Of a stretch of DNA of 56,610 nucleotides, positions 1 through 56,610 are shown one piece after another. The DNA comes from Butyrivibrio sp. (GTDB taxonomy: Bacteria > Bacillota > Clostridia > Lachnospirales > Lachnospiraceae), in the NCBI GenBank assembly GCA_017413105.1, contig JAFPVA010000281.1, forward strand, positions 1 through 56,610, in the 5' to 3' direction. A program made the position numbers and the translations under genes. The stretch's first letter is position 1. Every line of letters starts with the position of its first letter. Below the pieces are notes generated by a model. That model saw only the letters and a program-made list of their open reading frames with translations. It made no database searches and was not told where the DNA came from.

Positions 1-135
1 AAAAAAGTCCTTACCGACACATGTAAAAAAGTGTTTACCGAATGATGTAAAATAGAGCTTACTGCAGTATGTAAAAAACTGCTTACCGCGGGATGAAAAA
101 ACTCCTTACCATGTGATGGTAAATTCATCTTACCG
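1..135. repeat. Degenerate 24-bp tandem repeat array
   Basis: TTACCG-like cores lie at 11, 35, 59, 83, 106 and 130, so the period is 24, 24, 24, 23 and 24 bp. Most units read TTACCG, four variable bases, ATGTAAAAAA, then a variable tail ending in C. Each good unit contains the dyad TTAC-N8-GTAA, and neighbouring units form GTAAA-N6-TTTAC across their junction. The array starts before base 1 and its last unit runs straight into coding sequence of the adenylation gene. Iteron-like protein-binding array, a decayed tandem repeat at a rearrangement boundary, or an assembly-edge artefact are all possible. Confidence 0.75.
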
Positions 136-1553
136 CGCACAGTCAGAAGATCGCTTTTGTCATACGCAAAAATGCTCAGCTGGAGACCTATGAAAAGAAT
201 AAACCAGTTGCTGTTTTTATCGACAGGAATATAAAGAGCCTTCAGCTTTTTCTTGCGGTTGCCTATAGCGGCAATTTTTATGTGCCTATTGATCCGACGC
301 TTCCTGTTGAGCGAATTCAGTCCATGCTTGATACCCTTAAGCCTGTATGCTGCATATCGGCATCAACTAGAAAGCTTCCGGTAGAAGCATACTCTTTTGA
401 CTCTTTACTGGAACTGGCAGTAGGGATAGAGGAGTCCGACCTTGAATCAGTTAAGAGAATCAGAGAGCTGGCTATTGATACCGACCCTCTATATGCGATC
501 TTTACATCCGGCTCTACCGGAGTTCCAAAGAGTGTTCTTGTAAGCCACAGAAGTGTCATCGATCTTGTGCACAGGTTCGCAGAGAGCTTTCCGTTCCCTG
601 AGACGCCTGTCATGGCCAATCAGGCCCCTTTTGATTTCGATGTGTCCGTAAAAGATATATATAACAGTCTGAATCTGGGAGGAACAGTAGTTGTTGTTCC
701 CAAGAGCTATTTTGTTATGCCTGCGGCTCTTTTCCCTTATCTGCAGGAAAATAAGGTTAATGTACTGATCTGGGCAGTATCAGCCCTTAGAATTGTACAG
801 AATTTCAAGCTTTTTGATGCGTGTATTCCAGAGTGCATTTCTCTTGTTATGTTTTCAGGGGAAATAATGCCTGTAAAGTGCCTCAATTATCTGATGGATT
901 ATTGGAAGGACGCGACTTTTGTAAACCTGTACGGCCCCACCGAGATTACCTGTAACTGCAGCAGTTACATAGTACAGGGCAGATTAAATGATACAGACAG
1001 CATCCCCATTGGAAACAGCTTTGCTAATACGGAAATGTTCCTGATAGATCCTGACACGATGGAAAGAATACGCAAAGCAGACGAAAAGGGCGAGATATGC
1101 GTCAAAGGTTCCTGCCTTGCACTGGGGTACTATGCAAATCCGGAGCAGACAGATAGTGCTTTTGTACAGGATCCGGAAGTGACCGCCTATAGAGATCTGA
1201 TGTATAGGACAGGTGATCTTGGATATTATGATGAATCCGGCAATCTGTATTATGCCGGTAGAAAGGATCATCAGATCAAGCATATGGGACATCGTATCGA
1301 GATGGGCGAAATAGAGACGGTGGTCAATGCCCTGGGCGAGATCAAGATGTGCTGCGCTGTATATAAAGAGTCAAAAGAGATGATATATCTTTTTTACAGC
1401 GCTGACAAAGCCTGCGATGATGTTATCATAGGGCAGATCAGAAAGTGCCTTCCGGCCTATATGCTTCCCAATAAGTTTGTGTATATGCGTGAACTGCCCA
1501 TGAATGCTCATGCCAAAATCGACAGGAAAAAGCTGGCGGAGCAGGAGATTTAA
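123..1553 (+). CDS. Amino acid adenylation domain protein (DltA-like), 5'-truncated
   Basis: ATP-dependent activation of an amino or hydroxy acid for transfer to a carrier thiol. Visible ANL motifs: P-loop FTSGSTGVPK, NLYGPTEIT, YRTGDLG, the GRKDHQIK hinge region and the C-terminal AKIDRKK lysine segment. Family-like sequence (KPVAVFIDRN, FLAVAYSGNFYVPIDP) continues upstream of the first possible start, a GTG at 282, and the frame stays open back to a stop at 120-122. No ATG and no ribosome binding site lies in 123-281, and the 24-bp repeat array replaces the expected N-terminal 40-60 residues. The gene is therefore probably broken, or starts inside or before the repeats. It ends 3 bases before an MBOAT gene followed by an SGNH gene, as in dltA-dltB-dltD, but no carrier-protein gene is present. 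Confidence 0.8.
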   Translation: MHLTAHSQKIAFVIRKNAQLETYEKNKPVAVFIDRNIKSLQLFLAVAYSGNFYVPIDPTLPVERIQSMLDTLKPVCCISASTRKLPVEAYSFDSLLELAVGIEESDLESVKRIRELAIDTDPLYAIFTSGSTGVPKSVLVSHRSVIDLVHRFAESFPFPETPVMANQAPFDFDVSVKDIYNSLNLGGTVVVVPKSYFVMPAALFPYLQENKVNVLIWAVSALRIVQNFKLFDACIPECISLVMFSGEIMPVKCLNYLMDYWKDATFVNLYGPTEITCNCSSYIVQGRLNDTDSIPIGNSFANTEMFLIDPDTMERIRKADEKGEICVKGSCLALGYYANPEQTDSAFVQDPEVTAYRDLMYRTGDLGYYDESGNLYYAGRKDHQIKHMGHRIEMGEIETVVNALGEIKMCCAVYKESKEMIYLFYSADKACDDVIIGQIRKCLPAYMLPNKFVYMRELPMNAHAKIDRKKLAEQEI

Positions 1554-1556
1554 TAA

Positions 1557-3092
1557 ATGGTTTATTCCTTTTCTTTTTTGTTGTTTGTAGCCGTGCTACT
1601 AATTGCATACTATTTTGTGTTTAAAGATCATCAGTGGCTCGTGCTTTTGGTGGGGAGTCTGGCCTTTTATTTGTACATGGGCCGGGCTTATTCGGTGTTT
1701 TTGATTGTTACCACTGTTATGACCTATTTTGGCGCAATAAAGCTGGAGGGGCTTTCTGATTTTCAGAAGAACAGCATAAAAGAAAACAAAGAAAATTGGA
1801 CTAAAGAAGAGAAAAAGGCCTTTAAGACAAAGGTCTCCAAAAAGAAAATGCTGCTACTTTCTATGATTGCGGTTGTGGCATTTGGAATGCTGATGGTATT
1901 TAAGTGCAAGAAATTTCTTCCCTTCAGTTGGCTCATCCTTCCCCTTGGAATGTCTTTTTATACATTTCAGTCTATTGGTTATCTTATTGATGTCTACAGA
2001 GGGGATGTTAAGGCTGAACGCAACTTCTTACACTACGCACTTTTTGTGTCCTATTTTCCTCAGATCATCCAGGGCCCGATTAATAGATTTGATAAATTGC
2101 AGCACCAGTTTTTTCAAAAGCGCAGCTTTGATTTTGCACAGATAAGATCCGGATTATGGCTCTTTTTGTGGGGGCTGTTCAAAAAGCTTGTAATTGCAGA
2201 TAGGCTGGCGCTGTTTGTTAATAATGTCACTGATCGAAATGATGCGCCCGGATCAATTGTGGTTGCGGCAGTATTTTTGTTCAATATTGAATTATATGCG
2301 GATTTCTCCGGTGGAATAGACATGGTTCGCGGTATTTCTGAAATGTTTGGAATTACACTGGCGGAGAATTTCAAAAGACCTTTCTTTGCAACAACTATAG
2401 GTGATTACTGGCATAGATGGCATATTTCCCTCAGTAACTGGATCAGGGACTATGTCTTTTATCCCTTGGCGTTTTCTAAGACCTATGCCACTGCTTCATC
2501 AAAGCTTTCCAAGAAAAATGCCCATCTGGGAAAAACTATTCCGGCGGGAGTTGTATCTGTCTTTACATTTTTGCTGATAGGCATCTGGCATGAGATCAGT
2601 TTTGCCTACATTGCCTATGGACTTTGGCACGGATTTGTTATGGCCGGTGCTCAGATTTTTGAGCCGCTCTTTGGCTATCTGAATCGTTGCTTTTCGCTGA
2701 ATAAGGACAGTTATGCCATGAAATTGTTTGGAAGAGCCAGAACCTGGATACTGATATCAATCGGAGAAATGTTTACCATTACCGGTTCTTTTGCAGGATT
2801 TCTAAGGCTCTTTTACCAGATAATCCATGACTTCAAATGGCATAGAGTTATTACGGATATTGAGTTGTACAGTCTTACCTATAAGGATTTCTTTGTGGTG
2901 GGTATAGGCGTGATCATTTGGTATGTTGTAAGCGTAAGGCAAGAGAGCGGTATGCAGATTCGTGAGCATATCGCCGCTCAGCCATGGCTTTTCAGATATG
3001 CCCTGACTGCAGGTGTAATAATGATAACCTTTATTTTTGGAATCTACGGATCATCTTATAACGCTGCCGACTTTATTTATGGAGGCTTTTAA
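1557..3092 (+). CDS. MBOAT family O-acyltransferase (DltB/AlgI-like)
   Basis: Polytopic membrane O-acyltransferase of 511 residues that should pass an acyl group across the membrane to an exported glycan or teichoic acid. Family hallmarks are the YWHRWHISLSNWIRDYVFYPL-type block in the second half and the motif GIWHE with the presumed catalytic His at residue 345. A charged Lys-rich loop follows the first helices (residues 60-95), longer than in the other three MBOATs of this window. The ATG sits 3 bases after the adenylation gene stop, with AGGAG about 9 bases upstream. Position between an adenylation enzyme and an SGNH protein suggests an aminoacyl (D-Ala-like) donor, but the substrate cannot be read from sequence. 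Confidence 0.9.
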   Translation: MVYSFSFLLFVAVLLIAYYFVFKDHQWLVLLVGSLAFYLYMGRAYSVFLIVTTVMTYFGAIKLEGLSDFQKNSIKENKENWTKEEKKAFKTKVSKKKMLLLSMIAVVAFGMLMVFKCKKFLPFSWLILPLGMSFYTFQSIGYLIDVYRGDVKAERNFLHYALFVSYFPQIIQGPINRFDKLQHQFFQKRSFDFAQIRSGLWLFLWGLFKKLVIADRLALFVNNVTDRNDAPGSIVVAAVFLFNIELYADFSGGIDMVRGISEMFGITLAENFKRPFFATTIGDYWHRWHISLSNWIRDYVFYPLAFSKTYATASSKLSKKNAHLGKTIPAGVVSVFTFLLIGIWHEISFAYIAYGLWHGFVMAGAQIFEPLFGYLNRCFSLNKDSYAMKLFGRARTWILISIGEMFTITGSFAGFLRLFYQIIHDFKWHRVITDIELYSLTYKDFFVVGIGVIIWYVVSVRQESGMQIREHIAAQPWLFRYALTAGVIMITFIFGIYGSSYNAADFIYGGF

Positions 3093-3095
3093 ATT

Positions 3096-4112
3096 ATGAA
3101 ATCAAAATCGGTAAAGACGGTTGTGCAGGTAGTAGTCGGCGTGCTGCTCCTTGCAATGATGATCCTGTATGCATCAAAGGTTTTGGAAAGAAAAGATGCC
3201 TATGTAAAGTATGAGGCATTCTTTAGAGAGAAGAATGATTTTGATGTTCTCTTTTTCGGAAGCAGCAACATGCAGCTTATGGTAAATCCGCTTCAGCTTT
3301 GGAACGAGCAGGGGATTACATCCTATAATTTTGGTAATACTTCCGAGAGACTGCCTGTGACATACTGGACAATAAAAAATGCCCTGGAATATACAAATCC
3401 CAAGGTGGTTGTCATCGAAGTCAGCCAATACGGGGAGACTTTGAAGTACAAGGATATGTACAGCGTTCATCTTGCCTGGGACAGATTTCCTCTTTCTTTG
3501 ACGAAGATAAAAGCTGTTTATGATATTCTCAGTCCTTCGGATACAAGGCATGAGCTCTTATTTGATATTATTCTTTACCATGACAGATGGTCAGAACTTA
3601 CTGCTGAGGACTTTTCGGGGAACTATTCAAAGCTTCGAGGCTACGCTGTAAACCGTGAGTATATAGTTTATGACAGGCCCGAGTATGAATTTCGCATAGA
3701 CAGCGCTGCTCCAGAGACTGAAGGAGTAAAGTACCTGGAAAAAACTGTGGAGGAGCTTCAGGCAAAAGACATACAGGTAGTGTTTGTCCACTCCCCAGAA
3801 GTAAACAGTGAGGAGAAGCAGGCCAGGATAAATGCTGTAGCAGTTACAGCAAAAAAATACAATGTTCCGTTCATCGATTTTACTGTAATGGACGAGTCTG
3901 TGGTTGACTATGCCACAGATATGTCGGATACAGATCATGTCAACATCCAGGGAGCTGCAAAGCTGACTCATTACTTAGGCGAATACCTTATGTCTGAATT
4001 TGGACTTACAAGTCATGCTGGGGATAGTGCCTATGATGAGTGGAATGTAGATTATGAGCAGTTTAGGAAGGAAAATGACGGGGCTACACTGACAGAAGTT
4101 AAGCCTGAATGA
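3096..4112 (+). CDS. Membrane-anchored SGNH/DltD-like protein
   Basis: 338 residues with one N-terminal membrane helix (about residues 7-27) and an extracytoplasmic SGNH-type domain. The nucleophile block DVLFFGSSN lies near residues 50-58, and the C-terminal Asp/His block DTDHVN near residue 278. Such proteins partner MBOATs (DltD, AlgX/AlgJ logic) and complete acyl transfer to the glycan. It starts 4 bases after the MBOAT stop with GGAGG upstream, so the pair is translationally linked. The sequence between the blocks is divergent, so acyltransferase rather than esterase activity is inferred from context only. Confidence 0.8.
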   Translation: MKSKSVKTVVQVVVGVLLLAMMILYASKVLERKDAYVKYEAFFREKNDFDVLFFGSSNMQLMVNPLQLWNEQGITSYNFGNTSERLPVTYWTIKNALEYTNPKVVVIEVSQYGETLKYKDMYSVHLAWDRFPLSLTKIKAVYDILSPSDTRHELLFDIILYHDRWSELTAEDFSGNYSKLRGYAVNREYIVYDRPEYEFRIDSAAPETEGVKYLEKTVEELQAKDIQVVFVHSPEVNSEEKQARINAVAVTAKKYNVPFIDFTVMDESVVDYATDMSDTDHVNIQGAAKLTHYLGEYLMSEFGLTSHAGDSAYDEWNVDYEQFRKENDGATLTEVKPE

Positions 4113-4172
4113 ACTAAGGACAAAAGCTAAAGATTTAGTTCCTTGTGTGATAGAACATAGAAGGATTATGTA

Positions 4173-5075
4173 ATGGTAGGACTTAAGGAATTGCCGTATT
4201 ATTTAAGTTCATATATGCGCGGACACAGTAAGATGAAGCCGGAAGCTCTTTTCACAGAAATGAAAAAGAGACTTGATGAAGACAAGCCGTTTGTTGCCGG
4301 AAAGATTGGCGGATTCGAACTGTGGGCAATGAGAGTTGCTGAGTTTGGATACGCTAACGAATATTCTGCAGCTTATGAGAAACTATGCAATAATGCCGGA
4401 TTTTTTGCTGAAGATGGAAACACTACTGGAGATGATTCAATTAGGTGTAATATAGAAAATTATTCAGCGCGAATGTTGGACGTTATCACTGATATGGATT
4501 ATCTCATCAGATGGCAATATCCAAAAGAAGAGTATTTTGTCAGACGATACTGCAGCAAAAGTCTTAAGGATATTGATTGGCTTGGAGTTACTTATCAGGA
4601 CAGCCCCTTTGGAACAGTACTGAGGGGGCGAAAGGTTCTGGTAATCACACCTTTTGCTGAGGCGGTAGAATCCCAGTATGCAAGGCGCGAGCTTGTTTAC
4701 AGTGATGATTACCTTCCTGAGTTTGAACTTATGACCTATAAAGCGGTTCAGACAATTGCCGGAAACAGGGATCCCAGATTTGAGAACTGGTTTGAAGCAT
4801 TAGACTTCATGTGTGAAGAAGTTACCAAAATGGATTTTGATATAGCCTTGGTGGGATGCGGAGCCTATAGTCTGCCCCTTTGTTCAGCTATAAAGAGATC
4901 AGGCAAATCTGCTATCCACATGGGAGGAGATGTGCAGCTTATCTTTGGAATAATGGGCAAGAGATGGGAAGACAACGCTTTTGTTCAGAGTATGAAGAAT
5001 GAATACTGGATTTATCCACCAAAGGGAGATGTTCCCAAGAATGCGGATAAGGTTGAGGACGCATGCTACTGGTAA
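4173..5075 (+). CDS. GT-D fold domain glycosyltransferase-like protein
   Basis: 300-residue soluble protein, start supported by AAGGA 8 bases upstream. The C-terminal third carries VGCGAYSLPLCSAIKRSGK, then an IHMGGDVQLIFGI-type block and GKRW. This is the pattern I associate with GT-D fold (DUF1792-like) glycosyltransferase domains in polysaccharide loci. The N-terminal half has the FVAGKIGGFELW segment also typical of that group. It is predicted to act in the cytoplasm on a lipid-linked glycan, donor and acceptor unknown. A weak AAGGAC/GTTCCTT hairpin lies in the 60-base gap before it. Confidence 0.65.
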   Translation: MVGLKELPYYLSSYMRGHSKMKPEALFTEMKKRLDEDKPFVAGKIGGFELWAMRVAEFGYANEYSAAYEKLCNNAGFFAEDGNTTGDDSIRCNIENYSARMLDVITDMDYLIRWQYPKEEYFVRRYCSKSLKDIDWLGVTYQDSPFGTVLRGRKVLVITPFAEAVESQYARRELVYSDDYLPEFELMTYKAVQTIAGNRDPRFENWFEALDFMCEEVTKMDFDIALVGCGAYSLPLCSAIKRSGKSAIHMGGDVQLIFGIMGKRWEDNAFVQSMKNEYWIYPPKGDVPKNADKVEDACYW

Positions 5076-5134
5076 AGCTTATTTGAAAATGACTATGGGG
5101 AAAATAGATTTCCGCATTAGCATAGGTATTAAAG

Positions 5135-6106
5135 ATGCAAAGTAATAACAGGGAATTAGTATCGGTCATAGTTCCGATTTATAACGTTAAAGAGTACCTT
5201 GAGAGGTGTGTAAACAGTATATTAAGCCAAAGTTATGAGAATCTGGATATCATTTTGGTAGATGATGGCTCTAATGACGGATCTGAGGTAATATGCGACT
5301 CTTTTGCAAAAAAGGATAAAAGAGTTAATGTAATCCATCAGAAAAATGGTGGTGTAGCATCTGCAAGAAATACTGGACTTGATAACTGCAAGGGTGAATT
5401 TGTATGCTTTGTTGATTCTGATGATTACATTCACCCTGATTTTATTCTCTATCTTTATACGAAACTTAAGGACAATGACTGCGATATCAGCATGTGTTAC
5501 CACGTAGTAACTGATGAGTGGGATTATAAGTGTAGTGTTAACTGGGATACAGCTGTTGAAGTATACAGTAAAGAGGAAATCTTTGACAAGTTCTACACTA
5601 ATATGCACGGTTCCATAATTATGTTGTGGAACAAGATGATCCGAAGAGAATGCATAGGTGACATTAGATTTGACGATGGCTTTATTCATGAAGATGAAGG
5701 AACTACATTCAGATTTCTTTACAATGCCAGGAAAATAGCGTTTAGCAATGAGATATTGTACATTTATTACAGCAGAGACGAGAGCATTACTGGAATCCCC
5801 TATGACAAAAAACGTTTGGACATACTAAAAGCTTACGAGAATCGCCTTTCATTCTATAAAGAGCATTCTGAGAAGGCATTATATGACAGGGAATGCCAGT
5901 ACTATCTGTCGGAGATACTGGCGAATTATTATAAGGTTAGCAAGCTCCTTAAGGATAAGAGCATTCTAAGCGAGCTTCGCTTCAAGTATAGGGAAGTATA
6001 TAATCTGGCAGATAGAAGTAGCTGGAGCACGGGAAGACGAGGGTTATATTTTCTGTGTAAAGGATTTCCTTTGTTGTATGGAAGGATTAAACATACAATA
6101 AAGTAA
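5135..6106 (+). CDS. Glycosyltransferase family 2
   Basis: 323 residues. The N-terminal GT-A domain begins VSVIVPIYNVKEYLERC, has the nucleotide-binding VDDGS segment and the metal-binding DSDD at residues 94-97. The C-terminal 100 residues are basic and helical and lack clear membrane segments, so this is a cytoplasmic inverting transferase of the capsule/EPS type. It is the second of four consecutive GT genes between two MBOAT modules. The sugar specificity is not readable. Confidence 0.88.
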   Translation: MQSNNRELVSVIVPIYNVKEYLERCVNSILSQSYENLDIILVDDGSNDGSEVICDSFAKKDKRVNVIHQKNGGVASARNTGLDNCKGEFVCFVDSDDYIHPDFILYLYTKLKDNDCDISMCYHVVTDEWDYKCSVNWDTAVEVYSKEEIFDKFYTNMHGSIIMLWNKMIRRECIGDIRFDDGFIHEDEGTTFRFLYNARKIAFSNEILYIYYSRDESITGIPYDKKRLDILKAYENRLSFYKEHSEKALYDRECQYYLSEILANYYKVSKLLKDKSILSELRFKYREVYNLADRSSWSTGRRGLYFLCKGFPLLYGRIKHTIK

Positions 6107-6151
6107 TGCTACTCTTAAATCGCAAATGCAGAAAAGAGTTTGGACAGAGCA

Positions 6152-7099
6152 ATGGAATATGCACCAATAGTATTATTTGTATATAAAAGGCTTGATCATG
6201 TGACAAAGACTGTAGCTGCCCTGAAGGCTAATCCCGAGGCAGAACAGTCTGTTTTGTATGTTTATTCCGATGCTCCGTCAAAAGAGGCTGATGCTGAAGG
6301 CGTAGAGGCTGTCAGAGAATATATTCGGAGCCTGGATGGCTTTAAAGAGGTCGTAGTCACTGAGCGTGAATCAAACTGGGGAATCGAGAAATCTGTAGTT
6401 GATGGAGTATCAACTGTCATAAAAAAGCACGGAAAAGTGATAGTAATTGAAGATGACCTTCAGGTCTGTGATCAGTTCTTATATTATATGAACACCTGTC
6501 TTAATGAGTACAAGGCTGATAGGAATGTATATTCCATCACGGGTTACAGCTTTTTTAAGTCATTACCTGAAAATGATGGGGTATATGGATATACCAAATC
6601 TTTTTGCTCTTGGGGATGGGCGACCTGGCTTGACAGATGGCAGAACCTTAAACGAACCATTGATAAGCACGATGTTAGATTTGTTATGGGAAATAAGGCT
6701 GCGCTGGATAACGGTCAGGATTTCTCATATCTTTTCATGCATCAGTACAAGAACGGTGGAGTGACCTGGGATGTGGCCTGGTACCTTACCTGCTTTGCCA
6801 ACAAGGGACTGACTGTTTTTCCGTACAATACGATGGTCAACAATCTTGGCATGGACGGTTCCGGCGTACATTACAATGATCCAAACGGAAAGAACCGTGT
6901 AGAGTCTATAAATGACAGGAAAAAAGTGGAGTTTCCGCTATCCTTTGTATCTTTAGAGAAGTCCACAAAAGATACGATAAAACAGTCACCGGCATGGCAG
7001 GACAGGCCTTTTGCAAAAAAAGCGAAAATGCTGGTTAGATTCTGGCTAAATTCCTTTGAGATACTTGTATCCGGGAAAAAGAGTGTTGGGATAAAGTGA
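6152..7099 (+). CDS. Glycosyltransferase, GT2/GNT-I-like
   Basis: About 315 residues starting MEYAPIVLFVYKR. The opening VLFVYKRLDHV, the IEDDLQVCDQFL segment (metal-binding EDD) and SWGWATWLDRWQ are typical of hypothetical GTs in capsule loci that resemble the GNT-I/GT-A fold. A TTG at 6140 in the same frame could add four residues; I prefer the ATG because the conserved domain starts directly after it. It ends 6 bases before the next gene, so both are in one operon. Confidence 0.78.
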   Translation: MEYAPIVLFVYKRLDHVTKTVAALKANPEAEQSVLYVYSDAPSKEADAEGVEAVREYIRSLDGFKEVVVTERESNWGIEKSVVDGVSTVIKKHGKVIVIEDDLQVCDQFLYYMNTCLNEYKADRNVYSITGYSFFKSLPENDGVYGYTKSFCSWGWATWLDRWQNLKRTIDKHDVRFVMGNKAALDNGQDFSYLFMHQYKNGGVTWDVAWYLTCFANKGLTVFPYNTMVNNLGMDGSGVHYNDPNGKNRVESINDRKKVEFPLSFVSLEKSTKDTIKQSPAWQDRPFAKKAKMLVRFWLNSFEILVSGKKSVGIK

Positions 7100-7105
7100 G
7101 AAAAA

Positions 7106-7972
7106 ATGGCTAAAAAGACCCTTATTATAGAACCCGGCGGTGGGCTGGGTAACAGATTACTTACAATTTCATCTGCTTATAAGCTGGCGAAGGACTGCGG
7201 AATCACAGACATCCGCCTTTTTTGGCGCAATAATAATGAGTGTGGCTGTGATTTTGAGGATGTGCTGCAAGATCTGCCGCTTCCTACAAAGGTTAAGACT
7301 ATGCACTTTGGAAAGGAGTCCTATAAGGAGCTTCTTAAAAAGGGCAGGATTCTTTCGATGGCCCATAAGTTTTTCCAGATGCTTTTTTACAAGATATTCA
7401 GGGCCTGGAGCAGCACCTTTCAGCTTAAGGCCTATCAGGACATGCCATTGGAAGAGCAAATGGCTCTAAAGGACAAGGTGCTGGGAAGCAAGGGGAGATT
7501 TGTATACATAGAAGCGTATTATCTTTTCTACGGTGAACTTGATCTTAGTGGGATTTCTTTTAACAAAGAAATAATGGCACGGTTTGATAATTTCAGGAAA
7601 AAGACCGGGTCTTATGATGCAATGCACATCAGAAGGACTGACAATGTACAAGCTATTAAGAACAGTCCGACAAAGCTCTTCTATGATAAAACAGAAGAAA
7701 TCCTTAAGGCTGATAATGCCAGAAAGATATATATCGCAACTGATGACGCTGGAATTCTTAATGACCTGAAGATGAGATACCCTGATAATATCTGCTCAGA
7801 AGCAAGCACTGCTGCTTCCCGTACCAGTTCTGAGGGAATGCAGTTCGGTCTGTATGAGATGCTTATCCTGTCAGGGGCAGAGACGCTTTATGCCAGCTTT
7901 GGAAGCACCTTTACTGTGATAGCTAATGCGATTGGCGGCAACAGGATGGAGACGCTGACACAAAAGACGTAA
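7106..7972 (+). CDS. Fucosyltransferase-superfamily-like glycosyltransferase
   Basis: 288 residues. The N-terminal GGGLGNRL motif, the central HIRRTDN (the HxRRxD-type donor-binding motif of alpha-1,2/1,6- and O-fucosyltransferases) and the late SFGSTFT segment place it in the GT11/GT23/GT65 NodZ-like superfamily. It probably uses a GDP-activated deoxysugar, but no GDP-fucose biosynthesis gene is in the window. It follows the GT at 6152 by 6 bases and precedes the second MBOAT module. Confidence 0.7.
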   Translation: MAKKTLIIEPGGGLGNRLLTISSAYKLAKDCGITDIRLFWRNNNECGCDFEDVLQDLPLPTKVKTMHFGKESYKELLKKGRILSMAHKFFQMLFYKIFRAWSSTFQLKAYQDMPLEEQMALKDKVLGSKGRFVYIEAYYLFYGELDLSGISFNKEIMARFDNFRKKTGSYDAMHIRRTDNVQAIKNSPTKLFYDKTEEILKADNARKIYIATDDAGILNDLKMRYPDNICSEASTAASRTSSEGMQFGLYEMLILSGAETLYASFGSTFTVIANAIGGNRMETLTQKT

Positions 7973-8021
7973 CGGCAGCGATAATATAAAAAATGTGAAG
8001 TGGCTAAGGGGATAGCCTGAT

Positions 8022-9500
8022 ATGTTATTTAACAGTTTAGATTTTATTATCTTTTTTCCAATAGTTGTATTAGTTTACTATTGTATTCCGGCAAAGCTCA
8101 GGCAGATTTGGCTTCTGTTATGTAGCTATTTCTTTTACATGTGCTGGAATCCAAAGTACATTGTGCTGATAATAGGGACGACCATAGTCTCTTTTATCAG
8201 TTCTATTGTGATAGAGAAAAAAGAGCTCCTGTGGCAAAAGAGAACAGCGCTTATTAGCTGTATTGTTATAAATCTTGGAGCGCTGTTTTTCTTTAAATAC
8301 TTCAATTTTGCGATGGACACAGTTTGCCGGATTGCCGGGAGATCTCCCAGGTATCTGGATATTGTGCTGCCTGTCGGGATTTCTTTCTATACTTTCCAGG
8401 CTCTGGGGTATGTGATTGATTGCTACAGGGGAGATACAAAAGCAGAGCGTGGTTTCATTACTTATGCGCTGTTTGTGTCATTCTTCCCCCAGCTGGTGGC
8501 AGGACCTATCGAGAGAAGTGGTAATCTTCTGGGGCAGATAAAGACATTGTCTGTAGCAAAGAGAACTCAGCTGTTTGAATGGGAGAGTTTTCGGGAGGGC
8601 CTGACTCTCATGGCATGGGGCATGTTCATGAAGCTGGTCATTGCGGATAGGATTGCAATCATTGTTGATAATGTCTATAAGAACTGCAATCTATACGGGA
8701 CAGTAGGTCTGCTGCTGGCGTTCTTTGGATTTGGAATTCAGATATATTGCGACTTTGGAAGCTATTCGATAATAGCCGTTGGCGCCGCAAGGATTATGGG
8801 TATCAGGCTTATGGAGAACTTCAATGCTCCTTACTTTGCCACTTCGGTGACCGATTTCTGGAGAAAGTGGCATATTTCTCTGTCCTCATGGTTTAGAGAT
8901 TATGTGTATATTCCCCTTGGAGGAAACAGGAAGGGCAAGGCAAGGAAGTACCTCAATACCTTTATAGTATTTGCGCTAAGTGGTTTATGGCATGGTGCCA
9001 ACTGGACCTTTGTTGTATGGGGCGCAATTCACGGCTTATTGCAGATTCTTGAGAATGTATGTAAGCCATTCCTTCATAAGTTTGAGGAAAGGTTTGACAT
9101 TGATAAGAAATCTGTGGGGTTTACTCTGTGTAGGGCCGCTGTTGTGACTGTGGTTGTGGATTTTGCCTGGATATTCTTCAGGGCAGACAGCTTTGGGCAG
9201 GCATATACATTTGTTCACAGGCTTTTTAGTAAGCCTGACTGGTGGATCTTATCTACTGACAAGATCTATACATACGGACTTGATGTGCAGGAGTTCTGGA
9301 TTCTTGCGTTTGGGCTTTTGATATTGATTATTGTTGATTTTATCAAGGCACGCAGGAAGCTGACTATAGATAAGTGGCTTGGCGGTCAGTTTGTAGTATT
9401 CAGGATTGCATTTATGCTGGCAATAGTCATGATGACTATTGTGTTTGGTGAGTATGGACCGGGCTTTGACTCAAAGCAGTTCATATATTTCCAATTCTAG
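8022..9500 (+). CDS. MBOAT family O-acyltransferase (AlgI-like)
   Basis: 492 residues, about ten membrane helices. It contains FWRKWHISLSSWFRDYVYIPLGG-like sequence and SGLWHGANWTF with the presumed catalytic His324. It is closer to AlgI/PatA-type enzymes than the first MBOAT because it carries the GGNRKG basic turn. It lies directly upstream of an SGNH protein (9573), the second such pair. Likely acetyl or longer acyl transfer to an exported polysaccharide. Confidence 0.92.
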   Translation: MLFNSLDFIIFFPIVVLVYYCIPAKLRQIWLLLCSYFFYMCWNPKYIVLIIGTTIVSFISSIVIEKKELLWQKRTALISCIVINLGALFFFKYFNFAMDTVCRIAGRSPRYLDIVLPVGISFYTFQALGYVIDCYRGDTKAERGFITYALFVSFFPQLVAGPIERSGNLLGQIKTLSVAKRTQLFEWESFREGLTLMAWGMFMKLVIADRIAIIVDNVYKNCNLYGTVGLLLAFFGFGIQIYCDFGSYSIIAVGAARIMGIRLMENFNAPYFATSVTDFWRKWHISLSSWFRDYVYIPLGGNRKGKARKYLNTFIVFALSGLWHGANWTFVVWGAIHGLLQILENVCKPFLHKFEERFDIDKKSVGFTLCRAAVVTVVVDFAWIFFRADSFGQAYTFVHRLFSKPDWWILSTDKIYTYGLDVQEFWILAFGLLILIIVDFIKARRKLTIDKWLGGQFVVFRIAFMLAIVMMTIVFGEYGPGFDSKQFIYFQF

Positions 9501-9572
9501 ATGCGAGCTGAAAAGATTGGCTGCATAGGGGATGATTTTGCAAGCAAGCTTGATTGGGAGTGAGTTTTTGAC

Positions 9573-11018
9573 ATGAAGAAACGCCTTATATGGGTTGAGT
9601 TAATAGTATTTATCATATTGCTGGCTATTGGGATAAACAGATTCTATGACGCTGTGAGATACAAGGATACCGGAAGCGGTGGAGGAACTGACAATTTCTA
9701 TTCTATAAATGTTCCGATTGATGTTATCGTTTTTGGAAGTTCTCATGCTGCGTGCACTGTTAATAATGGGCTGTTGTGGAATGAAGCAGGAATTGCCAGT
9801 TATACTCTGACTGCCGGAGCGCAGAAGGGTGATGGAACTGCGTTTTTTGTAAAGGAGGCCATTGCCAAGAATAAGCCTAAGGTTGCGCTGATTGAGACAT
9901 ATCTTTTGGGAGATGTAAGTTACGAAGAAGGCTCTTTTTATAGGACCGCTCTTACCAGCAGGTTTTCAGGACGCTACGTGGACTATGTGACAGGTGTAGT
10001 TAAGAGAAATGGCCTGGGACGTGAGATGCTGGAGGGGATGCTCTTAAGACTGCCTATGGTTCACTCAAGGTACAAAGAGCTGACAAAGGCAGATTTTGAA
10101 CTCGATAATTCCTATATCCTTGGCTACCAGGGAAGTCATGACTGTGAAGCATTTGAAGCACCGGAGCTGATTGGCGAGGGTGGAGGCTCAGAATCAGATG
10201 TGCTATCTGTAGATGCGGCTGGAAATATTGAAGAGATAATTAAGGTTTGCAGAGAAAATGGTGTGGAGCCTGTATTTTTTAGTGCGCCTTATGTAGCCAC
10301 AACTGAGCAACAGAGGACTCAGAATGCAATTCAGCTACATATTGAGGCCCTTGGAGGGACATATATCGATTATCTACAGGAGTATGCTTCTTGCGGTATT
10401 GATTTTAGTTCTGACTTCAGGGATTATGAGCACTTAAATGACTTTGGGGCAGAAAAGATCACTAAGGCTCTTTTGACATTTTTGCAGGAAAGATATGAGC
10501 TTCCGGATAGACGCGGACAGAACGGATATGACAAATGGGAAGATTATGCCAGATATTTGAGTAATAGACAGCTTGAGTACAGGCTTAAATCCTGCGCAGA
10601 TATCACTGAATATATGAATCTGGTTTCTGAGGTTAAAGGAGACTATACAGTTATTGTTTCGCTAAATGGCAATTACAGAGCCCTGGGAGACGAGCTGTTT
10701 GAGGGTTTTCTTGGGGATTTTGGAGTAGACCATGCAGGATTTGAAAATGGTGGAGCATGGATATTTTCTGAAGGCAATAGCTCTTTTTCTTCAAATGGAA
10801 CAGCTGAATTTACCGGGTATGCAGAAATTGGCGGTGCAGACGTAAATTTATTTAAAGCTGAAGCAGATGAGTTTGCGCATATCCTTGTTGATGGCTTAGA
10901 TTATAGTCCCAGCGCCAACGGTATTTCCATTACCTTGTTTGATCAGAGACTGGGTTATGTTATAGATAGTGCGTATGCTGACATATATGAGGGGCTGGAC
11001 GTACAAAGGACCGAATAA
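9573..11018 (+). CDS. Membrane-anchored SGNH-like protein with C-terminal extra domain
   Basis: 481 residues: N-terminal membrane helix, nucleophile block VIVFGSSHAA near residue 54, and Asp/His block YEHLND near residue 287. After the SGNH part (from about residue 340) there is an extra beta-rich domain ending with ISITLFDQRLGYVIDS. A similarly placed domain occurs in the SGNH protein at 31754 (IQVIVYDKDSGDILAHKYY). The segment recalls the ILEI/FAM3-like fold, a tentative comparison. Probable partner of the MBOAT at 8022. Confidence 0.75.
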   Translation: MKKRLIWVELIVFIILLAIGINRFYDAVRYKDTGSGGGTDNFYSINVPIDVIVFGSSHAACTVNNGLLWNEAGIASYTLTAGAQKGDGTAFFVKEAIAKNKPKVALIETYLLGDVSYEEGSFYRTALTSRFSGRYVDYVTGVVKRNGLGREMLEGMLLRLPMVHSRYKELTKADFELDNSYILGYQGSHDCEAFEAPELIGEGGGSESDVLSVDAAGNIEEIIKVCRENGVEPVFFSAPYVATTEQQRTQNAIQLHIEALGGTYIDYLQEYASCGIDFSSDFRDYEHLNDFGAEKITKALLTFLQERYELPDRRGQNGYDKWEDYARYLSNRQLEYRLKSCADITEYMNLVSEVKGDYTVIVSLNGNYRALGDELFEGFLGDFGVDHAGFENGGAWIFSEGNSSFSSNGTAEFTGYAEIGGADVNLFKAEADEFAHILVDGLDYSPSANGISITLFDQRLGYVIDSAYADIYEGLDVQRTE

Positions 11019-11064
11019 ATGGTGCCTTTATTGATGAAAATTAGTGAACCATGAAATGATGTAA

Positions 11065-11112
11065 GAAAGGTCATAACGCTTATCATGCAAGCATAACGCA
11101 TTATGACCTTTC
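11065..11112. terminator. Bidirectional hairpin between convergent genes
   Basis: A 12-bp perfect stem (GAAAGGTCATAA at 11065-11076 pairing with 11101-11112) encloses an inner palindrome with the core ATGCAAGCAT. It sits in the 103-base gap between convergent genes ending at 11018 (+) and 11122 (-). There is no strong T tract. Positions 11070-11094 are identical, as reverse complement, to 40593-40617. Confidence 0.6.
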
Positions 11113-11121
11113 ATCATATAT

Positions 11122-12606
11122 TTAGTATACACATAGATATGCAGTATCGCCCTTTATTACTAGCTGTTCGTCTACATCAAAACTATCCCAGTCCTTGCCT
11201 GCGAAGTATTCATTGTAAATTTCTTCCGGAATAGTGCCACCGTCGTCTAAATGTCTGTCGAACCAGGCTTCCAGCGCACTTCTGGTGGTCTGACCGATTA
11301 TTCTCTCGTTGATCTGTTCATAATGAATCTTGCTTTCATCGTAGTAGGCAGGAGCATATCCATCATGAACAACGGTTATCTTTGAGACAGTTGTATTATT
11401 CTCTTCCTCGTACTTTTCAATTTCCTGTAGAATGATCTTGCTATAAGCCATATCAAGCGTATTGGAAATATATCTTCCGGAAACAATAAAGGAGCTAAAG
11501 AGCATCTGAATCCACATGTATCCCATGACACCATAAGATGCCATTTTTACTATTGTTTCCTTGTCTGTAGCAGTTAAAAGAACTATCAAAGTTACAAGCA
11601 TAAATCCCTGAACAACGTACAAAAGGAAAGACATTCTTGGTGGGAAGTAGAAGACTTCTTCCAGAAGGGGAACGCTAAATATTATTGATAGACTTGCTAT
11701 TATTGCTACAAGATAGTAAAGAACACTTAATATACCCTTGGACCTGGCAAGCAGATAAATTGAAATTACAAATGAAAGCAAAAATATAATGCCGGGCAAA
11801 TAAAGGCTTGGCAACAGCGTAAATGAGTTTTTTAGAAACATTATACATTCGCTAAAGAGAGAACTTACTTTTGCTGCCAAGGAAGAATCCTCACCGGACT
11901 GAGCAAATGTATATCCGAAAGTATGGAACTCGCTTAAGCTGCTTACGATTTTGATGGCGATAACATTGGCGCCCCCAAGACACATTGGAGTAAGAAGACC
12001 GGATATTTCGTCAAGCACAGCCTTTTTGCTCCAGGTAAATTCATGTTCAAGCATATAATAAAACAGTAAAACGATAGCGGCATAGGAAACTACCATCTGA
12101 TAACAACATACCGCTACAGCAAAAAGAAGTATCGAAGGTATTATCTTGTGCTTTGTATGACAGAATACTCCAAGGGTGGCTAAAAAGAAGCCAAGAAGCA
12201 TGTATACTGTCATCTCCACAAACATGAAATACTCCATGAACAGTACATTGCAAAAAGCAAGAGCTATTGCCAGATTATATCCGATTAAGACCGGAAGATT
12301 CTTGCTTGAAATGAAGCGTTTGAATACACTCTGCAGCAAAGTTATTGAAGCTGCGAGTAAGATGATAGATAAGAAAATGCAGATATAATAGTAATCCGTT
12401 GTTCTGATGCCCAATTTACCGAAGATGTAATCAAAGAGCATTATCAGGTATCTGCCACCGCGCAGCCTTTCATCAGTTGAGTCTACGGGGTATACCATAT
12501 ATGTGATGGTGTCTGCATTGTAACTTTTGCGAAGCAGTCCTCCAAAGAATATGGATGCTAACACAAAATTGTATAACAATGAAGTTAACACCTTAGATCT
12601 TTTCAT
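11122..12606 (-). CDS. GtrII-like membrane glycosyltransferase
   Basis: 494 residues from the ATG at 12604-12606, chosen because AGGAG lies 9 bases upstream; the longer open frame to 12750 runs through a hairpin. About eleven hydrophobic helices. The first extracytoplasmic loop holds NADTITYMVYP and LRGGRYLIML, resembling the GtrII GT-C-like family that moves a sugar from polyprenyl phosphate to a surface glycan. A soluble tail of about 90 residues follows the last helix. It is one of only two minus-strand genes and is bounded by hairpins at 11065-11112 and 12692-12750. Probable side-branch modification enzyme. Confidence 0.7.
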   Translation of the reverse strand: MKRSKVLTSLLYNFVLASIFFGGLLRKSYNADTITYMVYPVDSTDERLRGGRYLIMLFDYIFGKLGIRTTDYYYICIFLSIILLAASITLLQSVFKRFISSKNLPVLIGYNLAIALAFCNVLFMEYFMFVEMTVYMLLGFFLATLGVFCHTKHKIIPSILLFAVAVCCYQMVVSYAAIVLLFYYMLEHEFTWSKKAVLDEISGLLTPMCLGGANVIAIKIVSSLSEFHTFGYTFAQSGEDSSLAAKVSSLFSECIMFLKNSFTLLPSLYLPGIIFLLSFVISIYLLARSKGILSVLYYLVAIIASLSIIFSVPLLEEVFYFPPRMSFLLYVVQGFMLVTLIVLLTATDKETIVKMASYGVMGYMWIQMLFSSFIVSGRYISNTLDMAYSKIILQEIEKYEEENNTTVSKITVVHDGYAPAYYDESKIHYEQINERIIGQTTRSALEAWFDRHLDDGGTIPEEIYNEYFAGKDWDSFDVDEQLVIKGDTAYLCVY

Positions 12607-12691
12607 TTGTCTTTTTCTCCTGATACAACATTGATAAAAATAGTATACCACAGGCTTGTTTTGTTTATCAAAGAAAAATGCTAAAATAGTG

Positions 12692-12750
12692 ATGGCTTTG
12701 GTTACTGGAGCGAGCTGCAAGCGAGTGAACAGTAACTGGCTTTGTGCCAT
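12692..12750. repeat. Two-stem intergenic hairpin
   Basis: Outer stem ATGGC/GCCAT (12692-12696 with 12746-12750) and inner stem GTTACTG/CAGTAAC (12701-12707 with 12730-12736). The loop contains GAGCTGCAAGCGAGTG. Bases 12712-12736 are repeated exactly at 17426-17450. It lies between the divergent genes starting at 12606 (-) and 12785 (+). Confidence 0.6.
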
Positions 12751-12784
12751 GTTACAGGATATTTGATTATGCGGAGTTTGAATA

Positions 12785-13645
12785 ATGATTTATTACCATG
12801 CAGATGATTATGGTGTATGTATAGAGCAGGCAAAGCGTATCTTGGCGTGTAGGACAGAGGGGTGCCTTAACAGCGTCAGTATAATGCCGACCAGCGACTA
12901 TTTAAGCGAAACAATGCCGCTTCTTGATAAAGAGTGTATGAAATCCATACATATCAATATCAGTGAAGGTAAGGCGCTTTCTGAACCAAAGAAAATACCA
13001 ATGCTTGTTGATGAGAATGGCTATTTTAACAGATCTTTTGGTAAACTGTTTCTTGTGTCTCTTTTTGCAGGAAGGGAACTTCAAAAGCAGGTTGAAATAG
13101 AGGTTTATGCTCAGATAAAAAGAGTTCTTCAATATATGCCGGAGGACTATAAGCTGAGGCTAGACAGTCACAGACATTATCATGCGATTCCCGCTATTTT
13201 CAGAGGCGTGTGCAAAGCAGCCGAAAGAACCCATAGAGAGATCCAGTATATCCGTCTGCCTATAGAATCTTTTAGGCTATATTTGGGGAAACCATCTCTG
13301 TGGCCAAGAATTCAGCCTCTTAGCATTATAAAGGCTCTGGTTTTAAACACATGTTGTATATTTGATAAGAATTATTTGAAGAAACTGCGCCTTCAGGATA
13401 AAACCTGTGCCTACATAGGCGTTATTTTTACGGACAGGATGTTTTTTGAAAATATTGCGCCTCTGGTAAAAATGATAAAGGCAGGGAAAATCTTTAGAAA
13501 TCAGGATGTGGAGATTCAGTTCCATCCGGGAAAAGTGCTAAAGGGTGAGCCTTTACATAAAACAGAGTTTGCTGATTGGTTTTCTTCAAAGAACAGAGAT
13601 AAAGAAGCAGAGGCACTAAAACGCTTTTCTAAGGAGTTACTATGA
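12785..13645 (+). CDS. ChbG/YdjC-family carbohydrate deacetylase
   Basis: 286 residues. HADDYG at residues 5-10, HINISEG near 56, DSHRHYH near 127 and EIQFHPG near the end form the metal-binding and catalytic pattern of the YdjC/ChbG/HpnK family, which removes acetyl groups from amino sugars. No signal peptide, so it acts inside the cell, perhaps on a lipid-linked GlcNAc intermediate or one made by the GT2 it overlaps. GGAG lies 8 bases before the ATG. The stop overlaps the next start (ATGA), so the two are translationally coupled. Confidence 0.85.
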   Translation: MIYYHADDYGVCIEQAKRILACRTEGCLNSVSIMPTSDYLSETMPLLDKECMKSIHINISEGKALSEPKKIPMLVDENGYFNRSFGKLFLVSLFAGRELQKQVEIEVYAQIKRVLQYMPEDYKLRLDSHRHYHAIPAIFRGVCKAAERTHREIQYIRLPIESFRLYLGKPSLWPRIQPLSIIKALVLNTCCIFDKNYLKKLRLQDKTCAYIGVIFTDRMFFENIAPLVKMIKAGKIFRNQDVEIQFHPGKVLKGEPLHKTEFADWFSSKNRDKEAEALKRFSKELL

Positions 13646-14610
13646 AAGACGACATACTTTTTCTGGTATTACCATGCTATAACGAGGAAGAGACCCTTGA
13701 GGACAGCCACAGAAAACTGTCAGCATTTCTTCAAAACATGGTAAAAGATGGAAAAATATCAGATAAGAGCAAGATGCTCTTTGTTGATGATGGTTCAGTT
13801 GACAGGACCTGGGAGATTATTGCCGGATTGTCTCAGGCTGACAATATGGTAGAGGGATTAAAGCTAGCACACAACAGGGGCCATCAGGTTGCTATATATG
13901 CCGGAATTGAGGAGGCTTCCAAATGTGCCGATGCGATTATTACGATTGATGTGGACCTTCAGCAGGATATAAATGCAATTCCTGATTTTATGGCAGCCTT
14001 TGAAAAAGGTTGTGATGTTGTATATGGCATAAGAAATGACAGAAAATCCGACGGATTCTTTAAAAAAGCCACAGCATCTTTTTACTACAAACTGATGCAT
14101 CTTGTGGGAGCAAACATTATCCCCAATAGTGCAGACTATAGGCTTTTATCCAGGAAGGCCGCCAGGGCCCTTACCCAGTACAAGGAATCAAATCTGTTTA
14201 TCCGTGGAATCGTTCCGGATATGGGCTTTAAATCCGACATGGTGTATTTTGATGTTCATGAGCGAGAACATGGGAAAAGTAAATACACACTCCACAAAAT
14301 GCTTCGACTTGCGGCTGACGGAATCACATCCTTCAGCATCATCCCAATACGCCTTATTCTGTATTTTGGCTTTTTGGTACTACTTTATAGTATTGGCGTA
14401 ATCATTCACGACGTGTATGTTTATCTCATGGGAAAGACCGTTGACGGTTGGGCATCTCTTCAGGCATCTATCTGGTTTTTTGGATCTGTTCAGCTGGTTG
14501 GCATTGGAGTAATAGGCGAATATATTGGCAGGATTTATATGGAATCCAAGCGCAGGCCAAGGTATATAATCGATGAAAAGACGATTGATGCAGATAAGAA
14601 AGAAAATTAA
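13642..14610 (+). CDS. DPM1-like GT2 with two C-terminal membrane helices
   Basis: 322 residues. GT2 domain starts LFLVLPCYNEEET, with VDDGS and IDVDLQQD metal-binding segments and the HGKSKY signature, then two helices in the last 90 residues. This is the GtrB/polyprenyl-phosphate glycosyltransferase architecture: it makes a polyprenyl-phosphate sugar for later transfer outside the membrane. Overlap with the ChbG-type deacetylase suggests that the transferred sugar may be deacetylated, as in ArnC-ArnD or GtrB-deacetylase logic (inference). Confidence 0.88.
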   Translation: MKDDILFLVLPCYNEEETLEDSHRKLSAFLQNMVKDGKISDKSKMLFVDDGSVDRTWEIIAGLSQADNMVEGLKLAHNRGHQVAIYAGIEEASKCADAIITIDVDLQQDINAIPDFMAAFEKGCDVVYGIRNDRKSDGFFKKATASFYYKLMHLVGANIIPNSADYRLLSRKAARALTQYKESNLFIRGIVPDMGFKSDMVYFDVHEREHGKSKYTLHKMLRLAADGITSFSIIPIRLILYFGFLVLLYSIGVIIHDVYVYLMGKTVDGWASLQASIWFFGSVQLVGIGVIGEYIGRIYMESKRRPRYIIDEKTIDADKKEN

Positions 14611-14640
14611 CAGCTTGTTCGAGTGGTAACCAGTGAGACA

Positions 14641-15813
14641 ATGAACATAACCTTTTTAAAACTATACATAACAAATGAAATAAACAGCAGTTTCTACAAT
14701 TCCCAGGAGATTGGCCTTGCCAAGGCGGTGACTACAGTTTATCCGGAGCACAGGGTGAATATTGTTCTGTTAACAAGAGGCGAGAGCAAGACTCAGCAGA
14801 TTACGGATAGGGTAACTCTTTACGTTGTTAAAGCTAAGGGATTGGGGCATCATGGAAGAATAGATCTTTCGCTGTTAAAAGAGCTGAAGACAGACCTGGT
14901 GCATCTTTTGGCTGATAACATGCTATATGCCCCCAATGTAATCAGATACTGCCGCAAAAATGGGATAAAGTACCATCTTTATATTGGAACTCTATTCACT
15001 GACAGTAATAAGTGGTACCGGAAGACTCTGGACAGGCTCATGATGGCCAGAAACATTGCTGAGTACAAAAAGAGCGTGGTATATGTTAAGACTCCGGCAG
15101 TACAGAAACAGTGTCAGGAGCTCGGAATAGAGGCAAAGCTAGCTCCTGTGGGACTCAGCAGAGAAGATGTGGAACTTTCCGATAGGCCTGTTGATGAAAT
15201 CAGGGCGCAATACGGGATTCCGGCTGACAAGAGAATACTGCTGTTTGTTGGAAGACTTGAGGAATACAAGCATCCGCTGGATGCTGTGGACGTAATGCGT
15301 GGTCTTGATGACCATCTGGTAATAGTTGGGCAGGGATCGCTTGAGGGAGAGCTGAAGAAAAGAATTGCAGAATATGGTTTTGAGGATTGCGTGACGATAA
15401 TCCCTCGAGTTCCAAATTCAGAGATGAAGCATCTTTACAAGGCATGTGACTATTTTGTGAATTTCAATCCGGATGAGATCTACGGTATGTCGATTCTTGA
15501 GGCAATGGTTCACAGATGTTTGGTGTTTGCAATTCATGCGCCGGGGCCGGATTATCTGATTGATGATGGTGTGACGGGATTCTTGTGCGATTCTGTGGAA
15601 GAGATGACTATGCAGATTTGTAAGTGTGAGGCAGCAGAAGACAGCGCTGCCAGGATTGCCGAGAGGATGCACACGGATACCGGGACAATTGAAACAGGTG
15701 CCATGAAGGAAACCGGAAATCGTGGAGCTATACTGGATGAAGCAAGAAAGAATGTGCTTGAAAACCTTACCTGGGACAGGCTTGTGGCTAGGTTTGAAGA
15801 CTTTAGATTTTAA
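14641..15813 (+). CDS. Glycosyltransferase family 4 (GT-B)
   Basis: 390 residues from the ATG at 14641; a GTG at 14623 in frame is possible but lacks family-like sequence. The C-terminal Rossmann half contains ILLFVGRLEEYKHP, VIVGQGSLEGEL and the donor-binding EIYGMSILEAM stretch (EX7E-type) followed by PGPDYLIDDGVTGF. A retaining transferase using a nucleotide sugar, acting in the cytoplasm. It precedes the priming transferase gene across a gap that holds a terminator-like leader. Confidence 0.88.
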   Translation: MNITFLKLYITNEINSSFYNSQEIGLAKAVTTVYPEHRVNIVLLTRGESKTQQITDRVTLYVVKAKGLGHHGRIDLSLLKELKTDLVHLLADNMLYAPNVIRYCRKNGIKYHLYIGTLFTDSNKWYRKTLDRLMMARNIAEYKKSVVYVKTPAVQKQCQELGIEAKLAPVGLSREDVELSDRPVDEIRAQYGIPADKRILLFVGRLEEYKHPLDAVDVMRGLDDHLVIVGQGSLEGELKKRIAEYGFEDCVTIIPRVPNSEMKHLYKACDYFVNFNPDEIYGMSILEAMVHRCLVFAIHAPGPDYLIDDGVTGFLCDSVEEMTMQICKCEAAEDSAARIAERMHTDTGTIETGAMKETGNRGAILDEARKNVLENLTWDRLVARFEDFRF

Positions 15814-15819
15814 TGGTGC

Positions 15820-15926
15820 TTTATCCATCCGAATGTGATAAACTATCCTTGGCATTTTATAGTCATTGATACGAAAATGCGAATAACCGGGGGAGCTTGT
15901 AAGCATTTTTGTGTCAATGTTTTTTA
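15820..15926 (+). promoter_or_regulatory. Leader with small hairpin and terminator-like hairpin
   Basis: A first hairpin TTTATC/GATAAA (15820-15842) is followed by a long stem: CATTGA/TCAATG, AC/GT and AAAATGC/GCATTTT, spanning 15864-15919 with a 22-base loop. A run of six T follows at 15920-15925. This has the form of an intrinsic terminator. Only about 27 bases separate it from the sugar-transferase start at 15953, so downstream expression must read through it. Attenuator is my inference; a simple operon-internal terminator is the alternative. Confidence 0.6.
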
Positions 15927-15952
15927 GCTAAGATTTATAAAGGGAGTTTGGT

Positions 15953-17386
15953 ATGAGTAACAAATACAGGACATTTCAGACCTATGCACTCTGGGTGATA
16001 GATATGGCGTGCATAGTTATTTCTTATGTGTTCACTACATGGCTGCGTTACAACAGCAACAACGATTGGGGAGACAAAACGCTCCACTACATGGTATGCG
16101 TGGTGTTCCTATTATTTTGTACCGGTTTTGCGCTTCTTGCAGACTGGAACAGAGATTTTTTGACAAGAGGATATGTTGTTGAGCTGCTGTCTGTCATAAG
16201 GCTTGTGGCTATTATCACTGTTCCGTCGATCACACTGGTATATTTCCTTGACTGGTCTAAGTTTTTGTCACGTTTTGTTATCCTGAATTTCATCTGGATT
16301 GACATTATTCTTACCCTTGTGGCCAGACTTATTTTCAAGAGTGCCTTTAGAAAGCATATCTCCAGCGATCAGAATGTAATCAAGGTCGTTGTGGTTTCTG
16401 AAAAAGAGCTTATGGAGAAGACTGTAAAGAACCTTATCAAGAGTGGCTCTACAGTTGGCTACAAGGTTGTTCGTGCTTACTGCGTGGACGTGGACAAGAA
16501 TAGTCCTGATGCCAACGACGACTGGTACATTGATGATGTACACGTTCATTATGGAATGGAGAATCTGACAGAGCGTCTTATTACAGACCCATTTGATGAA
16601 GTCTTTATCAACACACCTAACATTCCTCAGCGTAACATGGAAGACATTATTCTGGGCTTCGAGGAAATGGGCGTAACAACCCATTACAACTTGGAACTCC
16701 CTGACCTTGGGAAGGCCGTATCTGTGGTTGGTGATTTCCTTAACTACACAGTTATTTCTTACACAATGTTCCGCTCCAGTTACAAGAGACTCTTTATAAA
16801 AAGAATTTTCGACATAATCGGCGGCTTTGTGGGACTTATACTTACCGGAATCATTACAATTTTCCTTGCTCCTGCTATTAAGCTTGATTCTCCGGGACCT
16901 GTTTTCTTTTCCCAGACGAGAATTGGCAAAAACGGCAGACGTTTCAAGATTTACAAGTTCCGCTCCATGTACATTGATGCAGAGGAGAGGAAGAAAGAAC
17001 TTATGGATCAGAACGAGATGAGCGGTCTCATGTTCAAAATGGAAGACGACCCTCGTGTTACCAAGGTGGGTAAGTTCATTCGTAAGACCAGTCTTGATGA
17101 GTTCCCCCAGTTCCTCAATGTCCTTAAGGGCGATATGAGTCTTGTGGGCACAAGACCACCGACAGAGAACGAGTTCCAGGAGTACAACGAGCATTACAGA
17201 AGACGTCTTTCTATGACTCCCGGACTTACAGGAATGTGGCAGGTAAGTGGTCGAAGCGATATTCAGGACTTTGACGAGATCGTTAGGCTTGACCTAAAAT
17301 ATATCGATAACTGGAGTCTTACTGAGGACTTCAAGATTCTGCTTAAGACCGTAGGGGTTGTGCTGTTCAGTAAGGGAGCAAAATAA
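15953..17386 (+). CDS. Polyprenyl glycosylphosphotransferase (priming sugar transferase)
   Basis: 477 residues. Four to five N-terminal helices, a central nucleotide/CoA-binding-like region, a further helix near residue 290, then the catalytic bacterial sugar-transferase domain: KRIFDIIGG, FFSQTRIGKNG, FKIYKFRSM, KTSLDEFPQFLNVLKGDMS, LVGTRPP and TPGLTGMWQVSGRS. The length and layout match WbaP/EpsL-type enzymes. It transfers sugar-1-phosphate to undecaprenyl phosphate and starts glycan assembly. AGGGAG precedes the ATG. It is the only priming enzyme in the window. Confidence 0.93.
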   Translation: MSNKYRTFQTYALWVIDMACIVISYVFTTWLRYNSNNDWGDKTLHYMVCVVFLLFCTGFALLADWNRDFLTRGYVVELLSVIRLVAIITVPSITLVYFLDWSKFLSRFVILNFIWIDIILTLVARLIFKSAFRKHISSDQNVIKVVVVSEKELMEKTVKNLIKSGSTVGYKVVRAYCVDVDKNSPDANDDWYIDDVHVHYGMENLTERLITDPFDEVFINTPNIPQRNMEDIILGFEEMGVTTHYNLELPDLGKAVSVVGDFLNYTVISYTMFRSSYKRLFIKRIFDIIGGFVGLILTGIITIFLAPAIKLDSPGPVFFSQTRIGKNGRRFKIYKFRSMYIDAEERKKELMDQNEMSGLMFKMEDDPRVTKVGKFIRKTSLDEFPQFLNVLKGDMSLVGTRPPTENEFQEYNEHYRRRLSMTPGLTGMWQVSGRSDIQDFDEIVRLDLKYIDNWSLTEDFKILLKTVGVVLFSKGAK

Positions 17387-17392
17387 ACGTAA

Positions 17393-17459
17393 GCTGCGCA
17401 TTTCGTGAGAAAATGAATCAGGAGTGAGCTGCAAGCGAGTGAACAGTAACGAACTCTTG
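17393..17459 (+). repeat. Conserved intergenic block plus hairpin
   Basis: 17393-17425 matches 56508-56540 at 28 of 33 positions, including the shared TTTCGTGAGAA. It is followed by a stem CAGGAGT/ACTCTTG (17419-17425 with 17453-17459, one G-U pair) whose loop holds the 25 bases also found at 12712-12736. It lies in the gap between the priming transferase and the FAD enzyme. Function unknown. Confidence 0.5.
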
Positions 17460-17484
17460 AGTGCTTTTGATTACAATTTGGATT

Positions 17485-18711
17485 ATGAGTGAGTTTAGAA
17501 AGTATGACAGAATAATAATTGGAGCTGGATTGTATGGCCTGTATGCTGCACTTTTTTGTGCTAAGCGTGACCTTTCAGTGTTGGTGTTGGAAAAAGAACC
17601 TGATGCCTTCAGTAGGGCGACCTACATAAATCAGGCCAGAGTCCACATGGGGTATCATTATCCCAGAAGCCTTTCGACGGCCATGAAGTCCGCAGGATAT
17701 TTCAAGCGCTTTGTGGATGACTATGGATTTTGCATTCACAGTAAGTTTGATCAGATTTATGCAACATCAGAGAACTTCAGTTGGACCAATGCCAGGCAGT
17801 TTATTGATTTCTGCAAGGCAGCGGGCATAAGGTGCGATGAGGTACCTGCCTCAAGATGGTTTCAGTATAAGATGTGTGACGGTGCGTTCTTTACAGAAGA
17901 GTATACCTATGATGCACATATACTGAGGGATTATTTCGTAGATGAGTTGGATAAATGCGCAAATGTCACTATCAGATATAACTCAGAGATAAAAGAGATT
18001 CTGCAGGGTACGGATGATTATTGCGTGATGCTTGAATCGGGAGAGAAATACTGTTCCGGATTTGTGCTGAACGCAACATATGCTTCTGTGAATCAGATTC
18101 TGAGAAAAGTTGTGACTAATGTTAGTGACGAATCGGGAGAGGCGGCTAGTAATTCTTATGCTGGAAACACAAGGCGTGTGTTCGAGAAAGATGCTTTCGC
18201 TATAAAGTATGAACTTTGCGAGATTATCCTCTGTGACGTTGATGATAACTTAAAGAACGTTGGCTTGACGGTTATGGATGGGCCCTTCTTTTCTATCATG
18301 CCCTTTGGCTTAACCGGCAAACATTCACTTACCTCTGTGACTTTTACACCTCATGTGACAAGTTACGATGAAGTACCGCAGTTTAACTGTCAGAAAAGAC
18401 TCCTTGAGCGGGGCGGCTACAAGTGTACCAGTGAGTGCCTTGGGAACTGCAACAGATGTCCGGAAAAGCCTGAGTCCTCCTGGGAGTACATGAGCCATCT
18501 GGCACGCAAGTACATGAAGCCTGAATACGGTTTCAGGTATGTGGAATCACTTTTTTCCATGAAGCCAATACTTAAGAGCTCAGAGATTGATGATTCGAGG
18601 CCAACGGCCATAAAAGTACATTCAAGTGAGCCGACATTTATCAGTGTTTTGTCCGGTAAGATAAACACGGTGTATGATCTTGACGAATATTTATGGCCCG
18701 AACAAAAATGA
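17485..18711 (+). CDS. FAD-dependent oxidoreductase (DAO-like) with Cys4 insert
   Basis: 408 residues from the ATG at 17485; an in-frame GTG at 17461 would add eight hydrophobic residues that precede the Rossmann motif. IIIGAGLYGLYAA is the FAD-binding GxGxxG, and VLVLEKEP the following acidic strand end. FVLNATYA and the late GKINTVYDLD segment fit the amino-acid-oxidase superfamily. Near residue 313 is CTSECLGNCNRCPEKP, four Cys in CX3CX3CX2C spacing, suggesting a structural metal site. It precedes a GT2 by 9 bases. Substrate, perhaps a sugar or lipid-linked intermediate, is unknown. Confidence 0.8.
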   Translation: MSEFRKYDRIIIGAGLYGLYAALFCAKRDLSVLVLEKEPDAFSRATYINQARVHMGYHYPRSLSTAMKSAGYFKRFVDDYGFCIHSKFDQIYATSENFSWTNARQFIDFCKAAGIRCDEVPASRWFQYKMCDGAFFTEEYTYDAHILRDYFVDELDKCANVTIRYNSEIKEILQGTDDYCVMLESGEKYCSGFVLNATYASVNQILRKVVTNVSDESGEAASNSYAGNTRRVFEKDAFAIKYELCEIILCDVDDNLKNVGLTVMDGPFFSIMPFGLTGKHSLTSVTFTPHVTSYDEVPQFNCQKRLLERGGYKCTSECLGNCNRCPEKPESSWEYMSHLARKYMKPEYGFRYVESLFSMKPILKSSEIDDSRPTAIKVHSSEPTFISVLSGKINTVYDLDEYLWPEQK

Positions 18712-18720
18712 GGAAGTAGC

Positions 18721-19659
18721 ATGGAGAACAAGTTTGTATCCATTGTGGTTTATCTCCACAATGAGGAAGAAAATATAATACCGTTTTTGGATGTGGCTGT
18801 CAGCAGCATCGCAGGACTCTTCAAGAAGTACGAGGTCATTTGTGTGGATGATGCCTGCAGCGACGGGACTGTTGAGAAAATAAAGAACTATGCCTTTGAG
18901 AAAAAGCTTGATGGCATAGTTTCTGTTGTTCATATGGGCTTCTATCAGGGCATCGAACCTTCCATGAATGCCGGAAGAGACATTGCAATCGGAGACCTTG
19001 TCTATGAGTTTGATCATATCGTTGTGGACTATGAAAAGAGCCTTATAGAGGATGTATATAACGAGATGGTGAAGGGCTACGACATTGTAGCTGCTTCCAA
19101 TGCAAAGTTTAAGCGGTTCACTTCCAATCTTTTTTACGGACTGTTTAATAAGTACAGCAAATCTTTTGCCAAGATTGGACCCGAGACCTTCAGAATCGTG
19201 TCGAGGCGTGCTATTAATCGCATCAAGGCTATAGGAACACACATTCCGTATAGGAAAGCGGTATACGCCAACTGTGGTCTGAATATGAGCACCCTAAGCT
19301 ATCAGCCGGTTGGAAATGCAGCGGGGAAAGGAAGCAAAGCTACTTTCTCTGAGCGCGGCGGACTCGCTCTTGACACATTCATATATTTTACCAATATCAT
19401 GGAGAGAATTTCCGCAGTTTTGAGCGGTGGATTTCTGATTGTTTCGCTGGGATGTCTTATCTACTCTGTTATTGATCACTTCACAGGAGAGAATGTCGCT
19501 GCCGGTTGGCCATCACTTATGAGTTTCATGTCAATTGGATTTTTTGGAGTGTTCGCACTGCTTACCATCATCCTCAAGTATCTGGCAGTTATGCTGAATC
19601 TGATCTTTAGGCAGCAAAGATACATGGTGGCGGATATTGAAAAAATAGTGGGAAAATAA
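18721..19659 (+). CDS. GT2 with C-terminal membrane helices
   Basis: 312 residues. FVSIVVYLHNEEENIIPF and VCVDDACSDGT open a GT-A domain, and two hydrophobic helices lie at about residues 235-300, the polyprenyl-phosphate GT layout. Unlike the DPM-like enzymes here, the expected acidic metal-binding segment reads YEFDHIVVD, so the DXD is atypical. GAGG lies 6 bases before the ATG. The gene begins 9 bases after the FAD enzyme, suggesting shared function. Confidence 0.82.
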   Translation: MENKFVSIVVYLHNEEENIIPFLDVAVSSIAGLFKKYEVICVDDACSDGTVEKIKNYAFEKKLDGIVSVVHMGFYQGIEPSMNAGRDIAIGDLVYEFDHIVVDYEKSLIEDVYNEMVKGYDIVAASNAKFKRFTSNLFYGLFNKYSKSFAKIGPETFRIVSRRAINRIKAIGTHIPYRKAVYANCGLNMSTLSYQPVGNAAGKGSKATFSERGGLALDTFIYFTNIMERISAVLSGGFLIVSLGCLIYSVIDHFTGENVAAGWPSLMSFMSIGFFGVFALLTIILKYLAVMLNLIFRQQRYMVADIEKIVGK

Positions 19660-19735
19660 TGATATCGAATTTCGAAATATAGTTCATGATGCTACATATA
19701 CTGATAATAATCGTAAAGAAGGCAATGGCAATTTG

Positions 19736-20473
19736 ATGACAATAAATATTTTATTTCCGGTTTTAAATGAACATCTTCGCCTTGAAAAGGGCATAGATAA
19801 ATGTATGGCTTATATGAGGGAGAACGTTAAGATACCCTATAAGCTCACGATTGTAGACAATGGCTCCGACGATGATACTCCGGATATCGCAAGACGATTG
19901 GAAAAAAAGTACGAAGAAGTTGAGTATGTGCGTATCGAGGAGAGAGGCGTAGGGATTGCCTTTAAGACCGGTGTAGAGCGCACGACTTCAGATATCGTCG
20001 GCTATATGGACATTGATCTTTCTACGGACCTGTCCTATCTTGATAAGACAATAAAGCTTTTTGAAAAAGATAATAAACTACAGTATGTCAATGGCTCCAG
20101 ATTCAGCAAGGATTCCCAGACCCACGGCAGAAAGTGGTACAGAAAGATCACATCCGCAGGTCTTATCTTAATTCTTAAGACCGTGTTCCACATGAAGGCA
20201 ACAGATGCACTGTGCGGTTTCACCTTCCTTCGCTCAGATGTGGCAAAAAAACTGGTGAAACAGTGCTCGGATGATAAAGGCTGGTTCTACACTGTGGAAC
20301 TGCTTTTAAGAGCGGAACGCCAGAATATGAGAATTCTGGACATGCCTATTGAGTGGGTTGAGGACTACGACACCACAGTCAACGTTCCCAAGACCATCAA
20401 GAACTACATTATTCGAATCGTGAAGCTGAAGAAGCTTTTTAGAGAGGAGAAGCGCTACGCTCGGATTTCTTAA
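19736..20473 (+). CDS. Glycosyltransferase family 2 (short, DPM-like)
   Basis: 245 residues from the ATG at 19736 (a TTG three bases earlier is in frame). TINILFPVLNEHLRLEKG, IVDNGSDDDT and the metal-binding GYMDIDLSTDL are DPM1-like, and LCGFTFLRSDVA matches the acceptor-side block. No membrane helices, so it is a single-domain enzyme that probably needs a partner protein for membrane contact. It lies between a membrane GT2 and an aminotransferase. Confidence 0.85.
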   Translation: MTINILFPVLNEHLRLEKGIDKCMAYMRENVKIPYKLTIVDNGSDDDTPDIARRLEKKYEEVEYVRIEERGVGIAFKTGVERTTSDIVGYMDIDLSTDLSYLDKTIKLFEKDNKLQYVNGSRFSKDSQTHGRKWYRKITSAGLILILKTVFHMKATDALCGFTFLRSDVAKKLVKQCSDDKGWFYTVELLLRAERQNMRILDMPIEWVEDYDTTVNVPKTIKNYIIRIVKLKKLFREEKRYARIS

Positions 20474-20564
20474 GAAAAGTATTTAATTATAGAAGTAGTG
20501 ACAAATTGGCGAAAATATGCACCCAACTAGTCACGGCCTACAGTCAAAAATGAAAGGAAACCAT

Positions 20565-21659
20565 ATGCTTAAAAGGATAGATTTAACAAGGGATTACAAG
20601 AGGCACGAAGCAGAGTACCAGGCTGCTATCAAGGCCTGCTGTGAAGATACAGCCTTTTCCGGTGGTAAGTACGCGGATAGATTTGACAAAGAATTCGCTG
20701 AGTTTCTTGGCGTAAAGTATGTACAGGGCCTTAACAATGGTACATCCGCTCTTCACTGTGCCATGGCAGCTCTTGGAATCGGTGAGGGAGACGAAGTAAT
20801 CGTTCCGGCAAACACCTACATTGCCACAGCCTGGGGAGTGACCTATTCCGGCGCAACTCCTGTGTTTGTAGACTGCACAGCTGATACCTGGGAAATTGAC
20901 CCTTCAAGGATTGAGGAGAAGATTACCGACAAAACCAAGGCAATCATTGGCGTTCACCTTTATGGTCAGCCCTTCGATTTTCCTGCAGTAAAAGAGATTG
21001 CGGACAGGCATAACCTTTTTGTTGTAGAGGATTGTGCTCAGGCCCATGGTGCAAAGGTAGAGGGTAAGATGGTAGGAACTCTGGGCGAAATCGGATGCTT
21101 TAGTTTTTACCCGGGAAAGAATCTTTATGCCTTCGGTGAAGGCGGCGCTGTTTCTACAAACAACGCTGAATACGACCATTACATGAATGTTATGAAGAAT
21201 CAGGGCTGTGAAGTAAGATACTATCACAAGATGATCGGATATAACTACAGGCTTGAAGGCCTTCAGGGAGCGGTTCTTTCTGTTTCACTTAAGTACCTTC
21301 CTGAGTGGACAAAGCGCAGACAGGAAATCGGAAAGAGATATCTTGCTGAGATCACAAATCCTAAGTTTACACTTCAGGCTCATCCTGAGAATACAGAGCC
21401 TGTTTTCCATCTCTTTGAGGTGGAGGTTGAGGGAGATCCTGAGGACTTCCTTGCTTACATGAAGGAAAAAGATATTGAGTGCAACCGTCACTATCCTGTT
21501 CCATGCCACTTACAGGAGGCGTATAAGGATCTGGGCTATAAGAAGGGTGACTGCCCTAACGCGGAGTATCTGGCAGAGCACTGTGCAACCCTTCCTCTTT
21601 TCCCTGAGATGACTGATGATGAGGTTACCATGGTCATCGAGGCGGTTAATGCGTATTGA
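20565..21659 (+). CDS. DegT/DnrJ/EryC1/StrS sugar aminotransferase
   Basis: 364 residues from the ATG at 20565, chosen because AAAGGA lies 6 bases upstream; an earlier in-frame ATG at 20517 lacks both RBS and homology. The PLP-binding Lys185 sits in SFYPGKNLYAFGEGGAV. NNGTSALHCAMAALGI, PANTYIATAWGV and EDCAQAHGA are the classical fold-I sugar aminotransferase blocks. It should convert a nucleotide-linked 3- or 4-keto sugar to an amino sugar. The only keto-sugar source in the window is RmlB at 45350 (dTDP-4-keto-6-deoxyglucose), a plausible link. Confidence 0.93.
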   Translation: MLKRIDLTRDYKRHEAEYQAAIKACCEDTAFSGGKYADRFDKEFAEFLGVKYVQGLNNGTSALHCAMAALGIGEGDEVIVPANTYIATAWGVTYSGATPVFVDCTADTWEIDPSRIEEKITDKTKAIIGVHLYGQPFDFPAVKEIADRHNLFVVEDCAQAHGAKVEGKMVGTLGEIGCFSFYPGKNLYAFGEGGAVSTNNAEYDHYMNVMKNQGCEVRYYHKMIGYNYRLEGLQGAVLSVSLKYLPEWTKRRQEIGKRYLAEITNPKFTLQAHPENTEPVFHLFEVEVEGDPEDFLAYMKEKDIECNRHYPVPCHLQEAYKDLGYKKGDCPNAEYLAEHCATLPLFPEMTDDEVTMVIEAVNAY

Positions 21660-21731
21660 TAAAATGACTAAGCCATATTATGAATAAAATAATTGAATGC
21701 ATATAGAATTATGAAAACGAAGGAATTATAG

Positions 21732-23339
21732 ATGTTTGCATATTCACTTCCAAAATGGAATGCAAAATTAAATATAAAAGCACTTAGTATTGTTACTACT
21801 ATAATCTATATACTGACCACGCTTCCCCTTTTAGTGGTCGGACTTTATAACTGGCCATCAGCGGATGATATGTCATTGGCGCTTGAAACCTACAGATGTT
21901 ATAAGAGTACGGGGAATGTCATAGCTACTTTTTTTACAGCCTTTAAGGTTGGTTTCAATGAGTACATGAGCTGGATGGGATACTTTTTTTCCAATGTAAT
22001 GTTCTGTTACAGTCCAAGCATCTTTGGTGAGAGATGGTACGTGTTGGTTGCTTTTGAAATGTTGGGAATCCTAACCTTTGGAGTATGTTATTTTTTCAAT
22101 GCTCTTTTTGTAAAGGCTCTTAGAAGTGACAAACATCTGGCAAACATCGCGTCAATGCTTACTCTGACAGTAATCGTTCAGTGTATGCCGGAGGGGCTTT
22201 CGAGGGTTGAGTCATTTTACTGGTACAGCGGAGCCATCAACTATATGTTCATGTTCAGCATGGCTCTTTTCTGGCTGGGGCTGATGATAAGAACTGTTTA
22301 TGAAGCTGATTCGAAGGCGAGATTTAGAAAAATTCTGTGGGCTTGCTTTTGGGGATTTTGGCTTGGCGGTGCAAATTATATGACTGCCCTTCAGTGTGCG
22401 ATATGCAGCGTGCTTATTATAGTGATCTTTTTTATGTACAAAGCGGGCAAGGCTACTATAGAGGTATACGATGGCGCAGGGAGCGCAGTTACAGTAAATA
22501 CTAGAACTGTTACAGATAAGCCCGGTCAGGCAAAAGACTTTGAGAAGATCTGGATTCCGGCTGGTATCAACCTACTTGGATTTATGGCATCCTGTTTTGC
22601 TCCTGGAAATGCCACAAGAGAAGCGCTTGTTGAGGGCTTTGGAGCGGTTAAGTCCATATTTATAGCAATCCTTTATTCTTACAATATGATGATAACTGTT
22701 TATACCAGATGGGAAATTTTGGCAGCAGCAGCTCTGATGATCGTAGTTTCCTGGAAGATGGCAGGTATTATCAGACATAGATTCCAGCATCCCTTCATCT
22801 TTTCAGCTTTTGCCTTTGGATTGAGTGCATCCAATATGGTGCCACCACTGTATGCTTTGGCGAATCTTGAAGCGGGAAGGCTTATGTCGATTATTTTTGC
22901 AGAGTATATTGTTATGCTTATGCTCACAGTGTTTTACGTTACGGCCTGGGCGAGACAGACATTGTTTTCTTCAGATGAAAAACATTCAGAAAATGTCGTG
23001 GCTTTTTCAAATGTATCATCGAGCATGATCATATCCTGTGCAGTTTTCATCATTTTTGGCTCAGCCCTTTGCGTATATGATAATCCGCAATACTATTCTG
23101 CCAGTGCTGCATTTTCTGATCTGGTATCCGGTGATGCTGCTACTTATTTAAAAGAGAGCAGGGAGAGGCTTGAGATTTTGTCTGATCCTTCTGTGACAAA
23201 AGCAGTTCTTTTGCCTTATTCTGCGCAGCCTAAGATGCTATATTTTGATGATATTACAAAGGATAAAGATTACTGGATAAACAGTATCATGGCAAGATAT
23301 TATGAGAAAGACAGTGTAGTAATTGGGGGAAGTAACTGA
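21732..23339 (+). CDS. Polytopic membrane protein, DUF6056-like (GT-C-type)
   Basis: 535 residues, about eleven helices. The first loop has NWPSADDMSLALETY with the DD pair expected of GT-C-like enzymes, and ESFYWYSGAINYMFMF resembles the W-x-G-x-x-NY block I associate with DUF6056 proteins. A soluble tail of about 80 residues follows the last helix. AAGGA precedes the ATG. The stop overlaps the next start (TGATG), so it is coupled to a second membrane protein. Predicted to move a sugar from polyprenyl phosphate to an exported glycan; catalytic function is inferred. Confidence 0.65.
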   Translation: MFAYSLPKWNAKLNIKALSIVTTIIYILTTLPLLVVGLYNWPSADDMSLALETYRCYKSTGNVIATFFTAFKVGFNEYMSWMGYFFSNVMFCYSPSIFGERWYVLVAFEMLGILTFGVCYFFNALFVKALRSDKHLANIASMLTLTVIVQCMPEGLSRVESFYWYSGAINYMFMFSMALFWLGLMIRTVYEADSKARFRKILWACFWGFWLGGANYMTALQCAICSVLIIVIFFMYKAGKATIEVYDGAGSAVTVNTRTVTDKPGQAKDFEKIWIPAGINLLGFMASCFAPGNATREALVEGFGAVKSIFIAILYSYNMMITVYTRWEILAAAALMIVVSWKMAGIIRHRFQHPFIFSAFAFGLSASNMVPPLYALANLEAGRLMSIIFAEYIVMLMLTVFYVTAWARQTLFSSDEKHSENVVAFSNVSSSMIISCAVFIIFGSALCVYDNPQYYSASAAFSDLVSGDAATYLKESRERLEILSDPSVTKAVLLPYSAQPKMLYFDDITKDKDYWINSIMARYYEKDSVVIGGSN

Positions 23340-24937
23340 TGGGGGTAAAAAGATTTTTTAATCAGTTCGTGGTTTTTCTCTTGGGGATTGCTGCTGCAGT
23401 TGTTTTTTTTGTCAGTTTTTTTACTACAATTTATTATGACGCCCATGTAGATGTGGACTTTCCTCACTATAAAAATGAGACAATACTTCATTTGGTGCTG
23501 TCTATGCTGGCTGTTTTTGTTTTCTTTTTTATAGTTTATAAAAAGAAATGGCTGGAATCAGGAAAAGTTCTGGTGGCGGCTCTTATTTTCTGCACTGCAT
23601 ATTGCATGATGCTGATCATTTCCATTAAGCCGCAGCCTGTTGATGATTCCAAACTTATTGATGATGTTCTGGTTCAGTTTTCAAACGGTGATTACTCGTC
23701 CTTGACGGGGAGAGGGGGATACCTTTACACCTGGCCTTTTCAGCTGGGATATTTCCTTTTCGGACAGCTGATTGATAAAGTTTTCAGTCATGGCAACTAT
23801 TTTGCCTGGGATGTCATCCAGGTGATCTGCATTCTGATAACCGTTTATCTTTTGTACCAGATAGCCTGGGAGCTTTTTGAAAACAAGAGAATTTGTGGAA
23901 TCATGGCTCTTCTAAGTTTTGGAATGCTGTTTTTCTATAACTATTCGACCTTTATTTATGGAGACATCTTGAGCCTTGCGCCTCAGACCATGGCCCTTTA
24001 CCTGACAATACTGTTCGTGAAAAAAGAGCGCTTTGTATATGGGATATTATCGGCTGTTTGCATGGGAATGGCGGTTCTTCTGAAAACAAACTGTGAAATT
24101 GCCATGATTGCTATAGGAATCATCCTGTTTTTCAGTACCTGGAAGGATGAACTTGGGGAAAATGGATATTGTTCCTATGAACCATTAAGAAGATTTGCCA
24201 AAAGAGCATTTCTTATTCTTTTGATGATTCTTGTAGTTAAAGGTTTTACGGGAGCAGTAGACGGGTATTACTGCAAACTTACAGGTCTTTCAGAAATTCC
24301 AGGTGGCAGCCCTTCTGTTTCCCACATAGTTATGGGCTTGTCCGAGAGTGAGCTTGAGGATGGCTGGTACAACCGCTACAATTATGATGTTTTCGCGGCG
24401 AATGATTACGACACGGAAAAGACAAAGGCAGCAGCCACAGAGGATCTGAAGGAGAGACTGCAGTTCTTTTTACAAAACCCGGGATATTTTGCAAGGTTTA
24501 TGGCAAGAAAGTTTGCTACCCAGTGGGCAGATTCAGTATGCATCACTACCCATAATCTGGACCTTGTCAGCAGACATGTGGACAATCCCGGTGTTCTAAA
24601 AGACTTTATTGTTTTTGGAAAAGGTAGTATTATTCTTAGATGGATTATGAATGTATTCATGAGCGTATGCTATCTTTGCGTACTGATTTATTTGATCTCG
24701 CGCTTTTTTGTGGGATTTAGGCGCCGGAAAGACCAGAGGGCAGAGGCGGTTATGCAGGTTACGACGCAGGAGATGCTGCTTCTTGTGCTTATCCTTGGGG
24801 GCATGGCTTTCCATCAGTTCTGGGAGGGCTCATCAAGATACGCCATGAGATACTATATATACTGGATGCCCTATGCAGCTTTTGGAATGGACAGGGCACT
24901 AGGGAAAATAAGTCACTTTATTCGCAAAGATAGTTGA
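23339..24937 (+). CDS. GT39-like polytopic membrane glycosyltransferase
   Basis: 532 residues with roughly twelve helices. After two helices comes PQPVDDSKLIDDVLVQFSNG, an acidic first extracytoplasmic loop as in PMT/ArnT GT-C enzymes, then YLYTWPFQLGYFLFG. A 100-residue soluble stretch (residues 315-425) is inserted before the last helices. Start overlaps the stop of the gene at 21732. It should use a polyprenyl-phosphate sugar made by one of the membrane GT2s nearby. Confidence 0.72.
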   Translation: MGVKRFFNQFVVFLLGIAAAVVFFVSFFTTIYYDAHVDVDFPHYKNETILHLVLSMLAVFVFFFIVYKKKWLESGKVLVAALIFCTAYCMMLIISIKPQPVDDSKLIDDVLVQFSNGDYSSLTGRGGYLYTWPFQLGYFLFGQLIDKVFSHGNYFAWDVIQVICILITVYLLYQIAWELFENKRICGIMALLSFGMLFFYNYSTFIYGDILSLAPQTMALYLTILFVKKERFVYGILSAVCMGMAVLLKTNCEIAMIAIGIILFFSTWKDELGENGYCSYEPLRRFAKRAFLILLMILVVKGFTGAVDGYYCKLTGLSEIPGGSPSVSHIVMGLSESELEDGWYNRYNYDVFAANDYDTEKTKAAATEDLKERLQFFLQNPGYFARFMARKFATQWADSVCITTHNLDLVSRHVDNPGVLKDFIVFGKGSIILRWIMNVFMSVCYLCVLIYLISRFFVGFRRRKDQRAEAVMQVTTQEMLLLVLILGGMAFHQFWEGSSRYAMRYYIYWMPYAAFGMDRALGKISHFIRKDS

Positions 24938-24977
24938 GCGAAAGTTTAGAAACATACTATGACTAGGAGATTTTGTA

Positions 24978-25997
24978 ATGCCAATTAGAATCAACAGTTT
25001 TATGGGAAAATTTGGATGGTTTGCAAGAAAGCATTTTCCGATGCTTGCCAGCAATGCCTATCTTAAGCTTCAGTTTGTGACCAGAAGTAAATCACAGAAG
25101 GCTTATTGTGACTACTTCCTGAATTCTAAGGAAGTACCGATGCCTAACGTTGTTAATATTGAGACTATCAACAGGTGTAATTCAACCTGTGCTTTCTGCA
25201 CAGCCAACGTTCATGCTGAGTGCAGACCTCTAGCCAAGATTGACGACGATCTTTACAAGAGCATTATCGACCAGTTGGCAGACTGGGGCTATAAGGGACA
25301 TCTTACTCTTTACGGTAACAACGAGCCTCTTCTTGATACCAAGATTGTGGAAAGACACAAGTATGCAAGAGAGAAGCTTCCGGACAGCTTTATCTTTATG
25401 TCCACAAATGGCCTTATTCTTACAATTGATAAGGTAAAAGAGGTTGCGCCATACATCAACCAGCTGATCATCAACAACTATTCCATGGAGATGAAGCTCC
25501 ACAAGAATATTCAGGAGCTTTATGACTACGTTAATGCTCATCCTGATGAGTTTAAGGACCTTGATATCGAAATTCAGATGAGATACCTTCAGGAGGTTCT
25601 TACCAACAGGGCAGGAAGTGCGCCTAACAAGAAGGAAACTGAGAAAGTAATTAAGGAAACCTGTCTTCTTCCATTTACAGACATGTGGATCATGCCAAAC
25701 GGAAAAATGGGTCTTTGCTGCTGCGACAATTTTGAGACCACTGATTTTGGTGATCTGACAAAGATGAGTCTTAAAGAGGCCTGGGGAAGCGAGAAATTCC
25801 AGCAGGTTAGACGCCAGATTGCTGAGGGACGTCAGAATTATCCGTTCTGTAAGCACTGCGACTTTATTGATGCGGGCTTTAGAATGCAGATTGTCAATGC
25901 TATCCTGCGTGGGGACCAGGATGCTGCCAATAAGCTTGGCGGACATGAGCGTATGAAGATCGGAAATAAAAATAATTCAGATGATGGAATTAAATGA
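24978..25997 (+). CDS. Radical SAM/SPASM domain protein
   Basis: 339 residues. The radical SAM cluster motif CNSTCAFC uses Cys67, Cys71 and Cys74. The C-terminal SPASM-like part has a conserved CLLPF, WIMPNGKMGLCCCD, a GDL..SLKEAW block and FCKHCD, supplying ligands for an auxiliary Fe-S cluster. AGGAG lies 8 bases before the ATG. Placed between a GT-C enzyme and a DPM-like GT2, it could alter a sugar or a lipid-linked intermediate; the substrate is not recognisable. No precursor peptide gene is visible nearby, which argues against a RiPP role. Confidence 0.85.
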   Translation: MPIRINSFMGKFGWFARKHFPMLASNAYLKLQFVTRSKSQKAYCDYFLNSKEVPMPNVVNIETINRCNSTCAFCTANVHAECRPLAKIDDDLYKSIIDQLADWGYKGHLTLYGNNEPLLDTKIVERHKYAREKLPDSFIFMSTNGLILTIDKVKEVAPYINQLIINNYSMEMKLHKNIQELYDYVNAHPDEFKDLDIEIQMRYLQEVLTNRAGSAPNKKETEKVIKETCLLPFTDMWIMPNGKMGLCCCDNFETTDFGDLTKMSLKEAWGSEKFQQVRRQIAEGRQNYPFCKHCDFIDAGFRMQIVNAILRGDQDAANKLGGHERMKIGNKNNSDDGIK

Positions 25998-26031
25998 TTG
26001 ATATAAGTATTATTCGGGGAAGGTAGTTTTT

Positions 26032-26973
26032 ATGGACAAAATCGCGGTACTTATTCCGTGTTACAACGAGGAAAAGACCATAGGTAAGGTTGTTAGGGAT
26101 GCCAAAGCGGCGCTTCCTGAAGCCACTATCTATGTATATAACAATAACTCCAAGGACAGGACGGTAGAGGTTGCCAAGGAGGCGGGGGCCATTGTCAGGA
26201 ACGAGTACATGCAGGGCAAGGGGAATGTTATCCGCAGGATGTTTAGAGAGATTGATGCCCTTGTGTATGTGATGGTGGACGGAGATGATACCTATCCTAT
26301 GGATGCAGCTCCTGAAATGGTGGATAAGGTTCTCAATCACAACGCTGATATGGTTGTTGGTGACAGATTATCTTCAACCTATTATCAGGAGAATAAAAGA
26401 CCTTTCCATAACTTTGGAAACAATCTTGTGAGGGGAACAATAAACAGGCTCTTTCACAGTGATGTCAGGGATATTATGACGGGCTTTAGGGCTTTCAGCT
26501 ATGCCTTTGTTAAGACATTTCCTGTATTATCCAAGGGATTTGAGATTGAAACTGAGATGACCATTCATGCTGTATACAATAACATGCAGATTGATAATGT
26601 CATCATTGATTATAGGGACAGACCGGAGGGTTCAGTAAGTAAGCTTAATACCTACGCTGATGGCTTCAAGGTTCTCCGTACTATTATGAGACTTTATCGT
26701 AGCTACAAGCCTTTCAGGTTCTTCTTTGCATTTGCCTGCTTGCTTGCGCTGGTGTCCATAATATTCTTTATCCCAATCCTTCAGGAATACTGGGAAACAC
26801 ACCTGGTTCCAAGGTTCCCTACGCTTATTGTATGCTGCTTCATTATGCTTGCAGCAGTGCAGAGCTTTTTTGCAGGGGTAATTCTGTCGACCATGGCATT
26901 GGCAGACCGCAGACAGTTTGAAATGCAGCTGAACATGCTCCACAGACACCGCGAGAACGACCGCAACGTATAA
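26032..26973 (+). CDS. DPM1-like GT2 with two C-terminal helices
   Basis: 313 residues. VLIPCYNEEKTIGKV, VYNNNSKDRT, MQGKGNVIRRMF and the metal-binding VDGDDTYP are strongly DPM1/GtrB-like; DIMTGFRAFSYAF follows. Two helices occupy the last 85 residues. It likely produces a polyprenyl-phosphate sugar for the GT-C proteins upstream. It is the last gene of this + run and ends at a giant bidirectional hairpin. Confidence 0.9.
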   Translation: MDKIAVLIPCYNEEKTIGKVVRDAKAALPEATIYVYNNNSKDRTVEVAKEAGAIVRNEYMQGKGNVIRRMFREIDALVYVMVDGDDTYPMDAAPEMVDKVLNHNADMVVGDRLSSTYYQENKRPFHNFGNNLVRGTINRLFHSDVRDIMTGFRAFSYAFVKTFPVLSKGFEIETEMTIHAVYNNMQIDNVIIDYRDRPEGSVSKLNTYADGFKVLRTIMRLYRSYKPFRFFFAFACLLALVSIIFFIPILQEYWETHLVPRFPTLIVCCFIMLAAVQSFFAGVILSTMALADRRQFEMQLNMLHRHRENDRNV

Positions 26974-26978
26974 ACGAT

Positions 26979-27065
26979 GAAACATTTAGATAATAAAAAA
27001 CAGAAGTCTGATTGTACTAAATAACATGCAATGAGGACTTCTGTTTTTTATTATCTTAGTGTTTC
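26979..27065. terminator. Giant bidirectional terminator hairpin (left copy)
   Basis: Arms 26979-27008 and 27036-27065 pair at 27 of 30 positions around a 27-base loop. Poly-A on one side and poly-T on the other allow termination both ways, serving the convergent genes ending at 26973 (+) and 27119 (-). The wider segment 26976-27091 recurs inverted at 30109-30226. Confidence 0.85.
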
Positions 27066-27118
27066 ACTGCGAAGGAACAGTGAGCAAATATAATTATGAG
27101 GTCCGGATGATATCGCTA

Positions 27119-28333
27119 TCACCCCTCAGGTTTAGCCAGTAGATATTCCCCGTTAAGGTACTTCTGGTACTCCTCAGGGAAGTCTCTGGAGAAGTATTCG
27201 TCGGGATATTTGTAGTACTCATCAGGATTGAACTCGGCTATCTTTACAAACTCGGTCTGTCTGTAGGCAGTGGGTTCATATCCTTCCATTGAATTAGGAA
27301 TGTGAGCGATTATTCTTGCAAATACCTGGCGCCCTGTGACAGTGAGGTGAACGTTATCCATAAGGTACTGGCTTGCTGTGTCCATGTAGAGGTCACACTT
27401 TGATCTTGTCATAGTGTCAAGGCAGTAAAGCCCGGCCTCTTCAGCAACGTTGTTGATCTTCTTGGCGTAGTCCTGAAGTGTTCCGACACCGTTACTTGTT
27501 ACGTAGGTATCGCCCAGATAGGTTCCGTCGGGAGCATAATAAAGTCCGTAAAATGGTGTGATAAGAACAATTGTGGCATTGGGACTTATGTTTTTAAGAA
27601 CCTGAATGCCGGCTTTAAGAGCACCATAGTAGGTGTGGAGTTCGTTGATGTCGGCATAGCCGGAACTCCATTTATCAAGCTGGATTTTGTTGAAGAAATC
27701 ATTGGCGCCGTATTCGATGAAGTAGTAATCAACCTTCGCCGGATCAACCTGGTTCATTCTTTCCAAAACGTCAGGATTGGATGCAAGGACCTGATTTCTG
27801 TTGACTCTTCCCTCAAGGGAATAAGCTATTCCGAGGAAAGAAGTTGAAGTCCAGTTGTCGTAGTCCTGAGTGTTTACTGTAGTAAGCTCAATGGCAGCAG
27901 TGGTTCCACCGATTCCAAGGTTATAGGATTTGCCGTTTGGAACTCTTTTCTGAACATAGCTTGCGATGTCTGTACCATCAGCTCTTCCATTAGCTATCTG
28001 GCTGTCACCAATAAAGACCATCACCAGTTCCTTGTCTATATCGTATTTCGAAGCTTCTTCAGCGGAACTGTCTGTGACATCTGCGTTGGCAGCTGATACT
28101 TCCTCGATATCAGGCTCTGCCAGATCTTCAACAACAACGATCTGATCAGAAGAAATTTCCGGCTCCGCAACGCTGCTGTTTTCGCTGCTTGCTACTGAAA
28201 CCTCTTCTGTGGATTCTTCTGTGCTGGCATTGACAACAGGTTCTTCGGAATTATTGGCTCCCAGAGAACATCCGGTAAGCATGATAATAAATGCCATAGA
28301 TATGGCAGCTAGTTTCTTTATATCTTTTTTCAT
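27119..28333 (-). CDS. SGNH/GDSL-like lipoprotein
   Basis: 404 residues from the ATG at 28331-28333, with AAGGAG about 9 bases upstream; a TTG two codons earlier is too close to the RBS. Lipobox LTGC near residue 22, then a Ser/Glu-rich linker of about 80 residues, then the hydrolase domain: VFIGDSQIANG (nucleophile Ser), an LGIGGTTA oxyanion block, EYGANDFFN (Asn of block III) and DNVHLT near the C-terminus. It is anchored outside the membrane and could remove or transfer acyl groups on surface glycans. Transcribed divergently from the UGM-like gene; both genes end at matching hairpins. Confidence 0.85.
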   Translation of the reverse strand: MKKDIKKLAAISMAFIIMLTGCSLGANNSEEPVVNASTEESTEEVSVASSENSSVAEPEISSDQIVVVEDLAEPDIEEVSAANADVTDSSAEEASKYDIDKELVMVFIGDSQIANGRADGTDIASYVQKRVPNGKSYNLGIGGTTAAIELTTVNTQDYDNWTSTSFLGIAYSLEGRVNRNQVLASNPDVLERMNQVDPAKVDYYFIEYGANDFFNKIQLDKWSSGYADINELHTYYGALKAGIQVLKNISPNATIVLITPFYGLYYAPDGTYLGDTYVTSNGVGTLQDYAKKINNVAEEAGLYCLDTMTRSKCDLYMDTASQYLMDNVHLTVTGRQVFARIIAHIPNSMEGYEPTAYRQTEFVKIAEFNPDEYYKYPDEYFSRDFPEEYQKYLNGEYLLAKPEG

Positions 28334-28401
28334 ACCCAATTTCTCCTTTTAGATTACTTTCTATTCTATCACTAAATTCCAAATAGTGTTGTTAAATTTA
28401 T

Positions 28402-28430
28402 TTGAAGAAAAGAACGTGTTAGGTTATACT
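28402..28430 (+). promoter_or_regulatory. Sigma-70-type promoter for the UGM-like gene
   Basis: TTGAAG at 28402-28407 and TATACT at 28425-28430 are separated by exactly 17 bases. They lie 60 bases before the ATG at 28491, in the 157-base divergent intergenic region. The opposite-strand promoter for the lipoprotein was not clear to me. Confidence 0.65.
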
Positions 28431-28490
28431 ATTTACGTTGGTTTGGATTAAACAAAGCGACTTAAGAATAATAGGTTAGAGGATAAATGT

Positions 28491-30068
28491 ATGAAGAAGG
28501 CATTGGTGATCGGTGCAGGTCCTGCTGGTCTTACAGCTGCATATGAGCTTTTGAGTAAGTCGGGGGACTATCAGGTTATCGTTTTTGAGGAATCACAGCA
28601 GTTTGGAGGTATCTCCAGAACTGTTAATTATAAGGGAAACCGCATGGATATGGGTGGCCACAGGTTCTTTAGTAAGGTCCCTGAGGTTAACGAATGGTGG
28701 GAGAAGATGCTTCCACAGCAGGGATCACCTACCTATGATGATATAGTTCTTGGCAGACCCATGAAGATGGCTGAGGGTGGCCCTGATCCTGAGAAAGAAG
28801 ATAGGGTAATGCTGAAAAGACATCGTGTTTCCCGTATTCTTTTCGATTCTAAGTTTTATGACTATCCAATTTCTTTAAAGGCAGAGACTTTCAAGAATTT
28901 TGGCCTTTTGACCACACTTCAGGTAGGATTTTCCTATATGGGCTCAGTTTTCCATAAGAGACCTGAGGATAATCTTGAGAATCTTTATATCAACAATTTC
29001 GGTAAAAAGCTTTACTCCATGTTCTTTGAGTATTACACAGAGAATCTTTGGGGAAGACATCCAAGTGAGATCGATGCGTCCTGGGGCAAGCAGAGGACAA
29101 AGGGCCTTTCTATATTCGGAATCATCAGAGATTACCTTGGCAGACTCTTTAAGGTAAAAAATCGTAAGGTTAACACTTCACTCATAGAAGAGTTTAAGTA
29201 TCCTAAGCTCGGTCCCGGCCAGCTTTGGGATGTTACTGCTGAAGAGATAAAGAAGCTTGGCGGAACCATTATCATGGGAGCCCAGGTTACCAGGATTCGC
29301 AAGGACGGAAATCATGTTCTCGGCGTTACTTACCTTCAGGATGGCAAAGAGGTTGAAATTGACGGAGATGTTGTTATCAGCTCTATGCCAATCAAGGACC
29401 TTATTGCCGGTATGAATGATGTTCCTGCAGACCCTGCAAGGATTGCAGCAGGTCTTCCATATCGTGATTACATGACTCTTGGTGTTCTTGTTCCGAAGCT
29501 CAATCTTGAGAATAAGACAAATATTAAGACCATGGGTAATATCGTTCCGGATAACTGGGTTTATGTTCAGGACAGAACAGTTAAGATGGGACGTTTCCAG
29601 ATTTACAACAACTGGTCTCCTTACCTGGTAAAAGACCTTGAGAACACAGTTTGGGTAGGACTTGAGTATTTCTGCTTTGAAGGTGATTCAATGTGGAATA
29701 TGGCTGAAGACGAGTTTGCTAAGATGGCTATCGATGAGATGGTCAAGCTTAAACTTATCGGCAGTGCATCAGAAGTTATTGATTACCATATGGAGAGAGT
29801 TAAGAAGGCTTATCCTGCGTACTTTGATACCTATGATGAGATGGACAAGCTGGTTGACTACCTTAACACCATCGACAATCTTTACTGCGTAGGTCGTAAC
29901 GGACAGCACAGATACAACAACATCGACCACTCAATGTGCACTTCCTTCGAAGTTGTAAAGAACATTTTGAGCGGCGCCACAGACCGCAGCAACATCTGGA
30001 ATGTCAACACCGAGGAAGAGTACCACGAGACCTCTGAATCAGAAGATGACAGCGTGGAAATCGACTAA
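28491..30068 (+). CDS. NAD(P)/FAD-dependent oxidoreductase, UDP-galactopyranose mutase-like
   Basis: 525 residues. [14 protein letters not shown] (FAD GxGxxG, residues 6-11), [14 protein letters not shown] with the GG motif and [10 protein letters not shown] are typical of the UGM/protoporphyrinogen-oxidase-like group in polysaccharide loci. [10 protein letters not shown] and the late [20 protein letters not shown] segment follow. At 525 residues it is longer than classical Glf (about 370), and the acidic C-terminal tail (from about 505) is unusual. It could ring-contract a nucleotide sugar or oxidise it; I would not name it glf. AGAGGA lies 7 bases upstream. Confidence 0.8.
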
Positions 30069-30137
30069 AGTTTCGACGAGTGAATGTAGATACCTGTCGA
30101 AGAAAACATATATATCTACTCGCTATTCCTTCGCAGT

Positions 30138-30223
30138 GAAACATTAAGCTAACAAAAACAGAAGTCCTCATTTCATGTTATTCAAAACAATCGGACTTCT
30201 GTTTTTTATTAGCAAAATGTTTC
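30138..30223. terminator. Giant terminator hairpin (right copy)
   Basis: Inverted counterpart of the hairpin at 26979-27065, terminating the UGM-like gene that ends at 30068. Arms are nearly perfect over about 28 bp. Relative to the left copy, the GATAA/TTATC pair is replaced by GCTAA/TTAGC, a compensatory change. A 29-residue in-frame extension of the following MBOAT would lie inside it and is not credible. Confidence 0.82.
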
Positions 30224-30255
30224 ATCTAAATTCTCTAAATGTTTGGGAGAAATAC

Positions 30256-31713
30256 ATGCAATTTATTTCGTTTGGATTTCTTATACTCTTGATAATAGTG
30301 GCGGGTATGAATTACGTGATTCCGCGTAAGTGCCGATACATTTGGCTCTTGATTGTAAGTTTTGCATTTTATGTAAGTATTGATGCACGGTACACGGTGG
30401 TACTGATTCTGTCAATCCTGACAACTTATGGTGCTGGGCTACTAATTGGAAAAAATGCTGAAAGAAGTGCCGGTGAGGAAACTAAAAATTCATCAGGCAA
30501 TGCGAATTCTGGAACTGCGACCTTTGTTTTTGTGGCGTGTCTTACATTAAATATCGCCCTTATCCTTGGCTTTAAACTTGCGGGCTTTTTGACCGGAGGA
30601 AGCATCCTTGCTCCCATAGGCATATCTTTTTATGGAATGAAGGCTCTGTCATATCTTATAGATGTAAAAAGAGGGGATATTAAGGCGGAAAAGAATCTTA
30701 TAGCATATGCGCTTTATGTATCCTTCTTTACCCAGATAGTATCAGGTCCCATCGAGAGGGCTGGGAATATGTTATCCCAGTTTTATTATCCGGTGACTGT
30801 GGACTATTACAGACTGCAGGATGGATTTTATGAGATGCTGTGGGGATACTTTTTAAAACTGGTTCTGGCAGACAGACTGGCTATTTTTGTGAACAGAGTA
30901 TATGACAGCAGTGCTTCTGGCGGAATCGCTTTTTTGGCTACGCTGTTTTATTCCTTTGAGATCTACTGCGATTTCTGCGGCTACTCCCACATTGCTATAG
31001 GCGCTGCAAGGCTCCTTGGCATAGATGTTATGAAGAACTTTGACAGCCCTTACATGTCAGGCTCTGTCTCAGAGTTCTGGCACAGATGGCATATTTCCCT
31101 GTCTTCATGGCTTCGTGACTACGTTTATATTCCGCTTGGTGGCAACAGGAAGGGCACTGCAAGGAAGTTTTTTAACATACTTGTTACCTTTGCAGTCAGC
31201 GGAATATGGCATGGAATGGGGCTGACCTTTATGGTATGGGGAATGCTCCACGGGCTTTATCAGATTTTGGGAATTCTCCTTAAACCTGTCAGGGATAGAG
31301 TTGTCAGCGCATTTAAGATAGACAGGGAGTCCTTTGCTCACAGAGCGGTCAAGGTTATTTTTACCTTTTTCCTTGTTAACACAGCCTGGATATTTTTCAG
31401 GGCAGAAAGCCTTCCAAAGGCCTTTGATATTCTTATGGGGAGCATGAAGTTTACCCCGTGGATACTGACAGACGGCACGATATATCAATATGGCCTAAAC
31501 AGCGCAGATATTGGACTCCTGGTTCTGGGAATCATACTTCTTATCATTGTTGACGCAGTTTCCTACAGGGGCATTTCCATAAGGGAAAAGATGATAGGAC
31601 TTAAGCTTCCTCTTCGTTGGGCGATAATCATTCCTGCAATTATGATCATTCTTATATGCGGGATCTGGGGCTCCGGATACGATGCGGCAAGCTTTATATA
31701 TCAGCAGTTCTGA
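30256..31713 (+). CDS. MBOAT family O-acyltransferase (AlgI-like)
   Basis: 485 residues from the ATG at 30256, supported by GGGAG 7 bases upstream. FWHRWHISLSSWLRDYVYIPLGG-type block, GGNRKG turn, and SGIWHGMGLTF with presumed catalytic His319. A polar insert (residues 75-100, rich in Glu, Asn and Ser) distinguishes it from the 8022 enzyme. It starts just downstream of the giant hairpin, so it needs its own promoter or readthrough. Third MBOAT/SGNH pair, with the partner at 31754. Confidence 0.92.
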   Translation: MQFISFGFLILLIIVAGMNYVIPRKCRYIWLLIVSFAFYVSIDARYTVVLILSILTTYGAGLLIGKNAERSAGEETKNSSGNANSGTATFVFVACLTLNIALILGFKLAGFLTGGSILAPIGISFYGMKALSYLIDVKRGDIKAEKNLIAYALYVSFFTQIVSGPIERAGNMLSQFYYPVTVDYYRLQDGFYEMLWGYFLKLVLADRLAIFVNRVYDSSASGGIAFLATLFYSFEIYCDFCGYSHIAIGAARLLGIDVMKNFDSPYMSGSVSEFWHRWHISLSSWLRDYVYIPLGGNRKGTARKFFNILVTFAVSGIWHGMGLTFMVWGMLHGLYQILGILLKPVRDRVVSAFKIDRESFAHRAVKVIFTFFLVNTAWIFFRAESLPKAFDILMGSMKFTPWILTDGTIYQYGLNSADIGLLVLGIILLIIVDAVSYRGISIREKMIGLKLPLRWAIIIPAIMIILICGIWGSGYDAASFIYQQF

Positions 31714-31753
31714 TTTCCAAAGATTACAAAACAATGGGTTTTAGGATGGTAGT

Positions 31754-33247
31754 ATGAAAAAGAAATTGTTGAATGTACTTAAGATAGTGGCATTTCTTTT
31801 TTTGGTGGCGGCATGTGTCTTTGGTGCTTCAAGGCTCCTTAGGCGTGGTGATTCGGATTACAAATACAGGCCCTTTTTTGAACAGGCAAAAGCCGGGAAT
31901 ATTGATGTTCTTTTCATGGGTTCGTCCCACGTGATAAATGGTCTGGACCCTGTGAAACTCTATCGCGACTATGGCTTTACTTCCTACAACATGGGCGGGC
32001 ATGGCTCTGTTATGCAGGCCACATACTGGGAGCTGATCGAGGCGCTTGATTACTGCACTCCCAAGTGGGTTGTGGTTGATGCCTATATGCTTGAGAAGAA
32101 TTATCAGTACCTTGATGAGATGGAGGAGAATGCTTCTGAGGATGACAGGAATGTCTCTGTGGAGCAGCTTCATCTGAATATGGACGCCTGGCCTCTCAAC
32201 AAGCTTAAACTAGCCGCAGTAAAAGACCTGATAATGGATCCTGAGATACAAAAGGATTTCTTATTTGACTTTATTGTTTATCACGGAAGATGGAGCGAAC
32301 TTAAAGAGGACGATTATAAGTCTGTTCTGGGAAAAGAAAATGTGACAGCAAGGCTTGGCGCTGAGATGAGAAAAGAAGTGGAGCTTTCGCCCTCTCTTTT
32401 CCCTGATCCGGAGAACGGACAGGAGCTTCCTGAACACACCGTTGGCGCAGAATATCTAATGAAGATAATCGATGAGTGCCAGAGAAAAGGAATTGGAGTT
32501 GTGGTGACTTACCTGCCTTTCTGTGCAACGACTGAGGATAAGCTTGCTGCAAACACAGCAGGAACTATTTCAGGAATGTACGGCGTGCCATATCTAAACA
32601 TGCTGAATATGAGTATAATAGATATAAATACCGATCTTAATGACCCTGGGCATCTGAATATTTCAGGAGCCTCCAAAGTCACGGATTACATAGGAAGCTG
32701 GCTTTTAGAAAACGGGGATCTTGTGGATCACAGAGGTGATGAGGCATACCATTATTATGACGAGTGCGTAAACGCAGGCAGCCGTGAGAATACTGATTTT
32801 ATAATGGAGCCAACGAATCTTTATTCTGAACTTGAGATGCTGTCACTTGACGATGTGAGCTCAGTAGTTTATCTTAATCAGGGCTCCGGTTCTTTGACAG
32901 ACCCTAAGGTAAAAGAGCTTGTGAAGGCAATTGCAGGAACAGATAAGATAGATCAGGTCTCAGGACCTTATATCTGTATAAATGATCTGGCTTTTGGAAC
33001 TGTTTATGAGGCAGGTGACTTTGAAGCAATAGATGGAGCAGCTACCGGGCTTGGAACCTTAGTATATCAGCCTGTGGAGCAGCTTTTCAGATTTCTTTAT
33101 CCAAAAGAGGATGAGGGCACGAACTATCTATATAATGATGATCACATTTATGACGACATCCAGGTTATCGTGTATGATAAGGACAGTGGCGATATATTGG
33201 CCCATAAGTACTACAGGTCCTATGGAAATGCCTATAGGGAAGATTGA
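31754..33247 (+). CDS. Membrane-anchored SGNH-like protein with C-terminal extra domain
   Basis: 497 residues: N-terminal helix with AACVFGASRLL, nucleophile block VLFMGSSHVI near residue 54 and Asp/His block DPGHLN near residue 297. From about residue 350 a separate beta-rich domain follows, ending IQVIVYDKDSGDILAHKYY, in the same place as in the 9573 protein. Cys, Gly and His spacing in the N-terminal half matches the other MBOAT partners. TAGGA precedes the ATG. Probable acyl-transfer partner of the MBOAT at 30256. Confidence 0.78.
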   Translation: MKKKLLNVLKIVAFLFLVAACVFGASRLLRRGDSDYKYRPFFEQAKAGNIDVLFMGSSHVINGLDPVKLYRDYGFTSYNMGGHGSVMQATYWELIEALDYCTPKWVVVDAYMLEKNYQYLDEMEENASEDDRNVSVEQLHLNMDAWPLNKLKLAAVKDLIMDPEIQKDFLFDFIVYHGRWSELKEDDYKSVLGKENVTARLGAEMRKEVELSPSLFPDPENGQELPEHTVGAEYLMKIIDECQRKGIGVVVTYLPFCATTEDKLAANTAGTISGMYGVPYLNMLNMSIIDINTDLNDPGHLNISGASKVTDYIGSWLLENGDLVDHRGDEAYHYYDECVNAGSRENTDFIMEPTNLYSELEMLSLDDVSSVVYLNQGSGSLTDPKVKELVKAIAGTDKIDQVSGPYICINDLAFGTVYEAGDFEAIDGAATGLGTLVYQPVEQLFRFLYPKEDEGTNYLYNDDHIYDDIQVIVYDKDSGDILAHKYYRSYGNAYRED

Positions 33248-33272
33248 AGATATTTAGAGAAAGGAAATTTGC

Positions 33273-33902
33273 ATGAACGAAATGATTTGTATCGTAGGAA
33301 TAGCAGGAGGAACAGCCTCAGGAAAGACAACGATTGTAAGGAGAATCAAAGAGAAATTCGGAGATGACATTGTTGTAATTAATCACGATTCCTACTACAA
33401 GGCCCATGATGACTTGTCTTATGAGGACAGATCAAGACTTAACTATGACCATCCGGCGGCTTTTGACACAGATCTTATGATCGCAGATATCAAAAAGCTT
33501 AAGAACAATGAGCCTATTGATATGCCAGTGTACGATTACACTATCCACAACAGAGCTGCTTCAATAGTTCATGTTGTGCCAAAGAAGGTTATTATCGTTG
33601 AGGGTATTCTTATCCTTGAAAATAAGGAACTCAGAGATCTGATGGATATAAAGGTGTTCGTAGATACTGACGCTGATGAGAGGCTTATGAGAAGAATCCG
33701 TCGTGATATGGTTGAAAGAGCCAGAAGCATCGAATCTATCCTCATTCAGTATGCAGAGACAGTTAAGCCCATGCATGAGCAGTTCGTTGAACCAAGTAAG
33801 AAATATGCGGATATCATAATCCCTCGTGGCGGTGAGAACTATACAGGTATCAGCATTCTTCAGGAGCACCTGAATCTGGTACTTAAAACCAATCAGGGAT
33901 GA
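33273..33902 (+). CDS. udk: Uridine kinase
   Basis: 209 residues, the usual length. P-loop GGTASGKTT at residues 10-18, HDSYYKAHDD, NYDHPAAFDTDL, the MPVYDYTIHNR uridine-binding stretch and the lid segment RRIRRDMVERARS. It phosphorylates uridine/cytidine to UMP/CMP in pyrimidine salvage, in the cytoplasm. AAAGGA lies 8 bases before the ATG. Its place inside a glycan locus is odd but may tie UMP supply to UDP-sugar demand. Confidence 0.96.
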   Translation: MNEMICIVGIAGGTASGKTTIVRRIKEKFGDDIVVINHDSYYKAHDDLSYEDRSRLNYDHPAAFDTDLMIADIKKLKNNEPIDMPVYDYTIHNRAASIVHVVPKKVIIVEGILILENKELRDLMDIKVFVDTDADERLMRRIRRDMVERARSIESILIQYAETVKPMHEQFVEPSKKYADIIIPRGGENYTGISILQEHLNLVLKTNQG

Positions 33903-33937
33903 TAAAAAAGGCTGTTTGAGAGGTTGGCACAAGGATT

Positions 33938-35143
33938 ATGGCAGTGTTGTCTGTTATAGACGGAATTATAAAATTAATACTATGGCTTGTGGTTGTGCCG
34001 TTTTTTATCGGAATCCTTTGCAATGGGATTTTGCCTTTGGTCAGAAGAACTATAGGTATTTCCTTCATTCTGGGATACCTGGTGTACTTTTCGGTTTTTG
34101 AAGTCATTGCGATTCCATGCATGCTTCATTTTGTGTACAATGCTTTCAGCTACTGTTGCAGGTACAGCATGTGGACCTTCACGATTCTGGCTGCCTTTGG
34201 GGTACTAAAGAGTGTTCAGATGCTAAAACACCATGGACTGAGTTACCTTTCTCTTTTCCCCGGTGAGACCCATGCAACTGCCCATGAACTGTTAAGTCCA
34301 AGGTCGGATCCAAGGATGCTGAGAATGAATTATTCCCTTGAGAGCAAGATCTATTGGGGAATCTTTTTTGGACTCCTTCTTTTGCAGATGGTGATGTCAG
34401 TTGTGATGTCCAGCTTTGACGGTGATGATGCCTATTATGTGGTCGAGTCTCTTCTTGCGCAGCAGGCGGATGTCATGAATACGATACTTCCTTATATTGG
34501 AACCACAACCATGCTTGATATAAGGCATGCCCTGGCGGTCATCACCATGTGGATTGCATTTGTGGCAAAAATGAGTTCCGTTCATGCGACAATTGTTTCC
34601 CATTCAGTTATTCCATGCATCATTATTCCATTGGTTTATCTGGTATATGTGGAAATAGCAAGGATTCTTTTCAGACGCAGACAGGAAATAATTCCTGTGT
34701 TTATGATAATTGTTTCGATGCTTATGATGTTTGGCAACGTGTCTATCTATACACCTGCTACATTTTTCCTGACAAGGACCTGGCAGGGGAAAGCAATGGT
34801 TTCCAATCTGATCATCCCTCTTATTATTTGGGTATTTCTTTGGATGCTGGAGGATGCCAAGAGGACAAGCATTTTTGGAAAAGAAGCTGAGGCGGGAACC
34901 GAGTCTTACGCTGAGTTCAAGGAGGCAAACAGGCTTCATCGTGCTTCACCCTGGATCGTGCTTGGTCTTGTGAACATGTTCTCGGGAATGTGCAGCTCAA
35001 TGGGCATCATCTTCGGTGGTAGCCTGATTGCGCTGTTTACGCTGGTACTTCTTATTTTTGCCAGAAATTTCCGTGTTATTCTGGGAGCGGTATGCTGCGT
35101 GATACCAAGTGCGGTGTATTTACTGATATATTTGAAGCTTTAA
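33938..35143 (+). CDS. DUF6077-like membrane protein, N-terminal part
   Basis: 401 residues, about ten helices. The loop FDGDDAYYVVESLLAQQ with an acidic DGDD cluster and PYIGTTTMLDIRHALA resembles DUF6077 proteins, which I take to be GT-C-like. It ends with YLLIYLKL and a stop, while typical relatives continue with more helices and a soluble tail. The missing part appears in the next gene, in another frame 25 bases on. It may be a split gene, a frameshift, or a natural two-subunit form. Confidence 0.65.
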   Translation: MAVLSVIDGIIKLILWLVVVPFFIGILCNGILPLVRRTIGISFILGYLVYFSVFEVIAIPCMLHFVYNAFSYCCRYSMWTFTILAAFGVLKSVQMLKHHGLSYLSLFPGETHATAHELLSPRSDPRMLRMNYSLESKIYWGIFFGLLLLQMVMSVVMSSFDGDDAYYVVESLLAQQADVMNTILPYIGTTTMLDIRHALAVITMWIAFVAKMSSVHATIVSHSVIPCIIIPLVYLVYVEIARILFRRRQEIIPVFMIIVSMLMMFGNVSIYTPATFFLTRTWQGKAMVSNLIIPLIIWVFLWMLEDAKRTSIFGKEAEAGTESYAEFKEANRLHRASPWIVLGLVNMFSGMCSSMGIIFGGSLIALFTLVLLIFARNFRVILGAVCCVIPSAVYLLIYLKL

Positions 35144-35168
35144 GTTCTTTTTACGAATTGGAGATAAT

Positions 35169-35951
35169 ATGTACGGAATCTTCATGCAGTGCTGGGTGGC
35201 TATGAAGCTATACGGCGGAAACGGCGCAATCTTTCTCCTGTTTCTTGCCTCAGCCATTTATATCCTGGTAACTGAACAGAGTATTAAAAAGAAAATAATG
35301 CTGGGAATCCTGCCACTTTTAATCTTCGCCGGATTTCTTTTGCCTTTCACAAAGATTGTCTATGTGGCGGTTTTTGATGACGGAAGTGATACCTATTACA
35401 GGCTTTTGTGGCTTGTGCCCATGTATGTGGTGATAGGATATGCTGCCTGCAGACTTCTCTTTTCCCTGAAAAAGAGTCTTTATCAGAGGATCGGGCTGGC
35501 TGTTATTGTTGCGGTTATCGCAGTGACCGGCTCGCTTGTATATACAAGCGTCAATCTTTCCTGGGCGGAAAATCTCTATCATATTCCGCAGTCTGTCATA
35601 GATATCTGCGAGGTGATTTCGCCTGAGGATGGGGGAACAAGGGTAAGAGCTGCGTTTCCTTCCGAACTGGTTCACTTTGTAAGGCAGTATGATACGGATA
35701 TCCTGATGCCCTATGGCAGAGAGATGGTAGTTGAACAGTGGGATTATTATAATCCTGTTTATGAAGTCATGGAGAAGCCTGAGACGATAGACGCCAAGGC
35801 TCTTTTGGAAGTTACAAGAGAGACAAAGTGCAAGTTCATTGTTCTTCATGAGAATAGAAAGATTGATTCTGATCTGGAGGAGATGGGACTTAAGCTTGTA
35901 AATGAGCTCCATGGATACCGCATTTACAGCGATCCCAAGGTTAAGGATTAA
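35169..35951 (+). CDS. DUF6077-like membrane protein, C-terminal part
   Basis: 260 residues: five or so helices, then a soluble domain of about 110 residues. DTYYRLLWLVPMYVVIGYA is the block I expect in the second half of DUF6077 proteins. It has its own GGAG 6 bases before the ATG, so it can be translated separately. The open frame reaches back only to 35136, just before the stop of the N-terminal part. Together the two make about 660 residues, a normal full length for such proteins. Confidence 0.65.
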   Translation: MYGIFMQCWVAMKLYGGNGAIFLLFLASAIYILVTEQSIKKKIMLGILPLLIFAGFLLPFTKIVYVAVFDDGSDTYYRLLWLVPMYVVIGYAACRLLFSLKKSLYQRIGLAVIVAVIAVTGSLVYTSVNLSWAENLYHIPQSVIDICEVISPEDGGTRVRAAFPSELVHFVRQYDTDILMPYGREMVVEQWDYYNPVYEVMEKPETIDAKALLEVTRETKCKFIVLHENRKIDSDLEEMGLKLVNELHGYRIYSDPKVKD

Positions 35952-35979
35952 GTATCGGTTTTGTTAGTTGGGGAAAACT

Positions 35980-37431
35980 ATGGTTTTTAATTCCTACGGA
36001 TTTGTTCTGGCATTTATGCCAATCTTCGTGATTGGTCTTAATATTGTTCGCAGTATTGGGCGAAAAAAAGGTTGTGAAAGACTTTTATGTGACGTCTGGA
36101 TCATCCTTTTATCGCTGTACTTTTTTTCGACTTTTGGGGCGAAAAATCTGGCAATCCTTTTTATTAGTGTAATCTGGAATGTCTGCACCTCAATACCAAT
36201 GAGCTTCATGAGAGACCAGAATGTGAAGGTGCGCTTCTTTGGAAAAGAACGTATGCCTCATAAAATCTGGGTCCTTATTGGGGTGACCGGGAATCTGGTG
36301 CTTCTTTTATTCTTTAAGCTAAGCGGAATTTTTCTTCCGTTGGCCATCAGCTTTTATACCTTTAATCAGATTTCATATATCGTAGACCTGTACAGGGGAG
36401 ATGTGAAGCAGTTTGATGCTCTGGATTATCTGTGCTATGTGCTCTTTTTCCCGAAGCTTCTTCAGGGACCAATCATGGACTTCAGCTCTTTTACAAAAGA
36501 ACTGGAGAAGGTTCACAAAGAAAAACTTGACTGGGAAAAGATAATGCGAGGGCTGTATCTTTTTTCCATTGGCCTGTTTAAAAAGGTTATCCTTGCGGAC
36601 ACCTTCGGAAAAGCGGTGGATTTCGCCTATGGAGGAGTTCAGGGGCTGGGAAGCCTTGAGGCGGTTTTGACAGCAGTTTTCTATTCCTTCCAGCTTTACT
36701 TTGATTTCAGCGGTTACTGCGATATGGCAGGGGCACTTTCCTTTATGATTGGCATTGATCTGCCGGTGAACTTTGATTCTCCGTATCAGGCTGTCAACAT
36801 CATTGATTTTTGGAAAAGATGGCATATAACTCTCACAAAGTTTTTTACAAAGTATCTGTACATTCCCCTTGGCGGAAACAGGAAGGGAGCCCTGCGAACA
36901 TATATTAACCTTCTGATAATCTTCCTTGTCAGCGGCTTCTGGCACGGCACTGGGCTAACATTTATTATCTGGGGAGCGATGCACGGAGTGCTGTATGTGA
37001 TCACAAGGATGATGAAAAAAACGAGCGGCATTGCCAGACCTTTTAAGGTTATCCTGACATTTCTTTATGTTACAGCTGCCTGGGTATTCTTTAGGGCTGA
37101 GAGCGTAGCACAGGCCCTGACCTTATTTAAGAGAATGTTTACCGGTGGCGTAAAACCTATTGCTACAGGTCTTTCTTCCTGCTTCCAGCTGGATGAACTC
37201 TGGTATGTTATAAAGGTTACGCCTCTTATGAAGCTGAGCTTTGTCTGGGACATTTGCTTGTGGATATTCCTTATCTTTGCGGTAATATTTATATTTTTCA
37301 AAAAGAATGCTATTAGAAGTTTTAAAGATTGCAAAATCGGAGTAAAGAGCACGCTTCTCACAGCAATATTGTTTATTTGGAGCATCATTAGTTTCGGAGG
37401 TGTCAGCACCTTCCTATATATGAATTTCTAA
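35980..37431 (+). CDS. MBOAT family O-acyltransferase (AlgI-like)
   Basis: 483 residues from the ATG at 35980, with TGGGG about 6 bases upstream; a TTG four codons earlier is in frame. FWKRWHITLTKFFTKYLYIPLGG-type block, GGNRKG, and SGFWHGTGLTF with presumed catalytic His322. The LTKFFTKYLY variation is distinct from the LSSWFRDYVY of the other enzymes, hinting at a different acceptor. Fourth MBOAT of the window, followed by two SGNH-like genes. Confidence 0.92.
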   Translation: MVFNSYGFVLAFMPIFVIGLNIVRSIGRKKGCERLLCDVWIILLSLYFFSTFGAKNLAILFISVIWNVCTSIPMSFMRDQNVKVRFFGKERMPHKIWVLIGVTGNLVLLLFFKLSGIFLPLAISFYTFNQISYIVDLYRGDVKQFDALDYLCYVLFFPKLLQGPIMDFSSFTKELEKVHKEKLDWEKIMRGLYLFSIGLFKKVILADTFGKAVDFAYGGVQGLGSLEAVLTAVFYSFQLYFDFSGYCDMAGALSFMIGIDLPVNFDSPYQAVNIIDFWKRWHITLTKFFTKYLYIPLGGNRKGALRTYINLLIIFLVSGFWHGTGLTFIIWGAMHGVLYVITRMMKKTSGIARPFKVILTFLYVTAAWVFFRAESVAQALTLFKRMFTGGVKPIATGLSSCFQLDELWYVIKVTPLMKLSFVWDICLWIFLIFAVIFIFFKKNAIRSFKDCKIGVKSTLLTAILFIWSIISFGGVSTFLYMNF

Positions 37432-37509
37432 GGAAAGAGGGAGAAAAAACCGGAATTTCTGAAGCGCATTTGAAAAACTTAGATTTTTTGCAGATTTTGA
37501 GAGGTAATT

Positions 37510-38604
37510 ATGTTACAAGATAAAAACTCGATAGGAAGATATAGGCGGTTTTTTATCGTGTTTATAGCGGTGATGGTGGCAGTCCTTGTGGCTATCGCGG
37601 CACTGGTGGTTTATGTGGACCCGTTTTTTCACTACCATGAACCGCTCCAAGGCTTTCCCTACATAATCGATAATCAGCTGAGCCAGAATCCCGGCATGGC
37701 ACAGAACATGGATTACAATTCATGCATAATCGGCTCCTCCATGACCGTAAATTTTGACACTGATGACTTTAAGGATATGATGGGGCTTGATACATTAAAG
37801 CTTAGCTATAGCGGTGCTTATCCCAAGGATGACTTCAATATTTTATCCATTGTTTTTGACAAGACCACGAAAGCAAGAATAAACCGCCCTATGGACGCTG
37901 TGTTTTTTGCCATGGATATTCCTGTTATGACGGCGGATACGGAGGAGACCAAATATCCAAGACCGGAATACCTGTATGATAAAAATCTGATAAATGATGT
38001 GAACTATGTCCTTAATAAGGATGTTTTGATGCAGTACATCTTAAGACCCATGATACAGAAGAAAGGTTCGGATCTGTCGGAAATCTATTTTAGCTGGTGG
38101 ACTCCGGAATATTACAATATCCAGTGGGTCATGCATACCTATGAAGAACCTGGGAAGGTGGAAAAAGAAACTGAGAGGGATGCGCTCCTTGCTCAGACAG
38201 GAGTGAACTTAGATATAAATATTTTGCCCTTTGTCAGGGAAAATCCTGGAACTGAGTTTTATTTCTTTTTCCCACCCTACAGTATCTTGTACTGGCACAA
38301 TGTGATGCAGGAAAACACATTGGAAGCTACTTTTGCTCAATATCAGTATGTGGCTGAGAGGCTTCTTGAATATGATAATGTGCATCTTTTCTATTTCCAG
38401 AACCTGCCGGAAACAATTGACCTGAATAACTATGCGGACTATTCCCATTACAAGCCGGAAATAAACAGATTTATGGTAGAATGCTTCAAAAATGGAAGGT
38501 GCGAGATTCATACCCCTGAGCAAATGAGGGATGAACTTCTTAAAATGCGTGGTATAATAGATGAGTTTGATTATGACGGTCTGTTTTCTGTAGACTGGGG
38601 CTGA
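37510..38604 (+). CDS. Membrane-anchored SGNH-like protein
   Basis: 364 residues. N-terminal helix, then VDPFFHYHEPL, nucleophile block SCIIGSSMTVNFD near residue 75, and Asp/His block DYSHYKPEIN near residue 311. This is a recognisable family accompanying MBOATs in Firmicutes, usually left as hypothetical. GAGAGG precedes the ATG. The probable partner of the MBOAT at 35980. Confidence 0.72.
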   Translation: MLQDKNSIGRYRRFFIVFIAVMVAVLVAIAALVVYVDPFFHYHEPLQGFPYIIDNQLSQNPGMAQNMDYNSCIIGSSMTVNFDTDDFKDMMGLDTLKLSYSGAYPKDDFNILSIVFDKTTKARINRPMDAVFFAMDIPVMTADTEETKYPRPEYLYDKNLINDVNYVLNKDVLMQYILRPMIQKKGSDLSEIYFSWWTPEYYNIQWVMHTYEEPGKVEKETERDALLAQTGVNLDINILPFVRENPGTEFYFFFPPYSILYWHNVMQENTLEATFAQYQYVAERLLEYDNVHLFYFQNLPETIDLNNYADYSHYKPEINRFMVECFKNGRCEIHTPEQMRDELLKMRGIIDEFDYDGLFSVDWG

Positions 38605-38701
38605 GACAATGGAGATTTGCTATTACTGTTCAGACAGAAATGCGCACTTGCTGATCGGCTTTACAAGTCTGCGGTGAAAAAAAGATTAGAGGATGATGAT
38701 T

Positions 38702-39664
38702 ATGAATTATGATTTTACCAAAGTACCAAAGTGGGTACACATTCTGATAGCAGGCATTATTTTAGCGGTGATTGTCTTTGCGACAGTTAAGCTTCTTATC
38801 TGGAACAAGGGAACAGCAGAACTTGACAGAAGTGAAACCGGAAGCTTTGAAGTAGAGGTCCTCGATCAGATCTTTTTGCTGTCAGAGGATAAAAAAGAGG
38901 GTCATACCTTTGACGATGAGGAGACGATTCTTTTCCTCGGAAATGATGCTATAACCTTTGATCAGGGGGAAACATCGGTTGCAGCGCAGGTGGCTTCAAA
39001 ACTTGGCGCAAACTGCATTAACTGTGGATTCCCTGCATCCACAGTGGCTATGAGAAATCCTGCTTTGTCAGAGGATTACCCTATGGATGCTTTCAGCTTT
39101 TACAATGTGGCAAATGCTATTGCTAATGAGGATTTCAGTTCTTTGGAGGCCAACGTAGGAAAATTTGATGATTATACCTACACCGGTTCCACTGACAGAC
39201 TTAAGAACCTTGATTTTAATAATGTTGATACCATAGTTATCTATTACAATGCCCAGGATTACATGAATCTGAGAATCGGTATGAATCCTGATAACGAGTT
39301 TGACCAGATAACCTATCGCGGAGCGTTAAATGCAGGTATCAAGGCACTTCAGGAGAAGTACCCATACATTAGGATTGTCTGCATGTCTTTTACCATGTGC
39401 TATGCCTTCGATTCATCAGGACAGCTTGTGAGTGGCGACAGATTTGATTTCGGAAACGGAAAGCTCACAACCTATCTTCAGTTTATGATAGATGTATCCG
39501 GTGAAAGAGGCGTATCCTTTGTGGACAATTATTACGGCACAATCCATGAGGACAACAGCTCGGAGTGGATGCTTGACAATATCCATGTAAACGCCCAGTG
39601 TAACGAGTACGTGGCAGATCATTTTGTGAGAGTAATCTATCCTAATGGATTAACGAAGGAATGA
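38702..39664 (+). CDS. SGNH-like protein with replaced nucleophile block
   Basis: 320 residues from the ATG at 38702, chosen because the GAGG is 9 bases upstream and no gap exists for the ATG at 38693. One N-terminal helix. The fold matches the lipoprotein at 27119 block by block: FLGNDAITF sits where that protein has FIGDSQIAN, YYNAQDYMN where it has YGANDFFN, and DNIHVN where it has DNVHLT. The catalytic Ser is thus replaced (GDS to GND), and Asn of block III is altered. A binding rather than catalytic role is likely. Confidence 0.72.
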   Translation: MNYDFTKVPKWVHILIAGIILAVIVFATVKLLIWNKGTAELDRSETGSFEVEVLDQIFLLSEDKKEGHTFDDEETILFLGNDAITFDQGETSVAAQVASKLGANCINCGFPASTVAMRNPALSEDYPMDAFSFYNVANAIANEDFSSLEANVGKFDDYTYTGSTDRLKNLDFNNVDTIVIYYNAQDYMNLRIGMNPDNEFDQITYRGALNAGIKALQEKYPYIRIVCMSFTMCYAFDSSGQLVSGDRFDFGNGKLTTYLQFMIDVSGERGVSFVDNYYGTIHEDNSSEWMLDNIHVNAQCNEYVADHFVRVIYPNGLTKE

Positions 39665-39753
39665 TGATGCCGGTACTAATTCAATATCCTGAACTGATGC
39701 GGATTTCCGGATATTTGATTTACTTATGAGTGAGTTTAAAGAGAAAAGTAGTT

Positions 39754-40176
39754 ATGAAAAAGAAAATAAGATTTGCAGATTTTTTGTTTTTGCAGGGAGC
39801 TGTTATAGTCTACTCCCTCTCGACAGTTGCGGCTAAGCTTGCTTCTGAACACGAGTTTTTATCATTTAAGTACATATTATTCTTTGGGCTGGAGTTTGTG
39901 ATCCTGGCTCTTTACGCCATTCTCTGGCAGCAGGTAATAAAGAAATTCCAGTTATCAATTGCTATTGCCAATAAGGCCACTACGCTTTTGTGGTCAATGC
40001 TATGGAACTTCCTTATCTTTTCGACAGGCATCACGCCCTTTAAGGTGGTGGGGGTTCTTGTGGTCATTATCGGTGTAATAGTCATGAACTCAGACAGTGA
40101 AAGTGAGAATACCGAAGCAAAGCCGGAAGTAAATAGTATTGATGGCATCAATGGCGATAAGGAGGAAAAGAGATGA
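39754..40176 (+). CDS. SMR/EamA-like small membrane protein (flippase subunit 1)
   Basis: 140 residues from the ATG at 39754 (an in-frame GTG at 39730 would add eight basic residues). Four helices, with AAKLASEHEFLSFKYILFF early and the VVGVLVVIIGVIVMNS last helix, then an acidic cytoplasmic tail. This is the SMR fold of ArnE/ArnF-type undecaprenyl-phosphate-sugar flippases. Its stop overlaps the start of a second SMR protein, an arrangement seen when the two form a heterodimer. Confidence 0.72.
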   Translation: MKKKIRFADFLFLQGAVIVYSLSTVAAKLASEHEFLSFKYILFFGLEFVILALYAILWQQVIKKFQLSIAIANKATTLLWSMLWNFLIFSTGITPFKVVGVLVVIIGVIVMNSDSESENTEAKPEVNSIDGINGDKEEKR

Positions 40177-40517
40177 TAAATGTATTTTTCTTCTTAATCC
40201 TGGCTGCCGAGCTTTTGGCTTCATCATCACATATTTTGTTAAAAAAGAGCGCGACGATAAAATACAGTTCTTTTATTCGTGAGTACCTTAATCCTTGGGT
40301 TATTTGCGGATATGGGTTGCTATTTTTATCGATGGTTCTTTCAATATTTTGCTATGACGGTCTTGGATATATGGGCGTTGTGGTCCTAGAACCAATAAAC
40401 TATGTCATGGTCATGATTTTATCCAGGATATTCTTTAAAGAGAAGTTTACCAAGAGAAAACTTACAGGTATGGGCTTCATAGTTCTGGGGATTATTATCT
40501 TCTATGGCCTTGGATGA
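40173..40517 (+). CDS. SMR/EamA-like small membrane protein (flippase subunit 2)
   Basis: 114 residues, four helices: SSSHILLKKSA in helix 1, an MVMILSRIFFKEKFTKRKLTG loop, and the MGFIVLGIIIFYGLG last helix, a standard SMR length. Start overlaps the stop of the preceding SMR gene (ATGA). Together they probably flip a polyprenyl-phosphate sugar made by the DPM-like GT2s so that GT-C proteins can use it outside. Drug efflux is the less likely alternative in this context. Confidence 0.75.
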   Translation: MINVFFFLILAAELLASSSHILLKKSATIKYSSFIREYLNPWVICGYGLLFLSMVLSIFCYDGLGYMGVVVLEPINYVMVMILSRIFFKEKFTKRKLTGMGFIVLGIIIFYGLG

Positions 40518-40568
40518 CAATTAAGAATTGTTTGTGTGACCAATGGCTATAGCATATAATGATGTAAT

Positions 40569-40627
40569 GGGTCAAAAGATAATAAAGCGTTCATGCTTGC
40601 ATGATAAGCGTTATGACTTTGAAACCC
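40569..40627. repeat. GCTTGC-core hairpin after the SMR pair
   Basis: Outer GGGT/ACCC and CAAA/TTTG pairs frame an inner CATGC-TT-GCATG palindrome. Positions 40593-40617 equal the reverse complement of 11070-11094 exactly. It lies 40 bases before the GH25 gene start. No T tract follows. Confidence 0.6.
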
Positions 40628-40667
40628 GCATAGTGATCTAAAGATTCAACTTTGGTGGAGCATAAGT

Positions 40668-43600
40668 ATGAAAAAAATATTTGGGATAAGAAAACATAGG
40701 GATAGAGACAGGGAGCTTGACGAGCGTTATCGTGACGAAATGGATGATTACGAGGAAGGCTACGACGAGGACGACGAATACTACGAGGATGACGAAGACT
40801 TTGACGGGGATGAGGATTATTACGAGGATGATGAAGCCCCTGATGAGGACGAGGAATTCTATGAGGATGAAGACCTTGTAGATGACGACGAATACTACGA
40901 GGACAATGAAGCTCCAAGGGGCAGGAGAAGAAAAGAGTCTGAGGACTATCCTGAGGATGAGTTCTATGAAGAGGATGAACTTCCTGAGGATGTAGACGTT
41001 GATAGATATGCTGATGAAGCACCTATGGGTAAAGATGGTATAGAATCAGCGCCTGAAATAGAAGATCAGGATAGTGACGTTGAGCTGAATGAGTGCAAAC
41101 AGAATCAGAGAAGTGAATCTGAGGCTGATTCTGAAGAGGAGGATATCTCTGGTTATAACGTCGAAAGTTTTGCTGACGAAGTAGTCTACGAAGAAAAAGT
41201 GAAAGCTGGGCGAAAGTATGAAAGCTCTGACGATTATTCAGATGATAATTGCGAGAATAGTAGGAACGAGGATATCGATGATCTGAATTTCGAAGATGAA
41301 CGTGATGGCGGTGATGATCGCAATTTTGAAGGCGGCCGTGATTATGAGGATGACGGTGACTTTGAAGATGATCGCGACTACGACGATGACCGTGATTATG
41401 AAGATGATCGTGATTACGATGAAGACTATGACGATGAAGACGATTATGAGGACAACAGACGCAGCGGATATAGAAGAGATGAGGATGAGGAGTCTGTAGG
41501 CGCCAGAATCCTTAACTTTATTGCCAATACCTCTGCAGTAGAGAGAATCGCAGCATTTTTTGCCCTTTTAATTCTTGCAGGTGGAATTGCAACTGCAGTT
41601 TTCTATTCATCCGCAATGAAGGGAAACAAGGAGCTGGAAAGCTTTAATGAGATAGGAACCAGCCTAAGTGATATGGACATCATCGGACAGAGTGGTCTTA
41701 TTGCTGTGGCTGATGCAGAGAAAGCAAGGTCAATGGCAGTTCAGCTTATCACTGAGGATGAGCAGGAAGAAGAGGAAGTTGTGGTTGCTGATGATGCCAA
41801 GGATGTAACCATCAAGATGACAGTTACCAGTATCAAGAGCGACCTTAAGGTTAAGTTCATCAATTCTCAGACAGGTAAGTTGGTTGCAAATCTTCCCCTT
41901 GAGATCGAGGTCGTAAATCCTGATGGCTCAACGGTTACATATAATGACCACGACCAGGATGGAATCATTTATAAAAAAGACCTGACAGCCGGAGAGTATA
42001 AGGTTACTCCAAAGCCTCTCGGTGCAGGCTATGAGAATTATAATCTTGAGATTGCCACAAAGAGCGTTACTGTAAAAGACACTGTTGAGATGAAGGCAGT
42101 TGATGTCAGCAACGAGGTAAAGAAGGAATCTCAGGTCAACGTTGCTGCTGAGGATACTCAGGTCAAGGCTGAGGTAGAATCCAAGCTTCAGGATACCGTT
42201 GAATGGGTTGAGAGTAGCAAGACAGCTGTTGGCGAGACTAATGACGGAACTTATTCCTATGAAGAGATAAAGAAGGAAGATATCGTAAGACCTGATTCCG
42301 CTTCCATGGTGGGAGCGAGGAAATGGATGTTCATGGCGCTGACTACTGGTGCAAGTACGGACGCATCTTTGAATACTGAAAACGGAGATGAAAACAAGAA
42401 AGAGACTTCCGAAGAAGCATCCAATACAGGGGATTCTTCACAGACAGACACTCCGTCAAGTGAAGAGCCGCAAAAGGAAGAACCACAGCAGGAGGAAACT
42501 CCTAAGGAAAAAGATAAAATTTCAATTTCGGTTGGTAATAGTACGATGACAGTAGGCGATGAGCAGACTGTTAATATTTCCGGAACATCGGCTAGTGTTA
42601 CTCTTACGCCAAGTGATCCTGGGGTGGTTTCAGTATCAGGAACTACAATAAAGGCTGAGAAAGCTGGAACGGCGACCATTAAGGCGACAGCTGAAAATTG
42701 TGAACCGGCTGAGATTTCAATCACAATTAAGGAAAAAGAAACTAAGCTTAGCGATTTTTCTGTTAACGGCAATACCATTTCAGTAAAAGTCGGCGAAAAT
42801 GGATCCGTTGGTGCATCAGCATCATCATCCATTACATATAAATCAAATGACGAGTCAATTGCAACAGTTGATTCAAACGGAAATGTGACGGGCAAAAAGG
42901 AAGGCAGCACAAAGATAACACTTACAGCTGATGGTTATAACGATGGATATGTCAATGTCACAGTAGCAAAGGCTGATGACAAGACTATATCAGGTGTTCC
43001 TGCAAGTCTTAGCATGAAGGTTGGAGAGGAGTATAAGCTCAGCGTATCAGGACCTTCATCAATTACTTATGCTTCAAGTAAGACAGAAGTAGCTACTATC
43101 GACAATGGCGTAATCAAAGCTGTTGCAGAAGGAAAAACAACTATAACACTTACTGCTGATGGATATTCCAAGGCAGAGTTTGAAGTAACTGTAGCTGCGG
43201 CTGATGCAAAGGAAATGAAAGTTAAGGCAAACAAGATTTCTGTAAAGGTCAGCGAGTCAGCCCAGATTGAAGTTACCGAACCGAACTCTTCGAAAGTCAC
43301 TTATAAGTCAGATAATACTAATATTGCTACTGTAGATGCTAACGGAAAGGTGACCGGTGTAAGTGTTGGTACTGCACATATTACTATCACAGCAGATTCA
43401 TCAGTTGGCAACTATAAGAATTGTGACATTACCATTGAAGTAACCGCCAAGGAAGGCAACAAGGTTCCAATGAGCATCAGCAAGATAAACATTGTTGAGG
43501 GTCAGTCCATCAAGGTTTCATCTTCTGATTCAAATGTTGCCATAAAGCTTGAGTCTGCAAATACAAATATAGTTACAATATCAGACAACACCACTATTAC

Positions 43601-44540
43601 CGGTAAGGCAGCAGGCGAAACAACCGTAAAGGTTACAGCTGCCGGATATACAGAAGCTACGATCAGTGTAAAGGTCTTTGGCAAAGATGAGACTCTTAAG
43701 GACAAGAACGGTAACGAGATCTGGATCCTTAAGCAGGACAACAGCTACTACAAAGCAACCTACGAGGATTACTACACCAGAGACAAGTTCTTTGTAAGGA
43801 AAGCCAGCACGACCTACAAATATACAGGCTGGCAGACCATTGACGGAAAGACTTATTTCTTTACCAAGGATGGAAATAAGGTTACCGGCGAGCAGGTAAT
43901 CCAGGGAGCAAAATATACCTTTGGTGCTGATGGAGCCCTTGCTCAGACTGCAGGAGCCATGGGTATTGATGTAAGTAAGTGGAATGGCAATATAGACTGG
44001 GCTGCAGTTAAAAACTCAGGTGTTAACTTTGTTATCAACAGATGCGGCTACAGAGGTTCATCCCAGGGAGCGCTTATTGAGGACTCCAAGTTTAAGAGCA
44101 ACATAAATGGTGCTCTTAACGCGGGACTCAGGGTTGGAGTTTACTTCTTTACCCAGGCTGTTAATGAGGTTGAAGCGGTTGAAGAGGCTTCTATGGTTAT
44201 CAATCTCATTAAGGGATATAACCTGTCATTCCCTGTTTATCTAGATGTAGAGGGAAGTAATGGCCGTGGCGATGCTATAAGCGCCGGACAGAGAACCGCA
44301 AATATCAAGGCATTTTGCGGAACCATCTCAAACGCCGGATACAAGGCAGGTGTTTACGCAAATAAGACCTGGTTCACATCCAAGATCAATACATCACAGA
44401 TCACTAACTACAAGATCTGGCTTGCCCAGTATGCTTCAGCAGTAACCTACAATGCTTCAAGGTACGATATGTGGCAGTATTCCTCAAAGGGAAGAGTAAC
44501 AGGTATTTCAGGAAACGTTGACCTAAATATCTGCTACTGA
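40668..44540 (+). CDS. Giant GH25 surface protein with acidic cytoplasmic tail and BIG2 repeats
   Basis: 1290 residues. Residues 10-285 are a repetitive Asp/Glu/Tyr/Arg-rich region with no signal peptide; a helix at about 294-316 (IAAFFALLILAGGIATAVFY) then makes a type II membrane protein. Outside: a Cna-B/transthyretin-like domain (about 385-470), a Pro/Glu-rich stretch, about five BIG2 Ig-like repeats (about 618-1005; TVGDEQ, ATVDSNGNVTGKKEG-type signatures), one cell-wall-binding-like repeat (WQTIDGKTYFFTKDG) and a GH25 lysozyme domain. The catalytic acids are in GIDVSKW (Asp1101) and YLDVEG (Asp1193, Glu1195). It should cut peptidoglycan while tethered to the membrane. GGAG lies 8 bases before the ATG. 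Confidence 0.9.
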   Translation: MKKIFGIRKHRDRDRELDERYRDEMDDYEEGYDEDDEYYEDDEDFDGDEDYYEDDEAPDEDEEFYEDEDLVDDDEYYEDNEAPRGRRRKESEDYPEDEFYEEDELPEDVDVDRYADEAPMGKDGIESAPEIEDQDSDVELNECKQNQRSESEADSEEEDISGYNVESFADEVVYEEKVKAGRKYESSDDYSDDNCENSRNEDIDDLNFEDERDGGDDRNFEGGRDYEDDGDFEDDRDYDDDRDYEDDRDYDEDYDDEDDYEDNRRSGYRRDEDEESVGARILNFIANTSAVERIAAFFALLILAGGIATAVFYSSAMKGNKELESFNEIGTSLSDMDIIGQSGLIAVADAEKARSMAVQLITEDEQEEEEVVVADDAKDVTIKMTVTSIKSDLKVKFINSQTGKLVANLPLEIEVVNPDGSTVTYNDHDQDGIIYKKDLTAGEYKVTPKPLGAGYENYNLEIATKSVTVKDTVEMKAVDVSNEVKKESQVNVAAEDTQVKAEVESKLQDTVEWVESSKTAVGETNDGTYSYEEIKKEDIVRPDSASMVGARKWMFMALTTGASTDASLNTENGDENKKETSEEASNTGDSSQTDTPSSEEPQKEEPQQEETPKEKDKISISVGNSTMTVGDEQTVNISGTSASVTLTPSDPGVVSVSGTTIKAEKAGTATIKATAENCEPAEISITIKEKETKLSDFSVNGNTISVKVGENGSVGASASSSITYKSNDESIATVDSNGNVTGKKEGSTKITLTADGYNDGYVNVTVAKADDKTISGVPASLSMKVGEEYKLSVSGPSSITYASSKTEVATIDNGVIKAVAEGKTTITLTADGYSKAEFEVTVAAADAKEMKVKANKISVKVSESAQIEVTEPNSSKVTYKSDNTNIATVDANGKVTGVSVGTAHITITADSSVGNYKNCDITIEVTAKEGNKVPMSISKINIVEGQSIKVSSSDSNVAIKLESANTNIVTISDNTTITGKAAGETTVKVTAAGYTEATISVKVFGKDETLKDKNGNEIWILKQDNSYYKATYEDYYTRDKFFVRKASTTYKYTGWQTIDGKTYFFTKDGNKVTGEQVIQGAKYTFGADGALAQTAGAMGIDVSKWNGNIDWAAVKNSGVNFVINRCGYRGSSQGALIEDSKFKSNINGALNAGLRVGVYFFTQAVNEVEAVEEASMVINLIKGYNLSFPVYLDVEGSNGRGDAISAGQRTANIKAFCGTISNAGYKAGVYANKTWFTSKINTSQITNYKIWLAQYASAVTYNASRYDMWQYSSKGRVTGISGNVDLNICY

Positions 44541-44569
44541 TTTCAAAAGCAAATTTTTGGTGGCATAAA

Positions 44570-44626
44570 AAATAATAATGACATCCTTCAATCCGCCTTT
44601 GCGTGCGGGGCGATGGATGTCATTTT
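44570..44626 (+). terminator. Intrinsic terminator after the GH25 gene
   Basis: AATGACATCC (44577-44586) pairs with GGATGTCATT (44615-44624); CCGC/GCGG forms an inner stem. An A-rich tract precedes it and TTTT follows. Confidence 0.75.
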
Positions 44627-45349
44627 ACATGTAATAGAAAATATGTCCTGGCACATATAAAGTGCTCCGTAAAGTGAACCCCATGTCTAGGACACGTGCT
44701 CTTTTTTATCAATATCTGTTTCCCATACTGATTATCGCTATAGATGCTGTAAAAAAACGGCTTTTTTAGCATTTTTCAAATTAAGGATACATGAAATTTT
44801 TTCCTCGACGTCTGTATTTTTAATTCTTTTATCTAAGATGTATGATACGGCCTGATTTCTGCATTTTATACCGCAGATTTACTTCTTTATTCCAGTAATT
44901 GGTTTTGGGGACGCAATCGTAGGATCAAAAGCAAAGCAGAATGCAAGGTTCATACGGCTTTTGGGTCAGAAATGAAAATAAGGACGTCGAGAAATAATAT
45001 TTTGGTATCCAAAATTTGAAAAAATAGAAAAAAGACGCAGGGAAAAAATAGATGACATCTTTTTTGACAGAAATGAATATACGGACGCAAATGTATACGT
45101 CAGCCATGACTAATCAATTACCATCAGCATTGGCAATAAATACTACCAAAAAATGAATGTGTGTCCTTGACATGGGTTTCACTTTATACAATCTTACATT
45201 TTTGTCGGTGAAATTAGCTTTAGCTGCCGGCATAAATGTGATTAAATATAGTTGATAAAGAAATACAGTTATCTGTTCGCCTGACTTCAACTTGACGAAG
45301 TCTTATGATATACTAGATTAGTTAAAATTTGTTTATTTGAAAGGACAGA
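44627..45349. other. Gene-free stretch
   Basis: Low-GC region with no credible gene on either strand. It holds the MITE-like element (44670-45186) and, inside it, a scattered GGACG/CGTC repeat: GACGTCGAG at 44987 and its near reverse complement CTCGACGTC at 44806. Just before rmlB there is a GACTTC/GAAGTC dyad (about 45281-45300) overlapping a possible promoter (TTCAAC, 17 bases, TATACT). Confidence 0.55.
44670..45186. mobile_element. MITE-like element or decayed insertion sequence
   Basis: Terminal inverted repeats at 44670-44695 and 45161-45186 match at 24 of 26 positions (TAAAGTGAA, CCCATGTC, AGGACAC). The 517-bp unit has no transposase frame. No target-site duplication is obvious, and the family cannot be named from sequence alone. 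Whether the inner or outer side of the repeats is the element end is also uncertain. Confidence 0.45.
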
Positions 45350-46438
45350 ATGATGAGAACATACTTGGTTACAGGCGGAGCGGGCTTTATAGGCTCCAAT
45401 TACATTCACTATATGTTTAAGAAATATGACAACGAGATCCGCATCATCAACGTAGATGTGCTTACTTATGCAGGCAACCTTGAGAATCTGCGTGATGTTG
45501 AGAATCGTGAGAATTATACTTTTGTTAGGGCTGATATCTGCGACAGAGATGCTATCAACAAGATCTTTGAGGAAAATGACATTGACAGAGTTGTTCATTT
45601 TGCAGCTGAGAGCCACGTGGACAGATCTATTGTTAATCCTGAGGTCTTTGTTCAGACCAACGTACTTGGTACAGCAACAATGCTTAATGCTGCAAAGAAG
45701 GCATGGGAGCTTCCTGACGGTTCTTTCAAGGAGGGTAAGAAATTCCTTCATGTTTCTACTGATGAGGTATATGGTTCTTTGGATGATGATCCAAATGCGT
45801 ATTTCTATGAGACTACTCCATACTCTCCTCACAGCCCATATTCAGCAAGTAAAGCCAGCTCAGATATGCTTGTAAAGGCTTATATGGATACATACAAGTT
45901 CCCTGCGAACATCACTAACTGTTCCAATAACTATGGACCTTACCAGTTCCCTGAGAAGCTTATTCCTCTTATTATCAACAATGCTCTTGCCGGCAAGGAC
46001 CTTCCTGTTTACGGAGACGGTAAAAATGTAAGAGACTGGCTCTTTGTTGAGGACCATGCTAAGGCTATCGACATGGTTCAGGAAAAGGGCAGACTTTTTG
46101 AGACCTACAACGTTGGCGGTCACAACGAGAAGCAGAACATTGAGATCGTAAAGACAATCATCGATGTTCTTAGAGACGAGCTTGATGATTCTGATCCAAG
46201 AAAGGCTCATCTTTCCTATGACCTTATTAAGTATGTAACAGACAGAAAGGGTCATGACCGCAGATACGCTATAGCTCCTGACAAGATCAAAAAAGAGATC
46301 GGATGGGAGCCGGAGACCATGTTTAATGAGGGTATCCGCAAGACAATTAAGTGGTATTTTGAACATCACGACTGGATGGAGCACGTGACATCAGGCGATT
46401 ATGAGAAATACTACGAGAAGATGTATTCCGGCAAGTAA
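45350..46438 (+). CDS. rfbB: dTDP-glucose 4,6-dehydratase
   Basis: 362 residues. TGGAGFIGSNY (NAD-binding, residues 9-19), HFAAESHVDRSI, STDEVYGSL and YSASKASSD (catalytic Tyr and Lys) are diagnostic for RmlB/RfbB. It converts dTDP-glucose to dTDP-4-keto-6-deoxyglucose. No rmlA, rmlC or rmlD is in the window, so the product could go to rhamnose elsewhere or to an amino sugar through the aminotransferase at 20565. A second ATG at 45353 has better spacing from AAAGGA, a one-residue difference. Confidence 0.96.
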   Translation: MMRTYLVTGGAGFIGSNYIHYMFKKYDNEIRIINVDVLTYAGNLENLRDVENRENYTFVRADICDRDAINKIFEENDIDRVVHFAAESHVDRSIVNPEVFVQTNVLGTATMLNAAKKAWELPDGSFKEGKKFLHVSTDEVYGSLDDDPNAYFYETTPYSPHSPYSASKASSDMLVKAYMDTYKFPANITNCSNNYGPYQFPEKLIPLIINNALAGKDLPVYGDGKNVRDWLFVEDHAKAIDMVQEKGRLFETYNVGGHNEKQNIEIVKTIIDVLRDELDDSDPRKAHLSYDLIKYVTDRKGHDRRYAIAPDKIKKEIGWEPETMFNEGIRKTIKWYFEHHDWMEHVTSGDYEKYYEKMYSGK

Positions 46439-46451
46439 ACTACAAGATTGA

Positions 46452-46488
46452 GAACCGGCCTATGAGTTATTTGTGCATACGCCGGTTC
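46452..46488. other. Hairpin between rfbB and next gene
   Basis: GAACCGGC/GCCGGTTC, 8 bp, closes a 21-base loop directly after rfbB. No T tract follows, so termination would be weak; it may instead be an mRNA-stabilising or processing hairpin. Confidence 0.5.
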
Positions 46489-46513
46489 GAGATATCATGG
46501 AGTGGAATGTGAT

Positions 46514-47002
46514 ATGGATGCAAAAGTTTTTCGAATGGCTCTTTTGACCATTATCAGTGCAATTATTCTGGTATTGGTGATAATTTATGCGACCAACGCT
46601 GACAAGATCAACGGGCTTTTTTCAAAAGGTAGCAGTAAAGAAAGTCAGGAAATTGTTGTCGAAGATGCTTCTGAAACTGAAGAAGTGATATATGGGCAGC
46701 AGATAGGTGACGACCTCAAGGCATTTCTTTACGATGACGATTTTTTTGATGAAGCTGAGCAGATTCCGGCTGTTGTGGTAATTCAGCAGAATACCAAGAC
46801 TGTCGACAGCAGCGAAGATGACAGCAGTGAGGAAGCATCCGATGCTGATGAGGAGGAAGGCTCAGGCATGGCTGTAGTTGGTCAGCTTGATAACCCGGGA
46901 GCTTTGGATCAGACACCGGATGGAGTAGTGCCTGATGCTGCTTTGCCTTCTGCAATAACTGAGCCCCCAATCGAAGGTACCCCTGTGGGCAAGGTGCCCT
47001 AA
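46514..47002 (+). CDS. Single-pass membrane protein with acidic tail
   Basis: About 162 residues; ATG at 46514 preferred, with GTG at 46502 possible. One N-terminal helix (ALLTIISAIILVLVIIYA), then an extracytoplasmic tail rich in Asp, Glu and Ser and ending in Pro-rich sequence. No recognised domain. It lies between rfbB and the Wzm permease, 52 bases before the latter. An accessory role in export or chain-length control is possible but unsupported. Confidence 0.6.
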   Translation: MDAKVFRMALLTIISAIILVLVIIYATNADKINGLFSKGSSKESQEIVVEDASETEEVIYGQQIGDDLKAFLYDDDFFDEAEQIPAVVVIQQNTKTVDSSEDDSSEEASDADEEEGSGMAVVGQLDNPGALDQTPDGVVPDAALPSAITEPPIEGTPVGKVP

Positions 47003-47054
47003 AAATGCGAGGATTAGAGAATAATAAAGAATGTTACAACAAGGAAACTCGAGT

Positions 47055-48050
47055 ATGACTAAAAGAAAACTTCCCAAGCGTTTCGGCTTGGGCATTTTCT
47101 ATGTATTGGCGTTTGCTCTTTTGCTTATTCTGATACTGCACACTAACCCGAATGCAGACCCACATACGGAGATGCTAAAGAAAATATGTGGCAGTATTTT
47201 GATTGGAATAAGCTGTATTCTGGCTTTCGCCTGGTATGACAAACTGACGGTGCTGCCGGTTGAGCTTTTTAATTCAAGAAAGCTCATTAAGAGGCTGTCA
47301 GTAAATGATTTTAAAAAGAGATATGCAGGTTCATATATGGGAATCGTGTGGGCACTGGCACAGCCAGTGGTCACTGTTTGCATGTATTATATTGTTTTTG
47401 ACAGGGTGTTCCAAAGTAGAGCCCAGGCTGTATCAGGAGGAGTGGAGGTGCCTTATGTTCTCTTTCTTACAGCAGGTCTTGTACCCTGGTTCTTTTTTAC
47501 CGAAGCGCTCACAAACGGTACCACTTCACTTCTTGAATATAACTACCTGGTAAAAAAAGTTCTTTTCAAGATAAGCATACTGCCTGTTATTAAGATAATT
47601 GCTGCGATGTTCATTCATCTGTTCTTCATTTTTGTGCTTTTGATCATCGCTTGTGTCTATGGGTACTACCCAAATATTTACTGGCTTCAGCTTATTTATT
47701 ATGTAGGCTGCGAATTCATTCTGGTATTGTCTATCAGCTATGCAACCTGCGCTATTGTAGTATTTTTCAGGGATCTGTTGCAGATCATTAACATCGGACT
47801 TCAGCTGTTTCAGTGGCTTACACCTATCCTCTGGAATATTGATATCATACCGGATAAATATAAGTGGATCATCAAGCTTAACCCAATGACATATATCGTT
47901 GAGGGTTACAGAAATGCAATTTACGGTGACACCTGGTTTTTTGAGCACTTCTACTCATCCACCTACTTCTGGATCTTTGTAGTGGCAGTGTTCTGCTTCG
48001 GAGCCCTCATCTTCAAGCGCTCCAAGCCACACTTCGCAGACGTGTTATGA
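47055..48050 (+). CDS. ABC-2 polysaccharide exporter permease (Wzm/TagG-like)
   Basis: About 331 residues; ATG at 47055 preferred because AAGGA lies about 9 bases upstream (an in-frame ATG at 47031 is possible). It carries FKKRYAGSYMGIVWALAQP, typical of TagG/Wzm, FDRVFQ, a VPYVLFLTAGLVPWFFF block and LNPMTYIVEGYRNAIYGD. An extra helix pair at the N-terminus precedes the permease core. With the ATPase at 48272 it exports a complete undecaprenyl-linked polymer or teichoic-acid-like chain. Confidence 0.92.
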   Translation: MTKRKLPKRFGLGIFYVLAFALLLILILHTNPNADPHTEMLKKICGSILIGISCILAFAWYDKLTVLPVELFNSRKLIKRLSVNDFKKRYAGSYMGIVWALAQPVVTVCMYYIVFDRVFQSRAQAVSGGVEVPYVLFLTAGLVPWFFFTEALTNGTTSLLEYNYLVKKVLFKISILPVIKIIAAMFIHLFFIFVLLIIACVYGYYPNIYWLQLIYYVGCEFILVLSISYATCAIVVFFRDLLQIINIGLQLFQWLTPILWNIDIIPDKYKWIIKLNPMTYIVEGYRNAIYGDTWFFEHFYSSTYFWIFVVAVFCFGALIFKRSKPHFADVL

Positions 48051-48065
48051 TACAAGGGATTCAAA

Positions 48066-48205
48066 GTATCAAATTATCATGCTTGCATGATATAATTTGA
48101 TACCTTGAAGACCGAACAAACATGAGGATAAAAGGAATACGAATATAATGAGTATTCCGATATCCGAATGTTTGCAGGATTGCGAGAACGTAAGTGGAGC
48201 AATCC
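48066..48205 (+). ncRNA. Candidate three-hairpin structured element, copy E1
   Basis: H1 48066-48103: GTATCAAATTAT pairs with ATAATTTGATAC around a CATGC-TT-GCATG core. A 30-base linker follows. H2 48134-48158 is GGAATAC/GTATTCC. After 18 bases H3 48177-48205 is GGATTGC/GCAATCC with a loop containing GAGAACG. Every spacing up to H3 equals that in copy E2 at 54056-54194, whereas stem bases differ in a compensating way. It lies between the Wzm permease and Wzt ATPase genes. Confidence 0.6.
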
Positions 48206-48271
48206 GTAGTATCATAAATAACACATGCTTACGAATGAGAGCAGTATGAAGCTGTATAAACGGAGTAACAA

Positions 48272-49669
48272 ATGCAAAACGACATTGCGATTGAGGTAAA
48301 AAACCTCACGAAATCTTATAAATTATATGACAAGCCCATGGACAGGCTTAAGGATTCCCTGGGACTTGCCAGAAAGCGCAAGTTCAAGGAGCACCTGGCT
48401 CTGAACAATGTCAGCCTTTCCGTACGAAAGGGCGAGACAGTAGGTATCATTGGAACCAATGGTTCAGGAAAGTCCACAATCCTTAAGATTATTACAGGAG
48501 TTCTTACTCCCTCCAGCGGTGAGGTCAACGTGGATGGCCATATCTCAGCTCTTTTGGAATTGGGAGCAGGCTTTAACCTTGAGTACAATGGAATTGACAA
48601 CATCTACTTAAACGGTATGATGATCGGCTTTTCTGAGGAAGAAATAACAAAGCGTCTGGATTCAATCCTTGAGTTTGCTGATATCGGCGATTATGTATAC
48701 CAGCCGGTCAAGACCTACTCAAGCGGTATGTTCGTAAGACTTGCTTTTGCGGTTGCCATAAATATTGATCCCGAAATACTTATAGTAGACGAGGCGCTTT
48801 CTGTTGGAGATGTTTTCTTCCAGGCAAAGTGCTATCACAAATTTGAAGAGTTCAAGAATCAGGGAAAAACAATTCTTTTTGTATCCCATGATCTTTCGAG
48901 TATAAGCAAGTACTGCGACAGGGCAGTTCTTTTGAATCAGGGCGTGCTTCTTGGAGAAGGAACTCCCAAGGAGATGATAGACATCTATAAGCAGGTTCTG
49001 GTTGGGCAGTATCCGCTTCCAAGCAGTGATGTGGAGAATCTGCTTGACGACGAAGATATTCGCAGCGCCGCAGCATCAGCCAGTGATGAGGCAGACAAGA
49101 AAGTATCTAAGGCTTCTGTTTCTTCAAAGGGCAGGAAGGATAAAAAAGCTTCCGCCAAGTCTGATGCTGCAAAAGAAGAAAAAGAGGCAAGTGCAAATAC
49201 TACCGGCGATGCCAGCGTCAAGAATCCCGATACGTTGGAGTATGGTGATGGAGCAGCAGTAATAGAGGAATTCTATGCTACAGATTCCACGGGGATGCGC
49301 TCAAATTCCATCATTAAGGGCACGGATTTTGCTGTTCACATGAAAGTCAGATTTAACAGAGATGTGGCGGCACCTATTTTTGCCTTTACATTCAAGAACA
49401 TCATGGGAATTGAGATAACAGGTACCAATTCCATGGTTGAGAAGGCTTTCCTTGAGCCGGTCAAGGCAGGAGAGGTAAAAGAGATTTCTTTTACCCAGAA
49501 TATGACCCTACAGGGCGGAGAATATCTCATAAGCTTTGGTGTAACAGGGTTTGAGAAGGACAATTTCACAGTGTATCACAGACTATACGATGCACTTAAC
49601 ATCACGGTGGTTTCAGACAAGAACACCGTGGGATACTACGACATGAATTCGGTATGCGAAGTGAAATAA
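48272..49669 (+). CDS. ABC polysaccharide exporter ATPase (Wzt-like) with C-terminal domain
   Basis: 465 residues. Walker A GTNGSGKST, signature YSSGMFVRLAFA and Walker B ILIVDEALSVGD in the first 240 residues; a Lys/Ala/Ser-rich linker (about 270-320); then a beta-sandwich Wzt C-terminal-like domain to 465 (GTDFAVHMKVRF, GGEYLISFGVTG, YDMNSV). In Wzt proteins this domain recognises the modified non-reducing end of the finished polymer, which fits the methyltransferase-kinase encoded next. GGAG lies 7 bases before the ATG. Confidence 0.94.
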   Translation: MQNDIAIEVKNLTKSYKLYDKPMDRLKDSLGLARKRKFKEHLALNNVSLSVRKGETVGIIGTNGSGKSTILKIITGVLTPSSGEVNVDGHISALLELGAGFNLEYNGIDNIYLNGMMIGFSEEEITKRLDSILEFADIGDYVYQPVKTYSSGMFVRLAFAVAINIDPEILIVDEALSVGDVFFQAKCYHKFEEFKNQGKTILFVSHDLSSISKYCDRAVLLNQGVLLGEGTPKEMIDIYKQVLVGQYPLPSSDVENLLDDEDIRSAAASASDEADKKVSKASVSSKGRKDKKASAKSDAAKEEKEASANTTGDASVKNPDTLEYGDGAAVIEEFYATDSTGMRSNSIIKGTDFAVHMKVRFNRDVAAPIFAFTFKNIMGIEITGTNSMVEKAFLEPVKAGEVKEISFTQNMTLQGGEYLISFGVTGFEKDNFTVYHRLYDALNITVVSDKNTVGYYDMNSVCEVK

Positions 49670-49692
49670 ATACCAACGACAGAATAAACTAA

Positions 49693-49743
49693 GAATGTGA
49701 GCATGACTTTTGCAAAGGCATAATACCTTCATGTGAAGCATTC
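49693..49743 (+). other. Hairpin with symmetric purine-rich internal loop
   Basis: GAATG/CATTC and CATGA/TCATG stems are separated by an internal loop TGAG opposite TGAAG, which could form G-A pairs. The 22-base apical loop has an AAGG/CCTT pairing. It ends 16 bases before the methyltransferase-kinase start, so it could influence its translation. Confidence 0.45.
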
Positions 49744-49759
49744 GTGAGGAACGGGCAGG

Positions 49760-51928
49760 ATGCAGGAAAAAATTTCGATTGGGAAAGTTACTCTGAATTT
49801 CAAGCATTATTCCGGGGTTGATCTTTACAGTGATGGTTCTGTAGAGAACGACCTTCTTGAGATTGTAAGAAAATATAAAAAAGAAGACTATCAGAAGGTT
49901 ATAGAGGAGAAGGCTAACTGGCCGATCCTTTACCATCTGTCTGATCAGAGAGCCAATATTGTGGAGTGGATTCCTATGGATCCAAACGCAAAAGTCCTTG
50001 AGGTGGGATCAGGTTGTGGCGCAATCACAGGAATGCTGGCCAGCAAGGCAAAAGAGGTTGTGGCCTGCGATCTGTCCAGAAGACGTTCGGAGATAAATGC
50101 CACCAGAAATCAGGACTGCGGCAATGTGACCATTCACGTTGGAAACTTCAGGGATGTGGAGCCGGATCTTCCAAGAGATTTTGACTACATATTTTTGATT
50201 GGTGTATTTGAGTACGCGCAGGGATATATCGGAACCGACAACCCCTATGAGAAATTTCTTCGTATGATGAACCGCCACCTTAAAAAGGGCGGAAGAATTG
50301 TCATCGCCATTGAGAACCGCCTGGGCCTTAAGTACTTTGCGGGCTGTGCGGAGGATCACCTTGGCAGCTACTTCTCAGGTATTGAAGGGTACACTCCCGA
50401 CAGTGTTGCCAAGACCTTTACCAGAAATGGGCTTATCAATATTTTCAAAAAATGTGGTATGAAAGAGTACCACTTCTATTATCCATATCCTGATTACAAG
50501 CTTATGACGCTACTTCATTCAGATGACTATCTTCCTAAGTTTGGAGAGCTTCAGGATAATGTCAGAAACTTTGACAGAGACAGGCTTCTTCTTTTCAATG
50601 AGAAGCATGCCTATGAGGATCTGGTAAAAGATGGCATGTATCAGGACTTTGCAAACTCTTTTGAAGTTATAATAGGTCCCGGTTTTGACACAATCTACAG
50701 TAAATACAGCAATGACAGGGTTGATGAATTTAAGATAAGGACTGACATTGCCATTGACAGGGCTGGCAGGAAGATGATCAGAAAGGTTCCGCTTACGGAG
50801 GCTGCAAAGGAGCATGTATTCGGTATCAGGGATGCTTATCTTGGACTTCAGGAGAAGTACAGAGGCGGTGATTTTGAGGTCAATGACTGCCAGATTGATG
50901 AGAGACAGGGTTGCGCCATTTTCTCTTTTGTCAACGGAGTTCCGCTGGCGTCTCTCCTTGATGAATGTCTGGATAAAGATGATATGGGGAAATTCAATGC
51001 CCTCATTAACGAATACATCAAGAGGATAAACTACAAGCAGGATTATCCCGTGTCCGATTTTGACCTGATATTCTCAAATATTATGGTAAACGGGCCTATT
51101 TGGACTATAATAGATTATGAATGGACCTATGGAAAGTGCATTCCTGCTAAGGAGCAGCTCTGGAGAGCCATGTTCTGTTACAGATTAGAGGACAGGAAAA
51201 GAGAGAAGTTCGATCCTAAGCCTCTTTTTGACAGGATGGGAATTACAGAAAAAGATGCAGAGGTACTTTTGGAAGAGGAGAATGCTTTCCAGAAATATGT
51301 GACCGGCAATCGCAAGTCAATGGTAGAAATATGGCAGGCCATCGGCAGGAAGGTCATTCTTCCGAGAGAACTTGTGGCGGTGGATGACAAGGTCAGACCC
51401 GATGACTGTATTCAGATATATCTGGATGAGGGAAATGGCTTCTCTGAGGAGGATTCTCTTTTCCCTGAGGAACAGTATGATGATAAGCATACTGTGAGCC
51501 TTGATATCAGAACTGATAAAGAGTGCAGGATGGTCCGCGTGGATCCTGCATTTGCGCCCTGTCTGGTGACTATTCTTTCTGCAACCTGGAATGGGGAACC
51601 CTTTGCAGATAATGTTTCGGATGTTTCTATACATCCACAGAATGGCCATTGGATTTCTGATGATTCAATTCTTTTTTACAATAATGATCCTAACATTGAA
51701 TTTGGACTTACCAGCGAGAAGCTGAGCATTCAGGAGAGAAATCATCTTTGTGTGACTTATATTATGACGCTTCTTCCTGAAAATGCAGCGCAGGCTGTTG
51801 CTGATTCTCTGGAGGCTGAAGCTTCTGAAAAAGAGACAACACAGCCAAAGGACAATATTCTGAAGAAAACTGTAAAAAAGATAATTCAGAAGCGCGAGGA
51901 GCGCTATTACAAAGACGACGAGGAGTGA
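49760..51928 (+). CDS. WbdD-like methyltransferase-kinase fusion
   Basis: 722 residues. Domain 1 (about 50-300): class I SAM methyltransferase with KVLEVGSGCGAITGMLA near residue 78 and VIAIENRLGLKYF. Domain 2 (about 320-480): kinase-like, with FSFVNGVPLASLLDE as hinge, a catalytic-loop-like DFDLIFSNI near 433-441 (D-x4-N spacing) and the DFG-equivalent IIDYEW. A beta-rich region (about 590-690) and a Lys/Arg-rich amphipathic tail follow. Bifunctional O-antigen chain terminators (WbdD) combine the same two activities to cap the chain with methyl phosphate. Adjacency to Wzt makes that role likely. GAGGAA lies about 9 bases upstream. Confidence 0.75.
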   Translation: MQEKISIGKVTLNFKHYSGVDLYSDGSVENDLLEIVRKYKKEDYQKVIEEKANWPILYHLSDQRANIVEWIPMDPNAKVLEVGSGCGAITGMLASKAKEVVACDLSRRRSEINATRNQDCGNVTIHVGNFRDVEPDLPRDFDYIFLIGVFEYAQGYIGTDNPYEKFLRMMNRHLKKGGRIVIAIENRLGLKYFAGCAEDHLGSYFSGIEGYTPDSVAKTFTRNGLINIFKKCGMKEYHFYYPYPDYKLMTLLHSDDYLPKFGELQDNVRNFDRDRLLLFNEKHAYEDLVKDGMYQDFANSFEVIIGPGFDTIYSKYSNDRVDEFKIRTDIAIDRAGRKMIRKVPLTEAAKEHVFGIRDAYLGLQEKYRGGDFEVNDCQIDERQGCAIFSFVNGVPLASLLDECLDKDDMGKFNALINEYIKRINYKQDYPVSDFDLIFSNIMVNGPIWTIIDYEWTYGKCIPAKEQLWRAMFCYRLEDRKREKFDPKPLFDRMGITEKDAEVLLEEENAFQKYVTGNRKSMVEIWQAIGRKVILPRELVAVDDKVRPDDCIQIYLDEGNGFSEEDSLFPEEQYDDKHTVSLDIRTDKECRMVRVDPAFAPCLVTILSATWNGEPFADNVSDVSIHPQNGHWISDDSILFYNNDPNIEFGLTSEKLSIQERNHLCVTYIMTLLPENAAQAVADSLEAEASEKETTQPKDNILKKTVKKIIQKREERYYKDDEE

Positions 51929-51938
51929 GTTTGGGGAT

Positions 51939-54059
51939 ATGCTAAAGGGACTTGTTAAAGATGCTCTTACAAAGAAAAGCATAAAGAAGTATAACAGGCT
52001 GCTTAACGTAAAGTCCTCCGCCTATGATAAATGGCAGAAGGGTATTGAGAAGCAGCAGGTCCCTGTATCGGAAGCTCCAATTAATTATCAGACTAATGAA
52101 GTGGGGGAGCTAATCCCTGTTAAGCTTCCGGACCCTAAGGTAAAGGTTGTTCCCTATGCCAAGGTATGGGACATCACCAATGTTAAGGGCGATGAGTCGG
52201 TTGTTTATCTTTTCATTAGTCCAAAGGGGAAACTGACTAAGAGAGCCACAGAGGTGATAAGGCAGTATTTTATTGCACATCCTGAGCATAGTGTGGTTTA
52301 TGGCGATGAGGACGAGATTGGTAAGGGCGGCAAGTATATTCACCCGTATTTTAAGCCGGACTGGTCCCCGGATTCGTATCTTAATGCGTTTTATATCGGC
52401 AGTTTTTTTGCCTGCAGAGCTAAGACTCTGCATGAAGCTACATCCGAGTATGATAGTGCTGTCAGAATGCTCGGAGGAGTCAACAATAAGAGAAACTCAC
52501 CTGAACAGGTGGGGCTTGAAGCATCCTTGCTTTCGGCGGATGTCCTTTTTTGCATGCTTGCCATTCATGAGCATGCCTTTGCAAAGAGGACCGGATTGGA
52601 ATTTCCTATCGGACATATTAAGGAAGTTCTTTTCCACAGAAATCCGGAGCAGGATGTTTTTTATGGGCGCAATTTCCATAATTCCAAGCACATGCTCATA
52701 AAGCCTACAACCGTCAGCATAATTATCCCTTCCAAGGATCATCCGGAGGTCTTAAAGAGATGTCTGGAGTCCATAGTTGAGACCACTGCTGACAATGGTG
52801 GGATTACCTATGATATAGCGGTTGTTGATAATGGCAGCGATGCCAAAAACAGAGTCCGCTACGGCGTGTTTATTGGGAAAATACCGAAAAAGAATGGTCT
52901 TACAAGGATCAATTATATTTATAAGCTTGAAGAGTTCAATTTTTCAGCTATGTGCAACAAGGGTGCCCGAAATACAACCGGAGAGTACCTCCTTTTCCTG
53001 AATGATGATATAGAATGCATAAAGGACGGGTGGCTCAGGGAGCTGGTTTCACAGGCGCAGCTCAAGCATGTTGGTGCGGTAGGATCTAAGCTGATCTATC
53101 CGGATTCAGATCTTATCCAGCATGCAGGTATTGCCAATGTTATGAGAGGTCCTGTGCACAAGCTTCAGAAGATGCATGACAATAAGAGCCATTACTTTGG
53201 TTATAACAGAGGAATTCACAACACGATAGGTGTCACCGGGGCTTGCCTTCTTGTCAGCAGGAAGAAGTTCAATGATGTTGGAGGTTTCCCGGAAGAACTT
53301 AAGGTTGCTTTCAATGACGTGGATATATGCTATTCTCTTTTTGAGAAGGGCTATTACAATGTGTGCTGCAATCATTTTTATCTAAGGCACTATGAATCTC
53401 TGTCCAGGGGGCTTGATACCATGGATCCCAAGAAGATGGAGAGACTTTCTGCCGAAGGCGAAATATTGATGCGCAAGCACCCAAAGCTTTACAACGTTGA
53501 TCCGTTCTACAGCCCTCATCTTAATGAAGATGAGACTATTACAGCGATAATTCCGAGGGTTGACTATACTCCTGTGGAGGATATTCCCTACGCCACTGTC
53601 ACAATTCATGATAAGGGCATCAGGCATGCCAGAGAGGATCAGTGTCTCAGGATTGGCTGCGAGTTTAACGGAACGCTCAACAACTGGCTATACGGCACCA
53701 ATGCAGACGGCAATGAGAATGGCTATTATCTTAAGGGCTATAGCTTTGTCATCGGTTCAGACAATGCAACCTTTGAGAGAAGGCTGCTTTTAAGACTCGT
53801 GGAAAAAAATGAGGATGGAGCAGGCCCAGTATCTCCAAAGGTATACAGCTTTCCGATTTATGTGGGATATCGTCCTGACATAAGGATAAGGCTGCAGGAT
53901 CAGGTAAATGTTGATCTTACCGGATATAAGGTAAAAATAGAGAAGGGACTTCTTCCTCCGGGAAATTACCAGGTCGGAATGCTGGCATCGGATAAGACCA
54001 GCCGCCTAAAACTGGTCAACTGGGTCCCAAACGTACTTAGAATAAGACATGCAAAGTGA
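51939..54059 (+). CDS. Large multidomain GT2 glycosyltransferase
   Basis: 706 residues. An N-terminal region (about 85-240) resembles a degenerate GT-A fold with VVYGDEDEI. The active-looking GT2 domain begins VSIIIPSKDHPEVLKRC (259), has VVDNGSD, and FLNDDIECIKD (354) as metal site, then HAGIANVMRG and FNDVDICYSLFEKGY, typical of rhamnosyltransferase-like chain enzymes. The C-terminal 170 residues are beta-rich, perhaps a glycan-binding module. It follows the methyltransferase-kinase by 10 bases and ends at the start of element E2. Confidence 0.85.
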   Translation: MLKGLVKDALTKKSIKKYNRLLNVKSSAYDKWQKGIEKQQVPVSEAPINYQTNEVGELIPVKLPDPKVKVVPYAKVWDITNVKGDESVVYLFISPKGKLTKRATEVIRQYFIAHPEHSVVYGDEDEIGKGGKYIHPYFKPDWSPDSYLNAFYIGSFFACRAKTLHEATSEYDSAVRMLGGVNNKRNSPEQVGLEASLLSADVLFCMLAIHEHAFAKRTGLEFPIGHIKEVLFHRNPEQDVFYGRNFHNSKHMLIKPTTVSIIIPSKDHPEVLKRCLESIVETTADNGGITYDIAVVDNGSDAKNRVRYGVFIGKIPKKNGLTRINYIYKLEEFNFSAMCNKGARNTTGEYLLFLNDDIECIKDGWLRELVSQAQLKHVGAVGSKLIYPDSDLIQHAGIANVMRGPVHKLQKMHDNKSHYFGYNRGIHNTIGVTGACLLVSRKKFNDVGGFPEELKVAFNDVDICYSLFEKGYYNVCCNHFYLRHYESLSRGLDTMDPKKMERLSAEGEILMRKHPKLYNVDPFYSPHLNEDETITAIIPRVDYTPVEDIPYATVTIHDKGIRHAREDQCLRIGCEFNGTLNNWLYGTNADGNENGYYLKGYSFVIGSDNATFERRLLLRLVEKNEDGAGPVSPKVYSFPIYVGYRPDIRIRLQDQVNVDLTGYKVKIEKGLLPPGNYQVGMLASDKTSRLKLVNWVPNVLRIRHAK

Positions 54060-54194
54060 TACAGTGTTCTGCTTGCAGAAAACACTGTATCACCTTGCAG
54101 GGCAAACAAATATGAGGAAAAAAGATATGCGAACGAAGAGAGCATATCGATTTCCGAATATTTGTAGGACTGCGAAAACGAAGTGTAGCAGTCC
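54056..54194 (+). ncRNA. Candidate three-hairpin structured element, copy E2
   Basis: H1 54056-54093: GTGATACAGTGTTCTGC pairs with GCAGAAAACACTGTATCAC apart from two extra A, overlapping the stop codon of the preceding gene. A 30-base linker leads to H2 54124-54148 (GATATGC/GCATATC), then an 18-base linker and H3 54167-54194 (GGACTGC/GCAGTCC). Linker 2 and the H3 loop are close to those of E1 (CCGAAT, AACG and AAGTG in common). Its first 64 bases after H1's start are duplicated at 54231-54294. Confidence 0.6.
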
Positions 54195-54294
54195 GTATTC
54201 TAAGACAAGAAAAAACATCAAGTAACAAAATGTTCTGCTTGCAGAAAACACTGTATCACCTTGCAGGGCAAACAAATATGAGGAAAAAAGATAT
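54065..54294 (+). repeat. Exact 64-bp direct repeat pair
   Basis: 54065-54128 and 54231-54294 are identical over 64 bases. The unit covers most of H1, linker 1 and the first bases of H2 of element E2. In the second copy H2 and H3 are missing, and its ATGAGGAAAAAAGATAT end directly precedes the ATG at 54297, supplying the GAGGA ribosome binding site of the last gene. Confidence 0.9.
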
Positions 54295-54296
54295 AC

Positions 54297-56378
54297 ATGA
54301 ACGACGAAAAAGACTACAAGGCCGCATACGAGCGTGAGAAGCTAAAAACTGCGGACCTTGCCGAAAAGGTTGCGGAACTTGAAGACAAGAATCAGGAACT
54401 GCAATTCAAGCTGGACAGGATAAAGAACAATCCCATCTGGAAGGCTTCAACCCCGGCGAGAAATACCATGCACTGGGTCATCAGGCAGAAGGACAGGATT
54501 AAGAATCAGGGCTCTGTTCGTGGCGTTATTGCCAAGATCAAGTACAAGCAGATTGAAAAGAAGGCCATGACCCACTTTGGAACAGAGAGTTTTCCAAGTG
54601 AGGAGACAAGAGCACAGCAGGAAAACGCAGTATTTGAGAAGATGCCTCTGATATCAATCCTGGTGCCTCTTTACAATACCCCGGAGAAATTTCTCAGGGA
54701 CATGATAGAGTCAGTGCTTGCACAGACCTATGGTAACTGGCAGCTTTGCCTGGCGGATGGCTCAGATGCAGAGCACATCGGAATTGTTAAGAGTATTGTA
54801 GAAGAATACCAAAAGGACCCCAGAGCTGCTTTTTCGGGAAAGTACCCCAATGAAGCGGGCGATGGCAAGAATAGAATAAGCTATCAGAAGCTTGAAAAGA
54901 ATGAAGGAATCGCGGGCAACACCAATCACTGTTTGGAGCTTGCAAAGGGAGAGTATATAGGTCTTTTTGACCACGATGATATCCTGCATCCGGAGGTTCT
55001 GTACTGGTATGTGAAGGTTATAAATGAGGAGAATGCTGATTACATCTACTGTGATGAGACTACCTTTAAGGGTGATGACATCAATAAGATGATAACCATG
55101 CATTTTAAACCGGATTACGCCATAGATAACCTTAGAGCAAATAATTATATCTGCCATTTCAGTGTTTTCAAAAGAAGTCTTCTTGATGGCACAGAGCTCT
55201 TCAGGACCAAGTTTGACGGAAGTCAGGACCACGATATGATTCTTCGTCTTACTGACAGAGCAGAGCATATAGTTCATGTTCCAAAGCTTTTGTACTACTG
55301 GAGAAGCCACGCCGGATCGGTAGCTTCTGATATCAGTGCAAAACCCTATGCCATCGAGGCAGCAAAGGGTGCTGTGGCTGATCACCTTAGGCGCCATGGG
55401 TATGAGCACTTTAAGATCACAAGTACCAGAGCCTTTGAGACAATCTTCAAGATCACCTATGAGGTTAAGGGAAATCCCAAGATTTCAATTGTGATCCCAA
55501 GCTGCGAACATGCTGAGGACTTGAAGAGATGTATAACTTCTATCTATGAGAAGTCTGTTTACGACAACTACGAGATAATAGTTGTAGAGAACGGCAGTAC
55601 CGGCAGTGAAGTTAAGGGCTATTACGAGGAACTTAGGAATGGCTCGTTAAAAGATATTGTGAAAGTGGTTGATTACTACGAGGGCGGAGCACATCTTAAT
55701 CCGGATGGCACGAAGCCTGCTTTCAACTACTCAGCGGTTGTAAACTATGGAGTTCAGCACTCCACAGGAGAATACATTATTTTCCTTAACAATGATACTC
55801 AGGTTATAACCGTTAACTGGATGGAAGAGCTTTTGATGTACGCTCAGAGAAGTGATGTTGGCGCAGTTGGCGGTAAGCTCTACTTCCCGGACAGAAAGAT
55901 ACAGCACGCCGGAGTTGTGCTAAAGCTTGGCGCTCACAGGACAGCCGGGCATTCTCATTACGGACAGGAAGGCATGAATCTTGGATATATGGGAAGACTT
56001 TGTTATGCTCAGGATGTCAGTGCTGTTACCGGTGCCTGCATGATGGTGAGCCGTGCCAAGTATGACGAGGTTGGAGGCTACGATGAGACCTTCCAGGTGA
56101 GCCTCAACGACGTGGACTTTTGCTTAAAACTCCGTGAAAAGGGCTATCTGAATGTCTTTACCCCATTTGCGGAGCTGTTCCATTATGAGTCCCTTAGCCG
56201 CGGCCTTGACCTTGAGGGCGAGAACGCAAAGCGTTACGAGTCAGAGTCAGAGCACTTCCGCACCAAGTGGAAAGAGGTGCTTGATAAGGGAGACCCTTAC
56301 TACAACCCGAATTTCTCACTTGATCGCAGCGATTTTTCGCTTAATGTGGAAGGGTACTCCAGCTTGAGGGATAAGTGA
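54297..56378 (+). CDS. Double-GT2 glycosyltransferase
   Basis: 693 residues. N-terminal coiled coil (about 12-50, AEKVAELEDKNQELQFKLD), then GT2 domain A from about 119 (ISILVPLYNTPEKF, DHDD at about 223-226) and GT2 domain B from about 397 (ISIVIPSCEHAEDL, FLNNDTQV at about 497, HAGVVLKLG, LNDVDFCLKLREKGY). Two catalytic-looking sites suggest a processive or disaccharide-adding enzyme, as in WbbL/WsaE-like polymer synthesis. The RBS comes from the repeat in front of it. Confidence 0.88.
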   Translation: MNDEKDYKAAYEREKLKTADLAEKVAELEDKNQELQFKLDRIKNNPIWKASTPARNTMHWVIRQKDRIKNQGSVRGVIAKIKYKQIEKKAMTHFGTESFPSEETRAQQENAVFEKMPLISILVPLYNTPEKFLRDMIESVLAQTYGNWQLCLADGSDAEHIGIVKSIVEEYQKDPRAAFSGKYPNEAGDGKNRISYQKLEKNEGIAGNTNHCLELAKGEYIGLFDHDDILHPEVLYWYVKVINEENADYIYCDETTFKGDDINKMITMHFKPDYAIDNLRANNYICHFSVFKRSLLDGTELFRTKFDGSQDHDMILRLTDRAEHIVHVPKLLYYWRSHAGSVASDISAKPYAIEAAKGAVADHLRRHGYEHFKITSTRAFETIFKITYEVKGNPKISIVIPSCEHAEDLKRCITSIYEKSVYDNYEIIVVENGSTGSEVKGYYEELRNGSLKDIVKVVDYYEGGAHLNPDGTKPAFNYSAVVNYGVQHSTGEYIIFLNNDTQVITVNWMEELLMYAQRSDVGAVGGKLYFPDRKIQHAGVVLKLGAHRTAGHSHYGQEGMNLGYMGRLCYAQDVSAVTGACMMVSRAKYDEVGGYDETFQVSLNDVDFCLKLREKGYLNVFTPFAELFHYESLSRGLDLEGENAKRYESESEHFRTKWKEVLDKGDPYYNPNFSLDRSDFSLNVEGYSSLRDK

Positions 56379-56408
56379 GTACGGAAATCCATTTTTGAAT
56401 CTATTAAG

Positions 56409-56436
56409 TTTAAAGGTACAGTATTTATGCTATAAT
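56409..56436 (+). promoter_or_regulatory. Outward promoter with extended -10
   Basis: TTTAAA at 56409-56414, 16 bases, then TATAAT at 56431-56436 preceded by TGC (extended -10). It lies after the last gene and reads toward the right edge of the window. Confidence 0.6.
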
Positions 56437-56610
56437 GTGAGTGATATTGAGACAAAAAGTCACAAGATGTCATGAGTTCTTGGATAAAATTACAGAAATC
56501 CGCACTTGCTGCGGGTTTCGTGAGAACATGATTCAAGAGTCAACCAAGCCCTGCGACGTTAGTCGCCTTCAAATGGCTTGGTTGATACATTCTTGGATTT
56601 TATATCCAAG
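56437..56610 (+). promoter_or_regulatory. Structured leader, cut by the window end
   Basis: Downstream of the promoter come AAATCCGC/GCGGGTTT (56496-56518, one G-U), the block 56508-56540 shared with 17393-17425, a nested hairpin TCAACCAAGCC/GGCTTGGTTGA (56540-56550 with 56575-56585) enclosing GCGAC-GTTA-GTCGC (56553-56566), and CTTGGAT/ATCCAAG at the edge (56592-56610). It looks like a 5' leader of a gene beyond the window. I do not recognise a known riboswitch. Confidence 0.45.

Follow-up and report, generated by a model that had tools for sequence, protein, structure and literature searches.

We find that E1 and E2, two structured elements in the window (the whole stretch of 56,610 nt analysed here, Butyrivibrio sp. 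contig JAFPVA010000281.1), are members of the Clostridiales-1 RNA family, and that they appear to derive from a miniature transposable element carrying this RNA, as old and probably no longer mobile copies. We lean, with modest preference, towards reading them as transposon-derived cis-acting intercistronic RNAs whose closing stem, P1, would be opened by the ribosome finishing the upstream gene, thereby altering mRNA processing or stability. Both match the Rfam model RF01699 over its full length (model positions 1–166) and above its gathering cut-off of 48 bits, E1 with 109.4 bits (48048–48214) and E2 with 96.6 bits (54037–54203). Because of this match we dropped the view of the initial annotation that the RNA is undescribed; the family was catalogued in 2010. 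Clostridiales-1 stands in a table of Weinberg et al. 2010 with no function given there and the row entries y, n, n, and neither a mobile origin nor stop-codon anchoring is mentioned in the parts of that article covered here (PMC2864571). A literature search by family name and accession returned, in the text portions it covered, only this article as evidently concerned with the family. In Rfam, the type label of RF01699 is Gene; sRNA. The columns behind y, n, n are presumably RNA, cis-regulatory and switch.

The plan of three hairpins in two copies, with the stems quoted initially and their compensatory changes, is present in the sequence where it had been placed, and the claim of a structured RNA under selection is supported by a fold stability and a covariation far beyond chance. 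By RNA folding, E1 reaches –72.9 kcal/mol (z –10.1) and E2 –72.0 kcal/mol (z –11.7), with 0/200 shuffles equally stable in either case. The extents first assigned (48066–48205 for E1, 54056–54194 for E2) are too short, the closing stem having been overlooked; including it, each element consists of three hairpins and a closing stem and measures 183 nt (E1) or 174 nt (E2; Table 1). The supposed conserved linkers are mostly paired and form the bases of H1 and H2, and at the base of H2 (CAAACAT/ATGTTTG in E1, CAAATAT/ATATTTG in E2) another pair is changed on both sides. Nor do both elements lie strictly between genes: E2 begins, at about 54033, within the final codons of the glycosyltransferase gene. 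Counting E1 in, 113 stop-anchored copies place P1 in a comparable way. A partial tandem copy of E2 runs to within 2 nt of the following gene's ATG (54297), and its GAGGA could serve as the Shine-Dalgarno sequence of that gene; at the orthologous locus of another genome (G051, L233) three full copies are arranged head to tail.

Table 1. Features of the two Clostridiales-1 elements and their surroundings, in window positions.
Feature	Position	Strand	Description
E1, Clostridiales-1 RNA	48042–48224	+	Rfam match, fold with closing stem; between ABC-2 permease and ABC ATPase genes
ABC-2 permease gene	47031–48050		Upstream of E1; stop TGA 48048–48050
ABC ATPase gene	48272–49669		Downstream of E1
E1 P1, 5' strand	48042–48053	+	Permease gene end including stop TGA 48048–48050; partner 48209–48224
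E1 hairpin H1	48056–48113	+	Fold; hypervariable stem, CUUG tetraloop
E1 hairpin H2	48117–48174	+	Fold; base is much of the so-called 30-base linker
E1 hairpin H3	48177–48205	+	Fold
E2, Clostridiales-1 RNA	54033–54206	+	Rfam match, fold; overlaps 3' end of glycosyltransferase gene
Glycosyltransferase gene	51939–54059		Upstream of E2; stop 54057–54059
E2 P1	54033–54044 with 54196–54206	+	Fold
E2 hairpin H1	54046–54103	+	Fold; upstream stop 54057–54059 in its 5' strand
E2 hairpin H2	54106–54165	+	Fold
E2 hairpin H3	54167–54194	+	Fold
Partial tandem copy of E2	54231–54294	+	Exact 64-nt repeat of 54065–54128; third copy in the window

The expected covariation is borne out across the family. We aligned 113 distinct matches to the covariance model; such an alignment is fitted to the structure and leans towards pairing, and related copies in it are not independent. 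Of its stem cells, 95.8% are paired (70.1% in shuffles), and both-sided changes number 1018 (273 in shuffles), a level reached by 0/500 shuffles. Between copies at orthologous sites (45 pairs, again not independent of each other) we counted 362 both-sided, 25 one-sided and 93 broken pair changes; with so many both-sided and so few one-sided changes, wholesale stem replacement by re-insertion or recombination fits as well as stepwise compensation. The tetraloop GCUUGC occurs in 86/113 copies. For H2 and H3, G-U pairs outnumber A-C pairs by 20 to 4 (alignment A2, 107 rows left after removal of identical rows and of those up to 125 nt), while an alignment-free strand test of H1 gave no significant difference (G-U 22 versus A-C 13, p 0.18) after exclusion of a conserved A-C position present in 34 copies; with that position included, the counts were A-C 48 versus G-U 22. 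A conserved wobble at the base of H1 was considered and rejected, as A-U is common there too (A-C 54, A-U 17, G-U 13, others 3).

A mobile origin of the family is well supported. Three genomes of the genus (G042, G299 and G330) contain near-identical copies, and 5-bp direct target duplications flank 28/28 of those examined, including one (L091) whose end differs by one base and which was examined separately, compared to 65/702 mismatched flank pairs. We further found an insertion sequence with the ends of the family (L327, 1177–3045; ends TGATGTGGGTGTCAAAAGT and TGATGTAGGTGTCAAAAGT, duplication TTATA), which encodes one transposase of 554 aa. Since this protein matches NCBIfam NF033551 (IS1182 family) with 136 bits (E 1.8e-39), below the curated cut-off of 270 bits, the insertion sequence appears by sequence to be related to IS1182, short of family membership. 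The genus also has relatives of the transposase, of which the one in G055 is closest (58% identity, with the same left end), but an insertion sequence of this type was not found in the genome of the window, G042, G299 or G330, so that it is the ends that point to a possible cross-mobilisation. A pattern search of public genomes yielded at least 120 stretches; among the 120 checked, only L327 combines an inward pair, a duplication and a transposase, while a duplication is missing from the inward pairs of six others (L369, L394, L403, L409, L411 and L419). In G042, a candidate autonomous partner among the 70 end matches listed was rejected, being a wide pair without duplication (L175) around a gene that by eye looks GH32-like, and no transposase was recognised on inspection by eye of 11 more stretches around single ends. 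Taking the family as a whole, young copies show the terminal inverted repeats and duplications of MITEs, and ends are held in common with an autonomous element. For E1 and E2 themselves this assignment does not hold, as the 60 nt on the 3' side of each model match hold no right palindrome, and around copies of the window type direct 5-mers near the ends are no more frequent than expected by chance (18/155 versus 14.2% in controls). The counter-argument named in the initial annotation, a match to a known mobile palindrome, thus holds in part: the family stems from a mobile element, but copies of the window type have the look of cis RNA elements under selection. As part of our proposal for E1 and E2, the ancestor was probably a non-autonomous relative of the IS1182-related insertion sequence.

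Comparison with related genomes indicates that both elements are insertions, as most relatives lack them: among the 30 best-matching loci for each site, from 79 genomes searched, the full element is absent at the E1 site in 28/29 relatives and at the E2 site in 26/29, with remnants and other repeats at these sites judged by eye. Copies decay and vanish between species, hence no single copy is essential. Such turnover, with its remnants and empty sites, would also be expected of a tolerated parasite, i.e. a decaying transposon relic without function that survives where it is harmless, behind operon stop codons and in an orientation that neither terminates transcription nor blocks the next gene. 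The unrelated genes adjoining the copies and the mixed orientation and scattered positions of the young copies fit this explanation as well. However, neutral relics should lose their pairing, whereas the pairing described above persists at identities between copies of one genome of mostly 60–66% (medians, genomes with at least 9 copies), and the closing stem is adjusted to the sequence around the individual copy and in some cases to a swapped stop codon. We therefore regard a mere relic as unlikely.

In their placement, window-type copies are mostly in sense orientation, between co-directional genes, and start at the upstream stop codon, a rule that is well supported by gene contexts and stop distances taken from our own gene finder rather than from annotation. 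Starts at the upstream stop were found for 114/160 copies without the right palindrome and for 2/39 with it; four genomes account for 34 of these 39, which therefore do not represent 39 independent events in this contrast. In the window's own genome (13 matches over the cut-off, leaving out 6 weaker ones) a sense gene lies 5' of 12/13 copies and 3' of 13/13, and in seven relatives (97 of 179 tallied matches) a sense gene lies 5' of 93/97. A stop codon is located within –12 to +10 nt in 10/13 copies of the own genome, 77/97 of the relatives and 26/50 of a set with the best match per genome, which favours canonical copies, but in only 3/39 of the burst genomes. Of 129 copies, 116 are nearer to the upstream stop than to the next start. 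The genes concerned are diverse: no Pfam family is common to the proteins encoded next to stop-anchored copies (76 on the upstream and 76 on the downstream side, from 104 pairs trimmed by hand to remove repeated orthologs), the largest counts being 3 and 7, respectively. Therefore, the element is not tied to export genes, and we dropped the link to polysaccharide export suggested by the operon around E1 and E2, whereas the position between operon genes stands, apart from the overlap of E2 with its upstream gene. On the sense strand at E1 and E2 we found neither a terminator-like site nor a consensus promoter-like site, in scans that miss many real ones. Of the roles first considered (attenuation, processing, binding of a regulator), we accordingly dropped an attenuator or terminator and keep processing in our proposal. 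The same scans, the sense orientation, the anchoring at upstream stop codons and the number of matches per genome, which reaches 42, make it very improbable that the family is a trans-acting small RNA gene, as its Rfam label has it, even though the RNA is compact and folds independently.

The closing stem pairs the stop-codon region of the upstream gene with a 3' arm specific to each copy. For stop-anchored copies, the mean P1 run is 8.91 bp with a copy's own ends and 5.31 bp in cross-pairs. As the Rfam model includes P1 and so favours paired ends, pairing beyond the model ends offers a test free of this bias; runs of at least 4 bp are found there in 21/113 copies (versus 2.4%). A further 47 non-burst copies that are not stop-anchored are also fitted (8.51 versus 5.31 bp), and part of the pairing is thus a general property of the element. 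P1 overlaps the upstream stop codon in 79/111 stop-anchored copies, among them E1 but not E2, where the stop lies in H1. Some TGA/TAA/TAG swaps between species have their counterpart in the 3' arm of P1, and between orthologs 314 P1 positions are the same, 37 changed on both sides and 8 on one side, counting only positions paired in both copies and leaving out broken pairs.

The position of the closing stem on the upstream stop codon suggests that the RNA shapes the expression of both neighbouring genes. We infer ribosome gating, transcription through the element and an effect on the mRNA, and propose that copies are retained in this lineage as cis-acting intercistronic elements in which P1 usually pairs the stop-codon region with a 3' arm lying before the leader of the next gene. 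A ribosome arriving at the upstream stop would melt P1 (for E2, P1 together with the H1 base), thereby freeing the 3' arm; with upstream translation idle, P1 would stay shut and the whole element compact and nuclease-resistant. Such a switch may alter mRNA cleavage or decay on either side, so that two cistrons of one transcript could be expressed differently. In the own genome, the element twice lies between a gene for a solute-binding protein and one for an ATPase or permease (L006, L007), proteins that are usually expressed unequally. Such a location after the upstream gene, like the long, near-perfect H1 with its stable tetraloop, would also suit a static element of the REP/NEMIS type, a stabiliser that keeps 3' exonucleases out or a processing site for RNase III, which separates the fates of upstream and downstream message with no ribosome sensing; we give this little credence, as it leaves unexplained both the stop codon in the closing stem of most stop-anchored copies and the conserved H2 and H3. 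More speculative than ribosome-gated processing, and in our view rather doubtful, is a mobile translation-termination sensor, in which P1 would adapt to the upstream stop and last codons, report full translation and tune the next gene; in Butyrivibrio and its relatives such a device would have been placed after dozens of genes that have nothing in common.

Several known repeats invite comparison. REP/BIME of Escherichia coli are structured repeats behind genes for which mRNA stabilisation has been proposed. They are palindromes of 20–40 bp in the source text covered here (PMC3733652), unlike Clostridiales-1 with its multi-hairpin RNA of about 165 nt. According to the review passages covered, the Yersinia ERIC is a miniature transposable element at gene 3' ends that is co-transcribed, folded and orientation-dependent, and in which the ribosome exposes a cleavage site (De Gregorio et al. 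2005, via PMC2229807 and PMC10969869). E1, though not E2, also carries the upstream stop codon inside a terminal stem, as would an ERIC-like ribosome-gated element. E1 and E2 would resemble it as mobile-derived folded RNAs at gene 3' ends for which we propose ribosome-driven exposure; however, ERIC is described, in the portion covered, as a 127-bp repeat with a single long predicted stem-loop (PMC2267715), in contrast to a multi-hairpin domain whose closing stem is fitted to the copy's surroundings. The bcr1–bcr3 repeats of the Bacillus cereus group are likewise MITE-like and operon-internal, being transcribed within UTRs and operon-internal regions, and bcr3 correlates with a longer mRNA half-life (PMC3446304, in part); they belong to a different lineage and are compared by description, and stop-codon anchoring, seen in the E1/E2 type, is not mentioned for them in the text covered. 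The Correia/NEMIS repeats of Neisseria are likewise small and mobile, and RNase III cleaves the hairpins formed by their RNA; they are set apart here by description, as the passages covered do not mention a stop-codon stem like that of Clostridiales-1 (PMC10969869, PMC2229807).

Taken together, the mobile origin of Clostridiales-1, its placement at stop codons, the previously missed closing stem and the strong covariation appear to be new. An orphan Rfam family thereby gains an origin, in a transposon with a partner of known kind, as well as a rule for its genomic position (on the sense strand, at the upstream stop codon) and a mechanism that can be tested. If true, this would be a clear case of a mobile-element RNA coming under selection many times inside operons, and the stop-codon stem would offer a direct handle on how the arrival of the ribosome at a stop could control the next cistron.

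The two three-hairpin elements of the window, E1 and E2, are members of the Clostridiales-1 RNA family (Rfam RF01699, gathering score 48), with strong full-length matches. The initial annotation had proposed an undescribed structured RNA, but both elements score above the gathering score of an orphan family that was listed in 2010 (PMC2864571). Searching the literature by the names Clostridiales-1 and RF01699, we found only this paper to be evidently on the family, and none combining Butyrivibrio with miniature inverted-repeat elements. The stems and compensatory changes previously described for E1 and E2 are present in the sequence, whereas the conserved stretches read as linkers are mostly paired in the fold, forming the bases of H1 and H2. 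The predicted fold (stability z -10.1 for E1 and -11.7 for E2 against shuffles) has an extra closing stem, P1, with its 5' strand near the upstream stop codon and its 3' arm before the next gene. E1 starts at the stop codon of an ABC permease gene, and E2 overlaps the last codons of a glycosyltransferase gene.

Coordinates of the elements and associated features (window positions, except for the insertion sequence)
Feature	Position	Strand	Remark
E1	48042-48224	+	
RF01699 match in E1	48048-48214		109.4 bits
E2	54033-54206	+	
RF01699 match in E2	54037-54203		96.6 bits
Last glycosyltransferase codons, apparently replaced by E2	54033-54059		
Third, partial copy (repeat of E2)	54231-54294		2 nt before next ATG
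ATG of next glycosyltransferase gene	54297		
Insertion sequence in locus L327	1177-3045		1869 bp

The own genome (327 contigs, 94.9% complete) contains 19 RF01699 matches at E 0.001, 13 of them over the cut-off. At the same E-value and with stricter filters, 61/61 genomes searched in the genus have a match (59/61 over cut-off), and 57/295 in the order (42/295 over cut-off). When 113 distinct matches are aligned, 95.8% of the cells are paired and 1018 show two-sided changes, compared to 70.1% and 273 in shuffles and 29.5 to 43.3% paired in slid structures; 86/113 carry a GCUUGC tetraloop on H1. For 45 orthologous copy pairs, the model stems comprise 1153 unchanged positions, 362 two-sided and 25 one-sided changes, 91 pairs broken in one copy, 2 in both and 32 gapped. 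As one-sided intermediates are nearly absent, whole H1 stems may occasionally be replaced; those of E1 and its ortholog L192 are unrelated. The excess of G-U over A-C in the fitted alignment (74 to 16; 20 to 4 in H2 and H3 only) favours sense RNA as the object of selection. Counted alignment-free in H1, the ratio is 22 to 13 (p 0.18) after setting aside a conserved A-C position and 22 to 48 including it.

A mobile origin of the family is well supported. Three genomes (G042, G299, G330) contain dispersed, near-identical copies sharing a unit of 190 bp. This unit is longer than the Rfam model, the additional part being a terminal palindrome, and has the ends TGACGTAAGGGTCAAAAGT and, read inward, TGAGGTAGGTGTCAAAAGT. 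Direct repeats of 5 bp flank all 28 near-identical copies examined (including that at L091), while mismatched flanks agree in 65/702 cases; setting L091 apart, 4/27 are readable as 6 bp. The 159-bp copy at L102 is without palindrome, the direct repeat still being present. Scanning public genomes for patterns of the element ends and checking all of the 120 stretches listed, we found a single insertion sequence with similar ends (TGATGTGGGTGTCAAAAGT and TGATGTAGGTGTCAAAAGT), at L327, with the duplication TTATA and one transposase of 554 aa. This protein contains the Pfam domains PF13751, PF01609 and PF05598; its nearest NCBIfam model is IS1182 (136 bits, under the cut-off of 270). Within the genus it is matched at E 0.001 in 8/79 genomes, some matches being weak, but not in the own genome, G042, G299 or G330. 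Genome G055 has several copies with about 58% identity to it (left end TGATGTGGGTGTCAAAAGT, right end ...ACTTTTGGCACCTACATCA).

By eye, H2 tips are enlarged in the young copies at L159 and L162 and H3 in those at L154, L176 and L186, while H1 and H2 are deleted at L156; judged in this way, the hairpins of young copies behave like exchangeable modules. Palindromes of ~40-50 bp at L152, L183 and L185, with similar ends but no RNA core and with flanking direct repeats at L152 and L185, form, likewise by eye, a similar but smaller miniature element. At L175 a left and a right element end lie 1.7 kb apart, with a GH32 sucrose hydrolase-like gene between them (by eye); there is no target duplication, so these are possibly two separate ends.

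Neighbours of 199 copies, called with a simple gene finder, differ between burst genomes and the others. In the burst genomes (G042, G299, G330, G167) the 39 copies have no preferred orientation (5' neighbour sense in 16, antisense in 21, 2 unknown), whereas a sense 5' neighbour is found for 12/13 copies of the own genome, 93/97 of seven relatives and 37/50 of a one-per-genome set. An upstream stop at -12 to +10 nt from the element start occurs in 10/13, 77/97 and 26/50 of these sets, respectively, and in 3/39 burst copies. It lies at the element start in 114/160 copies without the right palindrome but in 2/39 with it, 34 of these 39 stemming from the burst genomes. Between two sense genes, 116/129 non-burst copies are closer to the stop than to the next start. 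Duplications are no commoner than chance in non-burst copies without palindrome (18/155; control 14.2%). The 12 own-genome copies compared share at most 78% identity (median 63%) and are therefore old.

In the old copies P1 varies with the surroundings of each copy. The longest Watson-Crick run between the ends of 113 stop-anchored copies averages 8.91 bp versus 5.31 in cross-copy pairs, and runs of at least 4 outside the model ends occur in 21/113 versus 2.4%. The 47 non-burst copies that are not stop-anchored are similar (8.51 versus 5.31; 8/47 versus 3.2%), whereas 39 burst copies have almost no copy-specific pairing (6.64 versus 5.68; 1/39 versus 1.2%); copy-specific ends are thus a general property of old copies, in most of which a gene end serves as the pairing partner. 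Examples are ACAAGGTAGTT with AACTACCTTGT at L227, GGATATTAAACG with CGTTTAATATCC at L213 and, with a bulge of 4 nt, GTGTTATGATAC with GTATCATAAATAACAC in E1. The stop codon lies partly within P1 in 79/111 copies, and P1 extends into preceding codons in 57/111. For 47 pairs of sites shared by two species, P1 has 314 unchanged positions, 37 that differ on two sides and 8 on one, counting positions paired in both copies; some of these differences are swaps of the stop codon with a matching change in the 3' arm (e.g. L226/L271, L030/L065).

Reading, for each site, the 30 loci with the best match in 79 genomes (window included), we find that E1 and E2 are insertions. The full E1 is present in 2/30 loci (window and L128), with apparent remnants in L131, L139, L144 and, less surely, L138, and no element in the others. 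By eye, the gap behind the permease gene has other repeat-like sequence in other species, at L123, L136, L140 and L143 (a GTCATG-rich repeat and another with long complementary arms), and may be a hot spot of such intercistronic repeats. The full E2 is found in the window, L283 and L291, and in L280 up to the locus end, with remnants in L277 and L281; the gap is at most 20 nt in 19/30 loci, with other, longer gaps in five. Outside the 30, G051 (L233) carries three tandem copies, 93-99% identical, at the E2 site; copies lie head-to-tail, few bases apart, there and in L267 (G014) and L104 (G024). The glycosyltransferase ends in NVLRIRHAK in the window but in NVKE or NVKR in several element-free relatives (among L277-L305), and the element-free L278 has a 2-nt gap and a different gene end; the E2 insertion thus probably altered the protein end too. 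GAGGA in the partial copy could be a repeat-derived Shine-Dalgarno sequence of the next gene.

Among 76 upstream and 76 downstream proteins of stop-anchored copies no function class is shared (largest counts 3 and 7), so an effect is likely on the message rather than on a pathway. Two of the 13 own-genome copies (L006, L007) separate a solute-binding protein gene from a transporter ATPase or permease gene, pairs in which unequal expression is usual, as in E. coli malE-malF. For Yersinia ERIC it was proposed that ribosomes arriving at the gene end refold the element, making a nuclease site accessible (PMC2229807, PMC10969869). The geometry here is alike, as the 5' strand of P1 contains the stop codon and the 3' arm is free ahead of the next gene, and similar repeats of Bacillus cereus are reported to be transcribed (84/165 and 62/155 intergenic repeats within an mRNA; PMC3446304). 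We hypothesize that P1 would be gated by the ribosome arriving at the upstream stop codon, to us the most likely mechanism among those weighed, the rivals being static stabilisation and a tolerated relic. A cis role of the elements is likely, and the origin and placement of this known orphan family become clearer.
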